Source: Bacteroidota bacterium (GTDB taxonomy: Bacteria > Bacteroidota > Rhodothermia > Rhodothermales > UBA10348). From it: a DNA stretch of 50,085 nt. Both the position numbers and the translations under genes were made by a program. Shown here one piece after another: positions 1-50,085 of this stretch. Below the pieces are notes generated by a model. The model did not search any database. It was given only the letters and a program-made list of their open reading frames with translations, and was not told the DNA's origin. The stretch covers positions 1 through 50,085 of the forward strand of contig JACZYD010000006.1 of NCBI GenBank assembly GCA_022571255.1. Reading direction: 5' to 3'. Numbering within the stretch: the stretch's first letter is position 1; the number at the start of each line of letters is the position of its first letter.

Positions 1-347
1 GTCGTTACCAGACCGGTAAGATTCACGTCGGCCATTTCTGTATCGTTGGAATCGAATTGTGTCATGCGCGTGATATCTTCGGTCGATCCATCGGAATAAT
101 GCGCCACGGACACTAGCTGCTGAGTTCCTTTGCGCTCCATGATCCGCTCTTTAGGAAAGATTTCAATATGCGTGACCGTGGGGTCATCGGGTTTGCCGTA
201 GGGCATACCCTGCTCGATCCAACGATGTATCAAGCGAAAGGAAGGAGAATCTTTTGCGATTCGATGGCCACCACCATGCGGTACTTGAGCACTCAATTTC
301 ATTAACAGAAGACTACGCGAGGGAGCTGCCGGAAAGATTCGGCGTCC
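1..347 (-). pseudogene. Fragment of a DUF1549/BIG2 (planctomycete-type cytochrome) protein
   Basis: Read on the minus strand, an open frame enters at a TGA (348-350) and runs off the window edge. Its translation carries the series GRRIFPAAP, SLLLMK, VPHGGGHRI, RWIEQGMPYG, then QQLVSVAHYSDGSTEDITR and SND.EMADV. This is the order seen in the large surface proteins of planctomycetes and relatives, where a PSCyt/DUF1549 cytochrome-like region leads into a BIG2 immunoglobulin-like domain. The family normally has several hundred residues and a CxxCH-type haem motif upstream of this stretch. Here that upstream part is missing because kynureninase sequence on the other strand begins at about 340-350. 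The gene is therefore cut at the junction and also at the window edge. Family recognised from motif order; the break itself is seen directly. Confidence 0.72.
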
Positions 348-1228
348 TCATCGAAGGAGGTGCATTCCCGTCCGACCAGTATGTGATCAGCTCACAGATC
401 GCATGGCACGGGTATGATCCCGCTCAAGGAATCCACCGGATCAACCCCAGGTCTGGTGAATCGCATATCCGTACCGATGACATCACCTCCTATCTCGAGG
501 AACACGGGCAACGGATCGCTCTCGTTTTACTGGGCGGTGTAAATTATTACACGGGTCAGTTTTTTGAGATCGAACCAATCACGGAGGCCGCCCACCGAAA
601 CGGATCTCTGGTCGGTGTTGATCTGGCTCACGCCGCGGGCAACGTGCCTCTTCTGCTCCACGACTGGAACGTGGATTTCAGCGTGTGGTGCAGCTATAAA
701 TACCTGAATGCCGGACCAGGGGGCCCAGGATCGATCTTTGTGCATGAGAGACACGGCCGCTCTTTTGACTTGCCACGGCTTTCAGGGTGGTGGGGACATG
801 ACAAGGAGACCCGGTTTCAGATGCCCGACGACTTCAAGCCGATGCAGGGCGCGGAGGGTTGGCAGTTGAGCAATCCTCCGATTCTGTCGATGGCGGCGCT
901 GCGCGCTTCTCTCGATGTATTTGATCGGGCCGGTCTCGGGAAGCTGCAGACTAAATCTCGTCGGTTGACGTTGTTTCTGGAGTATCTCCTGGGTGAGAAG
1001 TGTCCGGACATATCGATCATGACTCCCTCGGACCCCTCGCAAAGAGGAGCACAATTGTCGCTGCGTATTCCTGGAGGGCGCGACGTTTTTGACCGACTCA
1101 GTGCTCGCGGTGTAAGCACCGATTGGCGAGAGCCCGACGTCATACGCGCAGCACCGGTTCCTCTATACAATACATTTGAAGATGTATTCCATTTCGTGGA
1201 GATCCTCTTTCTTGCACTCGACCGATGA
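254..1228 (+). CDS. kynU: Kynureninase, N-terminally truncated
   Basis: PLP enzyme that cleaves kynurenine or 3-hydroxykynurenine to (hydroxy)anthranilate and alanine. Family similarity starts abruptly near residue 28 (position about 338) at the FGVLIEGGAFPSDQY block. It continues through VDLAHAAGN, the PLP lysine in SYKYLN (K149) and the GWQLSNPP block to a normal C-terminus. Kynureninases are about 420 residues, so roughly the first 100 are missing, including the part contributing to phosphate binding. The first 28 codons, from a TTG at 254, are the antisense of a DUF1549 gene and not kynureninase. The stop overlaps the kmo start (ATGA), as in an operon. Either a rearrangement broke the gene or the contig is misjoined. 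As it stands the product should be inactive. Confidence 0.85.
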   Translation: MRFDGHHHAVLEHSISLTEDYARELPERFGVLIEGGAFPSDQYVISSQIAWHGYDPAQGIHRINPRSGESHIRTDDITSYLEEHGQRIALVLLGGVNYYTGQFFEIEPITEAAHRNGSLVGVDLAHAAGNVPLLLHDWNVDFSVWCSYKYLNAGPGGPGSIFVHERHGRSFDLPRLSGWWGHDKETRFQMPDDFKPMQGAEGWQLSNPPILSMAALRASLDVFDRAGLGKLQTKSRRLTLFLEYLLGEKCPDISIMTPSDPSQRGAQLSLRIPGGRDVFDRLSARGVSTDWREPDVIRAAPVPLYNTFEDVFHFVEILFLALDR

Positions 1229-2601
1229 TTGCATCCTCTCATATTCACATAATCGGGGGCGGACTGGCAGGTTCATTGCTCTCTCTGCACCTTGCTGATC
1301 TCGGACACACCGTTGAAGTGTTCGAAAAGCGCCGGGATCTGCGTTCTGCTTCAGCACCTGGGGGGCGCTCCATAAACCTCGCGATTTCCGCCCGCGGTCT
1401 CGCAGCCCTCGAACGCATCGGGATGGCCGATGATATCCTCTCGATCACCATTCCCATGCGCGGCAGGATGATTCATGATCTCGATGGATCGACACATCTT
1501 CAGCCGTACAGCAGCAACCCCGATCAGTTTATCCGATCTGTTTCGCGGGCAGACCTGAATCGAAAACTGCTCGAGGCTTCAGCGCAATATCCGGGGATCG
1601 AATTGCATTTCAAGGTCAACGCAGAGTCCGTCGATCTCCACTCCCGAACACCATCGTATTCTCGTTCCCTGGAAAACGGAGGGACTGAATCGTTTTCAGC
1701 AAGCCAGAAACCGGATGTGATTTTTGGTGCGGACGGCGCCGGATCGGTGCTCCGCAGAGCGATGGTCGAGCAGGCAAATCTGTCTGTAGACACGTCATTC
1801 CTTGAGCACGGATACAGGGAACTGACGATTCATCCGAATCTGGATGGGAGCCCGAAACTGCCTATCGAAGCACTTCACATATGGCCTCGGGGCGGATTCA
1901 TGCTGATTGCATTACCCAATATGGATCACAGTTTTACGTGTACGTTGTTTATGCCTCACAGCGGTTCTGTCAGTTTCGAAGCACTCGACCGACCTGACGC
2001 TGTAGATTCTTTTTTTCAGAATCAGTTTCCGGATGTGTGGACGCTTCTGGAAGGCCTTTCCGAACAGTTTTCCGCCAATCCGACCGGCCATCTTGGCACC
2101 GTGCGTTGCCCGTTCTGGAACTACGGCGGCGAGGCCTGCCTGCTCGGAGACGCAGCTCACGCTGTTGTTCCGTTTTTCGGTCAGGGGATGAATTGTGCGT
2201 TTGAAGACTGCACGGTTTTGAGACAGCTTCTGGACGATTTGCCGGAGAGTTGGCATACGGCCTTATCCGACTTCTCTGCGAACCGTGTCGCCGACGCTTA
2301 TGCGATTGCAGATATGGCGATTTCGAATTACATAGAAATGAGAGACCTTGTGAACGACGGCGAATACAAGCTGCGCCGACTCCTCGGTTTCGAACTCGAA
2401 AAACGGTTTCCTGACCGCTTCATCCCGGGATATTCCCTCGTCTCCTTCCACACAATCCCCTACTCTGAAGCCAAGGCCCGGGCCGAAGAACAAGAACGAT
2501 TACTACGAGACCTGACTGCCGGTAAAAAAGAGATCTCCGAGATCGATTGGTTACTCGCCGAGAAACTGGTTGACCAGTCCATGCCTGCTAATCCGAGGTA
2601 A
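1225..2601 (+). CDS. kmo: Kynurenine 3-monooxygenase
   Basis: FAD-dependent aromatic hydroxylase that converts kynurenine to 3-hydroxykynurenine with NADPH and O2. The N-terminus has the dinucleotide-binding motif IIGGGLAGS (residues 9-17). A second FAD motif, GDAAHAVVPFFGQGMN, lies near residue 308 and is typical of KMO. Its length of 458 aa is normal. The start codon overlaps the kynureninase stop by 4 bases, so the two are translationally coupled. At the 3' end it overlaps the convergent kynA gene by 14 bp, leaving no room for a conventional terminator. Together with kynA and kynU it gives the route from tryptophan to 3-hydroxyanthranilate; 3-hydroxyanthranilate dioxygenase is not in the window. 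Confidence 0.95.
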   Translation: MIASSHIHIIGGGLAGSLLSLHLADLGHTVEVFEKRRDLRSASAPGGRSINLAISARGLAALERIGMADDILSITIPMRGRMIHDLDGSTHLQPYSSNPDQFIRSVSRADLNRKLLEASAQYPGIELHFKVNAESVDLHSRTPSYSRSLENGGTESFSASQKPDVIFGADGAGSVLRRAMVEQANLSVDTSFLEHGYRELTIHPNLDGSPKLPIEALHIWPRGGFMLIALPNMDHSFTCTLFMPHSGSVSFEALDRPDAVDSFFQNQFPDVWTLLEGLSEQFSANPTGHLGTVRCPFWNYGGEACLLGDAAHAVVPFFGQGMNCAFEDCTVLRQLLDDLPESWHTALSDFSANRVADAYAIADMAISNYIEMRDLVNDGEYKLRRLLGFELEKRFPDRFIPGYSLVSFHTIPYSEAKARAEEQERLLRDLTAGKKEISEIDWLLAEKLVDQSMPANPR

Positions 2602-3694
2602 ATCGGAAACCCATCTGCCTCTTTATTTCCTCTGAAAGCACGGGAAGATCAGACCGAGGAATAAAAAACGTGGACAAATTCGTCAGGTCGGAGAATACTT
2701 TATTGTGTTCTGCCGCTTTCCGCAGATATTCGTGACCTGAAGATCCGCCCGTTCCGATCTTGGTGCCGATCATGCGTTCGGCCATCAACGCATGCCGGTA
2801 ACGCCAGGCTGAAAAATTCTCATCGATATCTACGAGTGCTTTCAGGAACCGAAACGGCGTGTAGAGTATCGGCTCGTCGCGGTAAAGATGGATGAGCAGA
2901 GCGGCCTTGAGGGCCCGGTGTGATAACCGCGAAACACCCTCCGTCTGCAGCTTCTGATACGAGACCTCATCGAAGAGCGCGGCAAAATGTTTTTTCGTTT
3001 TCTGCAGGTTCTGGACCTGCTCTTCTTTTTCGCTCATCGTGAGCAGCGGATTCGTATCAATAACTTGCCGGTCCCTTCCCATCATTTCGTCAACAGCAAG
3101 TCCGTATTCGCTCCAGAAGTCGTAGTCTCCCATCCGTATAAATGGCGTTCTTTCGAGCCACGCTTCAACAAGATCAAAAAGAGAAGGCGACAATTCGGCC
3201 GCCTCCACACGTGTACGATCAGCATCGTTGAGCCGACTCGAATAGCGGGTTTTTTCGTATCCAAATCTGTCCTTTGGCCTCATTCCCATCGAGTTCTCAA
3301 TCAGCCGCCATTGTGCACTCTGAAATCCGGATGCCGGGAACAGTGTGTCTCGAAAATCCAGAAAGTCGAGAGGTGTCATCGTCTCCATGATATCTATCTG
3401 AGTCGAAAACAGACGCTGGATTTCAATGATCCGCTCAAGGTGGGCAACACCCCTGCCCAATTCTTTTTCTGCAACGACGCCTTTCTCGAACAAGCGTTTA
3501 AGTGCATCCAATTCCCACAAAATCAGTTTGAACCAGAGCTCAAAAGCCTGGTGAACAATGATGAATAACATCTCATCGTGCGCCGTGGCTCCAACCTTGG
3601 TGCTCTCCAGCCCCTGCGCCTCGAGAAGTTTACTCAGCTGTAAATATTCACCGTAATAAAGGGGCTCTTTTCTTTCAGGACGGCTTTTGGACAT
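2588..3694 (-). CDS. kynA: Tryptophan 2,3-dioxygenase
   Basis: Haem dioxygenase that opens the indole ring of tryptophan to give N-formylkynurenine. Recognised by LYYGEYLQLSKLL, the HDEMLFIIVHQAFELWFKLIL block (residues 39-59, substrate pocket) and IGTGGSSGHEYL near the C-terminus, which holds a conserved substrate-contact segment. At 368 aa it matches the longer TDO type found in Bacteroidota and eukaryotes. The start ATG shares a base with the hpt stop (TAATG), so it is the last gene of a long minus-strand run. It converges on kmo with a 14-bp overlap, so the two halves of one pathway lie on opposite strands. Confidence 0.96.
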   Translation of the reverse strand: MSKSRPERKEPLYYGEYLQLSKLLEAQGLESTKVGATAHDEMLFIIVHQAFELWFKLILWELDALKRLFEKGVVAEKELGRGVAHLERIIEIQRLFSTQIDIMETMTPLDFLDFRDTLFPASGFQSAQWRLIENSMGMRPKDRFGYEKTRYSSRLNDADRTRVEAAELSPSLFDLVEAWLERTPFIRMGDYDFWSEYGLAVDEMMGRDRQVIDTNPLLTMSEKEEQVQNLQKTKKHFAALFDEVSYQKLQTEGVSRLSHRALKAALLIHLYRDEPILYTPFRFLKALVDIDENFSAWRYRHALMAERMIGTKIGTGGSSGHEYLRKAAEHNKVFSDLTNLSTFFIPRSDLPVLSEEIKRQMGFRFTSD

Positions 3695-4248
3695 TATTCT
3701 TCCTCCTCGATTATATAAATATCAGGGAGGTTTCTCCCCAGCTGTCCATAATCGAGACCATATCCGATTACAAATAGATTCTTGATCTTGAAGCCCACGT
3801 ATTGCAGAGGTACTTCAACACGCGTGGCTGCCGTTTTGTGAAGAAGCGTGGCCGCGCTCAGGGAAGCCGGCCTGTACTTCTTCATGATATCCATGATGAA
3901 CTGCATGGACAGGCCTGTGTCGACGATGTCCTCTACGACGATGACGTGTCTTCCTTCAATCGGAGCATCGATCTTCTTGAGTTCATGGACTACCCCGCTG
4001 GAAATCTTCTCCACCCCGTAAGACGACAGTTTGAGAAAATCCACCTCGCATTCAATATCAATGGATCGCATCAGATCTGCAAGAAACATGAATGCCCCGT
4101 TCAGGACACCGATCAAGATGGGTTTCCTGCCGTCGTAGTCTGTAGAGATCATACGGCCAAGCTCTGCTACGCGTTCTTGAATCGTTTTGCGATCCAGGTA
4201 TATGCGAAACGTGTCTCCACGTAGAGTCAGTGACTGGTTCTCGTTCAT
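3694..4248 (-). CDS. hpt: Hypoxanthine phosphoribosyltransferase
   Basis: Purine salvage enzyme joining hypoxanthine or guanine to PRPP. It has the family pattern PILIGVLNGAFMFLADLM, then DFLKLSSYG, the PRPP loop VIVVEDIVDTGLSM, and YVGFKIKNLFVIGYGLDYG, with the usual C-terminal LPDIY. I chose the internal ATG at 4248 (MNENQSL...). It gives the normal size of about 184 aa and avoids a 35-residue extension overlapping tilS. The open frame does run up to an ATG at 4353. It lies between tilS and kynA. The tilS-hpt(-ftsH) order is a widely conserved bacterial linkage. Confidence 0.94.
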   Translation of the reverse strand: MNENQSLTLRGDTFRIYLDRKTIQERVAELGRMISTDYDGRKPILIGVLNGAFMFLADLMRSIDIECEVDFLKLSSYGVEKISSGVVHELKKIDAPIEGRHVIVVEDIVDTGLSMQFIMDIMKKYRPASLSAATLLHKTAATRVEVPLQYVGFKIKNLFVIGYGLDYGQLGRNLPDIYIIEEEE

Positions 4249-4330
4249 GTGCAACAATTTCGTGTGTTGTTTATTCCCTGTTGGTTGCTTTGCAGCGTAA
4301 TAATACGCTTTGCGAGGCACATTCTTGGCG

Positions 4331-5842
4331 TCACGGATGCCGGGATTTGTCAACCGGCACAGATGTCATATCGACGATTTTTGACCCGACACAAAGCCTC
4401 GCGACAATCCGGCTGTCTTTGTCGAGGCGAACCCGGTTGTCGAGGCGGTGCCCGACCAACCAGACAATCTTCTCATCATCACAAACCACGTGCACATCCG
4501 AGCGCAGGGATGATTCGACTTTTACATCGGTCAGATATGACTTCACTTTCTTTGAGCCTTTCATTCCCAGCGGTACGAAGCGGTCCCCGGCCCTCCAGCG
4601 TCTGACGGTGAGCGAGCCGGTTACCTTTTTCAAATCCAGGAAAACACGGCAACAGTCTTCACCGCGCTCTGTAATGACGCTTTGAGCCCCGTCCAAGCTC
4701 TTTATCTCGAGGTCCACGTAACGATCGTCCACCCGGACCGAAATACCCGGTACCAGTTCGATGGATCTCGAATCAAGCTCTGAGTCAAGAATGGATTCCG
4801 GGTCTGCTTTCGCAACGCCTGCGACAGGTCGCCGATCGAAGTGAATGGCTGTACGTTCCCGCCATATACACCCTGATTTAAATTGAACCCGTCGACCCGG
4901 TTGAGAACGCAAAAGTGAATCGATCGCCGAAATGGTCGTGGATCGCGCCGGGGCCGCCGGCAGCCAGCGCCGAAGGGCACGCAGATATAACCAGGATCGC
5001 AGCACGGTTGAAAGCTGCATCAGTGATTCGATGGGCAATCGTCGATCAAGGTGAGTCCAGTTTCTCAGTGGCCCGGGGAGCGACTCAGGGATTACCTCGT
5101 CAACAACACGGGCGACAGCTTCAGCTGCTTCTGCGATATCGTCGATGAAATCCGGGCGGATACCGCGCGCATGCTCCGGGATTATTTCGTGTCGAATCCG
5201 ATTTCGCGTATACCGTAAATCCTGATTACTTTTATCTTCCCGCCAGGGAATCGCACGATCCGCGACATAACTCTCGATTTGACGACGACGAACGCATAGG
5301 AGTGGTCGGATGAGGTGGATCCGATCTCCAGAATCGTGCGGATCTTCTCCCTGGTACGCCTCGGAGGGGTCGAAATGATTCAGCACCCGGCTCGCTCTCA
5401 TGGCGGCCATTCCGTCGAGACCTGTTCCCCTTTTCAGATTCAACAACACCGTCTCGGCCTGATCGTTTCGATTGTGGGCCACAGCGACATGACGGATCCC
5501 TTTCGCGACAGCAATGCGCCGAAAATGATTATAGCGAAGTCGGCGAGCGCACTCCTGAATCGAGCCCGATCCGGATTGTTTTCGGATCTCATTGCCGAGC
5601 CGAACGGACAAAAATGAAATACCCAGTCCGGCACAATAATCGGAAACACATTGGACATCGGCATCGGACTCTCTGCCCCTCAATTCATGATTAAAATGAA
5701 CGGCAAAAATATCGTAACCCAATTCATACAGTATGTGAAGGAGCGACATCGAATCCACGCCCCCACTGACGCCCACCACGACCGGATCTGAATCTTGAAG
5801 CAAGCTGTGCTCGCGGATATAATTGCGAACCGTACTCTTCAT
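4331..5842 (-). CDS. tilS: tRNA(Ile)-lysidine synthetase
   Basis: ATP-dependent enzyme that puts lysine on C34 of tRNA-Ile(CAU), changing it from an AUG to an AUA reader. The N-type ATP-pyrophosphatase loop SGGVDS is at residues 26-31. It is followed by AVHFNHELRG and AVAHNRNDQAETVLLNLKRGTG, and RYTRNRIRHEIIPE marks the TilS core. The C-terminal part (TVRRWRAGDRFVPLGMKGSKKVKSYLTDVKV) is the TilS substrate-binding domain. At 503 aa it is full length. It starts 6 bases past the mutL stop and reads toward hpt. Confidence 0.95.
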   Translation of the reverse strand: MKSTVRNYIREHSLLQDSDPVVVGVSGGVDSMSLLHILYELGYDIFAVHFNHELRGRESDADVQCVSDYCAGLGISFLSVRLGNEIRKQSGSGSIQECARRLRYNHFRRIAVAKGIRHVAVAHNRNDQAETVLLNLKRGTGLDGMAAMRASRVLNHFDPSEAYQGEDPHDSGDRIHLIRPLLCVRRRQIESYVADRAIPWREDKSNQDLRYTRNRIRHEIIPEHARGIRPDFIDDIAEAAEAVARVVDEVIPESLPGPLRNWTHLDRRLPIESLMQLSTVLRSWLYLRALRRWLPAAPARSTTISAIDSLLRSQPGRRVQFKSGCIWRERTAIHFDRRPVAGVAKADPESILDSELDSRSIELVPGISVRVDDRYVDLEIKSLDGAQSVITERGEDCCRVFLDLKKVTGSLTVRRWRAGDRFVPLGMKGSKKVKSYLTDVKVESSLRSDVHVVCDDEKIVWLVGHRLDNRVRLDKDSRIVARLCVGSKIVDMTSVPVDKSRHP

Positions 5843-5848
5843 CCGGCT

Positions 5849-7729
5849 TCAGAGTTTCTGGTTGAATCGCTCCCGAAGTTCGTCAACCGACAGCTTCACG
5901 ATTGTCGGTCGCCCATCCGGGCTCGAATACGGCGTTGAACATAGAAACAGTTGATCAATCAGCGCTCGCATTTCTTGATGTGACAATTTTTTTCCAGGTT
6001 TTACAGAGCTCTTTCGTGCGATGCTGCGTGCCAGGTTTTCATGCCCCGAGAGATGGTCAACATCCTCGAAATGTTTGTACTGTTCGATTATTTCGTCCAG
6101 TACAGATCGTTCATCACCAGCGACCATGTCTGCCGGAACACCTCTGAGCATGATACTGCGACCACCAAACTGTTCGAGATCAAAACCGAGAGAACGCAGG
6201 TCAGGAATCAGCTCTTTCAAGAGAACGAAATCGGATGCATCGAACTCCAATGTCCGAGGGAAAAGCAGTTGCTGAGACAAGCCAAATCCACCTGAGAGGC
6301 TTTCGAGTGCTTTCTCGTACAAGATGCGTTCGTGCGCGGCCTGTTGATCGACAATCACAAGTCCGGTGCGAATTTGAGTCAGCACGTAAGCGTCGTGTAA
6401 TTGCCACAGAAGATCCGCCGAAGAACCAGACTCCACCGAGTCGAAATCTGTCGCTTCCCCCCCCGCGCCCGTTGCCCGTGACGGTACTCCCGAAAGATGG
6501 CCGTTATAGAGCTGTTCACTGACCTGTCCGGGTGACTGACCCGAACCGTATCCTGAAAAAGACTCTTTCTGGTTGGCCTTGAAATCAAGTTTTAATCCCT
6601 GCAGCGGTATGGCACCCGAAGCATCAGGAATCATCTCAGCCATCCCCAGTGTTTTACGCACGACGGTTCTCAAAATGCTGTACACTCCGCGCTCATCGTC
6701 AAATTTGACCTCAGCCTTGGTGGGATGCACGTTCACGTCGACATGGCGAGGATCAATGGAAAGAAATATGGCAAACAGCGGATAGGTTCCGTCCGGAATC
6801 AGGTATTCGTAGGCAGAAAAAATGGCGTGTTCAAGGTATCTGTGCCGTACCGAACGCCCGTTGACAAACAGGTACTGCTGTCCCCTGCTTCGGCGAACCT
6901 CTTCCGGACGTCCGATAAAACCAGATACCGATAAATAACTTGTTGTCTCCTGAACAGGAATCAGATTACGCGGGTTTTTCAGCGACAGAACGTCTCCAAT
7001 TCTCGCACTCAGGGCATCCGATTTTTCATCAAACAAACGCGCGTGAAATTTCATCAGTTCATTTCCGTCACTCACTATGCGGAACGAAACCGACGGGTTT
7101 GCCATCGAAAGAACATGAACACTATCCAGGATATGTTTTAATTCCGTGGCCGGTTTCTTTAAAAATTTTCGCCGGGCTGGAACGTTATAAAATATATTCC
7201 GCACCGTAACCGACGTCCCGTCGGTCGTGCCCACCGGAGTCACCGATCCCCCGGTGCTCCCGTCGCCGATTACTTCCGTGCCCATTTCATCACCGACGCG
7301 CTTCGTACGAAGTACCACGTTAGAGATGGCCGCGATCGAGGAGAGCGCCTCACCCCGAAAACCGAATGTCCGAATGGAGTCCAGGTCTTCAATTCCTCTG
7401 ATTTTGCTCGTAGTATGACGATTCAGGCAAATTCTCGCATCCTGAAGACTCATGCCACATCCGTTATCGACTACCTGTATCAGTTCGCTTCCGGCACTTT
7501 TCAGGTACAGGGCAATCTCCGTTGCACCGGCGTCGAGCGCATTCTCCATGAGTTCCTTGACCGCCGATGCAGGCCGCTGGACCACCTCACCTGCCGCAAT
7601 TTTATTGGCAAGTGCGACGGGCATTTGCCAAATGACCTGCCCCTCGTCGACAGGCACCCGTGCGGTGAACTCTTTCTCTACTTCCAACAATCCTGATCCG
7701 TTATTCGTGGACACCTTCCGATTAGACAC
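5849..7729 (-). CDS. mutL: DNA mismatch repair protein MutL
   Basis: Mismatch-repair ATPase linking MutS to strand removal. The GHKL ATPase is clear: KIAAGEVVQRPASAVKELMENALDAGA, DNGCGM and TFGFRGEALSSIA, then the VDVNVHPTKAEVKF block. The C-terminal dimerisation domain is present, but its endonuclease metal motifs are altered. DQHA(x)2E reads DQQAAHE (D461-E467), the ACR-like motif reads ARK, and CPHGRP reads SPDGRP. The frame begins with a GTG at 7729 that overlaps the upstream gene by 8 bp. This gives about 30 residues before the usual start of the fold, so a GTG at 7657 is an alternative start. 626 aa, normal length. Confidence 0.95.
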   Translation of the reverse strand: MSNRKVSTNNGSGLLEVEKEFTARVPVDEGQVIWQMPVALANKIAAGEVVQRPASAVKELMENALDAGATEIALYLKSAGSELIQVVDNGCGMSLQDARICLNRHTTSKIRGIEDLDSIRTFGFRGEALSSIAAISNVVLRTKRVGDEMGTEVIGDGSTGGSVTPVGTTDGTSVTVRNIFYNVPARRKFLKKPATELKHILDSVHVLSMANPSVSFRIVSDGNELMKFHARLFDEKSDALSARIGDVLSLKNPRNLIPVQETTSYLSVSGFIGRPEEVRRSRGQQYLFVNGRSVRHRYLEHAIFSAYEYLIPDGTYPLFAIFLSIDPRHVDVNVHPTKAEVKFDDERGVYSILRTVVRKTLGMAEMIPDASGAIPLQGLKLDFKANQKESFSGYGSGQSPGQVSEQLYNGHLSGVPSRATGAGGEATDFDSVESGSSADLLWQLHDAYVLTQIRTGLVIVDQQAAHERILYEKALESLSGGFGLSQQLLFPRTLEFDASDFVLLKELIPDLRSLGFDLEQFGGRSIMLRGVPADMVAGDERSVLDEIIEQYKHFEDVDHLSGHENLARSIARKSSVKPGKKLSHQEMRALIDQLFLCSTPYSSPDGRPTIVKLSVDELRERFNQKL

Positions 7730-7919
7730 TCAAGTAAATAATTAACACGAGGACGAAAAGAATGCCCAGCGTGAGAGCACTCTGTTTCTTCCCGCGGGGT
7801 ACGTCCTTTCTTGTGATCCTCATACGGCGCCTCAGACGATCGTCCTTCGTCGGATCGTAATAACGGGGTTCGTATTCGAATCGCCTGTTCCGACTTCTCT
7901 TTTTGGAAAGCACTCCCAT
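7722..7919 (-). CDS. Small basic single-pass membrane protein, function unknown
   Basis: A 65-residue protein starting at MGVLSKKRS. It is strongly basic (RRFEYEPRYYDPTKDDRLRRRMRI) and ends in one hydrophobic helix (LTLGILFVLVLIIYLSV), so it is probably tail-anchored with the charged part in the cytoplasm. The frame is open further upstream to 8039, but that extension has no protein character and the internal ATG is a better start. I recall similar RRFEYEPRYYDP proteins next to housekeeping genes in Rhodothermota/Balneolota genomes, which supports a real gene. It lies between cdsA and mutL and overlaps the mutL start by 8 bp. No function is known. Confidence 0.72.
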   Translation of the reverse strand: MGVLSKKRSRNRRFEYEPRYYDPTKDDRLRRRMRITRKDVPRGKKQSALTLGILFVLVLIIYLSV

Positions 7920-8045
7920 GATTTCAGGCAATTTTCCTCTAAAAGACCAACTGTAACCGGGTCTCCCGACGGACGTTCCGATCCAGGATCCGTTAACTCT
8001 TCCAGGTGGCGCAATGCCGCAGGAAGTGTCAGTCGGCACGGATGA

Positions 8046-8873
8046 TTACAAATAATCCGTGGCCATTATGAGATACAAATAGTAAACGGGAGTTGCCAGT
8101 ATAATGGAGTCAAATCGGTCCAAAAAGCCACCATGTCCGGGAAGCATTGAACCCGCGTCTTTTACTTTGGCAGAGCGCTTAAAAGAACTCTCCACAAGAT
8201 CTCCCAGCTGTCCAATTACAGAGGCGATGAGAGCGAAGGCGCTGACATCCATCCAACTCAGAAACGGAAAAAAGAGAAAACGCGCGGCCACGGCTGCAAT
8301 CAACGCACCGGCTACTCCGGCGACGGCACCTTCAACCGTCTTATTCGGCGAAACCTCAGGAGCCAGCTGAGTTTTACCTGCAGCTCGCCCCGCGTAGTAC
8401 GCTGTCGTATCACAAATCCATATCAGTGCAATCATGAACAATGTGATCGAAAACGCTTCCGTGGCTCCGAATGATTCTTCCAGACCACTGCGAATCAGTG
8501 GAAGGAACGAAAGAAATAACGCGGGATAAACAACTCCTGTCAACGTGCCGCCCACCCTCGCCATGGGATTCCCGGCCGGTCCCTGTCGTGAGGATTCCAG
8601 AACAAGAAAAACCAGAAGCAACAACACCACCGGTGTGGCAAATTCGATATCCGCGCGGAGAATGAGCACGGCCCCCAGAATCAGGCCTGCAGACACATTC
8701 GGCTTCCAGGACAGATGGGATTGCAATCTGTAAAGCTCAATTTGAGCAAACACCGCTACCACGACAATGAGAAGCGTGAACCAGATACCCCCCAAGTACA
8801 TCGGAGCGATAAAAAGTGGGATTCCGACGATGGCTGTAAAAATACGTGTTGATCCAGACCCGCTCATAATCAT
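8046..8873 (-). CDS. cdsA: Phosphatidate cytidylyltransferase (CDP-diglyceride synthase)
   Basis: Integral membrane enzyme that makes CDP-diacylglycerol from phosphatidic acid and CTP, the branch point of phospholipid synthesis. It has many hydrophobic helices and the C-terminal family signature: SPNKTVEGAVAG, then SVIGQLGDLVESSFKR, AKDAGSMLPGHGG-like spacing, and FLDRFDSIILATP. The length of 275 aa is typical. ATG codons at 8873 and 8867 are both possible starts. It sits between the DUF2007 gene and the small membrane protein in the packed minus-strand run. Confidence 0.95.
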   Translation of the reverse strand: MIMSGSGSTRIFTAIVGIPLFIAPMYLGGIWFTLLIVVVAVFAQIELYRLQSHLSWKPNVSAGLILGAVLILRADIEFATPVVLLLLVFLVLESSRQGPAGNPMARVGGTLTGVVYPALFLSFLPLIRSGLEESFGATEAFSITLFMIALIWICDTTAYYAGRAAGKTQLAPEVSPNKTVEGAVAGVAGALIAAVAARFLFFPFLSWMDVSAFALIASVIGQLGDLVESSFKRSAKVKDAGSMLPGHGGFLDRFDSIILATPVYYLYLIMATDYL

Positions 8874-8882
8874 CCAGAGGTT

Positions 8883-9200
8883 CTACTCGTCAGTCTGCTC
8901 GTTGCTTGCGTCGGACTCCCGGTGTGCAACCGGGTCAGCACTCATGGCAGCGGCAGTAAGTTCTTCGTCGGTGAACGGCACTGATCCAAGAACAGCAAGT
9001 GCATCTGTCACTTGATGAGACGCTACGAGCACCTCTACGACAGAAAGTTTTCCCACATTCAGATTGAACGCGTGATCCCGATGGGCAAGAATTACCGCAT
9101 CCAATCCGGAATCGTCGAGCCGGTCACGAACGAGAGACGCCTCATAATCCGTTCCCGTAGAAAATACGACGACCCAGTCTTTACCATTTCCCTCACTCAT
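8883..9200 (-). CDS. DUF2007-type putative signal-transducing protein
   Basis: A small soluble acidic protein of 106 aa. The first 70 residues follow the DUF2007 pattern: WVVVFSTGTDYEASLVRDRLDDSGLDAVIL, a short middle segment, then VEVLVASHQVTDALAVL. The fold is ferredoxin-like and PII-like, with no established biochemical function. The tail after residue 75 is acidic and probably disordered. The start chosen is the ATG at 9200, which has a good GGGAGGGAATC ribosome-binding region. That region is the second copy of a 25-bp tandem duplication spanning the end of the CPBP gene. The CPBP stop TGA (9193-9195) lies inside this gene's first codons, so translation is coupled. Confidence 0.75.
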   Translation of the reverse strand: MSEGNGKDWVVVFSTGTDYEASLVRDRLDDSGLDAVILAHRDHAFNLNVGKLSVVEVLVASHQVTDALAVLGSVPFTDEELTAAAMSADPVAHRESDASNEQTDE

Positions 9201-9239
9201 GGTGCTGATTCCCTCCCTCACTCATGGCGCTGATTTCCT
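9190..9239. repeat. 25-bp tandem duplication at a stop/start junction
   Basis: Two copies (9190-9214 and 9215-9239) differ at two positions. Each holds a ribosome-binding-like GAGG(A/G)AATCAGC and an ATGAGTGAGG. One copy is read as the last codons of the CPBP gene, the other as the start of the DUF2007 gene. Because 25 is not a multiple of 3, the copies are read in different frames. Confidence 0.9.
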
Positions 9240-10308
9240 CCCCCGGAACAGTTTCTCCATCCCCTGTCTCAGTCAGCAGCCTCGCCGCCGTCTGATGGAA
9301 GATATACGTCACTGCAACTAAAACCGCGATCGCCGACAATACGATAAACAGCGGTATTTGAATCGACTCAAGATCAAACCCCGTGTCGCCGCGATTTTTC
9401 AAATATTTCCCCAGAAATACTGCGAATGAATTGTTGGCCAGATGTACGATAAAAGCCGGAACCAGGCTACCAGATCGCCACGTCAGATACGCCATATACA
9501 CACCCAGAAGAGCGAGGGGCAAGGCTTGCGTCGGACGAATGTGGTACAGTCCGAAAATGATCCCCGAAAATATAATTGCCACCGAAACCCCCATGATTCG
9601 TTCCGCCTGACGCTGGATGTATCCCCGGAAAAGAATTTCTTCGCAGATTGCCGGGGTAAGGGCCATCATGGAAATTGCGAAAAAAACACTGAAATCCTGA
9701 TCGAGAATGTTTTCGATCATGTCCATCTGCGATTGTTCAAAATCGCGTATTCCCTGGGGCCACGGCAGCGCGTCCGTCACGCTTCCAACCCACTGTACAA
9801 TCGGGATAAGGGCAAAAAGTCCTACCACTGAAAGCGCGATCAATCGAATGTCGGCTCCTCTGAGTCTGAGGAAACCGGTACTGTTCGAACTGTGCAACCG
9901 GGCAAATAAGATCGACGGAATCAGAAGGCCCAGGATCTGCCCAATCGAATTGGCGATGATCAAGTCGTCGGCGTGGGCCCGCATCACTGCCTGCAGCGAT
10001 TCGATATCCGGGCCCATTTCTGACAATGATACACCGTTTATGACGATCAGGAAGAACAGCGTTACGGCCGTGGCGATGCCCTGGAAAAGGAGAAACGCAA
10101 CAATAAGACCGATAACGATCGTTTTCCAGGGTGCAAATCTTCTACGTTCAAGGCGTCCGTCGAGCAGAATCGGGCCATCTGGACTCCACACATCAGAAAG
10201 AAAAGATTTTTCAGCAGTAACGGCAGGATCCCGAACTGCGGATTCCGAACAGGGTTCGGGAACGGGGTTTGTCATCGAGACGGGTTGTTGTAAAGATGGA
10301 TCGAACAA
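9193..10308 (-). CDS. CPBP family intramembrane glutamic endopeptidase
   Basis: Multi-pass membrane protein of 371 aa with the CPBP/Rce1 motifs: EEILFRGYIQ (EExxxR), GIIFGLYHIRP (FxxxH) and VHLANNSFAV (HxxxN). The glutamate and histidines form the active site in the family. Known relatives process prenylated proteins or bacteriocins, or protect the cell against them, but the substrate here is unknown. About 65 hydrophilic residues precede the first helix; a start at the second methionine (MTNPVPEP) is possible. The gene begins 14 bases after the sigma-like gene stop and overlaps the DUF2007 start. Confidence 0.88.
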   Translation of the reverse strand: MFDPSLQQPVSMTNPVPEPCSESAVRDPAVTAEKSFLSDVWSPDGPILLDGRLERRRFAPWKTIVIGLIVAFLLFQGIATAVTLFFLIVINGVSLSEMGPDIESLQAVMRAHADDLIIANSIGQILGLLIPSILFARLHSSNSTGFLRLRGADIRLIALSVVGLFALIPIVQWVGSVTDALPWPQGIRDFEQSQMDMIENILDQDFSVFFAISMMALTPAICEEILFRGYIQRQAERIMGVSVAIIFSGIIFGLYHIRPTQALPLALLGVYMAYLTWRSGSLVPAFIVHLANNSFAVFLGKYLKNRGDTGFDLESIQIPLFIVLSAIAVLVAVTYIFHQTAARLLTETGDGETVPGEEISAMSEGGNQHHE

Positions 10309-10322
10309 AGGTAATGCTGCGA

Positions 10323-11126
10323 TCAGGCATCTTCCACTTCAACGCCAACCTGTCTTCGTAGACGATTTATGATTGTTCTCAGGCGTGTATATACGTACTT
10401 GTGATTTTCGAACTGCATGATTTTTGCGATCTGGATCGCCCTCATACCATGCTCGAAGCGTAAAAGTACCAGAAGCTGATCTTCTGTATCCAGTTCCTTT
10501 ATTGCCTGATTCAACCGGGAAGACTGTTCCTCAGATTCATCCTTCCCACCGAGATCGTAAGAAAGTGTGTCTACGATTGGAAATGCGCCTTCGGCCGAAC
10601 TGTCGTCAATAGACAGGACGGGCCGATTGGCTCGAAGTGCCGCTATCAGATGCCACCTTTTACTGACAGATAACAAGTCGTTGATTTTCTCAATAGATCG
10701 GGCCACATCCAGCGATGAACATGCCATTTCATGTCTTCCCTGTATGTTATCGGCGATTTCCGACTGGGTCATCCGTTCCTGGTAATAATATCTGAATACG
10801 AGCTGGCCGAGTTTGTCCAGTTTGGAAATAACCGAATTGGGTACCGAAGTCACTCGGTTTTTCCGGAATCGATCCCGACACGCATTCGCCACGACAACGC
10901 TCAACCACGGGGTCAGCTCGCTGTTGATCCGAAAACGCTTCAGAGCCTGAAAGTTATTCTGGCGGAGTCGCTCGCAGATCGATGTATAGGTTTCCATGAC
11001 TTCATCCGGATCAGAAAGGAATCGTCTGATCATCCGTAACAGCACGGGTGTATATCGGTCCAACAGAGCTGAATAGCCGGCCGCAGGATCTGCTTTGAAT
11101 TTCTTTATGAGGGCGGAATCGGTCAT
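10323..11126 (-). CDS. Sigma-70-like (ECF-type) transcription factor
   Basis: The N-terminal half resembles sigma region 2 (YSALLDRYTPVLLRMIRRFL, then WLSVVVANACRDRFRKNR). The C-terminal segment resembles region 4 (LDTEDQLLVLLRFEHGMRAIQIAKIMQ followed by a basic helix). The stretch between them is about 120 residues, longer than in ordinary ECF factors, and contains a second helix-turn-helix-like piece (RMTQSEIADNIQ). Three in-frame ATGs (11186, 11156, 11126) occur in a 30-bp triplicated segment. I chose 11126 because the repeats add only repeated MTDTALIKN-type peptide. It heads the run containing cdsA, mutL, tilS and hpt. Its target promoters are unknown. No anti-sigma gene is adjacent. Confidence 0.75.
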   Translation of the reverse strand: MTDSALIKKFKADPAAGYSALLDRYTPVLLRMIRRFLSDPDEVMETYTSICERLRQNNFQALKRFRINSELTPWLSVVVANACRDRFRKNRVTSVPNSVISKLDKLGQLVFRYYYQERMTQSEIADNIQGRHEMACSSLDVARSIEKINDLLSVSKRWHLIAALRANRPVLSIDDSSAEGAFPIVDTLSYDLGGKDESEEQSSRLNQAIKELDTEDQLLVLLRFEHGMRAIQIAKIMQFENHKYVYTRLRTIINRLRRQVGVEVEDA

Positions 11127-11190
11127 CCTATTCTTTGTGAGGGCGGTATCGGTCATCCTATTCTTTATGAGGGCGGTATCGGTCATCCCA
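11101..11190. repeat. 30-bp tandem triplication over the sigma-factor start
   Basis: Three exact-period copies at 11101-11130, 11131-11160 and 11161-11190, differing at only a few bases. On the minus strand each copy holds a purine-rich AAAGAATAGG, an ATG and the codons for M-T-D-(T/S)-A-L. The gene therefore has three equivalent starts in the same frame. Confidence 0.95.
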
Positions 11191-11278
11191 TTCTTTAAGA
11201 ATTACTCAATCTTTGATCTTTACCTGTCGCCGGTCGATGGCAGGGGCATGGTTGATTATTTATATTCAGTCGTAGCTC

Positions 11279-11355
11279 GCGCTTGTAGCTCAGTTGGATA
11301 GAGCGCTGGATTCCGGTTCCAGAGGCCGGAGGTTCGAATCCTCCCAAGCGCGCCA
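11279..11355 (+). tRNA. tRNA-Arg (anticodon CCG)
   Basis: A full 77-base cloverleaf with CCA encoded. The acceptor stem GCGCTTG (11279-11285) pairs with CAAGCGC (11345-11351), followed by discriminator G and CCA. The D-loop has AGCTCAGTTGGATAGAGC. The anticodon stem CTGGA/TCCAG closes the loop TTCCGGT with CCG at 11313-11315. The T-arm GGAGGTTCGAATCCTCC is canonical. It reads CGG arginine codons. Confidence 0.98.
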
Positions 11356-11432
11356 TTTGATATAACACGTCTCCCCGAGGGGCAGGGAGAACTGCGTCGG
11401 CAATCTCGAGGAAAGGAATCGAGATCGCCTAA

Positions 11433-11479
11433 GGGCACGAGGGGGGGTAAAAGGGGTGCTTCCTCGAGGGAAAGGAAGC
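11433..11479. repeat. 47-bp direct repeat, copy 1
   Basis: Starts GGGCACGAGGGGGG and ends with the GCTTCC/GGAAGC hairpin. The second copy at 11540-11587 differs at about three positions. The two starts lie about 107 bp apart, with a different hairpin between them. Confidence 0.92.
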
Positions 11480-11539
11480 GGTCACACTGAATCGCAACTA
11501 CGTTGAGGGATCGTCGAGGGATCGTTGCGACAATGCGGA

Positions 11540-11587
11540 GGGCACGAGGGGGGAGTAAAAGGGATGCTTCCTCGAGGGAAAGGAAGC
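11540..11587. repeat. 47-bp direct repeat, copy 2
   Basis: Second copy of the repeat at 11433-11479, one base longer. It carries the same loop TCGAGGGAAA inside the same 6-bp stem. Confidence 0.92.
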
Positions 11588-11975
11588 AAATCGTGATGCC
11601 GGAGAATAACCGCGAGGATCGGTCGTTCGTTTTTCACGGCGATCTTCGAGGGGTGGGAGAAAATCACCGTTCGGCTCACCCGGGAGAGCAGATCACAAGG
11701 TCGATGAATCGATCCCTGTTCGTACTCTGATACCAGGATACCCAACTGACAGACAATACATGAATGAACTGCCAGAGGCCTTCACGAAGAACGTGCCAAA
11801 CTCAGGAAGAACAGGATATTTTTGGTAATAAAGCCCAGTAAACACAAAAAACGAGGTTTTTTTCGTAACCCGAAACATGGATTCTCTTCCGTGTTTTCGA
11901 AATGAGAATCAATTATCTCTCTGTATCGAAACGAGACGGACAAAAATGTCCCAGATTGACCCGATATCAGGGAAA

Positions 11976-13283
11976 TCATGTTTTGTGCGGAAGGCCTGGA
12001 ACCAATTGACCCTCAGATGCAGCGATAACCGTCGCAACGGTCGCGTCTCCCGTTACGTTCGTAACCGTACGCAGCATATCGAGAATTCGATCCACACCCA
12101 GAATCAGGGCGATTCCACCGCTTGGTACGCCAACAGACTCCAGGATTATGATCAGCATGATAATACCGGCTCCGGGCACAGCCGCCGTGCCAATGGACGC
12201 CAGCATCGCTGTAAACACGATCGTCAACTGTGCCCCGATGTCGAGATTCATTCCAAGAGTCTGTGCGATGAACACGGCAGCGACGGCCTGATACAGGGCC
12301 GTACCGTCCATGTTGATTGTCGCTCCCATGGGCAGAACAAAGGAGGAGACTTCTTCGGAAACGCCAATATCGCGCTCTGCGACCTCCATGGTGACCGGTA
12401 AGGTTGCCCCGCTGGATGACGTGGAGAACGCGAGCAGTTGTACCGGTAAAATGGCCTTTGCAAAATCCTTGATCTTCAGCGGCGTCAAGAAATGAAGGAG
12501 CGCTGTATAGGTCAGAATCATATGTATCATGAGGCCCGCGACCACGACAGCGGAATAGAACCCGAGCGCTGAAATCAGTTCGAACACCGAACTCAGGTCA
12601 TCTTTCGCAATGGTCGTGATCACGTCAGCCAGTAATGCAAATACGCCGACAGGAGCCATCATCATGATGATGGCAACCATTTTGATCACCATGTCGTTTA
12701 CGCTGCGAAAAAACTTCAGAAGAGGTCTGGCTTTCTTTTTGGGCACCATGATGAGAGCAATCCCCGCGAAGATGGCGAAGAATACCATCTGTAACATCTT
12801 CCTGTTATCCGAAGCGGCGAAAACAATATTGTCCGGCACCATGTCCACAATGGGCTGCAATGGGCTTTTTGCTTCCGTCTGGGCGGCCGCAGCGGCCTGA
12901 CCGGTTGTGGCTTCGTCTGCATAAGTCTGCTGCAGCTGTTCACGCATCTCGGGTGGAACCGAACCTCCCGGTTCCAAAACGTTGACGAGCACCAATCCGA
13001 TCAGGAGCGCTACAAACGTGGTAGCCAGGTAAATACCAATGGTCTTGCCTCCGATGCGGGACAGTTTCCTCAGATCAGATAGCGACGCCACACCCGTAAT
13101 CAGCGATGATATGACAAGCGGCATCGCTATTAATTTCAGAAGAGACATGAAAATATCTCCAAAAGGAGCAATCCAGTCCGATGTAAACTGTCCCCAGCCA
13201 TTTGCCGCAGCCACGATTCCGAAGAGCAGACCCAGAACAAGGCCGAAAATTATTTGCCAGTGAAGTTGTTTGTACCAGGGCAT
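11976..13283 (-). CDS. Dicarboxylate/amino acid:cation symporter (DAACS family)
   Basis: Sodium- or proton-coupled transporter of the GltP/GltPh fold, 435 aa. It has hydrophobic helices throughout, the serine-rich hairpin FSTSSSGATLPVTMEVAE (HP1) and the ion-binding TM7 motif NMDGTALYQAVAAVFIAQ, with PGAGIIML (HP2) and a TM8 substrate region (LILGVDRILDMLRTVTNVTGDA). An aspartate within DRILDMLRT and the later N/T pattern fit glutamate/aspartate or C4-dicarboxylate uptake. The DMLRT sequence is usual for acidic amino acid carriers. It stands alone, with gene-free DNA on both sides. Confidence 0.93.
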   Translation of the reverse strand: MPWYKQLHWQIIFGLVLGLLFGIVAAANGWGQFTSDWIAPFGDIFMSLLKLIAMPLVISSLITGVASLSDLRKLSRIGGKTIGIYLATTFVALLIGLVLVNVLEPGGSVPPEMREQLQQTYADEATTGQAAAAAQTEAKSPLQPIVDMVPDNIVFAASDNRKMLQMVFFAIFAGIALIMVPKKKARPLLKFFRSVNDMVIKMVAIIMMMAPVGVFALLADVITTIAKDDLSSVFELISALGFYSAVVVAGLMIHMILTYTALLHFLTPLKIKDFAKAILPVQLLAFSTSSSGATLPVTMEVAERDIGVSEEVSSFVLPMGATINMDGTALYQAVAAVFIAQTLGMNLDIGAQLTIVFTAMLASIGTAAVPGAGIIMLIIILESVGVPSGGIALILGVDRILDMLRTVTNVTGDATVATVIAASEGQLVPGLPHKT

Positions 13284-13424
13284 CGACCGAGGAAGTAAAA
13301 TGAGGTAGGGTAAAAAGACACTCGCAATCGGGGAAACGCACTAACCCTTCGCCGCCCGAAAGAACGGGGACCCCTGGCGTCAAGTCAAGTAAGAAACGAC
13401 GGAATTTACACTCGAATACGCACT

Positions 13425-14465
13425 TTACAGTCGTATTCCAATGCCGGCGACAGGTACCAAGGATCCGGTTCTGGAAACGGACAGACTCAAGAGCGTCATG
13501 ATGCGGTCATTATGCAGTTTCGAAACCACCGCCGCATCGATCGCAGCCACGACATGGTTCAGAACAATCAGGATTCCATACTGCGAAGCGCTTCGCAGAA
13601 AATCCTGCGACTCGGCGTGATCTTCCGCGTAATTGAAAAATTTCTCCGAGACGTTCGGCTTGGATCCGTCGGGGCCAGTATGCTCGGGATCGATCGCCAC
13701 CGTAAAATTGCCATCCGCGTCGGTGAATTTGGAATAATCTGACCATCCCGGAGCAAATTGAAAATATTTACCCACCAACTCGTAATACTGCTGCGAACTG
13801 AATCTCGGGAGCTGGTGGGAAAAACTCGCTCCCGTCTCAGGATGGAAAACAGACCGTTCCGTCGCATTGATCTGGGCAAACATCGTTCGAACTGCCTGCC
13901 AGTTATCCCCCGACCACAACTCAGGATGCTGGAAATCAACCCCGATCTCGGTATTGATGTCGGGTACATTGATACCGGCACCAAATTCGGCGTTCAGGAA
14001 AACGGTATAGTCATTCAGCCAGTCACCGTATTGCACTGGATCCCAATCCTGGTTGGCAAATGCGATAAAGTCACTCTCAACTTGCTCTCCCTGATCCTTT
14101 TTCGAAATATAGGTCACGATCAGGGCAGCCTCGATAGAGACTGTAATGGCCGCTTTGATCCACTGCTTGTTATACACCTGTCCTGCTCCCGGCAGTATGG
14201 CCGAGAGACCGAAAGCCAGCGGAATTATTCGCTTGCCCTCGTCTGCAATTGGGGATAAAATCGCAGAATCGGTTATCCGGGCTGCCTGCCTGAACCGGCG
14301 CGCCTCATAAAGCAGCGACATCCGCAGCGAGGCACGTCGAACGGCGAGCGAGTCTTCTTTGACGGAATCATCTGCCGGGGCGCCCGCTGAGGCAGAAGCG
14401 CGGGTGAAAATAAAGCAGAATAAGACGACCGCAATCGCGCGGGAAATCATCGTCATGTATATCAT
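13425..14465 (-). CDS. DUF5683 domain protein, probably exported
   Basis: Begins with a signal-like stretch (MISRAIAVVLFCFIFTRASASA). The conserved DUF5683 block is IPLAFGLSAILPGAGQVYNKQWIKAAITVSIEAALIV, a helical hairpin with the PGAGQ(I/V)YN motif. A long, mostly polar middle follows, then hydrophobic segments near the end (VLNHVVAAIDAAVVSKL). The family is common in Bacteroidota and its function is unknown. It is the last gene of the envelope run, 18 bases after the TlpA-like gene. 346 aa, longer than many members because of the middle region (about residues 125-290). Confidence 0.8.
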   Translation of the reverse strand: MIYMTMISRAIAVVLFCFIFTRASASAGAPADDSVKEDSLAVRRASLRMSLLYEARRFRQAARITDSAILSPIADEGKRIIPLAFGLSAILPGAGQVYNKQWIKAAITVSIEAALIVTYISKKDQGEQVESDFIAFANQDWDPVQYGDWLNDYTVFLNAEFGAGINVPDINTEIGVDFQHPELWSGDNWQAVRTMFAQINATERSVFHPETGASFSHQLPRFSSQQYYELVGKYFQFAPGWSDYSKFTDADGNFTVAIDPEHTGPDGSKPNVSEKFFNYAEDHAESQDFLRSASQYGILIVLNHVVAAIDAAVVSKLHNDRIMTLLSLSVSRTGSLVPVAGIGIRL

Positions 14466-14483
14466 GTTTCTTCGCAGCGAATA

Positions 14484-15146
14484 TTAAAGGAACGGCCGGA
14501 CGGCGGCTTCGAAAAAATCCAGTGATCTCGCGCCGAGAAGATACCTCCTTACAACTCCGTCACGATCGATTATGAAACTGGTAGGCCGAACCACCATAGC
14601 GCCGGTAAACGGGGCCGGCAGCTGAATCAATTCCGGCACAACCATTCGTTCCGTGTCCATGGGCAGCCGCGTTTCGAATGCCTTCAACATCTCCGGGCGT
14701 TCATCAGAGATGGATATCACGACCAACCCGTCTTCTTTGTATTTCAGATATAATTTGTTCAAGTCAGGGATTTCCGTGAGGCAGGGTACACACCAGGTAG
14801 CCCAGAAATTGACAAGAACGACCTTACCCCGGTACATGGCCAGAGTGCGATCAACTTCATCCCACAGCCCCGTAAACGTGAATTCGCCCGCAGATACCAT
14901 CATCGTAATATCCTGCATAGCCGAAATCTGTTCCTGCACCGTCGGCCCTGCTTCTTGGTCTGGCGCAGCGGCCAGAACAAGCAACCCGATGGCGGACGCA
15001 ATCAGGAGAACCGACAGGCCTGCACCGATGAATTCAACCATATCGCCGGGACGATAACCTTCGTTATTACGAAGGAGTAAAAAAAGGAATGTGCCACCTA
15101 CGGCGATCATTCCTGCTCCGAGTGCAATTACAACGCCTGATCCCAT
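14484..15146 (-). CDS. TlpA-like membrane-anchored thioredoxin
   Basis: Two N-terminal hydrophobic helices (VVIALGAGMIAVGGTFLFLLL and LSVLLIASAIGLLVLAA) anchor a thioredoxin domain. The domain has GKVVLVNFWATWCVPCLTEIPDL, with a CxxC active site (C-V-P-C), then VVISISDE and a TSFIIDRDGVV strand. This is the TlpA/ResA group, which reduces disulfides on the periplasmic side. It lies in a run of secreted and outer-membrane genes, so a role in folding exported proteins or in cytochrome maturation is plausible but not shown. 220 aa, complete. Confidence 0.9.
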   Translation of the reverse strand: MGSGVVIALGAGMIAVGGTFLFLLLRNNEGYRPGDMVEFIGAGLSVLLIASAIGLLVLAAAPDQEAGPTVQEQISAMQDITMMVSAGEFTFTGLWDEVDRTLAMYRGKVVLVNFWATWCVPCLTEIPDLNKLYLKYKEDGLVVISISDERPEMLKAFETRLPMDTERMVVPELIQLPAPFTGAMVVRPTSFIIDRDGVVRRYLLGARSLDFFEAAVRPFL

Positions 15147-15162
15147 CTTTTATTATGCCGAG

Positions 15163-18100
15163 TTAAAACTGGTCAAAACCAAACAACACACCAACGTGCC
15201 ACTTCCAGACCCCTCCATATTCTACAAAATCTTTTCCGTCAGGCGTTATAAAACCGTCGTCCAGCTTGAATGCAAACCTGTCAATGGCATACGTTGAACT
15301 GACAAAAAACGCTGTTGGAAATAGATAAAAAGATCCAAGTGATATTCTGAGCTCAGCGCCTGCATCTTTTCTGGTTTTATCTAAATCGGGGCTGGATCCC
15401 GTCCACGCCAGAGCAGCATCTGCATAAACGCGAGCATATACCTTGTCCACGTACAACCACAAAAACTGCCGACCTATTCGTGGAAAAACCGGGAATGTAT
15501 ACGAAAGCTGCCCCCAGAGGGTCCGGTTTCCTCCCAGCGCAAAATAAGGATATCCACGTGCGCCCGTTAAGCCACCGACATAATCGTCATAAAATGCGTC
15601 CACACTGCCGCCCAGGATCGAACTGGCTCGAAGTCGAACACCCAGACCGTGCGCACCCTGGCGACCGGAAATCCCCGGAAGGCGGAAATAAAATCGCCCG
15701 GAAACGGTAAGTCGATTGAAATTCGAAGTTTCATACTGCGGTTTCAAAAATCCGTCATCCAGAGTGAAACCCTCCAGGAGCTGCCCGACTTCATTTTCGA
15801 TGATTGCCTCGATGCGAGTACCGTCAGGCACCACGTCTGCGTCGCGATACGATTTGAGCGCATCGTAATAAATTTTAATCCGACCGGCTCGTCCGATGTA
15901 ATATTTTACTGATGTTTCCGTCACTGTCAGTTGAAGCTCCTTCGAGAAAAAAGCCTCTGTTGTCACGCGATACGGGCTGTATCGATACCCTATCTCAACC
16001 AGAAGCGTTCGATTCACTTTACTTCGAAGTGACAGATTGACCTCCCATAAGTTGTATCGCAAATGCGCAAGCGTAGTGTCTGGAAAACAAGCCGTACAGG
16101 GGAATTCTTCAATCGCGAGACCATTATCTACATTTCTGCCGACATTGATCAACTCAAGTGATATCTGCGGGGACCATCGATTCGGGATGATGCCCAGTCC
16201 ACGGTTGTAGTCGAACTGCAGGAAAAGGTCTCGTTCGAGCTTCAAGAGATTGGAAGGAGACAAAAAAGAACCAGTCGAATTGGTAGACCTCGAACCCGGC
16301 CCTATCAACAGGCCTCCAAACATGCTGAGGCCGCCCAGTATTTCTCGAGAAGTTGTGTAAAATCCGAATTTCGTATTGCGCCACAATGTTTCGGCGCGGG
16401 TTCGATCCTGCAGGCGAACTTGCGTTCGATTCCTCTGCCGGCCAACGTAGTTGTCGAACCGAAGTACAGGCATAAAGCTGAAAGAGGTGAAAATGTCTTC
16501 ATACCGGCGAGGGGCTGATATCTCGTGACGCGTAGTACCGTCGTCTATGTATGACGCGCTGTCGGCGCTTCGGCGCGCGGGCAAAAAATTCTCTGGAAAG
16601 GGAGGAATCCCGGTGTCGTCCGCATTATTCAAACTCTGTTGATCGGCCGTCAGGGATGTATTCGGTCTGGATTTCGTGAGGATTTCCGGCGCCTGATAAG
16701 AAAGACCGGAAGCGGCCGTCGGTACAGGGCGATTCTGACCCAGGTATGCGATGGCATACCCGGTCGAGCGATATTTGGAATAAGCGATTTTATCGCCATC
16801 AGGGCTGACATCCGGCATAAATGCGCCGCCAATTTCGTTTGTGAGCTGTACCCACACGGGCGGCAGAGAATCCGTATCCATCATGGAGGCCTGACGCGCC
16901 ACAGAACCGATTCGCACCGAATACAGATTATAGATTCCGGTTCGATCACTTGAGAAGTACAGAAAATCACCGTCTTCGTCGAACGCGGGCGAACGCTCGT
17001 CCCAAGTGGTTGCCAATACGGGATTGATGGCACCGTCCGCTACGGAAACTCGATAAATATCCCGCCCGCCCGCTCGAGATAATCCAAAGTATATATTTTC
17101 TTCCGAAGGATGCCAGGCAGGATCCGTAATCTGTGAGCCATCCTCAAAGAACGTCAGTTGCCATACTCTGGCACTGCTTTTCTCGAAAACATACAGATTT
17201 GCGGTTCCATCCAAGCTCTTGACGAACGCGATCCGATTCCCGTCGGGTGCATAAACCGGTGCATACGCGCGTTCATCGAAGGTCAGACGAGTCTCCTTAC
17301 TCGAATCCACTTGCATCGTATACAGATCGGAATAAAGATGGCCCTTCTTTGTGTCCCGAACGCGCGCGTAAATCAGAGATTTTCCGTCAGGATGCCAGTT
17401 GATGGGTCCCGATACCATACGGGCAAGCGGCCGCGCAAGAAAATGGCCGAAAGAACATGTGTAGCCGGCCGCAGCGAACGAACCCTCTGGAAATTCGAAA
17501 GCCAGGGTTTCCCGCGAGTTCACATCCAGCACGTACAAACTGGTGCGACCGTAGTCCTCACCTTTGTTGGACAAATAGGCGATTCGGGTTCCATCCGGGG
17601 AGTATCGTGCATAAAAATTGTTTGATCCATCCGACTCGATCGGCGTTCCGGAAAATTCGTGCTCCTGCACGGTGGCGATTCCGGCGCTGTAGTCGCGCCT
17701 GAGCTCTGCGATCCAATCGTTATAGATCTGCTTCCCCCCTGTCCCGAAGGCATCCTTTGCGGCCGCTTCAAAATTGAAATTAAAAAATTTACCGAGTTCC
17801 TCCGTCAGCCGAAGAAGTCCATCTTCACCGAACCGGTGCGCGATGTACTGCGTGAACGCAAACCCGGCATTGTAGACCCCCTCCCTGCCCATCCCCGTGT
17901 GCGAATAAAATCCACCCATGTCCGTTAACGAGAGTTCTTCTCCCGCCAGAATCCGCGTCCTCAAAAGCATATCCCGATGACTGTCCCACGCGTCGTAGTC
18001 CATCCATGCCCTTTGATACTGCGCCGTGCCTTCGGCCAGCCAGGCGGGATTATTCAGAATCGGAAACGGATACGAAATGATGTCGTCGGGGAATCCATAC

Positions 18101-18669
18101 AAAATGTCCGGACGCTGAACTTCTTCGTATCCGATGATCTGCAGATAATAAAAAGGAAGTTTCCGATTCCCCTTCAGCGACTTCTGCACCTGAATCATGT
18201 GCGTGAACTCATGAGAAATCACATTTCGCAGCCAGTTATGTTCGCCGCGAAAAGGCGAATTGAGTGCCGGCGCCCAGATTTCAATGACATTATCGAGGAA
18301 GTAGGCGGCTCCGTTCGAATAGTCTTCGTAGTCTTTCAGAATAAAGGAGACTTTTTGATCGGGAACGTGGTCATACAACGATGTGATCGGTTCGAAAATG
18401 TCTTCCGCGACCTCCGCCACGACGCGAGCCGTGCGACTGCTCCCGCGACCGCTGGAATCAGCATGGAAGTGTACCAGGAAATGTTCGGTTTCCATCGTAT
18501 ACCACGTAAGGTCGCGGCGCACATAGTCGAAGTACTTCGGAGAAATCTGCGCCAGACTCGCAAGGGGCAAAAGCAGAAACAGGCTGACGACAAACACCCC
18601 GGTCGTACATCCGGCAATCCGTACCCCCGCACACCTGCCCGTTTGATATGTCTTCTCTGAGCGCCTCAC
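15163..18669 (-). CDS. Peptidase-MA-like / TolB-type beta-propeller / outer-membrane barrel fusion
   Basis: A protein of 1168 aa with a signal peptide (VFVVSLFLLLPLASLAQ). Residues about 55-330 resemble a gluzincin metallopeptidase: NVISHEFTHMIQVQ (H153, E154, H157) with a downstream AWLAEGTAQYQ glutamate. Residues about 340-690 are WD40-like PD40 repeats (YSPDGTRIAYLSNKGED, YAPDGNRIAFVKS, FDEDGDFLYFSSDRTG, SPDGDKIAYSKY). The last 400 residues are alternating beta strands ending in GFDQF, like an outer-membrane barrel of the surface-antigen type. The protein is probably anchored in the outer membrane. Similar fusions are annotated in Bacteroidota without known function. It sits 16-17 bp from both neighbours. 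Confidence 0.85.
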   Translation of the reverse strand: MRRSEKTYQTGRCAGVRIAGCTTGVFVVSLFLLLPLASLAQISPKYFDYVRRDLTWYTMETEHFLVHFHADSSGRGSSRTARVVAEVAEDIFEPITSLYDHVPDQKVSFILKDYEDYSNGAAYFLDNVIEIWAPALNSPFRGEHNWLRNVISHEFTHMIQVQKSLKGNRKLPFYYLQIIGYEEVQRPDILYGFPDDIISYPFPILNNPAWLAEGTAQYQRAWMDYDAWDSHRDMLLRTRILAGEELSLTDMGGFYSHTGMGREGVYNAGFAFTQYIAHRFGEDGLLRLTEELGKFFNFNFEAAAKDAFGTGGKQIYNDWIAELRRDYSAGIATVQEHEFSGTPIESDGSNNFYARYSPDGTRIAYLSNKGEDYGRTSLYVLDVNSRETLAFEFPEGSFAAAGYTCSFGHFLARPLARMVSGPINWHPDGKSLIYARVRDTKKGHLYSDLYTMQVDSSKETRLTFDERAYAPVYAPDGNRIAFVKSLDGTANLYVFEKSSARVWQLTFFEDGSQITDPAWHPSEENIYFGLSRAGGRDIYRVSVADGAINPVLATTWDERSPAFDEDGDFLYFSSDRTGIYNLYSVRIGSVARQASMMDTDSLPPVWVQLTNEIGGAFMPDVSPDGDKIAYSKYRSTGYAIAYLGQNRPVPTAASGLSYQAPEILTKSRPNTSLTADQQSLNNADDTGIPPFPENFLPARRSADSASYIDDGTTRHEISAPRRYEDIFTSFSFMPVLRFDNYVGRQRNRTQVRLQDRTRAETLWRNTKFGFYTTSREILGGLSMFGGLLIGPGSRSTNSTGSFLSPSNLLKLERDLFLQFDYNRGLGIIPNRWSPQISLELINVGRNVDNGLAIEEFPCTACFPDTTLAHLRYNLWEVNLSLRSKVNRTLLVEIGYRYSPYRVTTEAFFSKELQLTVTETSVKYYIGRAGRIKIYYDALKSYRDADVVPDGTRIEAIIENEVGQLLEGFTLDDGFLKPQYETSNFNRLTVSGRFYFRLPGISGRQGAHGLGVRLRASSILGGSVDAFYDDYVGGLTGARGYPYFALGGNRTLWGQLSYTFPVFPRIGRQFLWLYVDKVYARVYADAALAWTGSSPDLDKTRKDAGAELRISLGSFYLFPTAFFVSSTYAIDRFAFKLDDGFITPDGKDFVEYGGVWKWHVGVLFGFDQF

Positions 18670-18686
18670 AAGATTGGTTTCACTCG

Positions 18687-21600
18687 CTACCGGATAATGG
18701 CAATTTTAATCAGATGTGTCTCCACCCTCGAGCCGATCGTTGCGGTAACACGAGCCAGGTACAATCCGCTTGCGGCATCCGTTCTCCATTCCACTTCCGA
18801 AGCGATTCCGGCCGGAACGGCCTTCATTTCCAGTTCTGCTACAAAAACACCGGCCGAATTGATGATGGTGATCTGAATGTCACACGACAACGCGGGCTCA
18901 ACGCGTATCCGGGTCACTCCGCTCGTGACAGGATTCGGCCAGTTATACGTTTTTTCCGGTGCCAGGAGAATAGCCTCTATGCGGACAGTGCCACTCTCTG
19001 ACAACATGCGATTTGTGGCAACAACCAACTCAATAAAATTAGAGTTATCCGTCTGAAAAACATCTTGCCACTCTCCCTCCAGTAGCCGGTCCGAATTCCA
19101 GACCGTGAGCGAACCGCTGTCAGACAACCCTGCTATCGTGCCTTCCCTCAATACTGGCGCTGCGCTGTGCGCTGCACCGACCGAAAGTGGAAAACCCGGA
19201 ACGCGGCGATTTCTGAAAGTCAGATCGTAGGCATCGATCTGACCATCGACCCCGGCAATAATGGCTGTCCACGCGCCTCCATCCTGGAACCGGGCAAACA
19301 GCGGCTGCGAAAAGGCAGGAGCCCTCATCTTGATCGGAAAAGAGTCGACGAGGACGCCATTTATTCGGAAGGCCAGCAGCCACTGACCAACGGTTACAAT
19401 AATCTCAGGAATCTTGTCGTCGTCGATGTCGAGGACCACGGGATCGCCGCTTAAATCACCCGTAACACCATAGATTTCATAATCCGCAAAATCAATCGTG
19501 AGTACCTCACTATCCTCAAGGAGCAGAAGAAGCCGACGACGCCCGGCGTCCGGTACGACGGCAGACCGGAAGGATTCCTGCCCTTTCCGGGAAGTCCAGA
19601 AAAAAGCCTGAAACAGGGGTTCGCCTTCCATGCGATCAAATGTCCAGAACGAATTCGTCGACCGGATTTCCACATGATCATCATACACTACCGCCAGTCG
19701 CAGGCCGTCTACCACAGCAAGAGAACGAACCGGCGCGTCAAGGATTTCCGTTTTGAAAACACCGTCCTGGAAGGAGAATAACCGAGACCCGTCCGGCGTT
19801 TCGACCGCTACGTACAAACTGCCGTCCAACATCGCTACCACCGCTGACGTGCTGCGGATGAGACTTACCGTCGAGGGAAACGACACGAGAAGCTCGATCA
19901 CACCTTCCGGTGATACTTTCCAGAAACCCTCCGCACTGGCCGCGTACACAGCACCACCGAATACCGCTGGACGAGCGTTGAGAAGATTCGTGATCCCTCC
20001 CGCAATACTCCCCGATTTTGTAATAAAGAGTCGCCCGGCATCAACCGGATCAGGACCTGCCGAATTGATTTCATCGGAATCAACGCTGAAACCCATGTAG
20101 TCCATTCCAGGACTTCCCACGTAACGCAATACGCCGTTCGTTCCAGAAAACCCTTCACCAAAAGCAGAATCAACTCTATCGTCGGCGCTCTGCTCAAACC
20201 CGGATTCTGCAACGCGTGAATACGTAAAGGTCATTGTCGCCGCAGGCGAAGAAAAATTTCGCAGTTCTACGAAGCTGGGCCCTCCTTCATTCGACCCGCT
20301 GGACGGCCAGGTGCCCGGGCCGAATCGGTTTTCGTACAGAACAATTTCCTGCCCAGCAGCCGTTATGACTGAAAAAGGATTTCCTTCATAGAAAAAATCG
20401 AACGGGGATCCCTGATCGAACGAAGGACCCAGAAAGGACTGGTTCGGAAATCCGATATCCTCGGCGCTGTCAGCTTCTTCGAGGCTGACGCTTCGCCGTG
20501 ACGAATCGGCGTTGACCGAGTTGTCTTTCAAACCCTCGGCGAGCCGCCTCTCATCAATATGCCAGATCAGGATTCCTCCGTTGAGTAATTCCCCGTTTTC
20601 GTCTTTTCCGCCGGGCAATACGAAATCAAAATTATCTGCATCGACGATTACCCCGCCCGGAAAACCGGATATCGTTTGCGCATTGAAATCGGGGGCGCCG
20701 TTTTCAAAAACGACTTCCTGAATCTCGCCGTCAAGGAATACTTTGAGATGAATTCCATCGTTCTCGGGGTCCCGGTTTCGGTTTTCAACCAGGAAATACT
20801 CGGCGTCTGATATCGGTACGACAAATATTTCTGATCGCACCGAGTCTCCTGAGTGTTGAAGCGATACGATCTGCCCGGCACCGCCATCGGGCGCGCTGAT
20901 GTCTGGAAAGATGAGGTCGGCCCAGCCCAGATACAGCTTGGTCCACGCCGAAGGCTGAGGGGGCAGAAGACCCGAAAACGAAAATATTCCCAGTCCATCC
21001 ATCACTCCGAACGGACCGATTGCGCTGGCGCCCGACGAAGTGTTGAAAAGGTCCGGCACTTCCAGATAATTCAGAAAACTGGCTGCAAGCATCCCGTTGA
21101 TGCTCAACTCGACAAGAAATGCCTCATCGTTCAGAAAATCTGTGCCGCGTCGCGTTTCGGTTCGCGGAATGATCATCGAATTGGAGACCGGAAATCCGTC
21201 GAAGTCTATATGATTGTGACCCGTGAGCCTGCCCATCGTGTCCGAATCAAAAAAGAGGGACGGTAAATCTGCAGGGGTTTTATCCAACGTGTTTCCCAGC
21301 AGCTCAATATCACGGCCTACACCGGCATGAAACAGGACAAACGCCGTACGTTCAGGATCCAGATCCCGGGGAAGGCTGATTTCAGGATCGGCATCTGCCA
21401 ATTCCCAGGCCTCCACGACGAGCGCTGCAAGTTTGGCCGTTTCAGCATCGGATTCTGACTCGAATCCTGTCGGCGAATAAAAACCCATCTGTTTGGAAAC
21501 CTGAATGGTTTTCTGAAGCAGATGATACGACAATGTGGTTCGGCCACTGCTCGCGCGGCGAATATAGTTGCTCAGAAATGTCAGATGGGCCTTGAAATAG

Positions 21601-21959
21601 TCTGAATCGTGGGGAAACGGATCAACCTTAGGAGGTGAGGTTCCTTCGTACAAAATGCCTCCAAACGTTCCATCACCGGTTGTGAAACGACTGGAATCCG
21701 GCTGGAATTCTACGCGAAGCGCAACGATCGTATAGTGATCAGATGCGGGGTTCTGAATCCCCGGAATCGATGAGCCTGCACCGTTGTCCGTCGTTCGAAC
21801 GGGTATCGACTGCGCGAAGACCTCCGACGTCGGGCCCTGATGTACGAGTATCAATAAAAAGCCGCACATGATCCGCTGAAGAAGAGCCACCGGATGTCTC
21901 CGCCGGAATTTGTCCTCAAAAACGAATCGTGTGCGGCTTTCATAGCGGCCACAAATCAC
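18687..21959 (-). CDS. T9SS cargo protein with an M6-like domain lacking HExxH
   Basis: A secreted protein of 1090 aa. Residues about 75-420 follow the immune-inhibitor-A/M6 peptidase layout, including VPDLFNTSSGASAIGPFGVMDG and SAWTKLYLGWADL. Where the family has the zinc motif HExxH, nine residues before PDL, this protein has A-S-F-L-N (293-297), so it cannot bind zinc in the usual way. A repeat-containing middle follows (SGDPVVLDIDDDKIPEIIVTV, an FG-GAP/VCBS-like calcium loop). The end is a type A sorting domain with TYNWPNPVTSG and a final GLYLARV...LIKIAIIR. It lies 3 bases after porV, so it is co-expressed with its likely secretion machinery. Confidence 0.82.
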   Translation of the reverse strand: MICGRYESRTRFVFEDKFRRRHPVALLQRIMCGFLLILVHQGPTSEVFAQSIPVRTTDNGAGSSIPGIQNPASDHYTIVALRVEFQPDSSRFTTGDGTFGGILYEGTSPPKVDPFPHDSDYFKAHLTFLSNYIRRASSGRTTLSYHLLQKTIQVSKQMGFYSPTGFESESDAETAKLAALVVEAWELADADPEISLPRDLDPERTAFVLFHAGVGRDIELLGNTLDKTPADLPSLFFDSDTMGRLTGHNHIDFDGFPVSNSMIIPRTETRRGTDFLNDEAFLVELSINGMLAASFLNYLEVPDLFNTSSGASAIGPFGVMDGLGIFSFSGLLPPQPSAWTKLYLGWADLIFPDISAPDGGAGQIVSLQHSGDSVRSEIFVVPISDAEYFLVENRNRDPENDGIHLKVFLDGEIQEVVFENGAPDFNAQTISGFPGGVIVDADNFDFVLPGGKDENGELLNGGILIWHIDERRLAEGLKDNSVNADSSRRSVSLEEADSAEDIGFPNQSFLGPSFDQGSPFDFFYEGNPFSVITAAGQEIVLYENRFGPGTWPSSGSNEGGPSFVELRNFSSPAATMTFTYSRVAESGFEQSADDRVDSAFGEGFSGTNGVLRYVGSPGMDYMGFSVDSDEINSAGPDPVDAGRLFITKSGSIAGGITNLLNARPAVFGGAVYAASAEGFWKVSPEGVIELLVSFPSTVSLIRSTSAVVAMLDGSLYVAVETPDGSRLFSFQDGVFKTEILDAPVRSLAVVDGLRLAVVYDDHVEIRSTNSFWTFDRMEGEPLFQAFFWTSRKGQESFRSAVVPDAGRRRLLLLLEDSEVLTIDFADYEIYGVTGDLSGDPVVLDIDDDKIPEIIVTVGQWLLAFRINGVLVDSFPIKMRAPAFSQPLFARFQDGGAWTAIIAGVDGQIDAYDLTFRNRRVPGFPLSVGAAHSAAPVLREGTIAGLSDSGSLTVWNSDRLLEGEWQDVFQTDNSNFIELVVATNRMLSESGTVRIEAILLAPEKTYNWPNPVTSGVTRIRVEPALSCDIQITIINSAGVFVAELEMKAVPAGIASEVEWRTDAASGLYLARVTATIGSRVETHLIKIAIIR

Positions 21960-21962
21960 AAA

Positions 21963-23222
21963 CTACCTACTGAAATTCAAGAGTAGTGAAAATCTCATGG
22001 TATTGGCCAGCGGCGAATTCTCCTGAAGAGCATAGATGTAAGAGAAATCGACGCCGATAATATTCCAACGGACACCGGCACCCAGGGTAAGAAACTGCCG
22101 ATTCCCGTTGTTCGGATTCTCGTAAAAATATCCCGTTCTGAGCGCGAGCAATTTATTATACCAGTACTCAATACCTGTTCCAATGGTGAGCTGATCGAAT
22201 GTGCTGAGTGTTGAAACGTTGGTACTGTCGCCGTCCAAAGTCTGAATTTTTGTCGATCCCCACGAAGAAAAAATCGCTTTGAAAACCGAGTCGGCTTCCC
22301 GCGTTGAATCAGTCGTCGTGTACGAAATCAGATCCTTGTTGAAATCAAGCACCCAGTTGACTGTATTGAATTCGTCGAACTCAAAAGACAGGCCTGTACC
22401 AAATCTGAGATTGGTTGGAAGAGGATCGGCCTGTGCAAAATCAGAGTATTGAATTTTCGGGCCCATATTTGCCAGGTTGAAGCCGGCAGAAACCGTCATT
22501 TTTGTACTTCCCAGATCCATTGGAGACGATCTGTACAGCGCCGCGAGATCGAAAGCAAAGGAGACGCCCGCCTTGGTCTGCTGTGAACCAACCGTCTGGT
22601 TCGGAGCCAGATTTGAATAAATAAATCGACCTGCCGTACCAAGCGCGAAATGTTTGGAAACCATCACCCCATAGGAAATACCAAGGGCCATATCGTACGA
22701 TCTGAACGTCCCGGTCGGATTATTCTGTGCATCCCGACCTTCGTGTTCTCCGAGATTCAGATACGTAAGATGTGCGCCGAACGTGCCCCAGCCATCCACA
22801 TAATGCTTACCGACTATATACTCGTACGACAGATCTGCCTGGAATTCCGGTAGCCATGCGGAATGCGTAATCGCCGCCTCAGATCCTTTCTGAAAACCAA
22901 GTCCGGCCGGATTCCAGAAAATGGCGCTCGCATTATCGGCCAGAGCAACACCTGCGTTCCCCATTCCTGCAGCCCGGCTGTCGGGCTCAATTTTCAAGAA
23001 CACGACCGCAGCACCACCGGCCTGAGCCGAAGCAAATCGCACTCCGGAAACGAAAACCGAGGAAAACAATAATACCAGAAAGAACGATACTCTGGCAACG
23101 CTTTGGGAGACTTGACTCTGATCGCCACTCTTCGGACCGCGGTTGGTACGGCCACAATGACCGCCACCGAAAACGCAATGTGTCGGAAACAAACCCGAGC
23201 CACGCAACTGATTTAAATACAT
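21963..23222 (-). CDS. porV: Type IX secretion outer-membrane protein PorV (LptO)
   Basis: Outer-membrane barrel that collects cargo from the T9SS translocon and passes it to PorU. The mature part opens with the PorV block AAVVFLKIEPDSRAAGMGNAGVAL and ASAIFWNPAGL, and continues as a FadL-like barrel ending in MRFSLLLNFSR. The hydrophobic signal segment (FFLVLLFSSVFVSG) begins about 45 residues after the ATG at 23222. That N-region is unusually long, and I found no ATG, GTG or TTG closer to the signal in frame. Either the signal is long or a rare start codon is used. It is 117 bp after porU, on the same strand. Confidence 0.92.
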   Translation of the reverse strand: MYLNQLRGSGLFPTHCVFGGGHCGRTNRGPKSGDQSQVSQSVARVSFFLVLLFSSVFVSGVRFASAQAGGAAVVFLKIEPDSRAAGMGNAGVALADNASAIFWNPAGLGFQKGSEAAITHSAWLPEFQADLSYEYIVGKHYVDGWGTFGAHLTYLNLGEHEGRDAQNNPTGTFRSYDMALGISYGVMVSKHFALGTAGRFIYSNLAPNQTVGSQQTKAGVSFAFDLAALYRSSPMDLGSTKMTVSAGFNLANMGPKIQYSDFAQADPLPTNLRFGTGLSFEFDEFNTVNWVLDFNKDLISYTTTDSTREADSVFKAIFSSWGSTKIQTLDGDSTNVSTLSTFDQLTIGTGIEYWYNKLLALRTGYFYENPNNGNRQFLTLGAGVRWNIIGVDFSYIYALQENSPLANTMRFSLLLNFSR

Positions 23223-23339
23223 GTCAACCTGTTCGAATTTAGGTATGTCTACTTACTCCGGATTGAATTCAATCCGGGGATCACAATGCATCCTTACCAA
23301 CGCAATAAAATCCAGTAACCGTTTCAGCTATATACCTTC

Positions 23340-26300
23340 CTATCGAATGACTGCCAGTTTCTCAATATGTTCGCTGACCTGTCGGCCACCGTCCGGTTTT
23401 TCAACTTCGACGCGCAACGTGTACAGGTAGATCCCGGTAGCGAGCCGGTCAAAATCATCATCCAGCCCGTCCCAATGTACCTGAACCAGGTTCCCCGTCA
23501 ATATACCCTCCGGAAGAGCAATATCAGTATCAATGGTATGTATCGGCCGTCCGGATAAAGAATAAATTCTTATCCGAACTGTCGCAGGAGTGCCCGCGGG
23601 TTGGTTATGCTCAAACACGAATTGAGTTTCCCGGTTCATCGGGTTCGGATAATTATACACGTTTCGAAGCTCAAGTACCTCATCATTTACTACAGAAAAC
23701 GCCAGTTCTGCTGTACTTGAGTTGTTCAACACATCCCAAGATCGAACTCTAAGTGAATGCAATCCATCACTATCCAACTCTATTCGCCACCTCGCCTCAC
23801 CTCTCTGAAAAGAATTTGGGGCAGAAACAAAGGCACTACTGATATCTATGGCTCGCTGCTCGTCATTATCCACCACCAGCAACATTTCATGGCCCACTCC
23901 GGCTCCAACTGTATTGATACCACTTTCATCAAAAAATCTTGCGATGAGCTCCGGATTGGAAGGCACGATACCGCCCGTAACGAACGTTGTATCATTCAGA
24001 AAAAGCGTTATTTCAGGCCCGTCAGAATCGTTCGGTGGGGAATCGGACGTTCCTCCCACGATGAAATTCTGACTGTACCCCATCGCAGCGCGATCAGCGG
24101 CAGAGGCGTAAACTGCTATTCGGCCAGGCTCATTGGAGTAGGATATGTCTTTGGGTACGACATACGTCGCCTTGAAATGGCCCTCCGCTATCAGCACGTC
24201 ACCTCGCCATATCAAATCCTCTCGAATCAGGTAATAAGGCGTTTTCATACGCAACTGTTCGAGAAGCGGGACCTTCCTGACGGCATCAAAAACGGTAACC
24301 GTCGCTACGCCATTAAAATTGATATCAATGGATCCATCGGGGCGCAGGACATCCCCTTCGATATCGACCCGATCAAGCGCTTTCATCTGCCCTTCTTCGG
24401 TCTCAAGAGGAACTCCGTTAAGCGATTCAACCTTCACTTTCTGGTCCGGGAGCCCTATTCGCATTGTCGGATCACCCAATAAATTGAATTTTCGACTGTT
24501 GCCCTGCAAACCGACCCTTGTATTTTTTGTCAGCCGCATCACATCTCCAAGCCTGCGTCCGAGCCCATCGGCATCCGCAGTGAACAGTGCCTCGTTCAAA
24601 GCCCGGTTCAAACCGGCGTTCAGAGACGTGGTATCTCCGGACGTGTAGACAAGTCTGACCGTCGTCAACAGGGCCACCGCCCCGCCGTCCGGATTGTACA
24701 ACAATTCCTCGGCTCCGCTGGACGTATCATCGAGGTCCCACCAGCCAAACGAACACGTAGCCGTAATGAATATGGAGAGTCGATCGCGGTTCGTAAGAGC
24801 TTCAGCGTCTTCTTTGGTGAAAATTTGCTCTTGCGCAAGGCCTTCCGGCCCTCCGTGACCCGCATAATTAAAAACAAGCACACCCGAATTCACCGCCTCA
24901 TTTATTTCCCGCTTGGCATCGGGGATCTTGAACCCGTTTTGAAAAACCCTCTCGAAACTCTCTGCATAGATCTTGCGAACGTTTAATTCGGGATACAACG
25001 ATCGTCTGATAAACTCAGCGACCTGATCGATATTCTGAACGTGCAAGTCCTTATCGTTCTGAATACCGGCCAGCCCGGTCGGTCCGTCATCGGCGATCGC
25101 CAGGTAGGTCGATCGCCAGGCACCAAACGTCGCAGGATCCTCATACCGGAATATTTTGTCTATCAGCAGATCGGCCATTGCCGGAGAATTGGCCGGAAGC
25201 CGTCCAATTCCTATATCGACGCGTTCGGTGCTGACGGTCCAAAACTTGTCGTACGGCCAGACACCTTCACCGTCGTCCAGGAGGCCGAAATAGTCGTCCG
25301 ATGTGAAGGATGCATCCGTATTGAGAGTCTCTTCCGTTTCATAGGGCAGAATCCAGTTTTGATCCTGCTGTTTGCCTGCCAATCCTCGATAATCGTAATG
25401 TCCGTCTCCAAAAATCAGAACATATCGAAGCAGCGATGCTTCATCCGGCGCCCGATCATACAGAAACTTGAAATAGTCCCGCATCGCCCGTGCGTCTTTC
25501 ACCCCTCCTGAAAACTCATTGTAAATCTGATCGACAACGATGACCAGGACATCCATCCCCTCTGTCCTGCGCCGATCTGCCAGTCTTGTGGCCGCATCCG
25601 AAAACGCACCCGGAGTGACGATCACGAATTCAGGAAATGAACTGATGCCGTGGAGATCCTGGTTGGGTATGGGGACCACGGCTGTGGATGAAAGCGGCGT
25701 CGCGGCTGACTCGGTGAATGCCACAAATTCCCTGGGGGCAGAATCGAGAGGTATCTCGACCTGAATATCTACGGAGTTGCCCGATATGGATGTCCCCAGA
25801 GATCTGAAATTGGCCGGATCGGTGATATCCCAGACAAAAGGTGTTTCAGAAAATCCCGAAAGCCTGTAGGTCTGGCGACCGGATGTTTCAGGAATGGATG
25901 AAAATCGGACTTTTCCGCCGTCGGACGTGAGCGCCTTGTCGTATAAAATCCTCACCCAGTCCGTGGCTGCAGCCGGCTCGTTAATCTGCTGGAGCAGCCG
26001 CATTTCCAGGTTGACTGTCTGTCCGGCAGACAGTGTCTGTTGAAATGAGAAAACACCCGGAGCTGCGGTCGGCTTGTCCGACTCGCGTGTCGTCAGAAAC
26101 GGCGCGGTAAACTGAGCCAGCACGGTGCCGCCAGAGGCCATGGCAACGGTAGCGAGTGGATTGGAGGCAATTGCCACTCGCGATTCATACAAAAGTTGTC
26201 CACCCGCAAACCCGGGAAGTGCTTGGTCGGACAACAAAGTACGCACCCCCCCTGACCGAATGGTACTGCTCATCCAATCGTGACCCGATCCGTGTTCGCG

Positions 26301-27374
26301 ACTCCACAGCTGCTCCTCGAAATCAGCGAAAAACCGACCTTGAACGTTCGAAAACACTGCAGTATTGGAATACTGTGGAAACGGAACAGACACAATGTTT
26401 GAAGCGTCAGCGACTCCTGCCTTCAGGAAGTAATTGTTCTCCGAGGAAAATGGATGCACGTAGTGTTCCCACTCAGACCCGCGATACTCCCAACCCGAGG
26501 GTCCCGCAGCGTAAAACAGAATAACGTCCCCCTCATCGAATCGACCGTCACCTCCGCCGCGCCGAAAAATGCCACTTTCCACCACATCCGCGTATCGAAA
26601 CGCACTGTTCAGCGCTGGGAGCGGTGCTCCTCCATTTCCATAAATTCGCAGCGCATCAGGGTCGGTCGTGTCCGGATCGAGTCCGATCGCTTCAATGAAT
26701 GCCCTGTCAATCCTGTAAACACCCTCTTCGATGATCGACATTTTAAAAAGTGTTCCATCGGCGAGCTGGCTTCGCGACACAAGCAGATGGGGATTGGAAC
26801 TCCCCGTAAAAGAATTTCGAAATAAAGAATTATTTCTCGCGCCATTCCGTTCGGCACCGCTTGTTACGGCTACGAGAAAGCGGGTATACCGACGTATCCG
26901 ACCTTCGGCCTCGTTCACAGAAAAGAACGATGCCGAAATGCTGACTACTTTCTGCTTGCGATACGTCCCCAGACCGACGGCCACCACTTCCGGTCGTGAC
27001 GCGCTCTTTCTACTTGTGGGAATCATGCCTACAGACACTTCCTCGTATTCTCGATCAATTATCTGAATAACCGGAGGGCGATCGCTGCTGTAAGTATAGC
27101 CGAGTCCCAACTGATACGAATATTCATTTACTCCGTCCGTGAACCTATTCAGGGTTCCAGAATCCCATATGGATATACCACTGGAGTCGATCGTGTCCTT
27201 GAGACCCTGTGACCAGTCGGCAGTGAATTCTATTCTGGCCGTCGTGCCGTCGTCTGAAACAAGGCGTGAGCTGAATGTCTGGGCAAAGAGGGCGTGCGGG
27301 ACCAGCGAGAAGATTCCTGGCACGGCCAGAAAGATAAACACGCGGAGTTTTCGCATCATGGAGCGGTTTCGCAT
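23340..27374 (-). CDS. porU: Type IX secretion sortase/signal peptidase PorU (C25 family)
   Basis: A gingipain-family cysteine peptidase of 1344 aa. It removes the C-terminal sorting domain of T9SS cargo and attaches the cargo to the cell surface. It has a signal peptide (LRVFIFLAVPGIFSLVPHALFAQ). In the C25 domain the catalytic histidine lies in VFNYAGHGG (H840) and the cysteine in ITATCSFGWWD (C874). Upstream strands include YVLIFGDGHYDYRG and IGIGRLPA. The C-terminus (VYNYPNPMN, then GIYLYTLRVEVEK and KLAVIR) itself looks like a sorting-domain fold, as in known PorU. It heads the run porU-porV-cargo. Starts at 27374 or the nearby MMRKLR are equivalent. Confidence 0.93.
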   Translation of the reverse strand: MRNRSMMRKLRVFIFLAVPGIFSLVPHALFAQTFSSRLVSDDGTTARIEFTADWSQGLKDTIDSSGISIWDSGTLNRFTDGVNEYSYQLGLGYTYSSDRPPVIQIIDREYEEVSVGMIPTSRKSASRPEVVAVGLGTYRKQKVVSISASFFSVNEAEGRIRRYTRFLVAVTSGAERNGARNNSLFRNSFTGSSNPHLLVSRSQLADGTLFKMSIIEEGVYRIDRAFIEAIGLDPDTTDPDALRIYGNGGAPLPALNSAFRYADVVESGIFRRGGGDGRFDEGDVILFYAAGPSGWEYRGSEWEHYVHPFSSENNYFLKAGVADASNIVSVPFPQYSNTAVFSNVQGRFFADFEEQLWSREHGSGHDWMSSTIRSGGVRTLLSDQALPGFAGGQLLYESRVAIASNPLATVAMASGGTVLAQFTAPFLTTRESDKPTAAPGVFSFQQTLSAGQTVNLEMRLLQQINEPAAATDWVRILYDKALTSDGGKVRFSSIPETSGRQTYRLSGFSETPFVWDITDPANFRSLGTSISGNSVDIQVEIPLDSAPREFVAFTESAATPLSSTAVVPIPNQDLHGISSFPEFVIVTPGAFSDAATRLADRRRTEGMDVLVIVVDQIYNEFSGGVKDARAMRDYFKFLYDRAPDEASLLRYVLIFGDGHYDYRGLAGKQQDQNWILPYETEETLNTDASFTSDDYFGLLDDGEGVWPYDKFWTVSTERVDIGIGRLPANSPAMADLLIDKIFRYEDPATFGAWRSTYLAIADDGPTGLAGIQNDKDLHVQNIDQVAEFIRRSLYPELNVRKIYAESFERVFQNGFKIPDAKREINEAVNSGVLVFNYAGHGGPEGLAQEQIFTKEDAEALTNRDRLSIFITATCSFGWWDLDDTSSGAEELLYNPDGGAVALLTTVRLVYTSGDTTSLNAGLNRALNEALFTADADGLGRRLGDVMRLTKNTRVGLQGNSRKFNLLGDPTMRIGLPDQKVKVESLNGVPLETEEGQMKALDRVDIEGDVLRPDGSIDINFNGVATVTVFDAVRKVPLLEQLRMKTPYYLIREDLIWRGDVLIAEGHFKATYVVPKDISYSNEPGRIAVYASAADRAAMGYSQNFIVGGTSDSPPNDSDGPEITLFLNDTTFVTGGIVPSNPELIARFFDESGINTVGAGVGHEMLLVVDNDEQRAIDISSAFVSAPNSFQRGEARWRIELDSDGLHSLRVRSWDVLNNSSTAELAFSVVNDEVLELRNVYNYPNPMNRETQFVFEHNQPAGTPATVRIRIYSLSGRPIHTIDTDIALPEGILTGNLVQVHWDGLDDDFDRLATGIYLYTLRVEVEKPDGGRQVSEHIEKLAVIR

Positions 27375-27477
27375 TCTGTGACGAAGTATCGGAAGTAGCA
27401 GTAGCTGATTTGCTATACGTCTCAGGCGAAAAAGGTGGATTTACTCCCACCGCGCGAATACGCAAACACGCATGTGG

Positions 27478-27741
27478 TCATTTGTTCAGTTGCGCAAGTA
27501 GGTTACGCGTTACCATTAACTGGTCGGCCGAATCGGCCAGTTGATCTACAGCGGAAACAATATCCGTCAACGGGCCTGAAAAGTCATCTTGAACGCCGAG
27601 AACACGAGCAAGCTCCTGAAGCAACTGCACATTACCCGAAATAACCGACAATGGATTATTGATCTCGTGATGGATACGAGACAATTGAGATTTAATACCT
27701 TCAATAGTGACCTGAATCTGTTCCGTTTCCATTTTTGTCAT
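27478..27741 (-). CDS. Single-domain HisKA (phospho-acceptor) protein
   Basis: An 87-residue protein that is almost only a histidine-kinase dimerisation helix pair. The H-box is SRIHHEINNPLSVISGNVQLL (candidate phospho-histidine H25), followed by a second helix (PLTDIVSAVDQLADSADQLM) and a stop. There is no ATPase (HATPase) domain and no receiver domain within or next to it. It starts 30 bases past the stop of the Lon-domain gene. It could be a phosphotransfer or inhibitory dimer partner for a kinase elsewhere, or the remnant of a larger kinase. The short start region and good helix periodicity suggest an intact small gene. Confidence 0.7.
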   Translation of the reverse strand: MTKMETEQIQVTIEGIKSQLSRIHHEINNPLSVISGNVQLLQELARVLGVQDDFSGPLTDIVSAVDQLADSADQLMVTRNLLAQLNK

Positions 27742-27771
27742 TTCTGTGCCGGCCGTTGAAATTCAATGATT

Positions 27772-28419
27772 TTAATCATTTTCGCCATTTACAGGCGGGA
27801 AGTCTTTAAAATGTCCATTAGAACGAATTTTTTTACGGAGCGTTTCCGCCTCCTCGACCATGGGAATGAATCGCCCCAGGTGTTTCACCAGAAAACTCAA
27901 CCTCGCATTTTCACTTGTCAGTTCCAGGATCTCCTGCTTTTGCTCGTTGGTCAGCCCTGAGTTGTGCGCAATAAAATAGGACAGGAATTCCCGATCCTGG
28001 TACTGCAGAGGCGCAGGCGTTCGACCGGCAAGTTCCAGCAGTTTGATGTGCTGCGCGATGACTCGCTCCCTGACGGTCACCCCTACGCTCCTCTCGTCAT
28101 CCGTAATCGTCAAAATATCTGCCGTCAAGTACGATTTCCGATCGGCAACGCCCAGAATTCGAAATCGAGATCCTCCCCGAACGACGATGTCCTTGCGGCC
28201 ATCTTCATATACCTGAACAATTTTCTCGATAGAAGCAATACAGCCCACGTCGGAGAGTTTTTCGTCCCGAGACAGAACAACGCCGAATGGTCTTTCCGCA
28301 TCTACACAATCGTCAATCATTTCCTGATAACGAAGTTCAAAAATGTGCAGGGGAAGTTTTTCGTCCGGATACAGGACAAGTTCGAGCGGAAAAAGGGCTA
28401 AGGCTTCATGTAAACTCAT
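27772..28419 (-). CDS. Lon N-terminal (LON substrate-binding) domain protein
   Basis: About 215 aa with FPLELVLYPDEKLPLHIFELRYQEMIDDC and PFGVVL near the start, then DVGCIASIEKIVQVYEDGRKDIVVRG, the normal LON-domain pattern. There is no AAA or protease domain, so this is the stand-alone form found in many bacteria. Its exact role is unsettled (protein binding). Start chosen at MSLHEALALFP (28419); the frame is open to 28452, where it would overlap the nadA stop. It lies between nadA and the HisKA-domain gene. Confidence 0.85.
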   Translation of the reverse strand: MSLHEALALFPLELVLYPDEKLPLHIFELRYQEMIDDCVDAERPFGVVLSRDEKLSDVGCIASIEKIVQVYEDGRKDIVVRGGSRFRILGVADRKSYLTADILTITDDERSVGVTVRERVIAQHIKLLELAGRTPAPLQYQDREFLSYFIAHNSGLTNEQKQEILELTSENARLSFLVKHLGRFIPMVEEAETLRKKIRSNGHFKDFPPVNGEND

Positions 28420-28448
28420 AAGGGATCTCCGCCGATTTTGCTCGGCGA

Positions 28449-29444
28449 TCAAACTACGGCAACGCTCATTTCCAACATTCGCTCGATCGGCCGCAGAGCC
28501 TTGATTCGCGTTTCTTCCGACATGGTAATTTCTGGAGCCTCATGTTTGAGACAGAGATATATTTTCTCCAATGTATTAAGACGCATATGGGGACATTGGC
28601 TGCACAGACATCCACTTTCCGGTGGGGCCGGAATAAATGTCTTTCCCGGGCAATCCTTCTGCATCTGGTATAATATGCCCTCCTCCGTAGCAACAATAAA
28701 GGATTGTTCGGGCGAATTCACCGCAAAAGCCCGGATACCGCTCGTCGATCCTATGTAATCCGCGTGGCGGAGAATACTTTCTTCGCACTCGGGGTGCGCC
28801 AGCACCAGAGCACCCGGATGCCGCATTTTGAGTCGAACCAGTTTTTGTTCGCTGAACGTCTCGTGAACGATACAGACACCGTCCCAGAGCACCATATCTC
28901 GACCTGTCTGCTTGATCAAATACGCTCCCAGGTTACGGTCCGGGGCAAAAATAATAGGTTGATCCTCGTCGATCTGCCTGACGATGTGTTCGGCATTGGA
29001 AGAAGTACAGATTATATCGGACTGCGCTTTGGTTTCTGCCGAACAGTTTATGTAAGAAATAACGACATGGTCCGGATGTTTTTCCTTGAATCTGGCAAAA
29101 GCATCCGCCGGGCAAGCGTCAGCCAGTGAACATCCTGCATTCAGATCCGGAAGCAACACCGTCTTGGAGGGATTAAGAATCTTTGCTGTTTCTGCCATGA
29201 AATGCACACCGGCAAACAGAATGATTTCTGCCTCCGTATCTGCCGCCTGCCGGGAGAGCCCGAGAGAATCACCCACGTAGTCGGCCACATCCTGAATGGC
29301 AGGCTCCTGGTAATAATGGGCAAGCAATAAGACGTTTTTATCCTGCTTGAAACGCAGAATTTCTTCCATCAGATCAAGGGATGGATCCACCACCTCGTCC
29401 ACGTATCCGTATCTGGGATCAATTACTTGCATTTCAGAAAACAT
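28449..29444 (-). CDS. nadA: Quinolinate synthase
   Basis: [4Fe-4S] enzyme that condenses iminoaspartate with dihydroxyacetone phosphate to quinolinate, the aspartate route to NAD. It has [25 protein letters not shown], the cluster cysteine in [26 protein letters not shown], and a cysteine pair toward the C-terminus (AHPECEESI, then [12 protein letters not shown]). 331 aa, normal length. nadB and nadC are not in the window. Together with the kynurenine genes at the left end, it shows that two routes toward quinolinate may coexist in this organism. Confidence 0.96.
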
Positions 29445-29462
29445 CCGGTAAATGTCCGGGCT

Positions 29463-29497
29463 TTGATTGATTCATATCTATAATCGTTATCAATCAA
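29463..29497. promoter_or_regulatory. 9-bp inverted repeat upstream of nadA (possible operator)
   Basis: TTGATTGAT (29463-29471) and ATCAATCAA (29489-29497) are exact inverted copies, separated by 17 AT-rich bases. The repeat begins 19 bp upstream of the nadA start codon. That spacing fits a repressor site or a 5'UTR stem. A shorter direct repeat (TGATTCTATC, at about 29507 and 29521) follows. The regulator is unknown. Confidence 0.35.
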
Positions 29498-29642
29498 TAA
29501 TCGCATTGATTCTATCGTGCTGATTCTATCATGCGCTCTTTTGCTTTCGTATTCTTCGGCGTGATTTCCGTTCCGAACGATTCGTCAATTCCGGGCGAAT
29601 AGTGTCCATGGTCCGTTTTACAACTACCGATATACGTAACAG

Positions 29643-30071
29643 GTGAGTGAGCGCCGAAAAAAGATTCTGTTCCTGTGCACGCACAACAGTGCGCGGAGTC
29701 AGATGGCCGAGGCCCTGATGCGGGCAGATCACGGAGATCGATTCGAGGTATACAGTGCCGGCACGCTCGCCACAAGGGTAAGTCCGTTGGCGAGTTTCGT
29801 AATGAAAGAACTGGCAATTGACCTGTCGGGGCATTCATCCAAGACAACCGAGGCCCTGCGCGACCTCGATTTCGACGTCGTCGTGACTGTCTGCGACAAG
29901 GCACGGGAAAATTGTCCGTATTTTTCGGGGGTGGGAAAAATGGTTCACAAGTCGTTTGAGGATCCGTCGGACTCGGTCGGCTCTCTCGCTGAGCGCCAGG
30001 ACGCATTCCGGAGAACCAGAGACGAAATCAGGGCGTGGATGAGCCTGTGGGTCAAATCGTATTTCGGCTGA
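29643..30071 (+). CDS. arsC: Arsenate reductase, thioredoxin-coupled ArsC type
   Basis: Low-molecular-weight phosphatase fold that reduces arsenate to arsenite. The P-loop is CTHNSARS (C12-S19). A second cysteine pair, C84 and C91 in VCDKARENCP, has the spacing of the redox cascade in the pI258-type enzyme, which separates it from plain tyrosine phosphatases. It starts with GTG at 29643 (a GTG-AGT-GAG start). 142 aa. No arsR or arsenite efflux gene is adjacent: nadA diverges upstream and glyS converges downstream. It may serve basal arsenate tolerance. Confidence 0.88.
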   Translation: MSERRKKILFLCTHNSARSQMAEALMRADHGDRFEVYSAGTLATRVSPLASFVMKELAIDLSGHSSKTTEALRDLDFDVVVTVCDKARENCPYFSGVGKMVHKSFEDPSDSVGSLAERQDAFRRTRDEIRAWMSLWVKSYFG

Positions 30072-30165
30072 CGATTACGTTGGATGATTACGGCTGACGA
30101 TTACGCCTGACGATTACGCCTGACGATTACGTTGGATGATTACGCCTGACGATTACGCCTGATGA
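30069..30165. repeat. 13-bp tandem repeats between arsC and glyS
   Basis: About seven imperfect copies of TGACGATTACGCC, with TGGATGATTACG variants alternating so that a higher-order unit of about 50 bp appears twice. The arsC stop codon is the TGA of the first copy, and the array ends at the glyS stop. It fills the whole convergent gap where a terminator would be expected. No stem-loop followed by a T-run is present. Confidence 0.9.
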
Positions 30166-31608
30166 TCACAATTCGTCGTTCGTCCACGCGGTTATTTTAT
30201 CGGCGATATATCCCGCGACGCGGTCCTGTGCAATACGTTCCTGTGCCATCGAGTCCCTTTCGCGCACGGTTACCGTGCCGTCCTCTAACGTCTCTCCGTC
30301 CACGGTAACACAGAATGGCGTTCCCACTTCGTCCATTCGTCGGTATCGTCTACCAATGGCCCCCTTTTCGTCATATGCGGTATTGAACAGGGCCTGGAGA
30401 TCATTCTTAATCCTGTGCGCCACTTCCAGCATACCATCTTTTTTTACGAGCGGAAATACCGCGGCTTTTATGGGGGCCAGTTTCGGATGGAATTTCAGCA
30501 GGTTTCGCTGCTCTCCGTTTACTTCTTCCTCCCGGTATGCTTCGCACAACAACGTCAGTACAGTCCGATCAACACCCGCCGAAGTCTCAACCACGTAGGG
30601 GATATAACGCTCCTGGGTCTGCGGATCGAAATATTCCAGTTTTTTTCCGGAGTGTTTCATATGTGCCTGCAGATCGAAGTCCGTCCGGCTGTGAATGCCT
30701 TCGATTTCCTGCCATCCGATAGGAAATTCGTATTCAATATCGAATGCGGCGTCTGCGTAGTGAGCCAGCTTTACATGCTCATGCCACCGAAGTTTTGATG
30801 CCCTCACGCCGTTATTCACGTGCCAGTTCATACGTGTTTCCCGCCACCTTTCGAAAGCCTCCATCTGTTGGCCAGGTTTTACGAAATACTGCATTTCCAT
30901 CTGTTCGAACTCTCTGGTCCTGAATACAAACTGACGCGCCACGATCTCATTTCTGAATGCTTTACCGATCTGTGCAATACCAAAGGGAATCTGTTTCCGC
31001 GCGCTCTCTCGGACGTTGTGAAAATTAACAAAAATGCCTTGGGCAGTTTCCGGGCGAAGGTAAATTTTACTGTCCGAATCTCCGAGAGGACCCAGATACG
31101 TGGTAAACATCAGATTGAATTGCCTGACCTCTGTCCAGTTGAACGTACCGGAATCCGGCGATTTGATCTCTTCGTCATGTATGATGCGGTAAAGAGCACC
31201 CGGCATATCCTCGTCGTTCAGCGCCGCGATCAGACGTTGATATATGACATCGGCCTTCTCACCCTTTTTTTTCTTCCTGAGACGCTCGATATAACCCTCT
31301 ATAAGCTGATCAGCCCGGTATCTCACGTTCGACGTCTTGTCGTCGATCAGAGGATCGTTGAACGCATCAACATGGCCTGATGCTTCCCAGACTTTCGGAT
31401 GCATCATTATGGCAGAATCCAGACCTACCACATTTTCATTTCTGTACACCATATCCTGCCACCAGATTGCCGTGACGTTTCTTTTTAATTCGACACCCAG
31501 AGGACCGTAATCGTATGTGGCAGCGAGTCCCCCGTAAATTTCAGACGATTGAAAAATGAATCCCCTTCTTTTACTCAGGGAGATGATCTTTTCAAATAAA
31601 TCACTCAT
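30166..31608 (-). CDS. glyS: Glycyl-tRNA synthetase (single-chain, dimeric type)
   Basis: Class II synthetase charging tRNA-Gly. The open part starts KRRGFIFQSSEIYGGLAATYDYGPLGVELKRN. The class II motifs follow: motif 2 FRNEIVARQFVFRTREFEQMEMQYF, and motif 3 near VVETSAGVDRTVLTLLCEAY. An anticodon-binding domain closes the protein (KDGMLEVAHRIKNDL, GTPFCVTVDGETLEDGTVTVRERD). This is the alpha2 form of Bacteroidota, eukaryotes and Gram-positives, not the alpha2-beta2 form. 480 aa, complete. It has its own gap upstream. Confidence 0.96.
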   Translation of the reverse strand: MSDLFEKIISLSKRRGFIFQSSEIYGGLAATYDYGPLGVELKRNVTAIWWQDMVYRNENVVGLDSAIMMHPKVWEASGHVDAFNDPLIDDKTSNVRYRADQLIEGYIERLRKKKKGEKADVIYQRLIAALNDEDMPGALYRIIHDEEIKSPDSGTFNWTEVRQFNLMFTTYLGPLGDSDSKIYLRPETAQGIFVNFHNVRESARKQIPFGIAQIGKAFRNEIVARQFVFRTREFEQMEMQYFVKPGQQMEAFERWRETRMNWHVNNGVRASKLRWHEHVKLAHYADAAFDIEYEFPIGWQEIEGIHSRTDFDLQAHMKHSGKKLEYFDPQTQERYIPYVVETSAGVDRTVLTLLCEAYREEEVNGEQRNLLKFHPKLAPIKAAVFPLVKKDGMLEVAHRIKNDLQALFNTAYDEKGAIGRRYRRMDEVGTPFCVTVDGETLEDGTVTVRERDSMAQERIAQDRVAGYIADKITAWTNDEL

Positions 31609-31845
31609 AAATATGTCAGGATGATGCCGGAAGAGACGACAGAGCAGATGACCGAACCTGAAGGACCCGACTCAGAAAAGAGACGATTCCCCGACAGAAC
31701 CGCCGAAATCTGATAACTCCGTCCGGCAATTTAATGCTCATGCACGGGCGCTTCAACGCGAAAGGTTTGAAATTCCGAAAGATTTATTTCAGGCGGAATT
31801 ATACCCGGGCGGAATTTAAACGAGGCAGCTTTGACCCAGGCGGAA
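31609..31845. repeat. Gap between glyS and radC with CAGGCGGAATTATA repeats
   Basis: Within 237 bp without a gene, the 14-mer CAGGCGGAATTATA occurs at 31790-31803 and, touching the radC stop, at 31837-31850. A variant (CGGGCGGAATTTAA) lies at about 31807-31820. No promoter hexamers stand out. The glyS 5' region is at the low-coordinate end of this gap. Confidence 0.7.
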
Positions 31846-32640
31846 TTATATCAGGCCTCGCTCAGCGAGCGATGTAAATCCGTCCCCAGCGATAATCAGA
31901 TGGTCCTGAAGCGGTATTCCAACGACGCGCCCGGCATCTCTGAGCTGCGCAGTAATCTGTACGTCTTCTTTACTGGGCTCCGGGTTGCCGGATGGATGGT
32001 TGTGAAGACAGATGATAGAGGCTGCGTTAGCCAGAATAGCTCGACGAAAAACAATGCGCGGCTCTACGATACTGGCCGCAAGCCCTCCCTCGCTGGCAGT
32101 AAATGTGCGAATGACACGCGCAGCCGTGTTCAATAAGACAACATTGAAAACCTCCCGCGGCAGATCGCGCATGAAGGGAGCAAATCGTTTGTATACGTCC
32201 TTCGGACCTTTGATAGGATCCTGCGGAGCCAGTGATTCGGCAGCAACACGCCTTCCCATTTCAAAAGAAGCCGCCACGGAGGCGCTTCGTGCAGGCCCGA
32301 GACCCGAGACTCCAAGTAGTTCATCTACCTCAAGCGACGCGATCGACCGAAGGGTATCGTAGCGCCGTAACAATCCATGGCCAAGGTCGAGGGCAGATAC
32401 AACGCCCTCAGAGTTTTTCGAACCCGCTCTGATCACCACGGCAAGAAGTTCCGCGTCCGAGAGGGCCATGCAACCGAATTTCCGAATGCGTTCACGCGGA
32501 CGATCGTGAACGGGTAACTCGCCGAGGGAAATGCTCCGCAACGGAAATCCAGACTCAGAGACGAGTTTAATCGTTTCCGATTTTCCGTTTGTACCCGATA
32601 TACCGTTTCTCTTTGTCGACTCCACATTCCGTGGACCCAA
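31846..32640 (-). CDS. radC: RadC family JAB-domain protein
   Basis: 264 aa. An N-terminal helix-hairpin-helix part (LSDAELLAVVIRAGSKN, LLGVSGLGPARSASV) precedes a JAB/MPN metal site with the pattern E..., then CLHNHPSGNPEPSKED (HxHPSG...D). Despite its name, a role in DNA repair is not established; the MPN fold suggests a metal-dependent hydrolase. The start at 32640 is the first in frame; about 40 residues precede the conserved part (HDRPRERIRKFG). It lies 39 bp downstream of rho. Confidence 0.93.
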   Translation of the reverse strand: MGPRNVESTKRNGISGTNGKSETIKLVSESGFPLRSISLGELPVHDRPRERIRKFGCMALSDAELLAVVIRAGSKNSEGVVSALDLGHGLLRRYDTLRSIASLEVDELLGVSGLGPARSASVAASFEMGRRVAAESLAPQDPIKGPKDVYKRFAPFMRDLPREVFNVVLLNTAARVIRTFTASEGGLAASIVEPRIVFRRAILANAASIICLHNHPSGNPEPSKEDVQITAQLRDAGRVVGIPLQDHLIIAGDGFTSLAERGLI

Positions 32641-32679
32641 AACACCGGAAAGTATAACGCCCGGAGATCGAGAATTTTG

Positions 32680-33795
32680 TCAGGCGTTAGGGATCAGAGA
32701 ATCCAGCAACTCATCGTTGGTGGGAGCCGTCTGCATATGCCTCTGCAGGGCAATCATAGCGTCCATCGGACTCCGGCTGTTCAGCGCCCGGAATAACCGT
32801 CTGTGCTGTGCAATTTTATCATCTCCGATCAGGATCTCTTCGTTTCGCGTGCCGCTCTTCCTGAGATTAATTGCAGGGTAGACTCGTTTATCAGCCATCT
32901 CCCGATCCAGAACAATCTCGGCGTTACCGGTTCCCTTGAATTCCTCGAAAATCACCTCGTCCATTCGACTCCCGGTTTCAATGAGCGCCGTGGCAATGAT
33001 TGTCAGAGACCCGCCATCCTCGATATTCCGGGCCGCTCCGAAAATTTTCCTCGGGATGGTCATGGCACGCGAGTCGAGTCCACCGGACAGCGTACGCCCG
33101 CCGCCACCCTGAGCAAGATTGAAATTCCTGCCGAGCCTCGTAAGCGAGTCAAGAAGCAAAACCACATCTTTATCGAGTTCGACAAGTCTTCTGACGTATT
33201 CCATGGAAACGGTTGCCACGCGAACATGATTGTCATCGTCGCGATCGTTGGACGAGGCAAAAACTATTGCGCTCGTTGAACGCTTGAAGTCCGTCACTTC
33301 TTCCGGGCGTTCATCGACGAGCAAGGCGACCAGCACAATCTCCGGGTGATTCGTCGTGATCGCCCTGGCGATTTCCTTCAGCAGATAGGTCTTGCCCGTC
33401 CGGGGTGGTGCAACGATCAATACCCTCTGCCCCTTTCCAATCGGCGTCGCCAGATCCACACATCGAAGTGTCACATTGTCGGGTTCCAGAATTACATTGA
33501 TACGCTCTTCTGGATAAATCACCCGACCTGATTCAAAATCATGCGTTTTACTCCATTCCTCGATCGGGATACCCATGACTTTGTCAATGTGATGCACCTG
33601 CATATCTCCCTTCCGACCTGGTCGTAACGTGCCCTCCATGAAGACACCGTCGCGGAGTCGATATTTTTTCAGAATGCCTGGTGAGACAAACGGGTCTTTT
33701 TTTTCCTTCGGTAGATCAGGTTGAAATCTGCGAATAAATCCGAATTTCTTTTCCCCGATCAACTCGAGAATTCCTTCAAAAGTTTTTTCTGCCAT
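32680..33795 (-). CDS. rho: Transcription termination factor Rho, short form
   Basis: Hexameric RNA helicase. The cold-shock-like RNA-binding domain is present near the start ([30 protein letters not shown]). It is followed by the ATPase with P-loop [39 protein letters not shown] and [17 protein letters not shown]. Start chosen at MAEKTFEG (33795), giving 371 aa. The usual N-terminal helical Rho_N subdomain and the long inserts seen in many Bacteroidota Rho proteins are absent. The frame is open upstream to 33891 but has no Rho-like sequence there. It is transcribed away from the alpha/beta hydrolase gene. Confidence 0.95.
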
Positions 33796-33864
33796 AACAA
33801 GTTGTGAGTGGAAACACCATGGTTGACACAGCGCCGCATGTGAAAAAGCTGAAACGGGATCAGA

Positions 33865-33887
33865 ATACAGGAGAACTCCGCCTGTAT
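33865..33887. promoter_or_regulatory. Inverted repeat in the rho / hydrolase divergent gap
   Basis: ATACAGG (33865-33871) and CCTGTAT (33881-33887) are exact inverted copies around a 9-base loop. It lies 70 bp upstream of the rho start. It could be an operator or a stem in the rho leader. The gap also repeats TATATCGGAG twice (near 33890 and 33920). Confidence 0.3.
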
Positions 33888-34035
33888 ACATATATCGGAG
33901 TCTTGAGTATCTTTATATCGGAGGGCGGGAACCGGGTCACTCCGGACGAATCGATATTAGGAAATCGCTGCGAATCAGTTGCAACCCGCCTGCTACCACT
34001 CACAATATAGTTGGTTTCTCGACTTGCAGCAACGA

Positions 34036-34857
34036 ATGACCTCGACTCAGGGTATTCGCTCCATTACGATGAACGTCGCGGGACATGCCACCGTGCTTCA
34101 ATACACCGTTGCAGGCCCTGATAATGCAGAATCGGTGCTGGTGCTTCACGGATGGGGCAGCAATGCGTCGGTAATGGAATCTGTTGTTCGTTTTCTGTCA
34201 AAATCGTTCAGGGTTTACAATCTGGAATTACCAGGTCACGGGAATACTCCGCCGCCGGCGGTCGCCTGGGGCCTCGAAGAACACGCGGAAGCCGTCAGAG
34301 AGTTCGTCCGGCGTACGGTCGCGAATAAATTCTCTATTTTCGGCCATTCGAACGGCGGACGTATCGCATTATTCCTGGCATCAGAAATGGATGCTCCAGC
34401 TGCTCTCCGATCCCTCATTCTCGTCAGTCCTTCTGGAATTCGTCGCAAACCATCGTTCAAGGTCGTCGTTCGCCGTACACTGGCGACCCTCCTCAAAGCT
34501 CCGTTTCAGATTCTTCCCGGCAGAGCAAAAGAATACGGCTTGGACTGGCTTCGGCACACCCTTATCTGGTCCCTGCTGGGATCATCCGATTATCGCTCTC
34601 TACACGGCGTGATGCGAACGACGTTTGTGAAAACCGTGAATTCGTATGTAGAAGACAGACTTTCGAAAATCCGGATTCCCGTTTTGATGTTTCGAGGAGA
34701 AAAAGACGATGCAATCACCGATGACCAGATGAAAATACTGGAAGCCGGAATCGACGATGCGGGGTTGGTTACGGTTGAAGACGCGGGGCACTATGCTTTT
34801 CTGGACCGGCCGGATATTGTCGAATCCGGAACCATGTTATTTCTTTCAGGCTCGTGA
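34036..34857 (+). CDS. Alpha/beta hydrolase
   Basis: 273 aa. Core pattern: VLVLHGWGSNASVM (oxyanion HG), LELPGHG, nucleophile elbow FGHSNGGR (serine), MFRGEKDDAI (aspartate) and VEDAGHYAFLDRPD (histidine). The triad is intact, but the substrate cannot be deduced. Start chosen at MTSTQGIRS (34036); MNVAGHA at 34069 is an alternative. Its stop overlaps the GTG start of the membrane Mur-ligase-like gene, so the two products are probably made together. Confidence 0.85.
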   Translation: MTSTQGIRSITMNVAGHATVLQYTVAGPDNAESVLVLHGWGSNASVMESVVRFLSKSFRVYNLELPGHGNTPPPAVAWGLEEHAEAVREFVRRTVANKFSIFGHSNGGRIALFLASEMDAPAALRSLILVSPSGIRRKPSFKVVVRRTLATLLKAPFQILPGRAKEYGLDWLRHTLIWSLLGSSDYRSLHGVMRTTFVKTVNSYVEDRLSKIRIPVLMFRGEKDDAITDDQMKILEAGIDDAGLVTVEDAGHYAFLDRPDIVESGTMLFLSGS

Positions 34858-36500
34858 AAATCGCGATTATCATAACAGTGCTGTTCAGTATATCACGAAT
34901 CATCAGACGACTGCGATTTTTTGGACATCTGTTTCAACTGGAGGGTTACAAGCCGGGCCCATACACAGCGTGGCTGAAAAAACACACGAGGGATGCGGTA
35001 ATTCGCAATTCCCATCTCGCCGGGGTTGTATTGCTGGCAGCCGGTTTGCTTTTCACTCTGATTGGAGGACCGGATTCTTCCGCGTCTACTTCGTCCTCGC
35101 GCGCAGCACTTCTGGCGCTCTTGTTATTGTGGGCACTTGCTTTTTCTTCTTCTCGCAGATACCGACGCCATCGAACCAAGAAACCGCTTGTGTTCACGCA
35201 CCGAATGAAGCGGATCTCAACAGTCGCCCTCGTGAGCACAATTGTCCTGACAGCACTGCCCGTTACGCTCGGACAGCCGTCAGACGCCTGGCCGGCGACG
35301 CTTTTATTGCTCGGCGGACTTTTTCTCGCCGACTTTTTTGCGCCTTTTATCGTCGCGTTTTCCGGAATCATTCTCGAGCCGCTGGAACGACGCATCCGGG
35401 CTGGATTCAAAGAAAAGGCCCGTGTCCACCTGGCGTCCGTGCACGACTTGAAGGTCATCGCTGTGACCGGATCATACGGCAAAACCAGCGTCAAATTTGC
35501 CGTTGAAGCGGTTCTGTCGCATCGTTTCGATGTGTTGGCCACCCCTGATTCGTACAATACCCCGATGGGTATCTGCCGCGTGATCAACGATGAATTACGC
35601 GACCAGCACAAGATGCTCATCCTTGAAATGGGTATGCGCCATGCGGGTGACATTGCTGAACTGTGCGAAATCGCTCGACCCGACGTGGCTCTCATTACGT
35701 CCGTGGGCGTTGCTCATCTGGAATCGATGGGCACAATCGAGGCGATTGAAAAAGAGAAAGCATCCCTGCTTTCGTTCGTACGGAGCGGAGGATACGCCGT
35801 TCTGAACGGCGATGACGACCGGGTTCGCAACATGAAAAATATCTTTTCAGGTTCCATCCTGACCGTCGCCACCGATCGATCCGTCAAGGCTGATATTTTT
35901 GCGGATCAGATAAAGTACGGACCCGAGGGATCGCGCTTTCTGGTACACGATGGTACTACGCCGCCTGTCGCCTTCCGGACGCGCCTTGTCGGGCGGCACA
36001 ATATCTCGAATATCCTCATGGCTATTGCTGTCGGTAAAATCTATGGTTTGCGTTTGCGTCAGATTCGACACGCCGTTGCGGGCCTCCGACCCGTTCCGCA
36101 TCGACTCGAGGTCAAGAGAGACGGACCGATCACAGTCATCGACGATGCATTCAACAGCAACCCGGTCGGAGCCAGGAATGCGATTGAAATTCTGGGGCAG
36201 TTCACAGGTGGGCGTCGTGTGATTGTAACACCGGGAATGATCGAGCTGGGCGAACGCCAGTTCGAAGAGAACCGGATCCTGGGAAAACACATTGCCCGCC
36301 ACACCGATCTTGCGATTCTTGTCGGTGAGGAACAAACAAAGTCCATTGCCTTGGGGTTACGCGAGGCCAGTTACCCTCCGGATCAGATCCGAATTGTGGG
36401 ATCCCTGTTTGAAGCGCAGGACCTCGTTCGAACAACTCTCACTGACGGTGATGTCGTGTTATATGAAAATGATCTTCCGGACCAGTTCAATGAATCGTGA
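34854..36500 (+). CDS. MurF-like ligase with an N-terminal membrane domain
   Basis: 548 aa. Residues 1-190 hold about five hydrophobic helices (IAIIITVLFSI, HLAGVVLLAAGLLFTLIGG, ALLALLLLWALAF, LVSTIVLTALPVTLG, TLLLLGGLFLADFFAPFIVAF). From residue 200 it is a Mur ligase: P-loop VTGSYGKTS, EMGMRHAGDIAELC, TSVGVAHLESMG, LVGRHNISNILMAIAV and DDAFNSNPVGARNAIEIL (MurF has DAYNANP). Its P-loop and MurF-type blocks suggest ATP-driven amide ligation, possibly on a membrane-bound substrate. It starts with GTG overlapping the hydrolase stop, and its end overlaps rnhB by 11 bp. A normal cytosolic MurF is about 450 aa without these helices. Confidence 0.83.
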   Translation: MKIAIIITVLFSISRIIRRLRFFGHLFQLEGYKPGPYTAWLKKHTRDAVIRNSHLAGVVLLAAGLLFTLIGGPDSSASTSSSRAALLALLLLWALAFSSSRRYRRHRTKKPLVFTHRMKRISTVALVSTIVLTALPVTLGQPSDAWPATLLLLGGLFLADFFAPFIVAFSGIILEPLERRIRAGFKEKARVHLASVHDLKVIAVTGSYGKTSVKFAVEAVLSHRFDVLATPDSYNTPMGICRVINDELRDQHKMLILEMGMRHAGDIAELCEIARPDVALITSVGVAHLESMGTIEAIEKEKASLLSFVRSGGYAVLNGDDDRVRNMKNIFSGSILTVATDRSVKADIFADQIKYGPEGSRFLVHDGTTPPVAFRTRLVGRHNISNILMAIAVGKIYGLRLRQIRHAVAGLRPVPHRLEVKRDGPITVIDDAFNSNPVGARNAIEILGQFTGGRRVIVTPGMIELGERQFEENRILGKHIARHTDLAILVGEEQTKSIALGLREASYPPDQIRIVGSLFEAQDLVRTTLTDGDVVLYENDLPDQFNES

Positions 36501-37158
36501 CGCAGCACTGACTCCGTTGAGCGTACCTGAGGATTCCGGCATCGCACCACCGAAGCGGACTGACGTGGTTGGTCTTGATTTTGAAAGAAAATTCTGGGGC
36601 ATGGGTTATAAAATGATCGCCGGAATAGACGAGGCGGGCCGTGGCTGCCTGGCTGGCCCGGTGGTCGCTGCTGCGGTGGTTTTTCCTCATAACTGTCACC
36701 TCGACGAAGTTCGAGACAGTAAACAACTCAGCACCATCGCGCGCGAGCGTGCAGAACAATCGATCAGAACCCACGCTATTGCCATCGGAATCGGAATCAG
36801 TCCCCCGAAAGAGGTGGACGAACTGAATGTTCTGTGGGCCTCCATGGAAGCGATGCGTCGCGCAGTGGAGGCGTTGTCTCTGGATCCTGATTTTATTCTG
36901 ATTGACGGGAATCGATGTTTTCCGCGGTGCCCGTGGCCGCATGAAACAATCGTGAAAGGCGACGCTCGAAGCCATAGCATTGCAGCCGCGTCCATCATTG
37001 CAAAGACACATCGGGATCGACTCATGCTCCGGCTGGACCGTGAATCCCCCGCTTACAAATGGGCATCAAACAAGGGATATCCAACGCGCAATCATTATCA
37101 GGCGCTGGCCGAGCAGGGACCTACCCGTCACCACCGACGTTCGTTTCGCCTTAAGTAA
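36490..37158 (+). CDS. rnhB: Ribonuclease HII
   Basis: Removes RNA from RNA-DNA hybrids and misincorporated ribonucleotides. It has the first acidic block AGIDEAGRGCLAGPVVAAAVV, then DSKQLS, LIDGN and the KGDARSHSIAAASIIAKTHRD block, matching the catalytic D-E-D-D set. The ATG at 36490 overlaps the ligase stop by 11 bp and gives 222 aa. An open frame further upstream only shadows the ligase gene. About 38 residues precede the conserved core, somewhat longer than usual. Confidence 0.94.
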   Translation: MNRDAALTPLSVPEDSGIAPPKRTDVVGLDFERKFWGMGYKMIAGIDEAGRGCLAGPVVAAAVVFPHNCHLDEVRDSKQLSTIARERAEQSIRTHAIAIGIGISPPKEVDELNVLWASMEAMRRAVEALSLDPDFILIDGNRCFPRCPWPHETIVKGDARSHSIAAASIIAKTHRDRLMLRLDRESPAYKWASNKGYPTRNHYQALAEQGPTRHHRRSFRLK

Positions 37159-37182
37159 TTCACCCCGATTGCTCTTCACACT

Positions 37183-38337
37183 ATGAGTCCTTCTACCGCA
37201 CAATCGGATCATGACGAGATCACGCCCCGCGGTGCCGATTCCGGCACGTCCCGCGATGTCCGCACGCCCGCCGACTCCCGCGCTCCGCTTGTGTCCGTAA
37301 TAATATTGTCCTACAACGCTTTAGACATTGTTCGCAGATGTCTTCCAAGTGTACACGCTTCTACATATTCGAATCTGGAGATCATTTTTGCAGACAATGC
37401 CTCTACGGACGCAACCGTCGAATGGGTTGAAAACATGTTCCCGGAAATCGTCATTGTCCGACATCCAGAAAACTTCTTCTTCTGCCGTGGAAATAATGAA
37501 GCCGTTGCCGGGGCCAAGGGAAAATACATCGCGTTATTGAACAACGATGTCGAAGTAGACCCGAACTGGTTGGCGCCGCTTGTCAGCAGGATGGAGAGTG
37601 ACAGGGCGATCGGCGCTGTTCAGCCAAAATTGCTCCAACATCAGGATCGGAGCCGATTCGAATATGCAGGAGGTGCCGGTGGGCATCTCGATCGCTTCGG
37701 CTATCCGTTTGTGCGGGGTCGGATTTTTTTCGAGTTGGAACGGGATGAAGGCCAGTACGACACGGACGAGCAAATTTTCTGGGCAACCGGTGCCGCTATC
37801 CTGCTGAGACGAGACATCTACCAGAGCGTCGGCGGCCTCGATGAGCGCTTCAAGATGCACATGGAAGAAATCGACCTCTGCTGGCGACTGCAGCGCCGCG
37901 GGTACCGAATCGAATCCGTCTGCGAGAGTGTGGTTTATCATATCGGGAGCGCTTCTTTGCCCCGGGGCTCGCCGGATAAAACGTATTTGAACTATCGCAA
38001 CAATCTGCTGGCCATGTACAAAAACCTCCCGAAGGCAATCTGGTGGAGGATCTTTCCGGTGCGGGTTCTACTCGACGGCCTCGGAATCCTGCGCTTTCTA
38101 TTCCTCCTGCAGGGCAGTGAAGCACTGGCTGTCCTGAGGGCATATATGGATGTGCAGCGGTTGAAATCGGAGGTGGCTGATGAGCGTCCTGCGCCTGGAG
38201 AATCCAGCGTAATTCCGTTTTACAGGCGCAGTATCGTACTGGATTATTACGTGCGCAGAAAACGCACATTCTCGGCGCTCCTGGAATCCGATTTTTCCAG
38301 AGGGACCACGTCCGATTCAAAGCCGGTTAACGAATGA
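37183..38337 (+). CDS. Glycosyltransferase family 2 (rhamnosyltransferase-like)
   Basis: 384 aa GT-A fold. VSVIILSYNALDIVRRCL opens the nucleotide-binding part. IIFADNASTDATVEWV and NNDVEVDPNWL carry the acidic metal-site pattern, and MHMEEIDLCWRLQRRGY is the acceptor-side ED motif. The C-terminal part has hydrophobic stretches (FLFLLQGSEAL). Similar proteins add rhamnose or other sugars to lipopolysaccharide, capsule or teichoic polymers; the sugar here is unknown. The first 30 residues are polar and not conserved. It converges with the DUF4293 gene, separated by only two bases. Confidence 0.9.
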   Translation: MSPSTAQSDHDEITPRGADSGTSRDVRTPADSRAPLVSVIILSYNALDIVRRCLPSVHASTYSNLEIIFADNASTDATVEWVENMFPEIVIVRHPENFFFCRGNNEAVAGAKGKYIALLNNDVEVDPNWLAPLVSRMESDRAIGAVQPKLLQHQDRSRFEYAGGAGGHLDRFGYPFVRGRIFFELERDEGQYDTDEQIFWATGAAILLRRDIYQSVGGLDERFKMHMEEIDLCWRLQRRGYRIESVCESVVYHIGSASLPRGSPDKTYLNYRNNLLAMYKNLPKAIWWRIFPVRVLLDGLGILRFLFLLQGSEALAVLRAYMDVQRLKSEVADERPAPGESSVIPFYRRSIVLDYYVRRKRTFSALLESDFSRGTTSDSKPVNE

Positions 38338-38339
38338 AG

Positions 38340-38765
38340 TTACCGCAGCCGATCCACGGATCTGAGCAACTTCACATCACGATTGACACTTCTTCGTGCA
38401 AGCGCAAAACAGCTCAGGCTCGCAAGCGGAAAAACAACAGCCAACCATGACTGTAATGATGCCGGCCCTCCCGAAACGACGGGCATCACGTCCGCAAGAA
38501 TCATTCCCAGGCCCAGAACCAGGAGACCGACGGTCGCCGTCATTGCTGCCGCGAATATGCATTGTTTTTGCCGATCCAGGGTCCTGTACAGGAAAATCGA
38601 CAATACACCTCCGATGAGGGCCAGGCTGTAAAGACCGAGAGTTACGGGCGTAAACCATCCTGACTGAACGGAAGCGGGTCCGATCCAGACGTCGATGAGC
38701 AGAAAGTTTACAGCCAAAAAACATGAACCGACGACTAAAAGGACAGTCTGAATCCGTTGAATCAT
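38340..38765 (-). CDS. DUF4293 family membrane protein
   Basis: 141 aa with four hydrophobic helices. The start MIQRIQTVLLVVGSCFLAVNFL and the end ARRSVNRDVKLLRSVDRLR match the family's two conserved ends. The family is almost confined to Bacteroidota and relatives, which helps place the organism. Its function is unknown. It converges with the glycosyltransferase gene. Confidence 0.85.
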   Translation of the reverse strand: MIQRIQTVLLVVGSCFLAVNFLLIDVWIGPASVQSGWFTPVTLGLYSLALIGGVLSIFLYRTLDRQKQCIFAAAMTATVGLLVLGLGMILADVMPVVSGGPASLQSWLAVVFPLASLSCFALARRSVNRDVKLLRSVDRLR

Positions 38766-38846
38766 TTCTTCTTCCGTTAAAAACCTACCCTGACAAGCCC
38801 TTCTTGATATAGCTTGCTGAAAACGTCGGGAGGTAATGCCGAACAG

Positions 38847-39866
38847 TCACGCGACCATCGCCGCGACGCGATCAGCCATGTGTTTCGCGAACTCTTTCGT
38901 ACCCGCGGTCCCGCCGAGATCAGCCGTCAAAAACGTACCATCGGCGTAAATATCCAGCAGCGCATTCCGTATGGCGTCTGCCGCATCGGTTTCACCGAGA
39001 TGTCGGAGCATCAATTCGGCCGAACGGATCAGCGCTGTGGGGTTTGCAATGTTTTTCCCGGCAATGTCCGGAGCGCTACCATGTACTGCTTCGAACACGG
39101 CGTAATGCTCTCCGACATTCGCTCCGGCTACAACACCCAGTCCCCCGACCAGTCCGGCGCAAAGATCGCTCAGAATGTCTCCAAAAAGATTGGTAGTCAC
39201 GATGTTACGGTAATCCTGAGGGCGCGTCACCAATTGCATGCACATGTTGTCGATAATACGATCATCAAATTTGATTTCCGGATACGAGTGAGCCATGTTT
39301 TGGGCGACTTCCAGAAACATTCCGGATGTAAGTTTCAGGATATTGGCTTTATGCACAACCGTTACGTGTGGACGATCATGACGGCGGGCGTATTCGAAAG
39401 CGTATTTTATGATTCTCTCCGAACCGACACGTGACACACGTGCAATCGAATCAGCAATGTCATTTTTCTCGTCGTACGTCTCCATTCCCGAATACAGACC
39501 TTCCGTATTCTCCCTGAAAATGACGATATCAACGTCCTTGAAGGGTGTTTCCAGGCCCGGAAGGCTCTGGCAGGGCCGAACGTTGGCAAATAACTCGAGT
39601 TTCTGCCTCAGCTGAACGTTTACACTCCGAAATCCTTTCCCGATCGGTGTGGTTATAGGAGCCTTGAGAGCGATTTTCGTTTCGCGAATGGAATCCAGAA
39701 CAGTGGCAGGCAACGCAACGCCATGTTTCTCCACGGCTATGGATCCGATTTCTGTGTGGCGAACCCATTCAAACTCGATACCGGTAGCCTGAAGCACTGT
39801 CAACGTCGCTTCGGTGACTTCCGGCCCGATTCCATCTCCCGGTAACAAAGCGATCCGATATCCCAT
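38847..39866 (-). CDS. NAD-type isocitrate/isopropylmalate dehydrogenase family protein
   Basis: 339 aa beta-decarboxylating dehydrogenase. LLPGDGIGPEV opens it. LFANVRPCQSLPGL, FRENTEGLYSGMET, VTVVHKANILKLT, IIDNMCMQLV, NLFGDILSDLCAGLVGGLGV and EAVHGSAPDIAGKNIANPTA follow. The RENTEGLYSG(M/I)E block and short length fit the NAD-dependent isocitrate dehydrogenase (IDH3-like) subgroup better than LeuB. Homoisocitrate or tartrate dehydrogenases cannot be fully excluded. It is preceded by a G5-run array in its probable leader and by the terminator of the exbB operon. Confidence 0.88.
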   Translation of the reverse strand: MGYRIALLPGDGIGPEVTEATLTVLQATGIEFEWVRHTEIGSIAVEKHGVALPATVLDSIRETKIALKAPITTPIGKGFRSVNVQLRQKLELFANVRPCQSLPGLETPFKDVDIVIFRENTEGLYSGMETYDEKNDIADSIARVSRVGSERIIKYAFEYARRHDRPHVTVVHKANILKLTSGMFLEVAQNMAHSYPEIKFDDRIIDNMCMQLVTRPQDYRNIVTTNLFGDILSDLCAGLVGGLGVVAGANVGEHYAVFEAVHGSAPDIAGKNIANPTALIRSAELMLRHLGETDAADAIRNALLDIYADGTFLTADLGGTAGTKEFAKHMADRVAAMVA

Positions 39867-40085
39867 TCCAGGTCTTTATTCTCTGTTGACAAGTCTGCAA
39901 TACTGCACCGGAGCCGAGAGTACCGGGCCGATCCGGGCAGCACCTGGCCGGCCGATCCTGGCAGCCCCCTGGCCGATCCTGGCAGCCCCCTGCAGCCCCC
40001 TGCAGCCCCCTGCAGCCCCCTGGCCGTTCCGGGCAGCCCCCTGGCCGGTCCGGTCCGGAGCAGCTGCCAAAGGTAGGGTCCTGAC
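39867..40085. repeat. G5-run array upstream of the isocitrate dehydrogenase gene
   Basis: This 219-bp gap before the dehydrogenase start holds repeats instead of a gene. The 10-mer TGCAGCCCCC is repeated in tandem at about 39982-40020, flanked by two units with a 21-bp period (CTGGCCGATCCTGGCAGCCCC). Runs of five C occur at 39965-39969, 39986-39990, 39996-40000, 40006-40010, 40016-40020 and 40037-40041. On the minus (coding) strand these are G5 runs, four of them spaced by exactly five bases, a strong G-quadruplex pattern. Open frames through it are low-complexity shadows. Confidence 0.9.
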
Positions 40086-40118
40086 ACAAAAAAAGAGTCC
40101 TGCGGTTGCAGGACTCTT
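40086..40118 (-). terminator. Rho-independent terminator of the exbB-exbD operon
   Basis: AAGAGTCCTGC (40093-40103) pairs perfectly with GCAGGACTCTT (40108-40118) around a 4-base loop. On the minus strand the stem is followed by seven T residues (complement of 40088-40094). It lies 67 bp past the stop of the last exbD. Confidence 0.93.
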
Positions 40119-40184
40119 CAGAATTCAGTGACGCTTCATTATGTGGACATTACAGTCGGGGACTGTAATGGGTCCGGAGCACGA

Positions 40185-40637
40185 CTATCCAACGTCCCTT
40201 TTAGTGGAATAATTAACCCGCAACGTGCCCGCTTCCCGGAGTTCCTGCTGAACATCCATCAAAACTCCCATTTCTGACTGTCGATCACTTTTTATCGAAA
40301 CGATCAGTTTCGGCTGTTCAATAAGCTTCCGATACATGATTGTTCTGATATTTCCGAGGTCTTCCACAAGGGCGTCATCAATCTGCACACCCGTTTCTCC
40401 GATTCGATTGTCCTCCAGTTTGCGGGGGCCGATGTAGATGTACGTGACCAGGCGTTTCTGGTCGATCTTTGTCAGCGCCTCGGCCTTGGGCAGCAAGGTT
40501 CGGACCTGCACCGTCGTCTCTCTCAGAACGGTGGTGACCATAAAGAAAATCAACAACATGAAGATGATATCCGGCAGCGAAGCGGTCGGGATTTCTTCCT
40601 TCGTGTTACTCTTCTTTTTAAAGTGTGAACTTGCCAT
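40185..40637 (-). CDS. exbD: Biopolymer transporter ExbD (second copy)
   Basis: 150 aa. A short basic N-terminus is followed by one helix with the proton-path aspartate (IPTASLPDIIFMLLIFFMVTT), then a periplasmic domain (QVRTLLPKAEALTKIDQKRLVTYIYIG). It uses proton motive force with ExbB to drive TonB-type transport or related envelope work. It is the last gene of the operon, followed by a strong terminator. It has diverged clearly from the other exbD, so it is not a recent duplicate. Confidence 0.93.
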   Translation of the reverse strand: MASSHFKKKSNTKEEIPTASLPDIIFMLLIFFMVTTVLRETTVQVRTLLPKAEALTKIDQKRLVTYIYIGPRKLEDNRIGETGVQIDDALVEDLGNIRTIMYRKLIEQPKLIVSIKSDRQSEMGVLMDVQQELREAGTLRVNYSTKRDVG

Positions 40638-40711
40638 ATCCTTGTAGAATTACGTTCTCGCTTGAATCAAAGGTTTGAAGCAAAACGGCGGTGAAAGGTC
40701 AGTAACCCCCA

Positions 40712-41272
40712 TTATCGGGCATCCGGTTCTGCGATGGAAATAGCCGCCTTGATCTTTTTTCTGATCTCGTTTACACGGTCGGGTTCCGACTTTACCCAGA
40801 TGCTATAATCCTTATAAGAACCAAAACCTGCTTTTCTCGCCTCAACATCCCACATGTCGAAATATGCCATCCAGACTTCGTCCAAGACCTGCACGTACGC
40901 ATCATACGGAGTTTTCCGGGCTGTCTTGATAGACACCAGGGCTCTGGAAATGGACTCGGAATAGAGCGGATCTGCCCCTTCATTCAAGACATGTTTGATG
41001 ACTTCGCCCCTGATAAGATTGACTGCTGAAGGTTTATCCTCAAGAAGCACAAATCCTTCTTCGTTTACAAGGATTTTCAGCACATTACGCTCTTTGATCG
41101 GAGGCGGCGTAACATCTTCATCCAGCTTCGGGGGTAACACCATACCGATGCCGGTATCCACGTCGATCGTGGTGGTGACGAGAAAAAATATCAACAGTAA
41201 AAACGCGATATCCGCCATAGACGCCGTGGGGATAGCCCCTTCTTCGCGCTCTCTCTTCCTAATTTTAGGCAT
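40712..41272 (-). CDS. exbD: Biopolymer transporter ExbD (first copy, long form)
   Basis: 186 aa. N-terminal helix with the conserved aspartate (IPTASMADIAFLLLIFFLVTTTID), then the ExbD periplasmic domain (VLPPKLDEDVTPPPIKERNVLKILVNEEG). It carries a C-terminal extension of about 90 residues (DAYVQVLDEVWMAYFDMWDVEARKAGFGSY... AISIAEP) that the second copy lacks. Paired ExbDs of this kind are common in Bacteroidota and relatives. It is preceded by the three-helix protein and followed, after 74 bp, by the second exbD. Confidence 0.93.
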   Translation of the reverse strand: MPKIRKREREEGAIPTASMADIAFLLLIFFLVTTTIDVDTGIGMVLPPKLDEDVTPPPIKERNVLKILVNEEGFVLLEDKPSAVNLIRGEVIKHVLNEGADPLYSESISRALVSIKTARKTPYDAYVQVLDEVWMAYFDMWDVEARKAGFGSYKDYSIWVKSEPDRVNEIRKKIKAAISIAEPDAR

Positions 41273-41307
41273 CGTTTTTCAATATTTATGGCCGGGAAGG
41301 ACTCGAA

Positions 41308-41583
41308 TCAGAACCCGAGCAGGGTTCGAAAACTGGATATCAGAAGCGATAAAGCCGTCACGATCAGTAACCCGATCACGCCGTATATGAACGCATCAGC
41401 CCACGTATCCATGATCATACTGAGAACGCCTACAGCAACCGCAGGCAAAGAAAGAATCACAGCGGTAACAACATCGACTTTGCCCTGGATTACGTTTCTG
41501 AGACCGAATATCAACATCAAAGCCAGACCGAGACCCGTGACAATCAATGAGGCGTAGATCAAAAGTGGAACTAATCCCTGCAT
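41308..41583 (-). CDS. Small three-helix membrane protein in the exbB-exbD operon
   Basis: 91 aa, hydrophobic: LLIYASLIVTGLGLALMLIFG, VVTAVILSLPAVAVGVLSMI, and YGVIGLLIVTALSLLI, with a short loop between each. No recognised domain or catalytic motif. It lies between exbB and the first exbD with gaps of 64 and 35 bp on the same strand, so it probably belongs to the same complex or is at least co-expressed. Confidence 0.75.
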   Translation of the reverse strand: MQGLVPLLIYASLIVTGLGLALMLIFGLRNVIQGKVDVVTAVILSLPAVAVGVLSMIMDTWADAFIYGVIGLLIVTALSLLISSFRTLLGF

Positions 41584-41647
41584 GGTTCTATCAATTTTTC
41601 TGGCGATTCGGGCATCGATCGGACACCTGGACCGCAGTTATTCAGAT

Positions 41648-42352
41648 TTAGTCTTTTTTCTCTCCCACCGGGCTTCCTGCCCGCAGAAGAATCAGCGAAT
41701 CTATCAGTTCAATCGAGGCTTCTTCCATATCGATCACGATGCGATCAATCTTGGAAACCACGTAGTTGTAAAAGAACTGCAGAATAAGAGCCGTGATCAG
41801 CCCGAACACTGTCGTCAGCAGGGCCACCTTGATACCTCCGGCTACCAGGCTCGGGGATATGTCACCGGCGGCCTCGATTGCATCGAATGCCTCCACCATA
41901 CCGACAACCGTTCCGAGGAATCCGAACATCGGCGCCATGGAAATGAACAGGGAAAGCCAGACCAAACCTCGTTCCAGGAAGCTCATTTCAATGGAGCCGT
42001 ACGAAACGATCGCTTTCTCGACGGCCTCAATACCTTCGTCGTGGCGCAGAAGGCCGGCCTGGAAAACCGAAGCAACCGGGCCTCGTGTATTTGCACAAAC
42101 CTCCTCTGCAGACGAAATGCCGCCTTCCTCCAGCGCGCCTTTGACCGAAACTATAAATTTGCGTGTGTTAATGTCGGCACGATTCAGCGTGATGATGCGC
42201 TCGAACGCGATAGCCAAACCGATGATCAGCGAAATGAGAACGGGCCACATATAGTCGCCTCCTTCGTTGAATCGCTGAACCAGGGCATTAACCATACTTA
42301 CGTCGGTGGCAGCCTCCTGTGGCAGTGTAAGAAGCAAGCTGTAAAGCGTCAT
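41648..42352 (-). CDS. exbB: MotA/TolQ/ExbB proton channel protein
   Basis: 234 aa with three helices. DYMWPVLISLIIGLAIAFERIITL is the first. The conserved pair of helices (LVWLSLFISMAPMFGFLGTVVGMVEAFDAI, then VAGGIKVALLTTVFGLITALILQFFYNYV) carries the GLLGTV-like turn and the threonine of the proton path. It forms the pentameric channel around the ExbD dimer. The start at 42352 has a GGAGG ribosome site. It is the first gene of the operon; its sigma-70 promoter lies about 160 bp upstream. Confidence 0.94.
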   Translation of the reverse strand: MTLYSLLLTLPQEAATDVSMVNALVQRFNEGGDYMWPVLISLIIGLAIAFERIITLNRADINTRKFIVSVKGALEEGGISSAEEVCANTRGPVASVFQAGLLRHDEGIEAVEKAIVSYGSIEMSFLERGLVWLSLFISMAPMFGFLGTVVGMVEAFDAIEAAGDISPSLVAGGIKVALLTTVFGLITALILQFFYNYVVSKIDRIVIDMEEASIELIDSLILLRAGSPVGEKKD

Positions 42353-42510
42353 GGATCACATCCCTCCAATTAACAGGTTTAAAAATTCGAAGCGTATGAG
42401 GCCGCGGTGGGTACCTCTCTATCGGAATTTCCTGCATCAGAACAAAGTCATCAAGCAGGAAAACGACCGTTTGAGAAACATTCCCGAACGGCCGTCCGAT
42501 TCAGAAGCGA

Positions 42511-42539
42511 ATAATATCCATTCCGCAACGATTTGTCAA
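42511..42539 (-). promoter_or_regulatory. Sigma-70-type promoter of the exbB operon
   Basis: On the minus strand, a perfect -35 TTGACA (complement of 42534-42539) and a -10 TATTAT (complement of 42511-42516) are separated by 17 bases. Transcription would begin near 42504, giving a leader of about 150 nt before exbB. It lies in a 272-bp gene-free gap (42353-42624). Confidence 0.85.
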
Positions 42540-42624
42540 TTCAGAGCGACATGTTAGCAACAACGATAAATTACGACAAAAAGACACCTGTCGACCCAAG
42601 AAGTTGCTCTGCACTCAAGCCCTG

Positions 42625-44328
42625 TCAACGATACTGATAACCCGCCTCAGTGTAGTGTGCCGCAAGATCTTGCGCATACGACCACAAGGTCAACGACTCG
42701 TTCAACAGGTGATCAATTTTTCCGTAAACTGGGTAAAATGCACTCCGATCGTAGAGCCTTGTTGCCAGTCGACCTTTAAGAAGCGTGTGTAAAAAAACTC
42801 GACTCTCCGACCATTCTTCCTCTGTAAATTGCTGTAACGTGCTTTCATCCGACTCTGGACCTTCCAATATCCGGTCGCCAATCAGTATATCTCTGGACGC
42901 AAGAAAATCGAGAAATTCATTACTGAGATTTGCATCAATTTCAAAATTATTCAGAAAACCCGCTCTGTTATCGCCCCAGGTATCCTGTAATTGAGCCGCA
43001 TGGTGATCGATCATTTCCCGTATGAACTCATTCTCGAGACTACGCCCGATAATCGCCCGGGAGAGTTCGGAAAGACTGTCAATCGCAACGATGAAATCAG
43101 GAATAATGCCACCACCTGCAATCACGAGTCTTCCGGAATCCGTTCTGTATTTAAGCGAATCAGCAACTTCGCTCAAGAGTGATGCTGAACTTTTAGCCCC
43201 ATCCGAATGCCGTAAATCTGCCTTACTCAAATAGTAATCATCCCGGTCACCGTTTTTATACGGGGTCTGGATCAGCCTGCCGGACGGTGTATAATACCGG
43301 GCCACCGTGACACGCAACACGCTGCCACCTGCAATCCGATACTGTTTCTGAACGAGACCTTTTCCGAATGTCCGCCTGCCGACAATCAACGCGCGATCAT
43401 GATCCTGCAGGGCCCCGGCAACGATCTCGCTTGCCGACGCTGAGCTTCCATCCACCAGAACGATCAACGGTTCTTTTTCCCAGAGCCCTCCTGAGCGAGC
43501 ACGAAATGTCTGGTGATCTTCAGCAGAGCGACCACGCTGAGAGACTATGACCTGACCCTCGGTTAAAAATTCATCGCTGATGTCTATCGCCATTTCCATA
43601 TATCCACCGGAATTCTGGCGCAGATCGAGTATCAGCCTTTTCATACCGTTTTGCTTCAACTCACGCAACGCTTTCTTGAATTCGTCATAGGTGGTTCTTG
43701 CAAATCTGTTCAGACGAATCAAACCCGTTTGCGAGTCTACCATGTACGCCGTATCGAGTGTCACGATGGCCACGGCATCCCGTGTGATTTCAAACCTGAG
43801 CTCAGAGGACACACCGGGGCGGCGCACGGTGACAACCACTTTTGTGCCCCGCGGACCCTTCAGATTCTCTTTCACCTGGGCATCAGTGAATCCGAGGGCG
43901 CTTTTCCCGTCAACGGCGATGATCTTGTCTCCCGATTGCAGACCCACCTCTTCACTCGGACCACCGGGAAGTACATTCAATACGGAAAGAACATTTACTC
44001 CGTCGTCATCGGGAATCAGTTCGTAGGCAATCCCTATTCCTTCAAAGGAGGCATTGAAATTCTCATTGACGGCCGCGATCTGGGATTCGTCGATATAAAT
44101 AGAGTGAGGATCCAGGTCATCGAGCATTCCCTGAATGGCGCTGATGGCCAGTTTATCCGAGTCAACATCTTCCACGTATCGCTTTTCGAGCACGATAAAA
44201 GCGTCTTCAAGCTTCTTGAGAGAACGAGCCACATCCTCTGAAGAAAGGGTGGTACCGATTTGAACACCGGCAAACAGAGCAAAAATGACGGCGGCTCCTG
44301 CGCCTATGATAATTCTGTTGGAACGCAT
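42625..44328 (-). CDS. S41 family C-terminal processing peptidase (CtpA-like)
   Basis: 567 aa. N-terminal signal/anchor (IIIGAGAAVIFALFAGVQIG), a helical part, and a PDZ domain (FEGIGIAYEL... GGPSEEVGLQSGDKIIAVDGKSALG). The protease core follows: LILDLRQNSGGYMEMAIDISDEF, the nucleophile in VDGSSASASEIVAGALQDHDRA, and the lysine in GRRTFGKGLVQ (Ser-Lys dyad). The roughly 180-residue C-terminal part is helical and typical of Bacteroidota tail-specific proteases. Start chosen at MRSNRIII (44328); the open frame begins at 44370. It diverges from polX across a 108-bp gap. Confidence 0.93.
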   Translation of the reverse strand: MRSNRIIIGAGAAVIFALFAGVQIGTTLSSEDVARSLKKLEDAFIVLEKRYVEDVDSDKLAISAIQGMLDDLDPHSIYIDESQIAAVNENFNASFEGIGIAYELIPDDDGVNVLSVLNVLPGGPSEEVGLQSGDKIIAVDGKSALGFTDAQVKENLKGPRGTKVVVTVRRPGVSSELRFEITRDAVAIVTLDTAYMVDSQTGLIRLNRFARTTYDEFKKALRELKQNGMKRLILDLRQNSGGYMEMAIDISDEFLTEGQVIVSQRGRSAEDHQTFRARSGGLWEKEPLIVLVDGSSASASEIVAGALQDHDRALIVGRRTFGKGLVQKQYRIAGGSVLRVTVARYYTPSGRLIQTPYKNGDRDDYYLSKADLRHSDGAKSSASLLSEVADSLKYRTDSGRLVIAGGGIIPDFIVAIDSLSELSRAIIGRSLENEFIREMIDHHAAQLQDTWGDNRAGFLNNFEIDANLSNEFLDFLASRDILIGDRILEGPESDESTLQQFTEEEWSESRVFLHTLLKGRLATRLYDRSAFYPVYGKIDHLLNESLTLWSYAQDLAAHYTEAGYQYR

Positions 44329-44436
44329 ATTTCTCTGGTGATAGTCCTGGTGCTGATCATCAATACCCACAAAAACGATGTATTGATCCCACAGCAGTGT
44401 TGCAATTCTGCATGCCCCTCGATCATATTAGATGGC

Positions 44437-46137
44437 ATGACGAACAAATTTGTTGCAAGAGCGCTGAAAGAAACAGCCTCTCTGATTGAATTAGCTGGCG
44501 GAAATCCGTTCCGGAGTCGCGCACTGGCCAATGCGGCCCGAACGATCGAGCGATTGGAAAAACCGGTCGAATCCCTGATCGACGAGGGTACCCTTACCGA
44601 TATCAAAGGGATTGGTACTGGATTGCAGGAACAGATCAGTGAGCTTCTTCAGCGAGGTTCGTTCGCGCTTCGCGACGATCTCCTGGGCGCTCTGCCACCC
44701 GGGCTGCTTGATATGCTGTCGATTAAAGGACTGGGCGCTAAAAAGGTACGCGAACTCTGGAAGAAACTCAGCATCCAGACCCTTGACGAACTGGAGTTCG
44801 CTGCCGGATCGGGTCGCATCGCTGAGCTTACGGGGTTCGGAGAAAAATCACAGCGCTCAATCCTTGTCAATATCGCGGCGCTGAGGTCGTACCGGTCCCG
44901 GCGCCATTTTGCAGATGTATGGGTACGAACGGAGACGCTGATAGACAAAATCCGCGGTCTGCCTGAAGTTTGCCGCGTGGAGCCGGCCGGCGAACTGAGA
45001 CGGCAATTTGAGACCGTCGGCCAGGTCGAAATCCTGATCGGTACGAACAACGCTCAGGTACCGGCGAACCTGGAAGACATTACCGGAAAACTGGAGATCA
45101 AAGAGCAGACTGAGCCCCGCGCCGGAGACGTTTTATGTTTGCGTGGATCGATCTCGGACGGGCTCCCACTGGAACTTAGCGTCTGTAGTGATGCTCAATT
45201 TGGTTCGGTCTGGTTCTTGCAATCTGCATCCCGGGAATTCATTTCTGAATGGCAAAAAGTCAACGGCCCCGTTCCGGATGTTTCTGAAGAATCAGAAATT
45301 TTCGATCGGGCCGGCAGCGCATTCATAGAGCCTGAAATACGTGACTCACCGGCGATTATAACAGAAGCAGGCATTGGCCCTCTCCCCGGTCTTATTACCG
45401 GGAAAGATCTCAAGGGCACACTTCACAACCACTCGACATACAGCGACGGCGCCCATTCGCTACGTGAAATGGCCCGTACAGCCCATGAAATGGGCCTTTC
45501 TTATTTTGGGATATGTGACCACAGTCAATCACTGAAAATCGCTTACGGACTTTCTCTGGAAGAGGTCGCACGGCAGCAGGAAGAGATCAGAGACCTGAAC
45601 AAAGAATTTGAGTCTGATGACGGAGTCGAATTTAAAATATTTTCCGGAATCGAAAGCGATATTCTGGAAGATGGCTCGCTGGATTACCCCGATCATATCC
45701 TTGAATCGTTTGATTTTATTGTCGCCAGCGTACACACCGGTTTTAATATGACGGAAGAAAAGGCTACTGAACGTGTAATCCGGGCCGTTTCGAATCCGTA
45801 TACATCGATTCTTGGCCATCCGACAGGACGCCTCCTGTTGCGACGGGAAGGATATCCGCTGAATCATGGAGCAGTTATTGATGCGTGTGCCCGTTATGGC
45901 GTAGCCATTGAACTGAATGCGAACCCGTACCGGCTGGATCTCGACTGGCGTTGGATTGAAGCTGCGAGAAAACGCGGTGTGCTGATCTCCATCAATCCGG
46001 ATGCTCATGCGACAGAACAACTGGCATATCACCGCTGGGGCATAGCGGTTGCCCGCAAAGGACGACTCACCGCCGAAGGCTGCTTGAACGCAATGGATCT
46101 GACTGCGTTTACAGAGTGGATCTCACGACGCAACTGA
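44437..46137 (+). CDS. polX: PolX-type DNA polymerase/PHP exonuclease with degenerate polymerase site
   Basis: 567 aa. Order: 8-kDa and helix-hairpin-helix region (FRSRALANAARTIERLE, IKGIGTGLQEQI, IKGLGAKKVRELWKKL), nucleotidyltransferase palm, then PHP domain. In the palm, the GS...D-x-D motif of family X reads GELRRQFETVGQVEILI. The two metal aspartates are Q196 and E198, and the third is probably E246, so polymerase activity is unlikely. The PHP nuclease site is complete: HNHSTYSDG, GICDHS, FSGIESDI, SVHTGF, GHPTG, ELNANP and NPDAHA. Start at ATG 44437 (MTNKFVARA). It is followed after 37 bp by the acylase-like gene. Confidence 0.9.
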   Translation: MTNKFVARALKETASLIELAGGNPFRSRALANAARTIERLEKPVESLIDEGTLTDIKGIGTGLQEQISELLQRGSFALRDDLLGALPPGLLDMLSIKGLGAKKVRELWKKLSIQTLDELEFAAGSGRIAELTGFGEKSQRSILVNIAALRSYRSRRHFADVWVRTETLIDKIRGLPEVCRVEPAGELRRQFETVGQVEILIGTNNAQVPANLEDITGKLEIKEQTEPRAGDVLCLRGSISDGLPLELSVCSDAQFGSVWFLQSASREFISEWQKVNGPVPDVSEESEIFDRAGSAFIEPEIRDSPAIITEAGIGPLPGLITGKDLKGTLHNHSTYSDGAHSLREMARTAHEMGLSYFGICDHSQSLKIAYGLSLEEVARQQEEIRDLNKEFESDDGVEFKIFSGIESDILEDGSLDYPDHILESFDFIVASVHTGFNMTEEKATERVIRAVSNPYTSILGHPTGRLLLRREGYPLNHGAVIDACARYGVAIELNANPYRLDLDWRWIEAARKRGVLISINPDAHATEQLAYHRWGIAVARKGRLTAEGCLNAMDLTAFTEWISRRN

Positions 46138-46174
46138 ATCAGGCCGGCTCCGGCTTCCATACACGAGAGACGAA

Positions 46175-48241
46175 TTGCCCCGAGTTATTGCTGCCGCATC
46201 AGTAGTCCTTGCCATATCGCTGGTCATAGCGCTTCTCATATGGTATCTGACTTACGGTATCAAAATACAGGCGCCGGCCGTGTTGGATGTTGCAGGCCTT
46301 GAAGAAGAAGTTTCCGTCGAGTTTTTTAAATCTGGACCAGTCCACATATCGACTTCTGTCGCCTCCGATATCCCCACGGCAATGGGGTTCGCACATGCGG
46401 TGAATCATACGTGGGAGGTAATCCTGATGAGACAGGCTGCGCTGGGCCGTCTCGCGGAGTGGTTCGGATCGTCCGCTCTTCCTGAAGATCGACTTTCGCG
46501 AAGGTTGCGCCTTGGCGCCGACGCAAGAATGATCTATGACAGACTTCCCCGTTCTGAACGCGAATTACTCGTACGATATTCGGAAGGAATGAATGCCGGC
46601 CTGGATCTGGAAGAAATCCAGGCTGCTGCTGCTCTCGTCCTCATGGAGATATCACCCGAAAAATGGGAGCCATGGCATGCGCTGGCTGTCGAGCGGCTCT
46701 GGATGTGGCTCGCTTCGGACTCGCAGCCCGAAGATGTATTGCCGGGAAAAAAACCAAGGTCTGGTGAAAGGGCGAAAGCAGAGGGTTTGTGGACGAGCAG
46801 CGATTTTGGTGCCGCCGACAGAGCGCTTCGGCGTCGCCTCCATCTCTTTGGATTCCGGAATAACCTGGCCGCCGGCGTACTGGACGGGGATCAGTTTTCG
46901 CTCCTTGGCAGATATGTAACCGGAGACAGCGGACTTCCGATTTTCCAATCGATTGCGATTTCAGTAGGTGAAGAACTTTACCTTGAGGGTCTGTCCGTTC
47001 CAGGCACTCTGTTTTTTCCTGCCGGTCGAAATGGTTCCGGATCCTGGGCTGCGTTGATCCAGACAGAAATCTCTTTTCACATCGCCCCTTATCCGTCCGA
47101 GATCAACATCTCGTACGAACGAATTCAAGACGATCGACGTCAGGAAGAAATTCTGGAGTCGGTTCGCACGAGCGCGGGTGAACTCGTTGTCGAACTGGCC
47201 TCGGATACCACTTTTTCTTCGGCGACCGCTGCACAGGCCAATCGAAATGTACTGATCGTCTCCTGGATCGGTTTTTCCCAGACAAGTGATGTGGCACAAT
47301 GGATCAATGTTATAAATGGGGAAATTCCCTTTTACGCTGTCTTGTCCGGAGACGGACTCGTAGTCAAATCCGATTCACTGCACGCTACAATCACCGGGCA
47401 CCCGGAAACCAGGATCGAAACCGATAACCTCCAGCTCATCACCAATTCCATTCACGGTGACGATCTCATCGCCCGGGTGTCTTCCAGTACAAATCCTGTG
47501 ACTTCCAGGAACACTCCGATTGAATTTCTGAAGGACCGGTATTCTGCAGTAGCGGCGGAGTCAATCAGGCCGATTCTCAATCGTATTTCAAGCAGATCTC
47601 CAGTCGATTCACTTCAAACCGATTCGTTTCCAGTCGATTCACTTCAAGTCGATTCGTTTCAAATCGATTCCGCCACGCAGGAGGCTCTCGCGTACCTCTA
47701 CGCCTGGGACTATTCGTTTGACCCTTCCTCCATTGCCGCTTCCATTTCTGAAGCTCTGCTGTCTTTTTTCGATCATCATCCCGTCGATACGCTTTCTGCA
47801 CGCGAGGTGTACGCAAGGCTTCGATCCGTGCTCGACACGCTCTCGCTCCGATACGGATCGGACATGCGTAACTGGAGGTGGGAAACGGTCCAGAATCGAC
47901 GCGTTTATTTCCCCGGTGATGGCATCCAGGGCGATCGGCCATCTCGGCACGTTCGTCAGTTTTTGGAAGAGTTTGCTTCCGTCGCAGTTACCGGAGCCGG
48001 CCATCCCTCTACGCTCGGTTGGGGCCCGTCCAGCCGGTTTTCATGGCGTAAGGCAAGTACAGCATGGAATATTGCGTTTCAAACCGACTTGAATGGATCT
48101 TTCGAATACACACGTGAGGCTGTTTCTTACACGAGCTTTCTCGGACGCTTCATGGCAGAGAATCAATCCGTGAGATCCATGTATTTACATTCGCCGGACA
48201 GAGAGAGCTATATCTCTCTCCTGAGACCGGTAAATGATTAA
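46175..48241 (+). CDS. Penicillin acylase-like protein lacking the catalytic nucleophile
   Basis: 688 aa starting with TTG. One N-terminal helix (VLAISLVIALLIWYLTYGI) anchors an S45-type fold. The alpha-chain hallmarks are present: VHISTSVASDIPTAMGFAHAVNHTWEVILMRQAALGRLAEWFG, and SEGMNAGL. The family's self-cleavage site (Gly-Ser/Asn, then W) that creates the N-terminal serine nucleophile reads F-R-N-N near residue 228, so the serine is replaced. The following SGLPIF...GLSVPGTLFFPAGRNGSGSW matches the beta-chain start. Residues about 476-499 are a low-complexity repeat of VDSLQ/VDSFQ. Probably an uncleaved binding or structural relative. It starts 37 bp after polX and is followed closely by the kinase. 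Confidence 0.78.
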   Translation: MPRVIAAASVVLAISLVIALLIWYLTYGIKIQAPAVLDVAGLEEEVSVEFFKSGPVHISTSVASDIPTAMGFAHAVNHTWEVILMRQAALGRLAEWFGSSALPEDRLSRRLRLGADARMIYDRLPRSERELLVRYSEGMNAGLDLEEIQAAAALVLMEISPEKWEPWHALAVERLWMWLASDSQPEDVLPGKKPRSGERAKAEGLWTSSDFGAADRALRRRLHLFGFRNNLAAGVLDGDQFSLLGRYVTGDSGLPIFQSIAISVGEELYLEGLSVPGTLFFPAGRNGSGSWAALIQTEISFHIAPYPSEINISYERIQDDRRQEEILESVRTSAGELVVELASDTTFSSATAAQANRNVLIVSWIGFSQTSDVAQWINVINGEIPFYAVLSGDGLVVKSDSLHATITGHPETRIETDNLQLITNSIHGDDLIARVSSSTNPVTSRNTPIEFLKDRYSAVAAESIRPILNRISSRSPVDSLQTDSFPVDSLQVDSFQIDSATQEALAYLYAWDYSFDPSSIAASISEALLSFFDHHPVDTLSAREVYARLRSVLDTLSLRYGSDMRNWRWETVQNRRVYFPGDGIQGDRPSRHVRQFLEEFASVAVTGAGHPSTLGWGPSSRFSWRKASTAWNIAFQTDLNGSFEYTREAVSYTSFLGRFMAENQSVRSMYLHSPDRESYISLLRPVND
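47601..47672 (+). repeat. 15-bp in-frame coding repeat in the acylase-like gene
   Basis: Five copies of a 15-bp unit (GATTCACTTCAAGTC and close variants) encode V/T/P/I-D-S-(L/F)-Q. The repeat keeps the frame, so it is a surface-exposed low-complexity insertion in the protein. Confidence 0.92.
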
Positions 48242-48246
48242 AAAAC

Positions 48247-49218
48247 ATGATTGAGATGGGTCCAATAATCACGATTGGCTTGGACATCGGCGGCACCAGG
48301 ACGACCGGATTATGCGGGATAAGCTCCAGTGAGAGCGTTGTGGATCTCAAAAAAATAGATGAGATCGGCTTGAATCTCAAAATAGCGGGCGTCGATGCCG
48401 TGTCTGACCTGATCATTGACATCACAGTGGCGGCGCGCAAATCATATATGAAAATCTCACGTTTGCCGGCCGGACATTCTGCCGCCGTTGTTGTTTGTGC
48501 GGGAATTGCTGGAGCCGGAAGCGAAAACGATCGCCGGATGGTCTCCATCCGATTTCAGAATAAAAGCCCCGGGGATTTACTGATTATACATACTGACACA
48601 TTTGTAGCATTGGAAGGAGCCTTTCGTGGTGAATCCGGGATGATTTTTATCACAGGTACCGGTTCAAGCGTGTGCGCCCGAGATCGCAGAGGGCGAATCG
48701 TCAGCGCGGGCGGGTGGGGGAGGCTGATCGGAGATCCTGCAAGCGGTTATCAAATCGGACTTCGGTGTCTGCGCATCCTGGGTAACCGTCTTGACAGTAC
48801 CGGGACTGAAAAACTCCAATTGAACGCCGACGACATTATGCTGAACACGTTGGTCACCGATTTTGGTCTGTCTTCTCGCGAAACCGTCATACAATCTGTT
48901 TATGATTCCCCGGCGTCAACTGCGAGCCTCGCACGAGTCGTGTTATCAGCCGCAAAGCGCGGTGACAACGCCGCACAGGCGATTCTGGTCAGCGAGATTC
49001 GCTCATTCGTAGATCAGATCGTACGCCTGACGCAGAATTTGACTCTTGTCGACAAACACTATGTGCATATGGGTGGCCTGAGAGAAGACGATCACTTTGC
49101 GGAGATGTTCAAGACGGAAATGCAGAGGCAACTGCCCGAATGGGAGCCCGCTCTTGCCCGCAATTCCCCCGCAGAGGGCGCTCTGCGACTGGCACAATCG
49201 CTTGCAGCGACCGTGTGA
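48247..49218 (+). CDS. BadF/BadG/BcrA/BcrD-type ATPase, N-acetylglucosamine kinase-like
   Basis: 323 aa of the ASKHA fold. The phosphate-1 loop is ITIGLDIGGTRTTG. VVVCAGIAGAGS, IHTDTFVALEGAF and the phosphate-2 loop GMIFITGTGSSVCARD follow. AGGWGRLIGDPASGYQIGLRCL is typical of N-acetylglucosamine or glucosamine kinases of eukaryotic and BadF type. The probable role is phosphorylating amino sugars recovered from the wall or from outside. Its ATG is 5 bases past the acylase-like stop, so the two are probably co-transcribed. It converges on pckA. Confidence 0.87.
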   Translation: MIEMGPIITIGLDIGGTRTTGLCGISSSESVVDLKKIDEIGLNLKIAGVDAVSDLIIDITVAARKSYMKISRLPAGHSAAVVVCAGIAGAGSENDRRMVSIRFQNKSPGDLLIIHTDTFVALEGAFRGESGMIFITGTGSSVCARDRRGRIVSAGGWGRLIGDPASGYQIGLRCLRILGNRLDSTGTEKLQLNADDIMLNTLVTDFGLSSRETVIQSVYDSPASTASLARVVLSAAKRGDNAAQAILVSEIRSFVDQIVRLTQNLTLVDKHYVHMGGLREDDHFAEMFKTEMQRQLPEWEPALARNSPAEGALRLAQSLAATV

Positions 49219-49256
49219 TGCGGAGAAAACGCCGACGCCGAAAAGCGGTGTACGGC

Positions 49257-50085
49257 TTACAGGGCTGCTGCTACCTGAAGTACCTCTTCTGTGCTTCCTT
49301 TTTCGAACTGGACGAAATTATCTCGAAAGAGACCTGCCAGTTTACTGGCCGCCATATCGTAGTCCGCTTCGTCAGTCCACGTATCTCTCGGAATCAGGAT
49401 TTCAGACGGCACGTTCGGACACGAAACAGGAATTTCAAGGCCAAATACAGAATCCGTGACCGTTTCTATCCGATCCAGCGCTCCGCTGTGAATGGCATCG
49501 ATGATTGCCCGCGTGTAGTCGAGTCTCATTCGCGTGCCGATGCCATGAACACCGCCGGTAAGTCCCGTATTTATCAGCCAGGCATCCACGCCATGGATGC
49601 GCATTTTTTCTGCCAGCATTTCCGCATATTTTGACGGATGCCATACCATGAAAGCTGCTCCGAAACAGGCCGAAAATGTGGCTTCCGGTTCGGTCACGCC
49701 CATTTCCGTACCTGCAACTTTGGCTGTATAACCGCTCATGAAATGATACATCGCCTGGGCCGGACTCAACTTGCTTACCGGAGGCAGTACACCGAATGCA
49801 TCATATGTCAGGAAGATGATATTACGAGGATGGCCACCAACAGCAGGAATTTTCGCATTGTCTATAAACTCAATCGGGTACGAGGCGCGCGTATTCTGAG
49901 TGATGGACACGTCATCATAATCGACCTTGTGCGTGTCCGGGTCGAAAACCACATTCTCAAGTACTGAACCATACCTGATGGCGCTGTAAATTTCCGGTTC
50001 TTTTTCCTGCGAGAGGCCGATTACCTTGGCATAACATCCGCCTTCGATGTTGAATATTCCTTCGTCGGACCAGCAGTGTTCGTCG
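49257..50085 (-). CDS. pckA: Phosphoenolpyruvate carboxykinase (ATP), 5' part beyond the window
   Basis: Converts oxaloacetate and ATP to PEP, CO2 and ADP in gluconeogenesis. The C-terminal 276 residues are present. They include [19 protein letters not shown] (the family's D-E-G metal region), [58 protein letters not shown], and [18 protein letters not shown]. The frame is open to the right edge; the P-loop and first half lie outside. Normal length is about 530 aa. It converges on the sugar-kinase gene across 38 bp. Confidence 0.96.

Follow-up and report, generated by a model that had tools for sequence, protein, structure and literature searches.

The window analysed here, a stretch of 50,085 nucleotides, corresponds to C157, a contig in a draft genome (G000) of 3.29 Mb and 99% completeness; those close relatives that have names are bins from metagenomes and bear the label Rhodothermales or Bacteroidetes. 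A tRNA-Arg with anticodon CCG was identified on the plus strand at 11279-11355 by ARAGORN and by Rfam (RF00005). Beyond it, on the minus strand, lies a gene for a sigma-70-like factor (10323-11186; Pfam PF04542, E 1.8e-6), and on the other side, also on the minus strand, a gene for a sodium:dicarboxylate symporter, SDF (11976-13283; Pfam PF00375, E 3.5e-123). The element described here occupies 445 nt (11356-11800) between the tRNA and the symporter gene, is supported by its fold and by comparative evidence, and is tentatively placed on the minus strand, where the symporter gene is immediately upstream. A Pfam search of the two ORFs that overlie the array of hairpins in this element gave no match, and BLAST found the array region to be single-copy in its own genome. 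At 11099-11190 a unit of about 30 nt is repeated three times in tandem, which gives the sigma-like factor a repeated N-terminal MTD(T/S)ALIKN; the true start of the protein is probably the third copy.

The original prediction of an array of hairpins at 11370-11587 was borne out: it contains five stems and a repeat of 47/48 nt, and A(A/G)GGA occurs nine times, above the level of shuffled sequences. The words begin at 11384, 11413, 11467, 11472, 11506, 11517, 11560, 11575 and 11580, against 2.4 expected from dinucleotide shuffles, none of 2000 of which reached nine; for the looser ANGGA the expectation was 3.1, and 0.15% of shuffles reached nine. The repeat copies at 11433-11479 (47 nt) and 11540-11587 (48 nt) differ by one mismatch and one gap of 1 nt, with the stem and the loop GCTTCCTCGAGGGAAAGGAAGC unchanged between them. 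All five stems are discernible in the sequence and in the fold of the minus strand. As read on that strand, the leftmost (11370-11390) pairs TCTCCC with GGGAGA around the loop TGCCCCTCG and has a U-rich tail, which gives it the appearance of a terminator. The next (11399-11429) pairs GGCGATCTCGA with TCGAGATTGCC and contains one A-C on the plus strand, equivalent to a G.U on the minus strand. Each repeat copy, for which no strand was designated, carries a hairpin GCTTCCT/AGGAAGC with the loop TTCCCTCG as read on the minus strand, and between the copies a minus-strand stem TCGCAAC/GTTGCGA (11492-11530) encloses two CCCTC words. GAGGG, or CCCTC on the minus strand, occurs nine times between 11377 and 11652 (starts 11377, 11439, 11466, 11505, 11516, 11538, 11546, 11574 and 11648). 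In the 410 nt 3' of the tRNA its nine copies compare with 1.9 expected, and the nine of ANGGA with 4.8 expected (p 0.04); GAGGG is the better word for this array.

Sponge RNAs such as CsrB and RsmX, RsmY and RsmZ consist of many hairpins that display one short word in their loops and act multivalently. The element shares this design of many hairpins with one loop word, and the nine ANGGA words in and beside the hairpins had led to the proposal that it traps CsrA. The rest of the comparison contradicts a true CsrB/RsmZ homologue acting on CsrA. A search for CsrA (PF02599) was negative in all 21 genomes examined, its own included, with the control positive in E. coli, B. subtilis and T. maritima (three of 14 named genomes). 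The only Rfam match in the whole window at gathering score was the tRNA, and eight loci searched at E ≤ 5 added three weak, unrelated matches, none of them to a Csr or Rsm RNA. The word conserved among relatives is YGAGGG instead of ANGGA, and the strand is probably the other one. Chiefly because csrA is absent, such a homologue is considered extremely improbable, and the proposed trapping of CsrA through ANGGA loops was not upheld. The broader idea of a sponge-like design survives in part, in that the hairpin array is genuine and a single loop word recurs across genera; its link to CsrA and ANGGA does not.

The tRNA-Arg and its flank were compared with those of 41 genomes, the flanks being read on the tRNA strand. 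Many members of an uncultured family of Rhodothermales were found to carry similar GAGGG hairpins followed by a conserved tail, AATGAACTG-N~12-CnAAGATGATGCCA on the tRNA strand. In the window this tail occupies 11743-11800; on the minus strand it reads TTTGGCACGTTCTTCG..CAGTTCATTCATG and forms the conserved core of the element, being its 3' tail if read on the plus strand. A sequence-only model of the core, R1, matched 22 of the 27 genomes of the family with one strong locus each. Since 19 of these loci had been used to build R1, the independent finds are those in G011, G012 and G106. A second match in the window genome was weak (E 0.004) and was not counted. R1 found no element in G017 and G008, both near complete, where the symporter gene follows the tRNA directly, and had no match in G004, G021 and G105 (62-87% complete). 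Beyond the family, two weak partial matches (E 0.0017 and 0.0023) were obtained when another 87 genomes from the order were searched, and two in the 217 non-family genomes among the 244 searched across the class (E 2.7e-4 and 9.9e-4), none of which were counted. No viral contig searched contained the tail pattern.

The element sits between the sigma factor with tRNA-Arg(CCG) and the symporter. The symporter is on its far side in 20 of 22 loci and the sigma factor past the tRNA likewise in 20 of 22, contig ends accounting for three or more of the four missing cases. In a relative from another family (L023) the order sigma factor, tRNA, symporter is kept and the element is absent. By this conservation the element is real, and it looks like an undescribed, family-specific structured RNA. 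One locus of the family (L010, in G010) has 3' of the tRNA a block with a terminator-like hairpin that is present twice, one copy being fused to a partial tRNA 3' end; there the core is kept and the GAGGG array is absent.

Across the 22 arrays TGAGGG occurs 38 times against 3.5 expected, CGAGGG 21 times against 4.6 and GAGGG 71 times against 20.5, while CCCTC has three copies on the plus strand, so that the words are strand-biased. The number of GAGGG words per locus ranges from 0 to 9, with none in two g3 genomes and in three g10 genomes, the latter having the core. The loops of several relatives (TTGAGGGTT, TTGAGGGGC, GAGGGGC) are without any GGA. Stems are entirely different among genera and the loop word is kept, as in CAGCCAGGCAAT(GAGGGGC)ATTGCTTGGCTG, TGATTCACAC(TTGAGGGGC)GTGTGAATCA and GCTCCCT(GAGGGGT)AGGGAGC. 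Of 93 GAGG(G/A) sites, 24 lay in strong stems, whereas 200 rounds of flank swapping between genera gave 9.9 on average and never more than 18. The core hairpin averaged -12.7 kcal/mol against -10.5 kcal/mol for swapped partners (best of 1000 rounds, -12.4), with several individual genomes ranking low against such partners. RNAalifold yielded zero consensus pairs on cross-genus alignments, probably because the stems of different genera diverge beyond what a sequence aligner can handle. Alignments within a genus did yield pairs in which both partners had changed; this was so for either strand and did not settle which one is read. An array with a recurring loop that is conserved across genera makes a multivalent structured RNA a fair reading.

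A DNA element, in which a protein would bind repeated sites and the hairpins would be by-products, was also considered. The strand bias of the GAGGG words is compatible with this, and in 13 of the 22 loci TGAGAC stands 68-70 nt before TGGCA on the minus strand, the weakly conserved sequence in between having hardly any net indels or none, a pattern that resembles the spacing of DNA sites. Variation of stems between genera with retention of pairing is, however, the signature of an RNA, and a DNA element is accordingly thought improbable. In the g3, g5, g6 and g9 loci, the minus strand has GTCTCG and TGAGAC halves close to the stop of the symporter, with variable sequence between the two; this region may be a promoter, an RNA stem or both.

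The strand was assessed from wobble pairs and from folding. Stems of a plus-strand RNA tolerate G-T (as G.U), whereas those of a minus-strand RNA tolerate what is written as A-C on the plus strand; the tRNA terminators, which certainly belong to the plus strand, served for comparison. A first tally gave G-T to A-C ratios of 2:11 for array hairpins and 16:0 for tRNA terminators, after rows had been sorted manually into the two types and those marked AFTER left out (pooled totals 20 G-T and 14 A-C). Strand-neutral folding gave 6:18 for the array, with 17 of 41 array mismatches being neither G-T nor A-C and the count varying with the choice of helix, and 9:0 for the terminators. Against a null G-T share of 0.52 the array ratio had a raw p of 0.006, and Fisher's test against the terminators gave 0.0002. 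One G-T in this array tally came from a tRNA terminator missed by the cut; with it taken out and sites common to related genomes counted once, p was 0.013. A-C pairs in the array correspond to G.U on the minus strand and the terminators show the opposite, which favours the minus strand. In folding, the plus strand of the array region was weakly better than shuffles (z -1.2), and that of the window element had a z of -1.1 in the comparison of 22 loci. The minus strand reached -6.0 for 11356-11620 and -6.6 for 11356-11800, where the centroid is near the minimum free energy structure, and had the lower z in 17 of 22 loci; a better z is partly expected on this pyrimidine-rich strand as an effect of composition. 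A minus-strand assignment is thus supported but not proven, and on sequence evidence the element is probably read from that strand, antisense to the tRNA.

The plus-strand RNA originally envisaged was not supported by either wobble pattern or fold. Its suggested co-transcription with tRNA-Arg is unlikely in most relatives, in which an intrinsic terminator with a T run separates the tRNA from the array; the window itself has no such terminator and there the suggestion retains some ground. A plus-strand RNA made with or after the tRNA could still be a convergent decoy resembling CsrB, its GAGGG loops trapping a protein other than CsrA, for instance an RRM protein. Besides the missing terminator in the window, this is consistent with GAGGG being the conserved loop word and with the finding that 11 of 13 genomes, the window genome among them, encode an RRM_1 protein. 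The wobble pattern, the plus-strand z and the terminators ahead of the array in most relatives argue against it, and the available part of the account of the Bacteroides RRM protein describes a preference for single-stranded regions of sRNAs and does not describe GAGGG loops (PMC11697453). Such a decoy is regarded as unlikely.

Transcription from the minus strand is also compatible with a 3' untranslated region of the symporter mRNA that acts in cis, its hairpins protecting or destabilising the message or slowing transcription before the opposed tRNA, with no target in trans. The symporter is on the appropriate side in the 20 loci noted above, and in the genera where it could be read, 86-125 nt separate its stop codon from the core, both being on one strand. 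A U-rich hairpin is present on the minus strand at 11390-11370. Between 11150 and 12050 three terminator-like sites were found, all on the minus strand and none on the plus strand; on the minus strand the scan returned consensus matches alone. Scanning the minus strand of relatives ahead of the tRNA found no terminator. A cis-acting protector, however, would have no need of a loop word and a core that are both invariant, and L023, outside the family, keeps the same gene order without the element. A purely cis-acting role is accordingly a minority possibility.

The sequence of the loops on the minus strand is CCCUC, in most cases with a purine after it. YGAGGG was depleted upstream of start codons, with three occurrences against 10.4 expected (402 ORFs, approximately 0.55 Mb of the 3.29 Mb), and no Shine-Dalgarno signal was found before 146 starts of the window genome. 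Words resembling the Shine-Dalgarno sequence were likewise depleted upstream of the 402 ORFs. Hfq was found in none of 13 genomes; the presence of the RRM protein in 11 of 13 makes binding of a protein as likely as pairing with RNA. As a single target rpsU was considered and dropped: a Shine-Dalgarno sequence resembling the array words precedes it in several relatives (g5, g6, g7 and g9) and not in G000 or G001. Two other explanations of the tail were set aside by eye. In G005, G006 and g10 an AAG replaces the ATG of AATGAACTG and later frames stop at differing places, and the tail therefore contains no conserved ORF. As a sigma-70, sigma-54 or ECF promoter it lacks a second box at the proper spacing and is a weak possibility.

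The reading that we prefer, although tentatively, is that the window contains a single copy of a structured RNA, hitherto undescribed and specific to the family, which is likely read from the minus strand 3' of the symporter gene and would act multivalently through identical loops. Such a small RNA could have a promoter to itself, or the RNA could derive from the symporter 3' untranslated region. Its 5' part would be the conserved core TTTGGCA..TTnG..CAGTTCATTG, and its body the hairpin array presenting one C-rich word, CCCUC with a purine, in the loops. These loops may pair with G-rich GAGGG stretches in other RNAs or, alternatively, a single RNA-binding protein may be bound at every loop. 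Conservation, synteny, the build of the array and the loop word are observations, whereas transcription, the 5' and 3' ends, an action in trans and a partner are inferences. Evidence against this reading comes from the depletion of YGAGGG before starts, the negative results for a Shine-Dalgarno signal and for Hfq, the terminator results on the minus strand, the g10 genomes with a core and no GAGGG, the two near-complete genomes in which the element is missing, the low rank of the core hairpin in single genomes and the cross-genus RNAalifold result.

CcsR, or cuckoo, RNAs of alphaproteobacteria have C-rich loops. They are four sRNAs that arise by cleavage of a common transcript, which in addition codes for a DUF1127 protein (PMC10253847); repeated units in tandem are common to both systems, whereas here there is a single element with a sigma factor, a tRNA and an SDF symporter as neighbours. 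Among sRNAs whose loops contain UCCC, such as LhrC of Listeria, C-rich sites meet G-rich sites in mRNAs; LhrC has three such redundant sites per molecule, two of them in loops, and pairs with G-rich sequence at the Shine-Dalgarno (PMC4132741). The UUCCCUC loops of the window's minus strand contain UCCC, and a minus-strand molecule would carry several C-rich sites, up to nine instead of three, but the genome is without a Shine-Dalgarno signal and avoids GAGGG before starts. FopS sRNAs, which act with the RRM protein RbpB in Bacteroides, are from the same phylum, and a single RRM protein, with neither CsrA nor Hfq, is encoded in the window genome. FopS, which is characterised by a 41-nt RbpB motif, differs in its single-stranded seed with a terminator and its many copies per genome (PMC11697453), the present element being a hairpin array that is single-copy by BLAST and has no Rfam match. 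The element is classed as a putative multi-hairpin regulatory RNA and not as a member of CsrB, LhrC, CcsR or FopS, and no comparable RNA appeared in the portions available of the literature on small RNAs of Rhodothermales and Rhodothermus and on RRM proteins and sRNAs of Bacteroides.

It is conceivable, if doubtful, that the element represents a global regulatory RNA of a class not described before, in a bacterial lineage that has neither CsrA nor Hfq nor a Shine-Dalgarno signal. Such an RNA would be encoded in one copy on the minus strand, and its up to nine identical CCCUC(R) loops would titrate an RNA-binding protein or G-rich parts of other RNAs, the number of loops varying between genera like an adjustable dose. 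The outcome also illustrates that, when a finding rests on a single sequence, comparison across genomes can alter its motif as well as its strand. Little is understood of how Bacteroidota and related bacteria regulate genes after transcription, given that most of them make scant use of Shine-Dalgarno recognition and that those studied here have no CsrA or Hfq either. An RNA that is conserved, present in one copy and built on a recurring loop of variable number offers a concrete handle on it, one that can be expressed, probed and used as bait for its partner.
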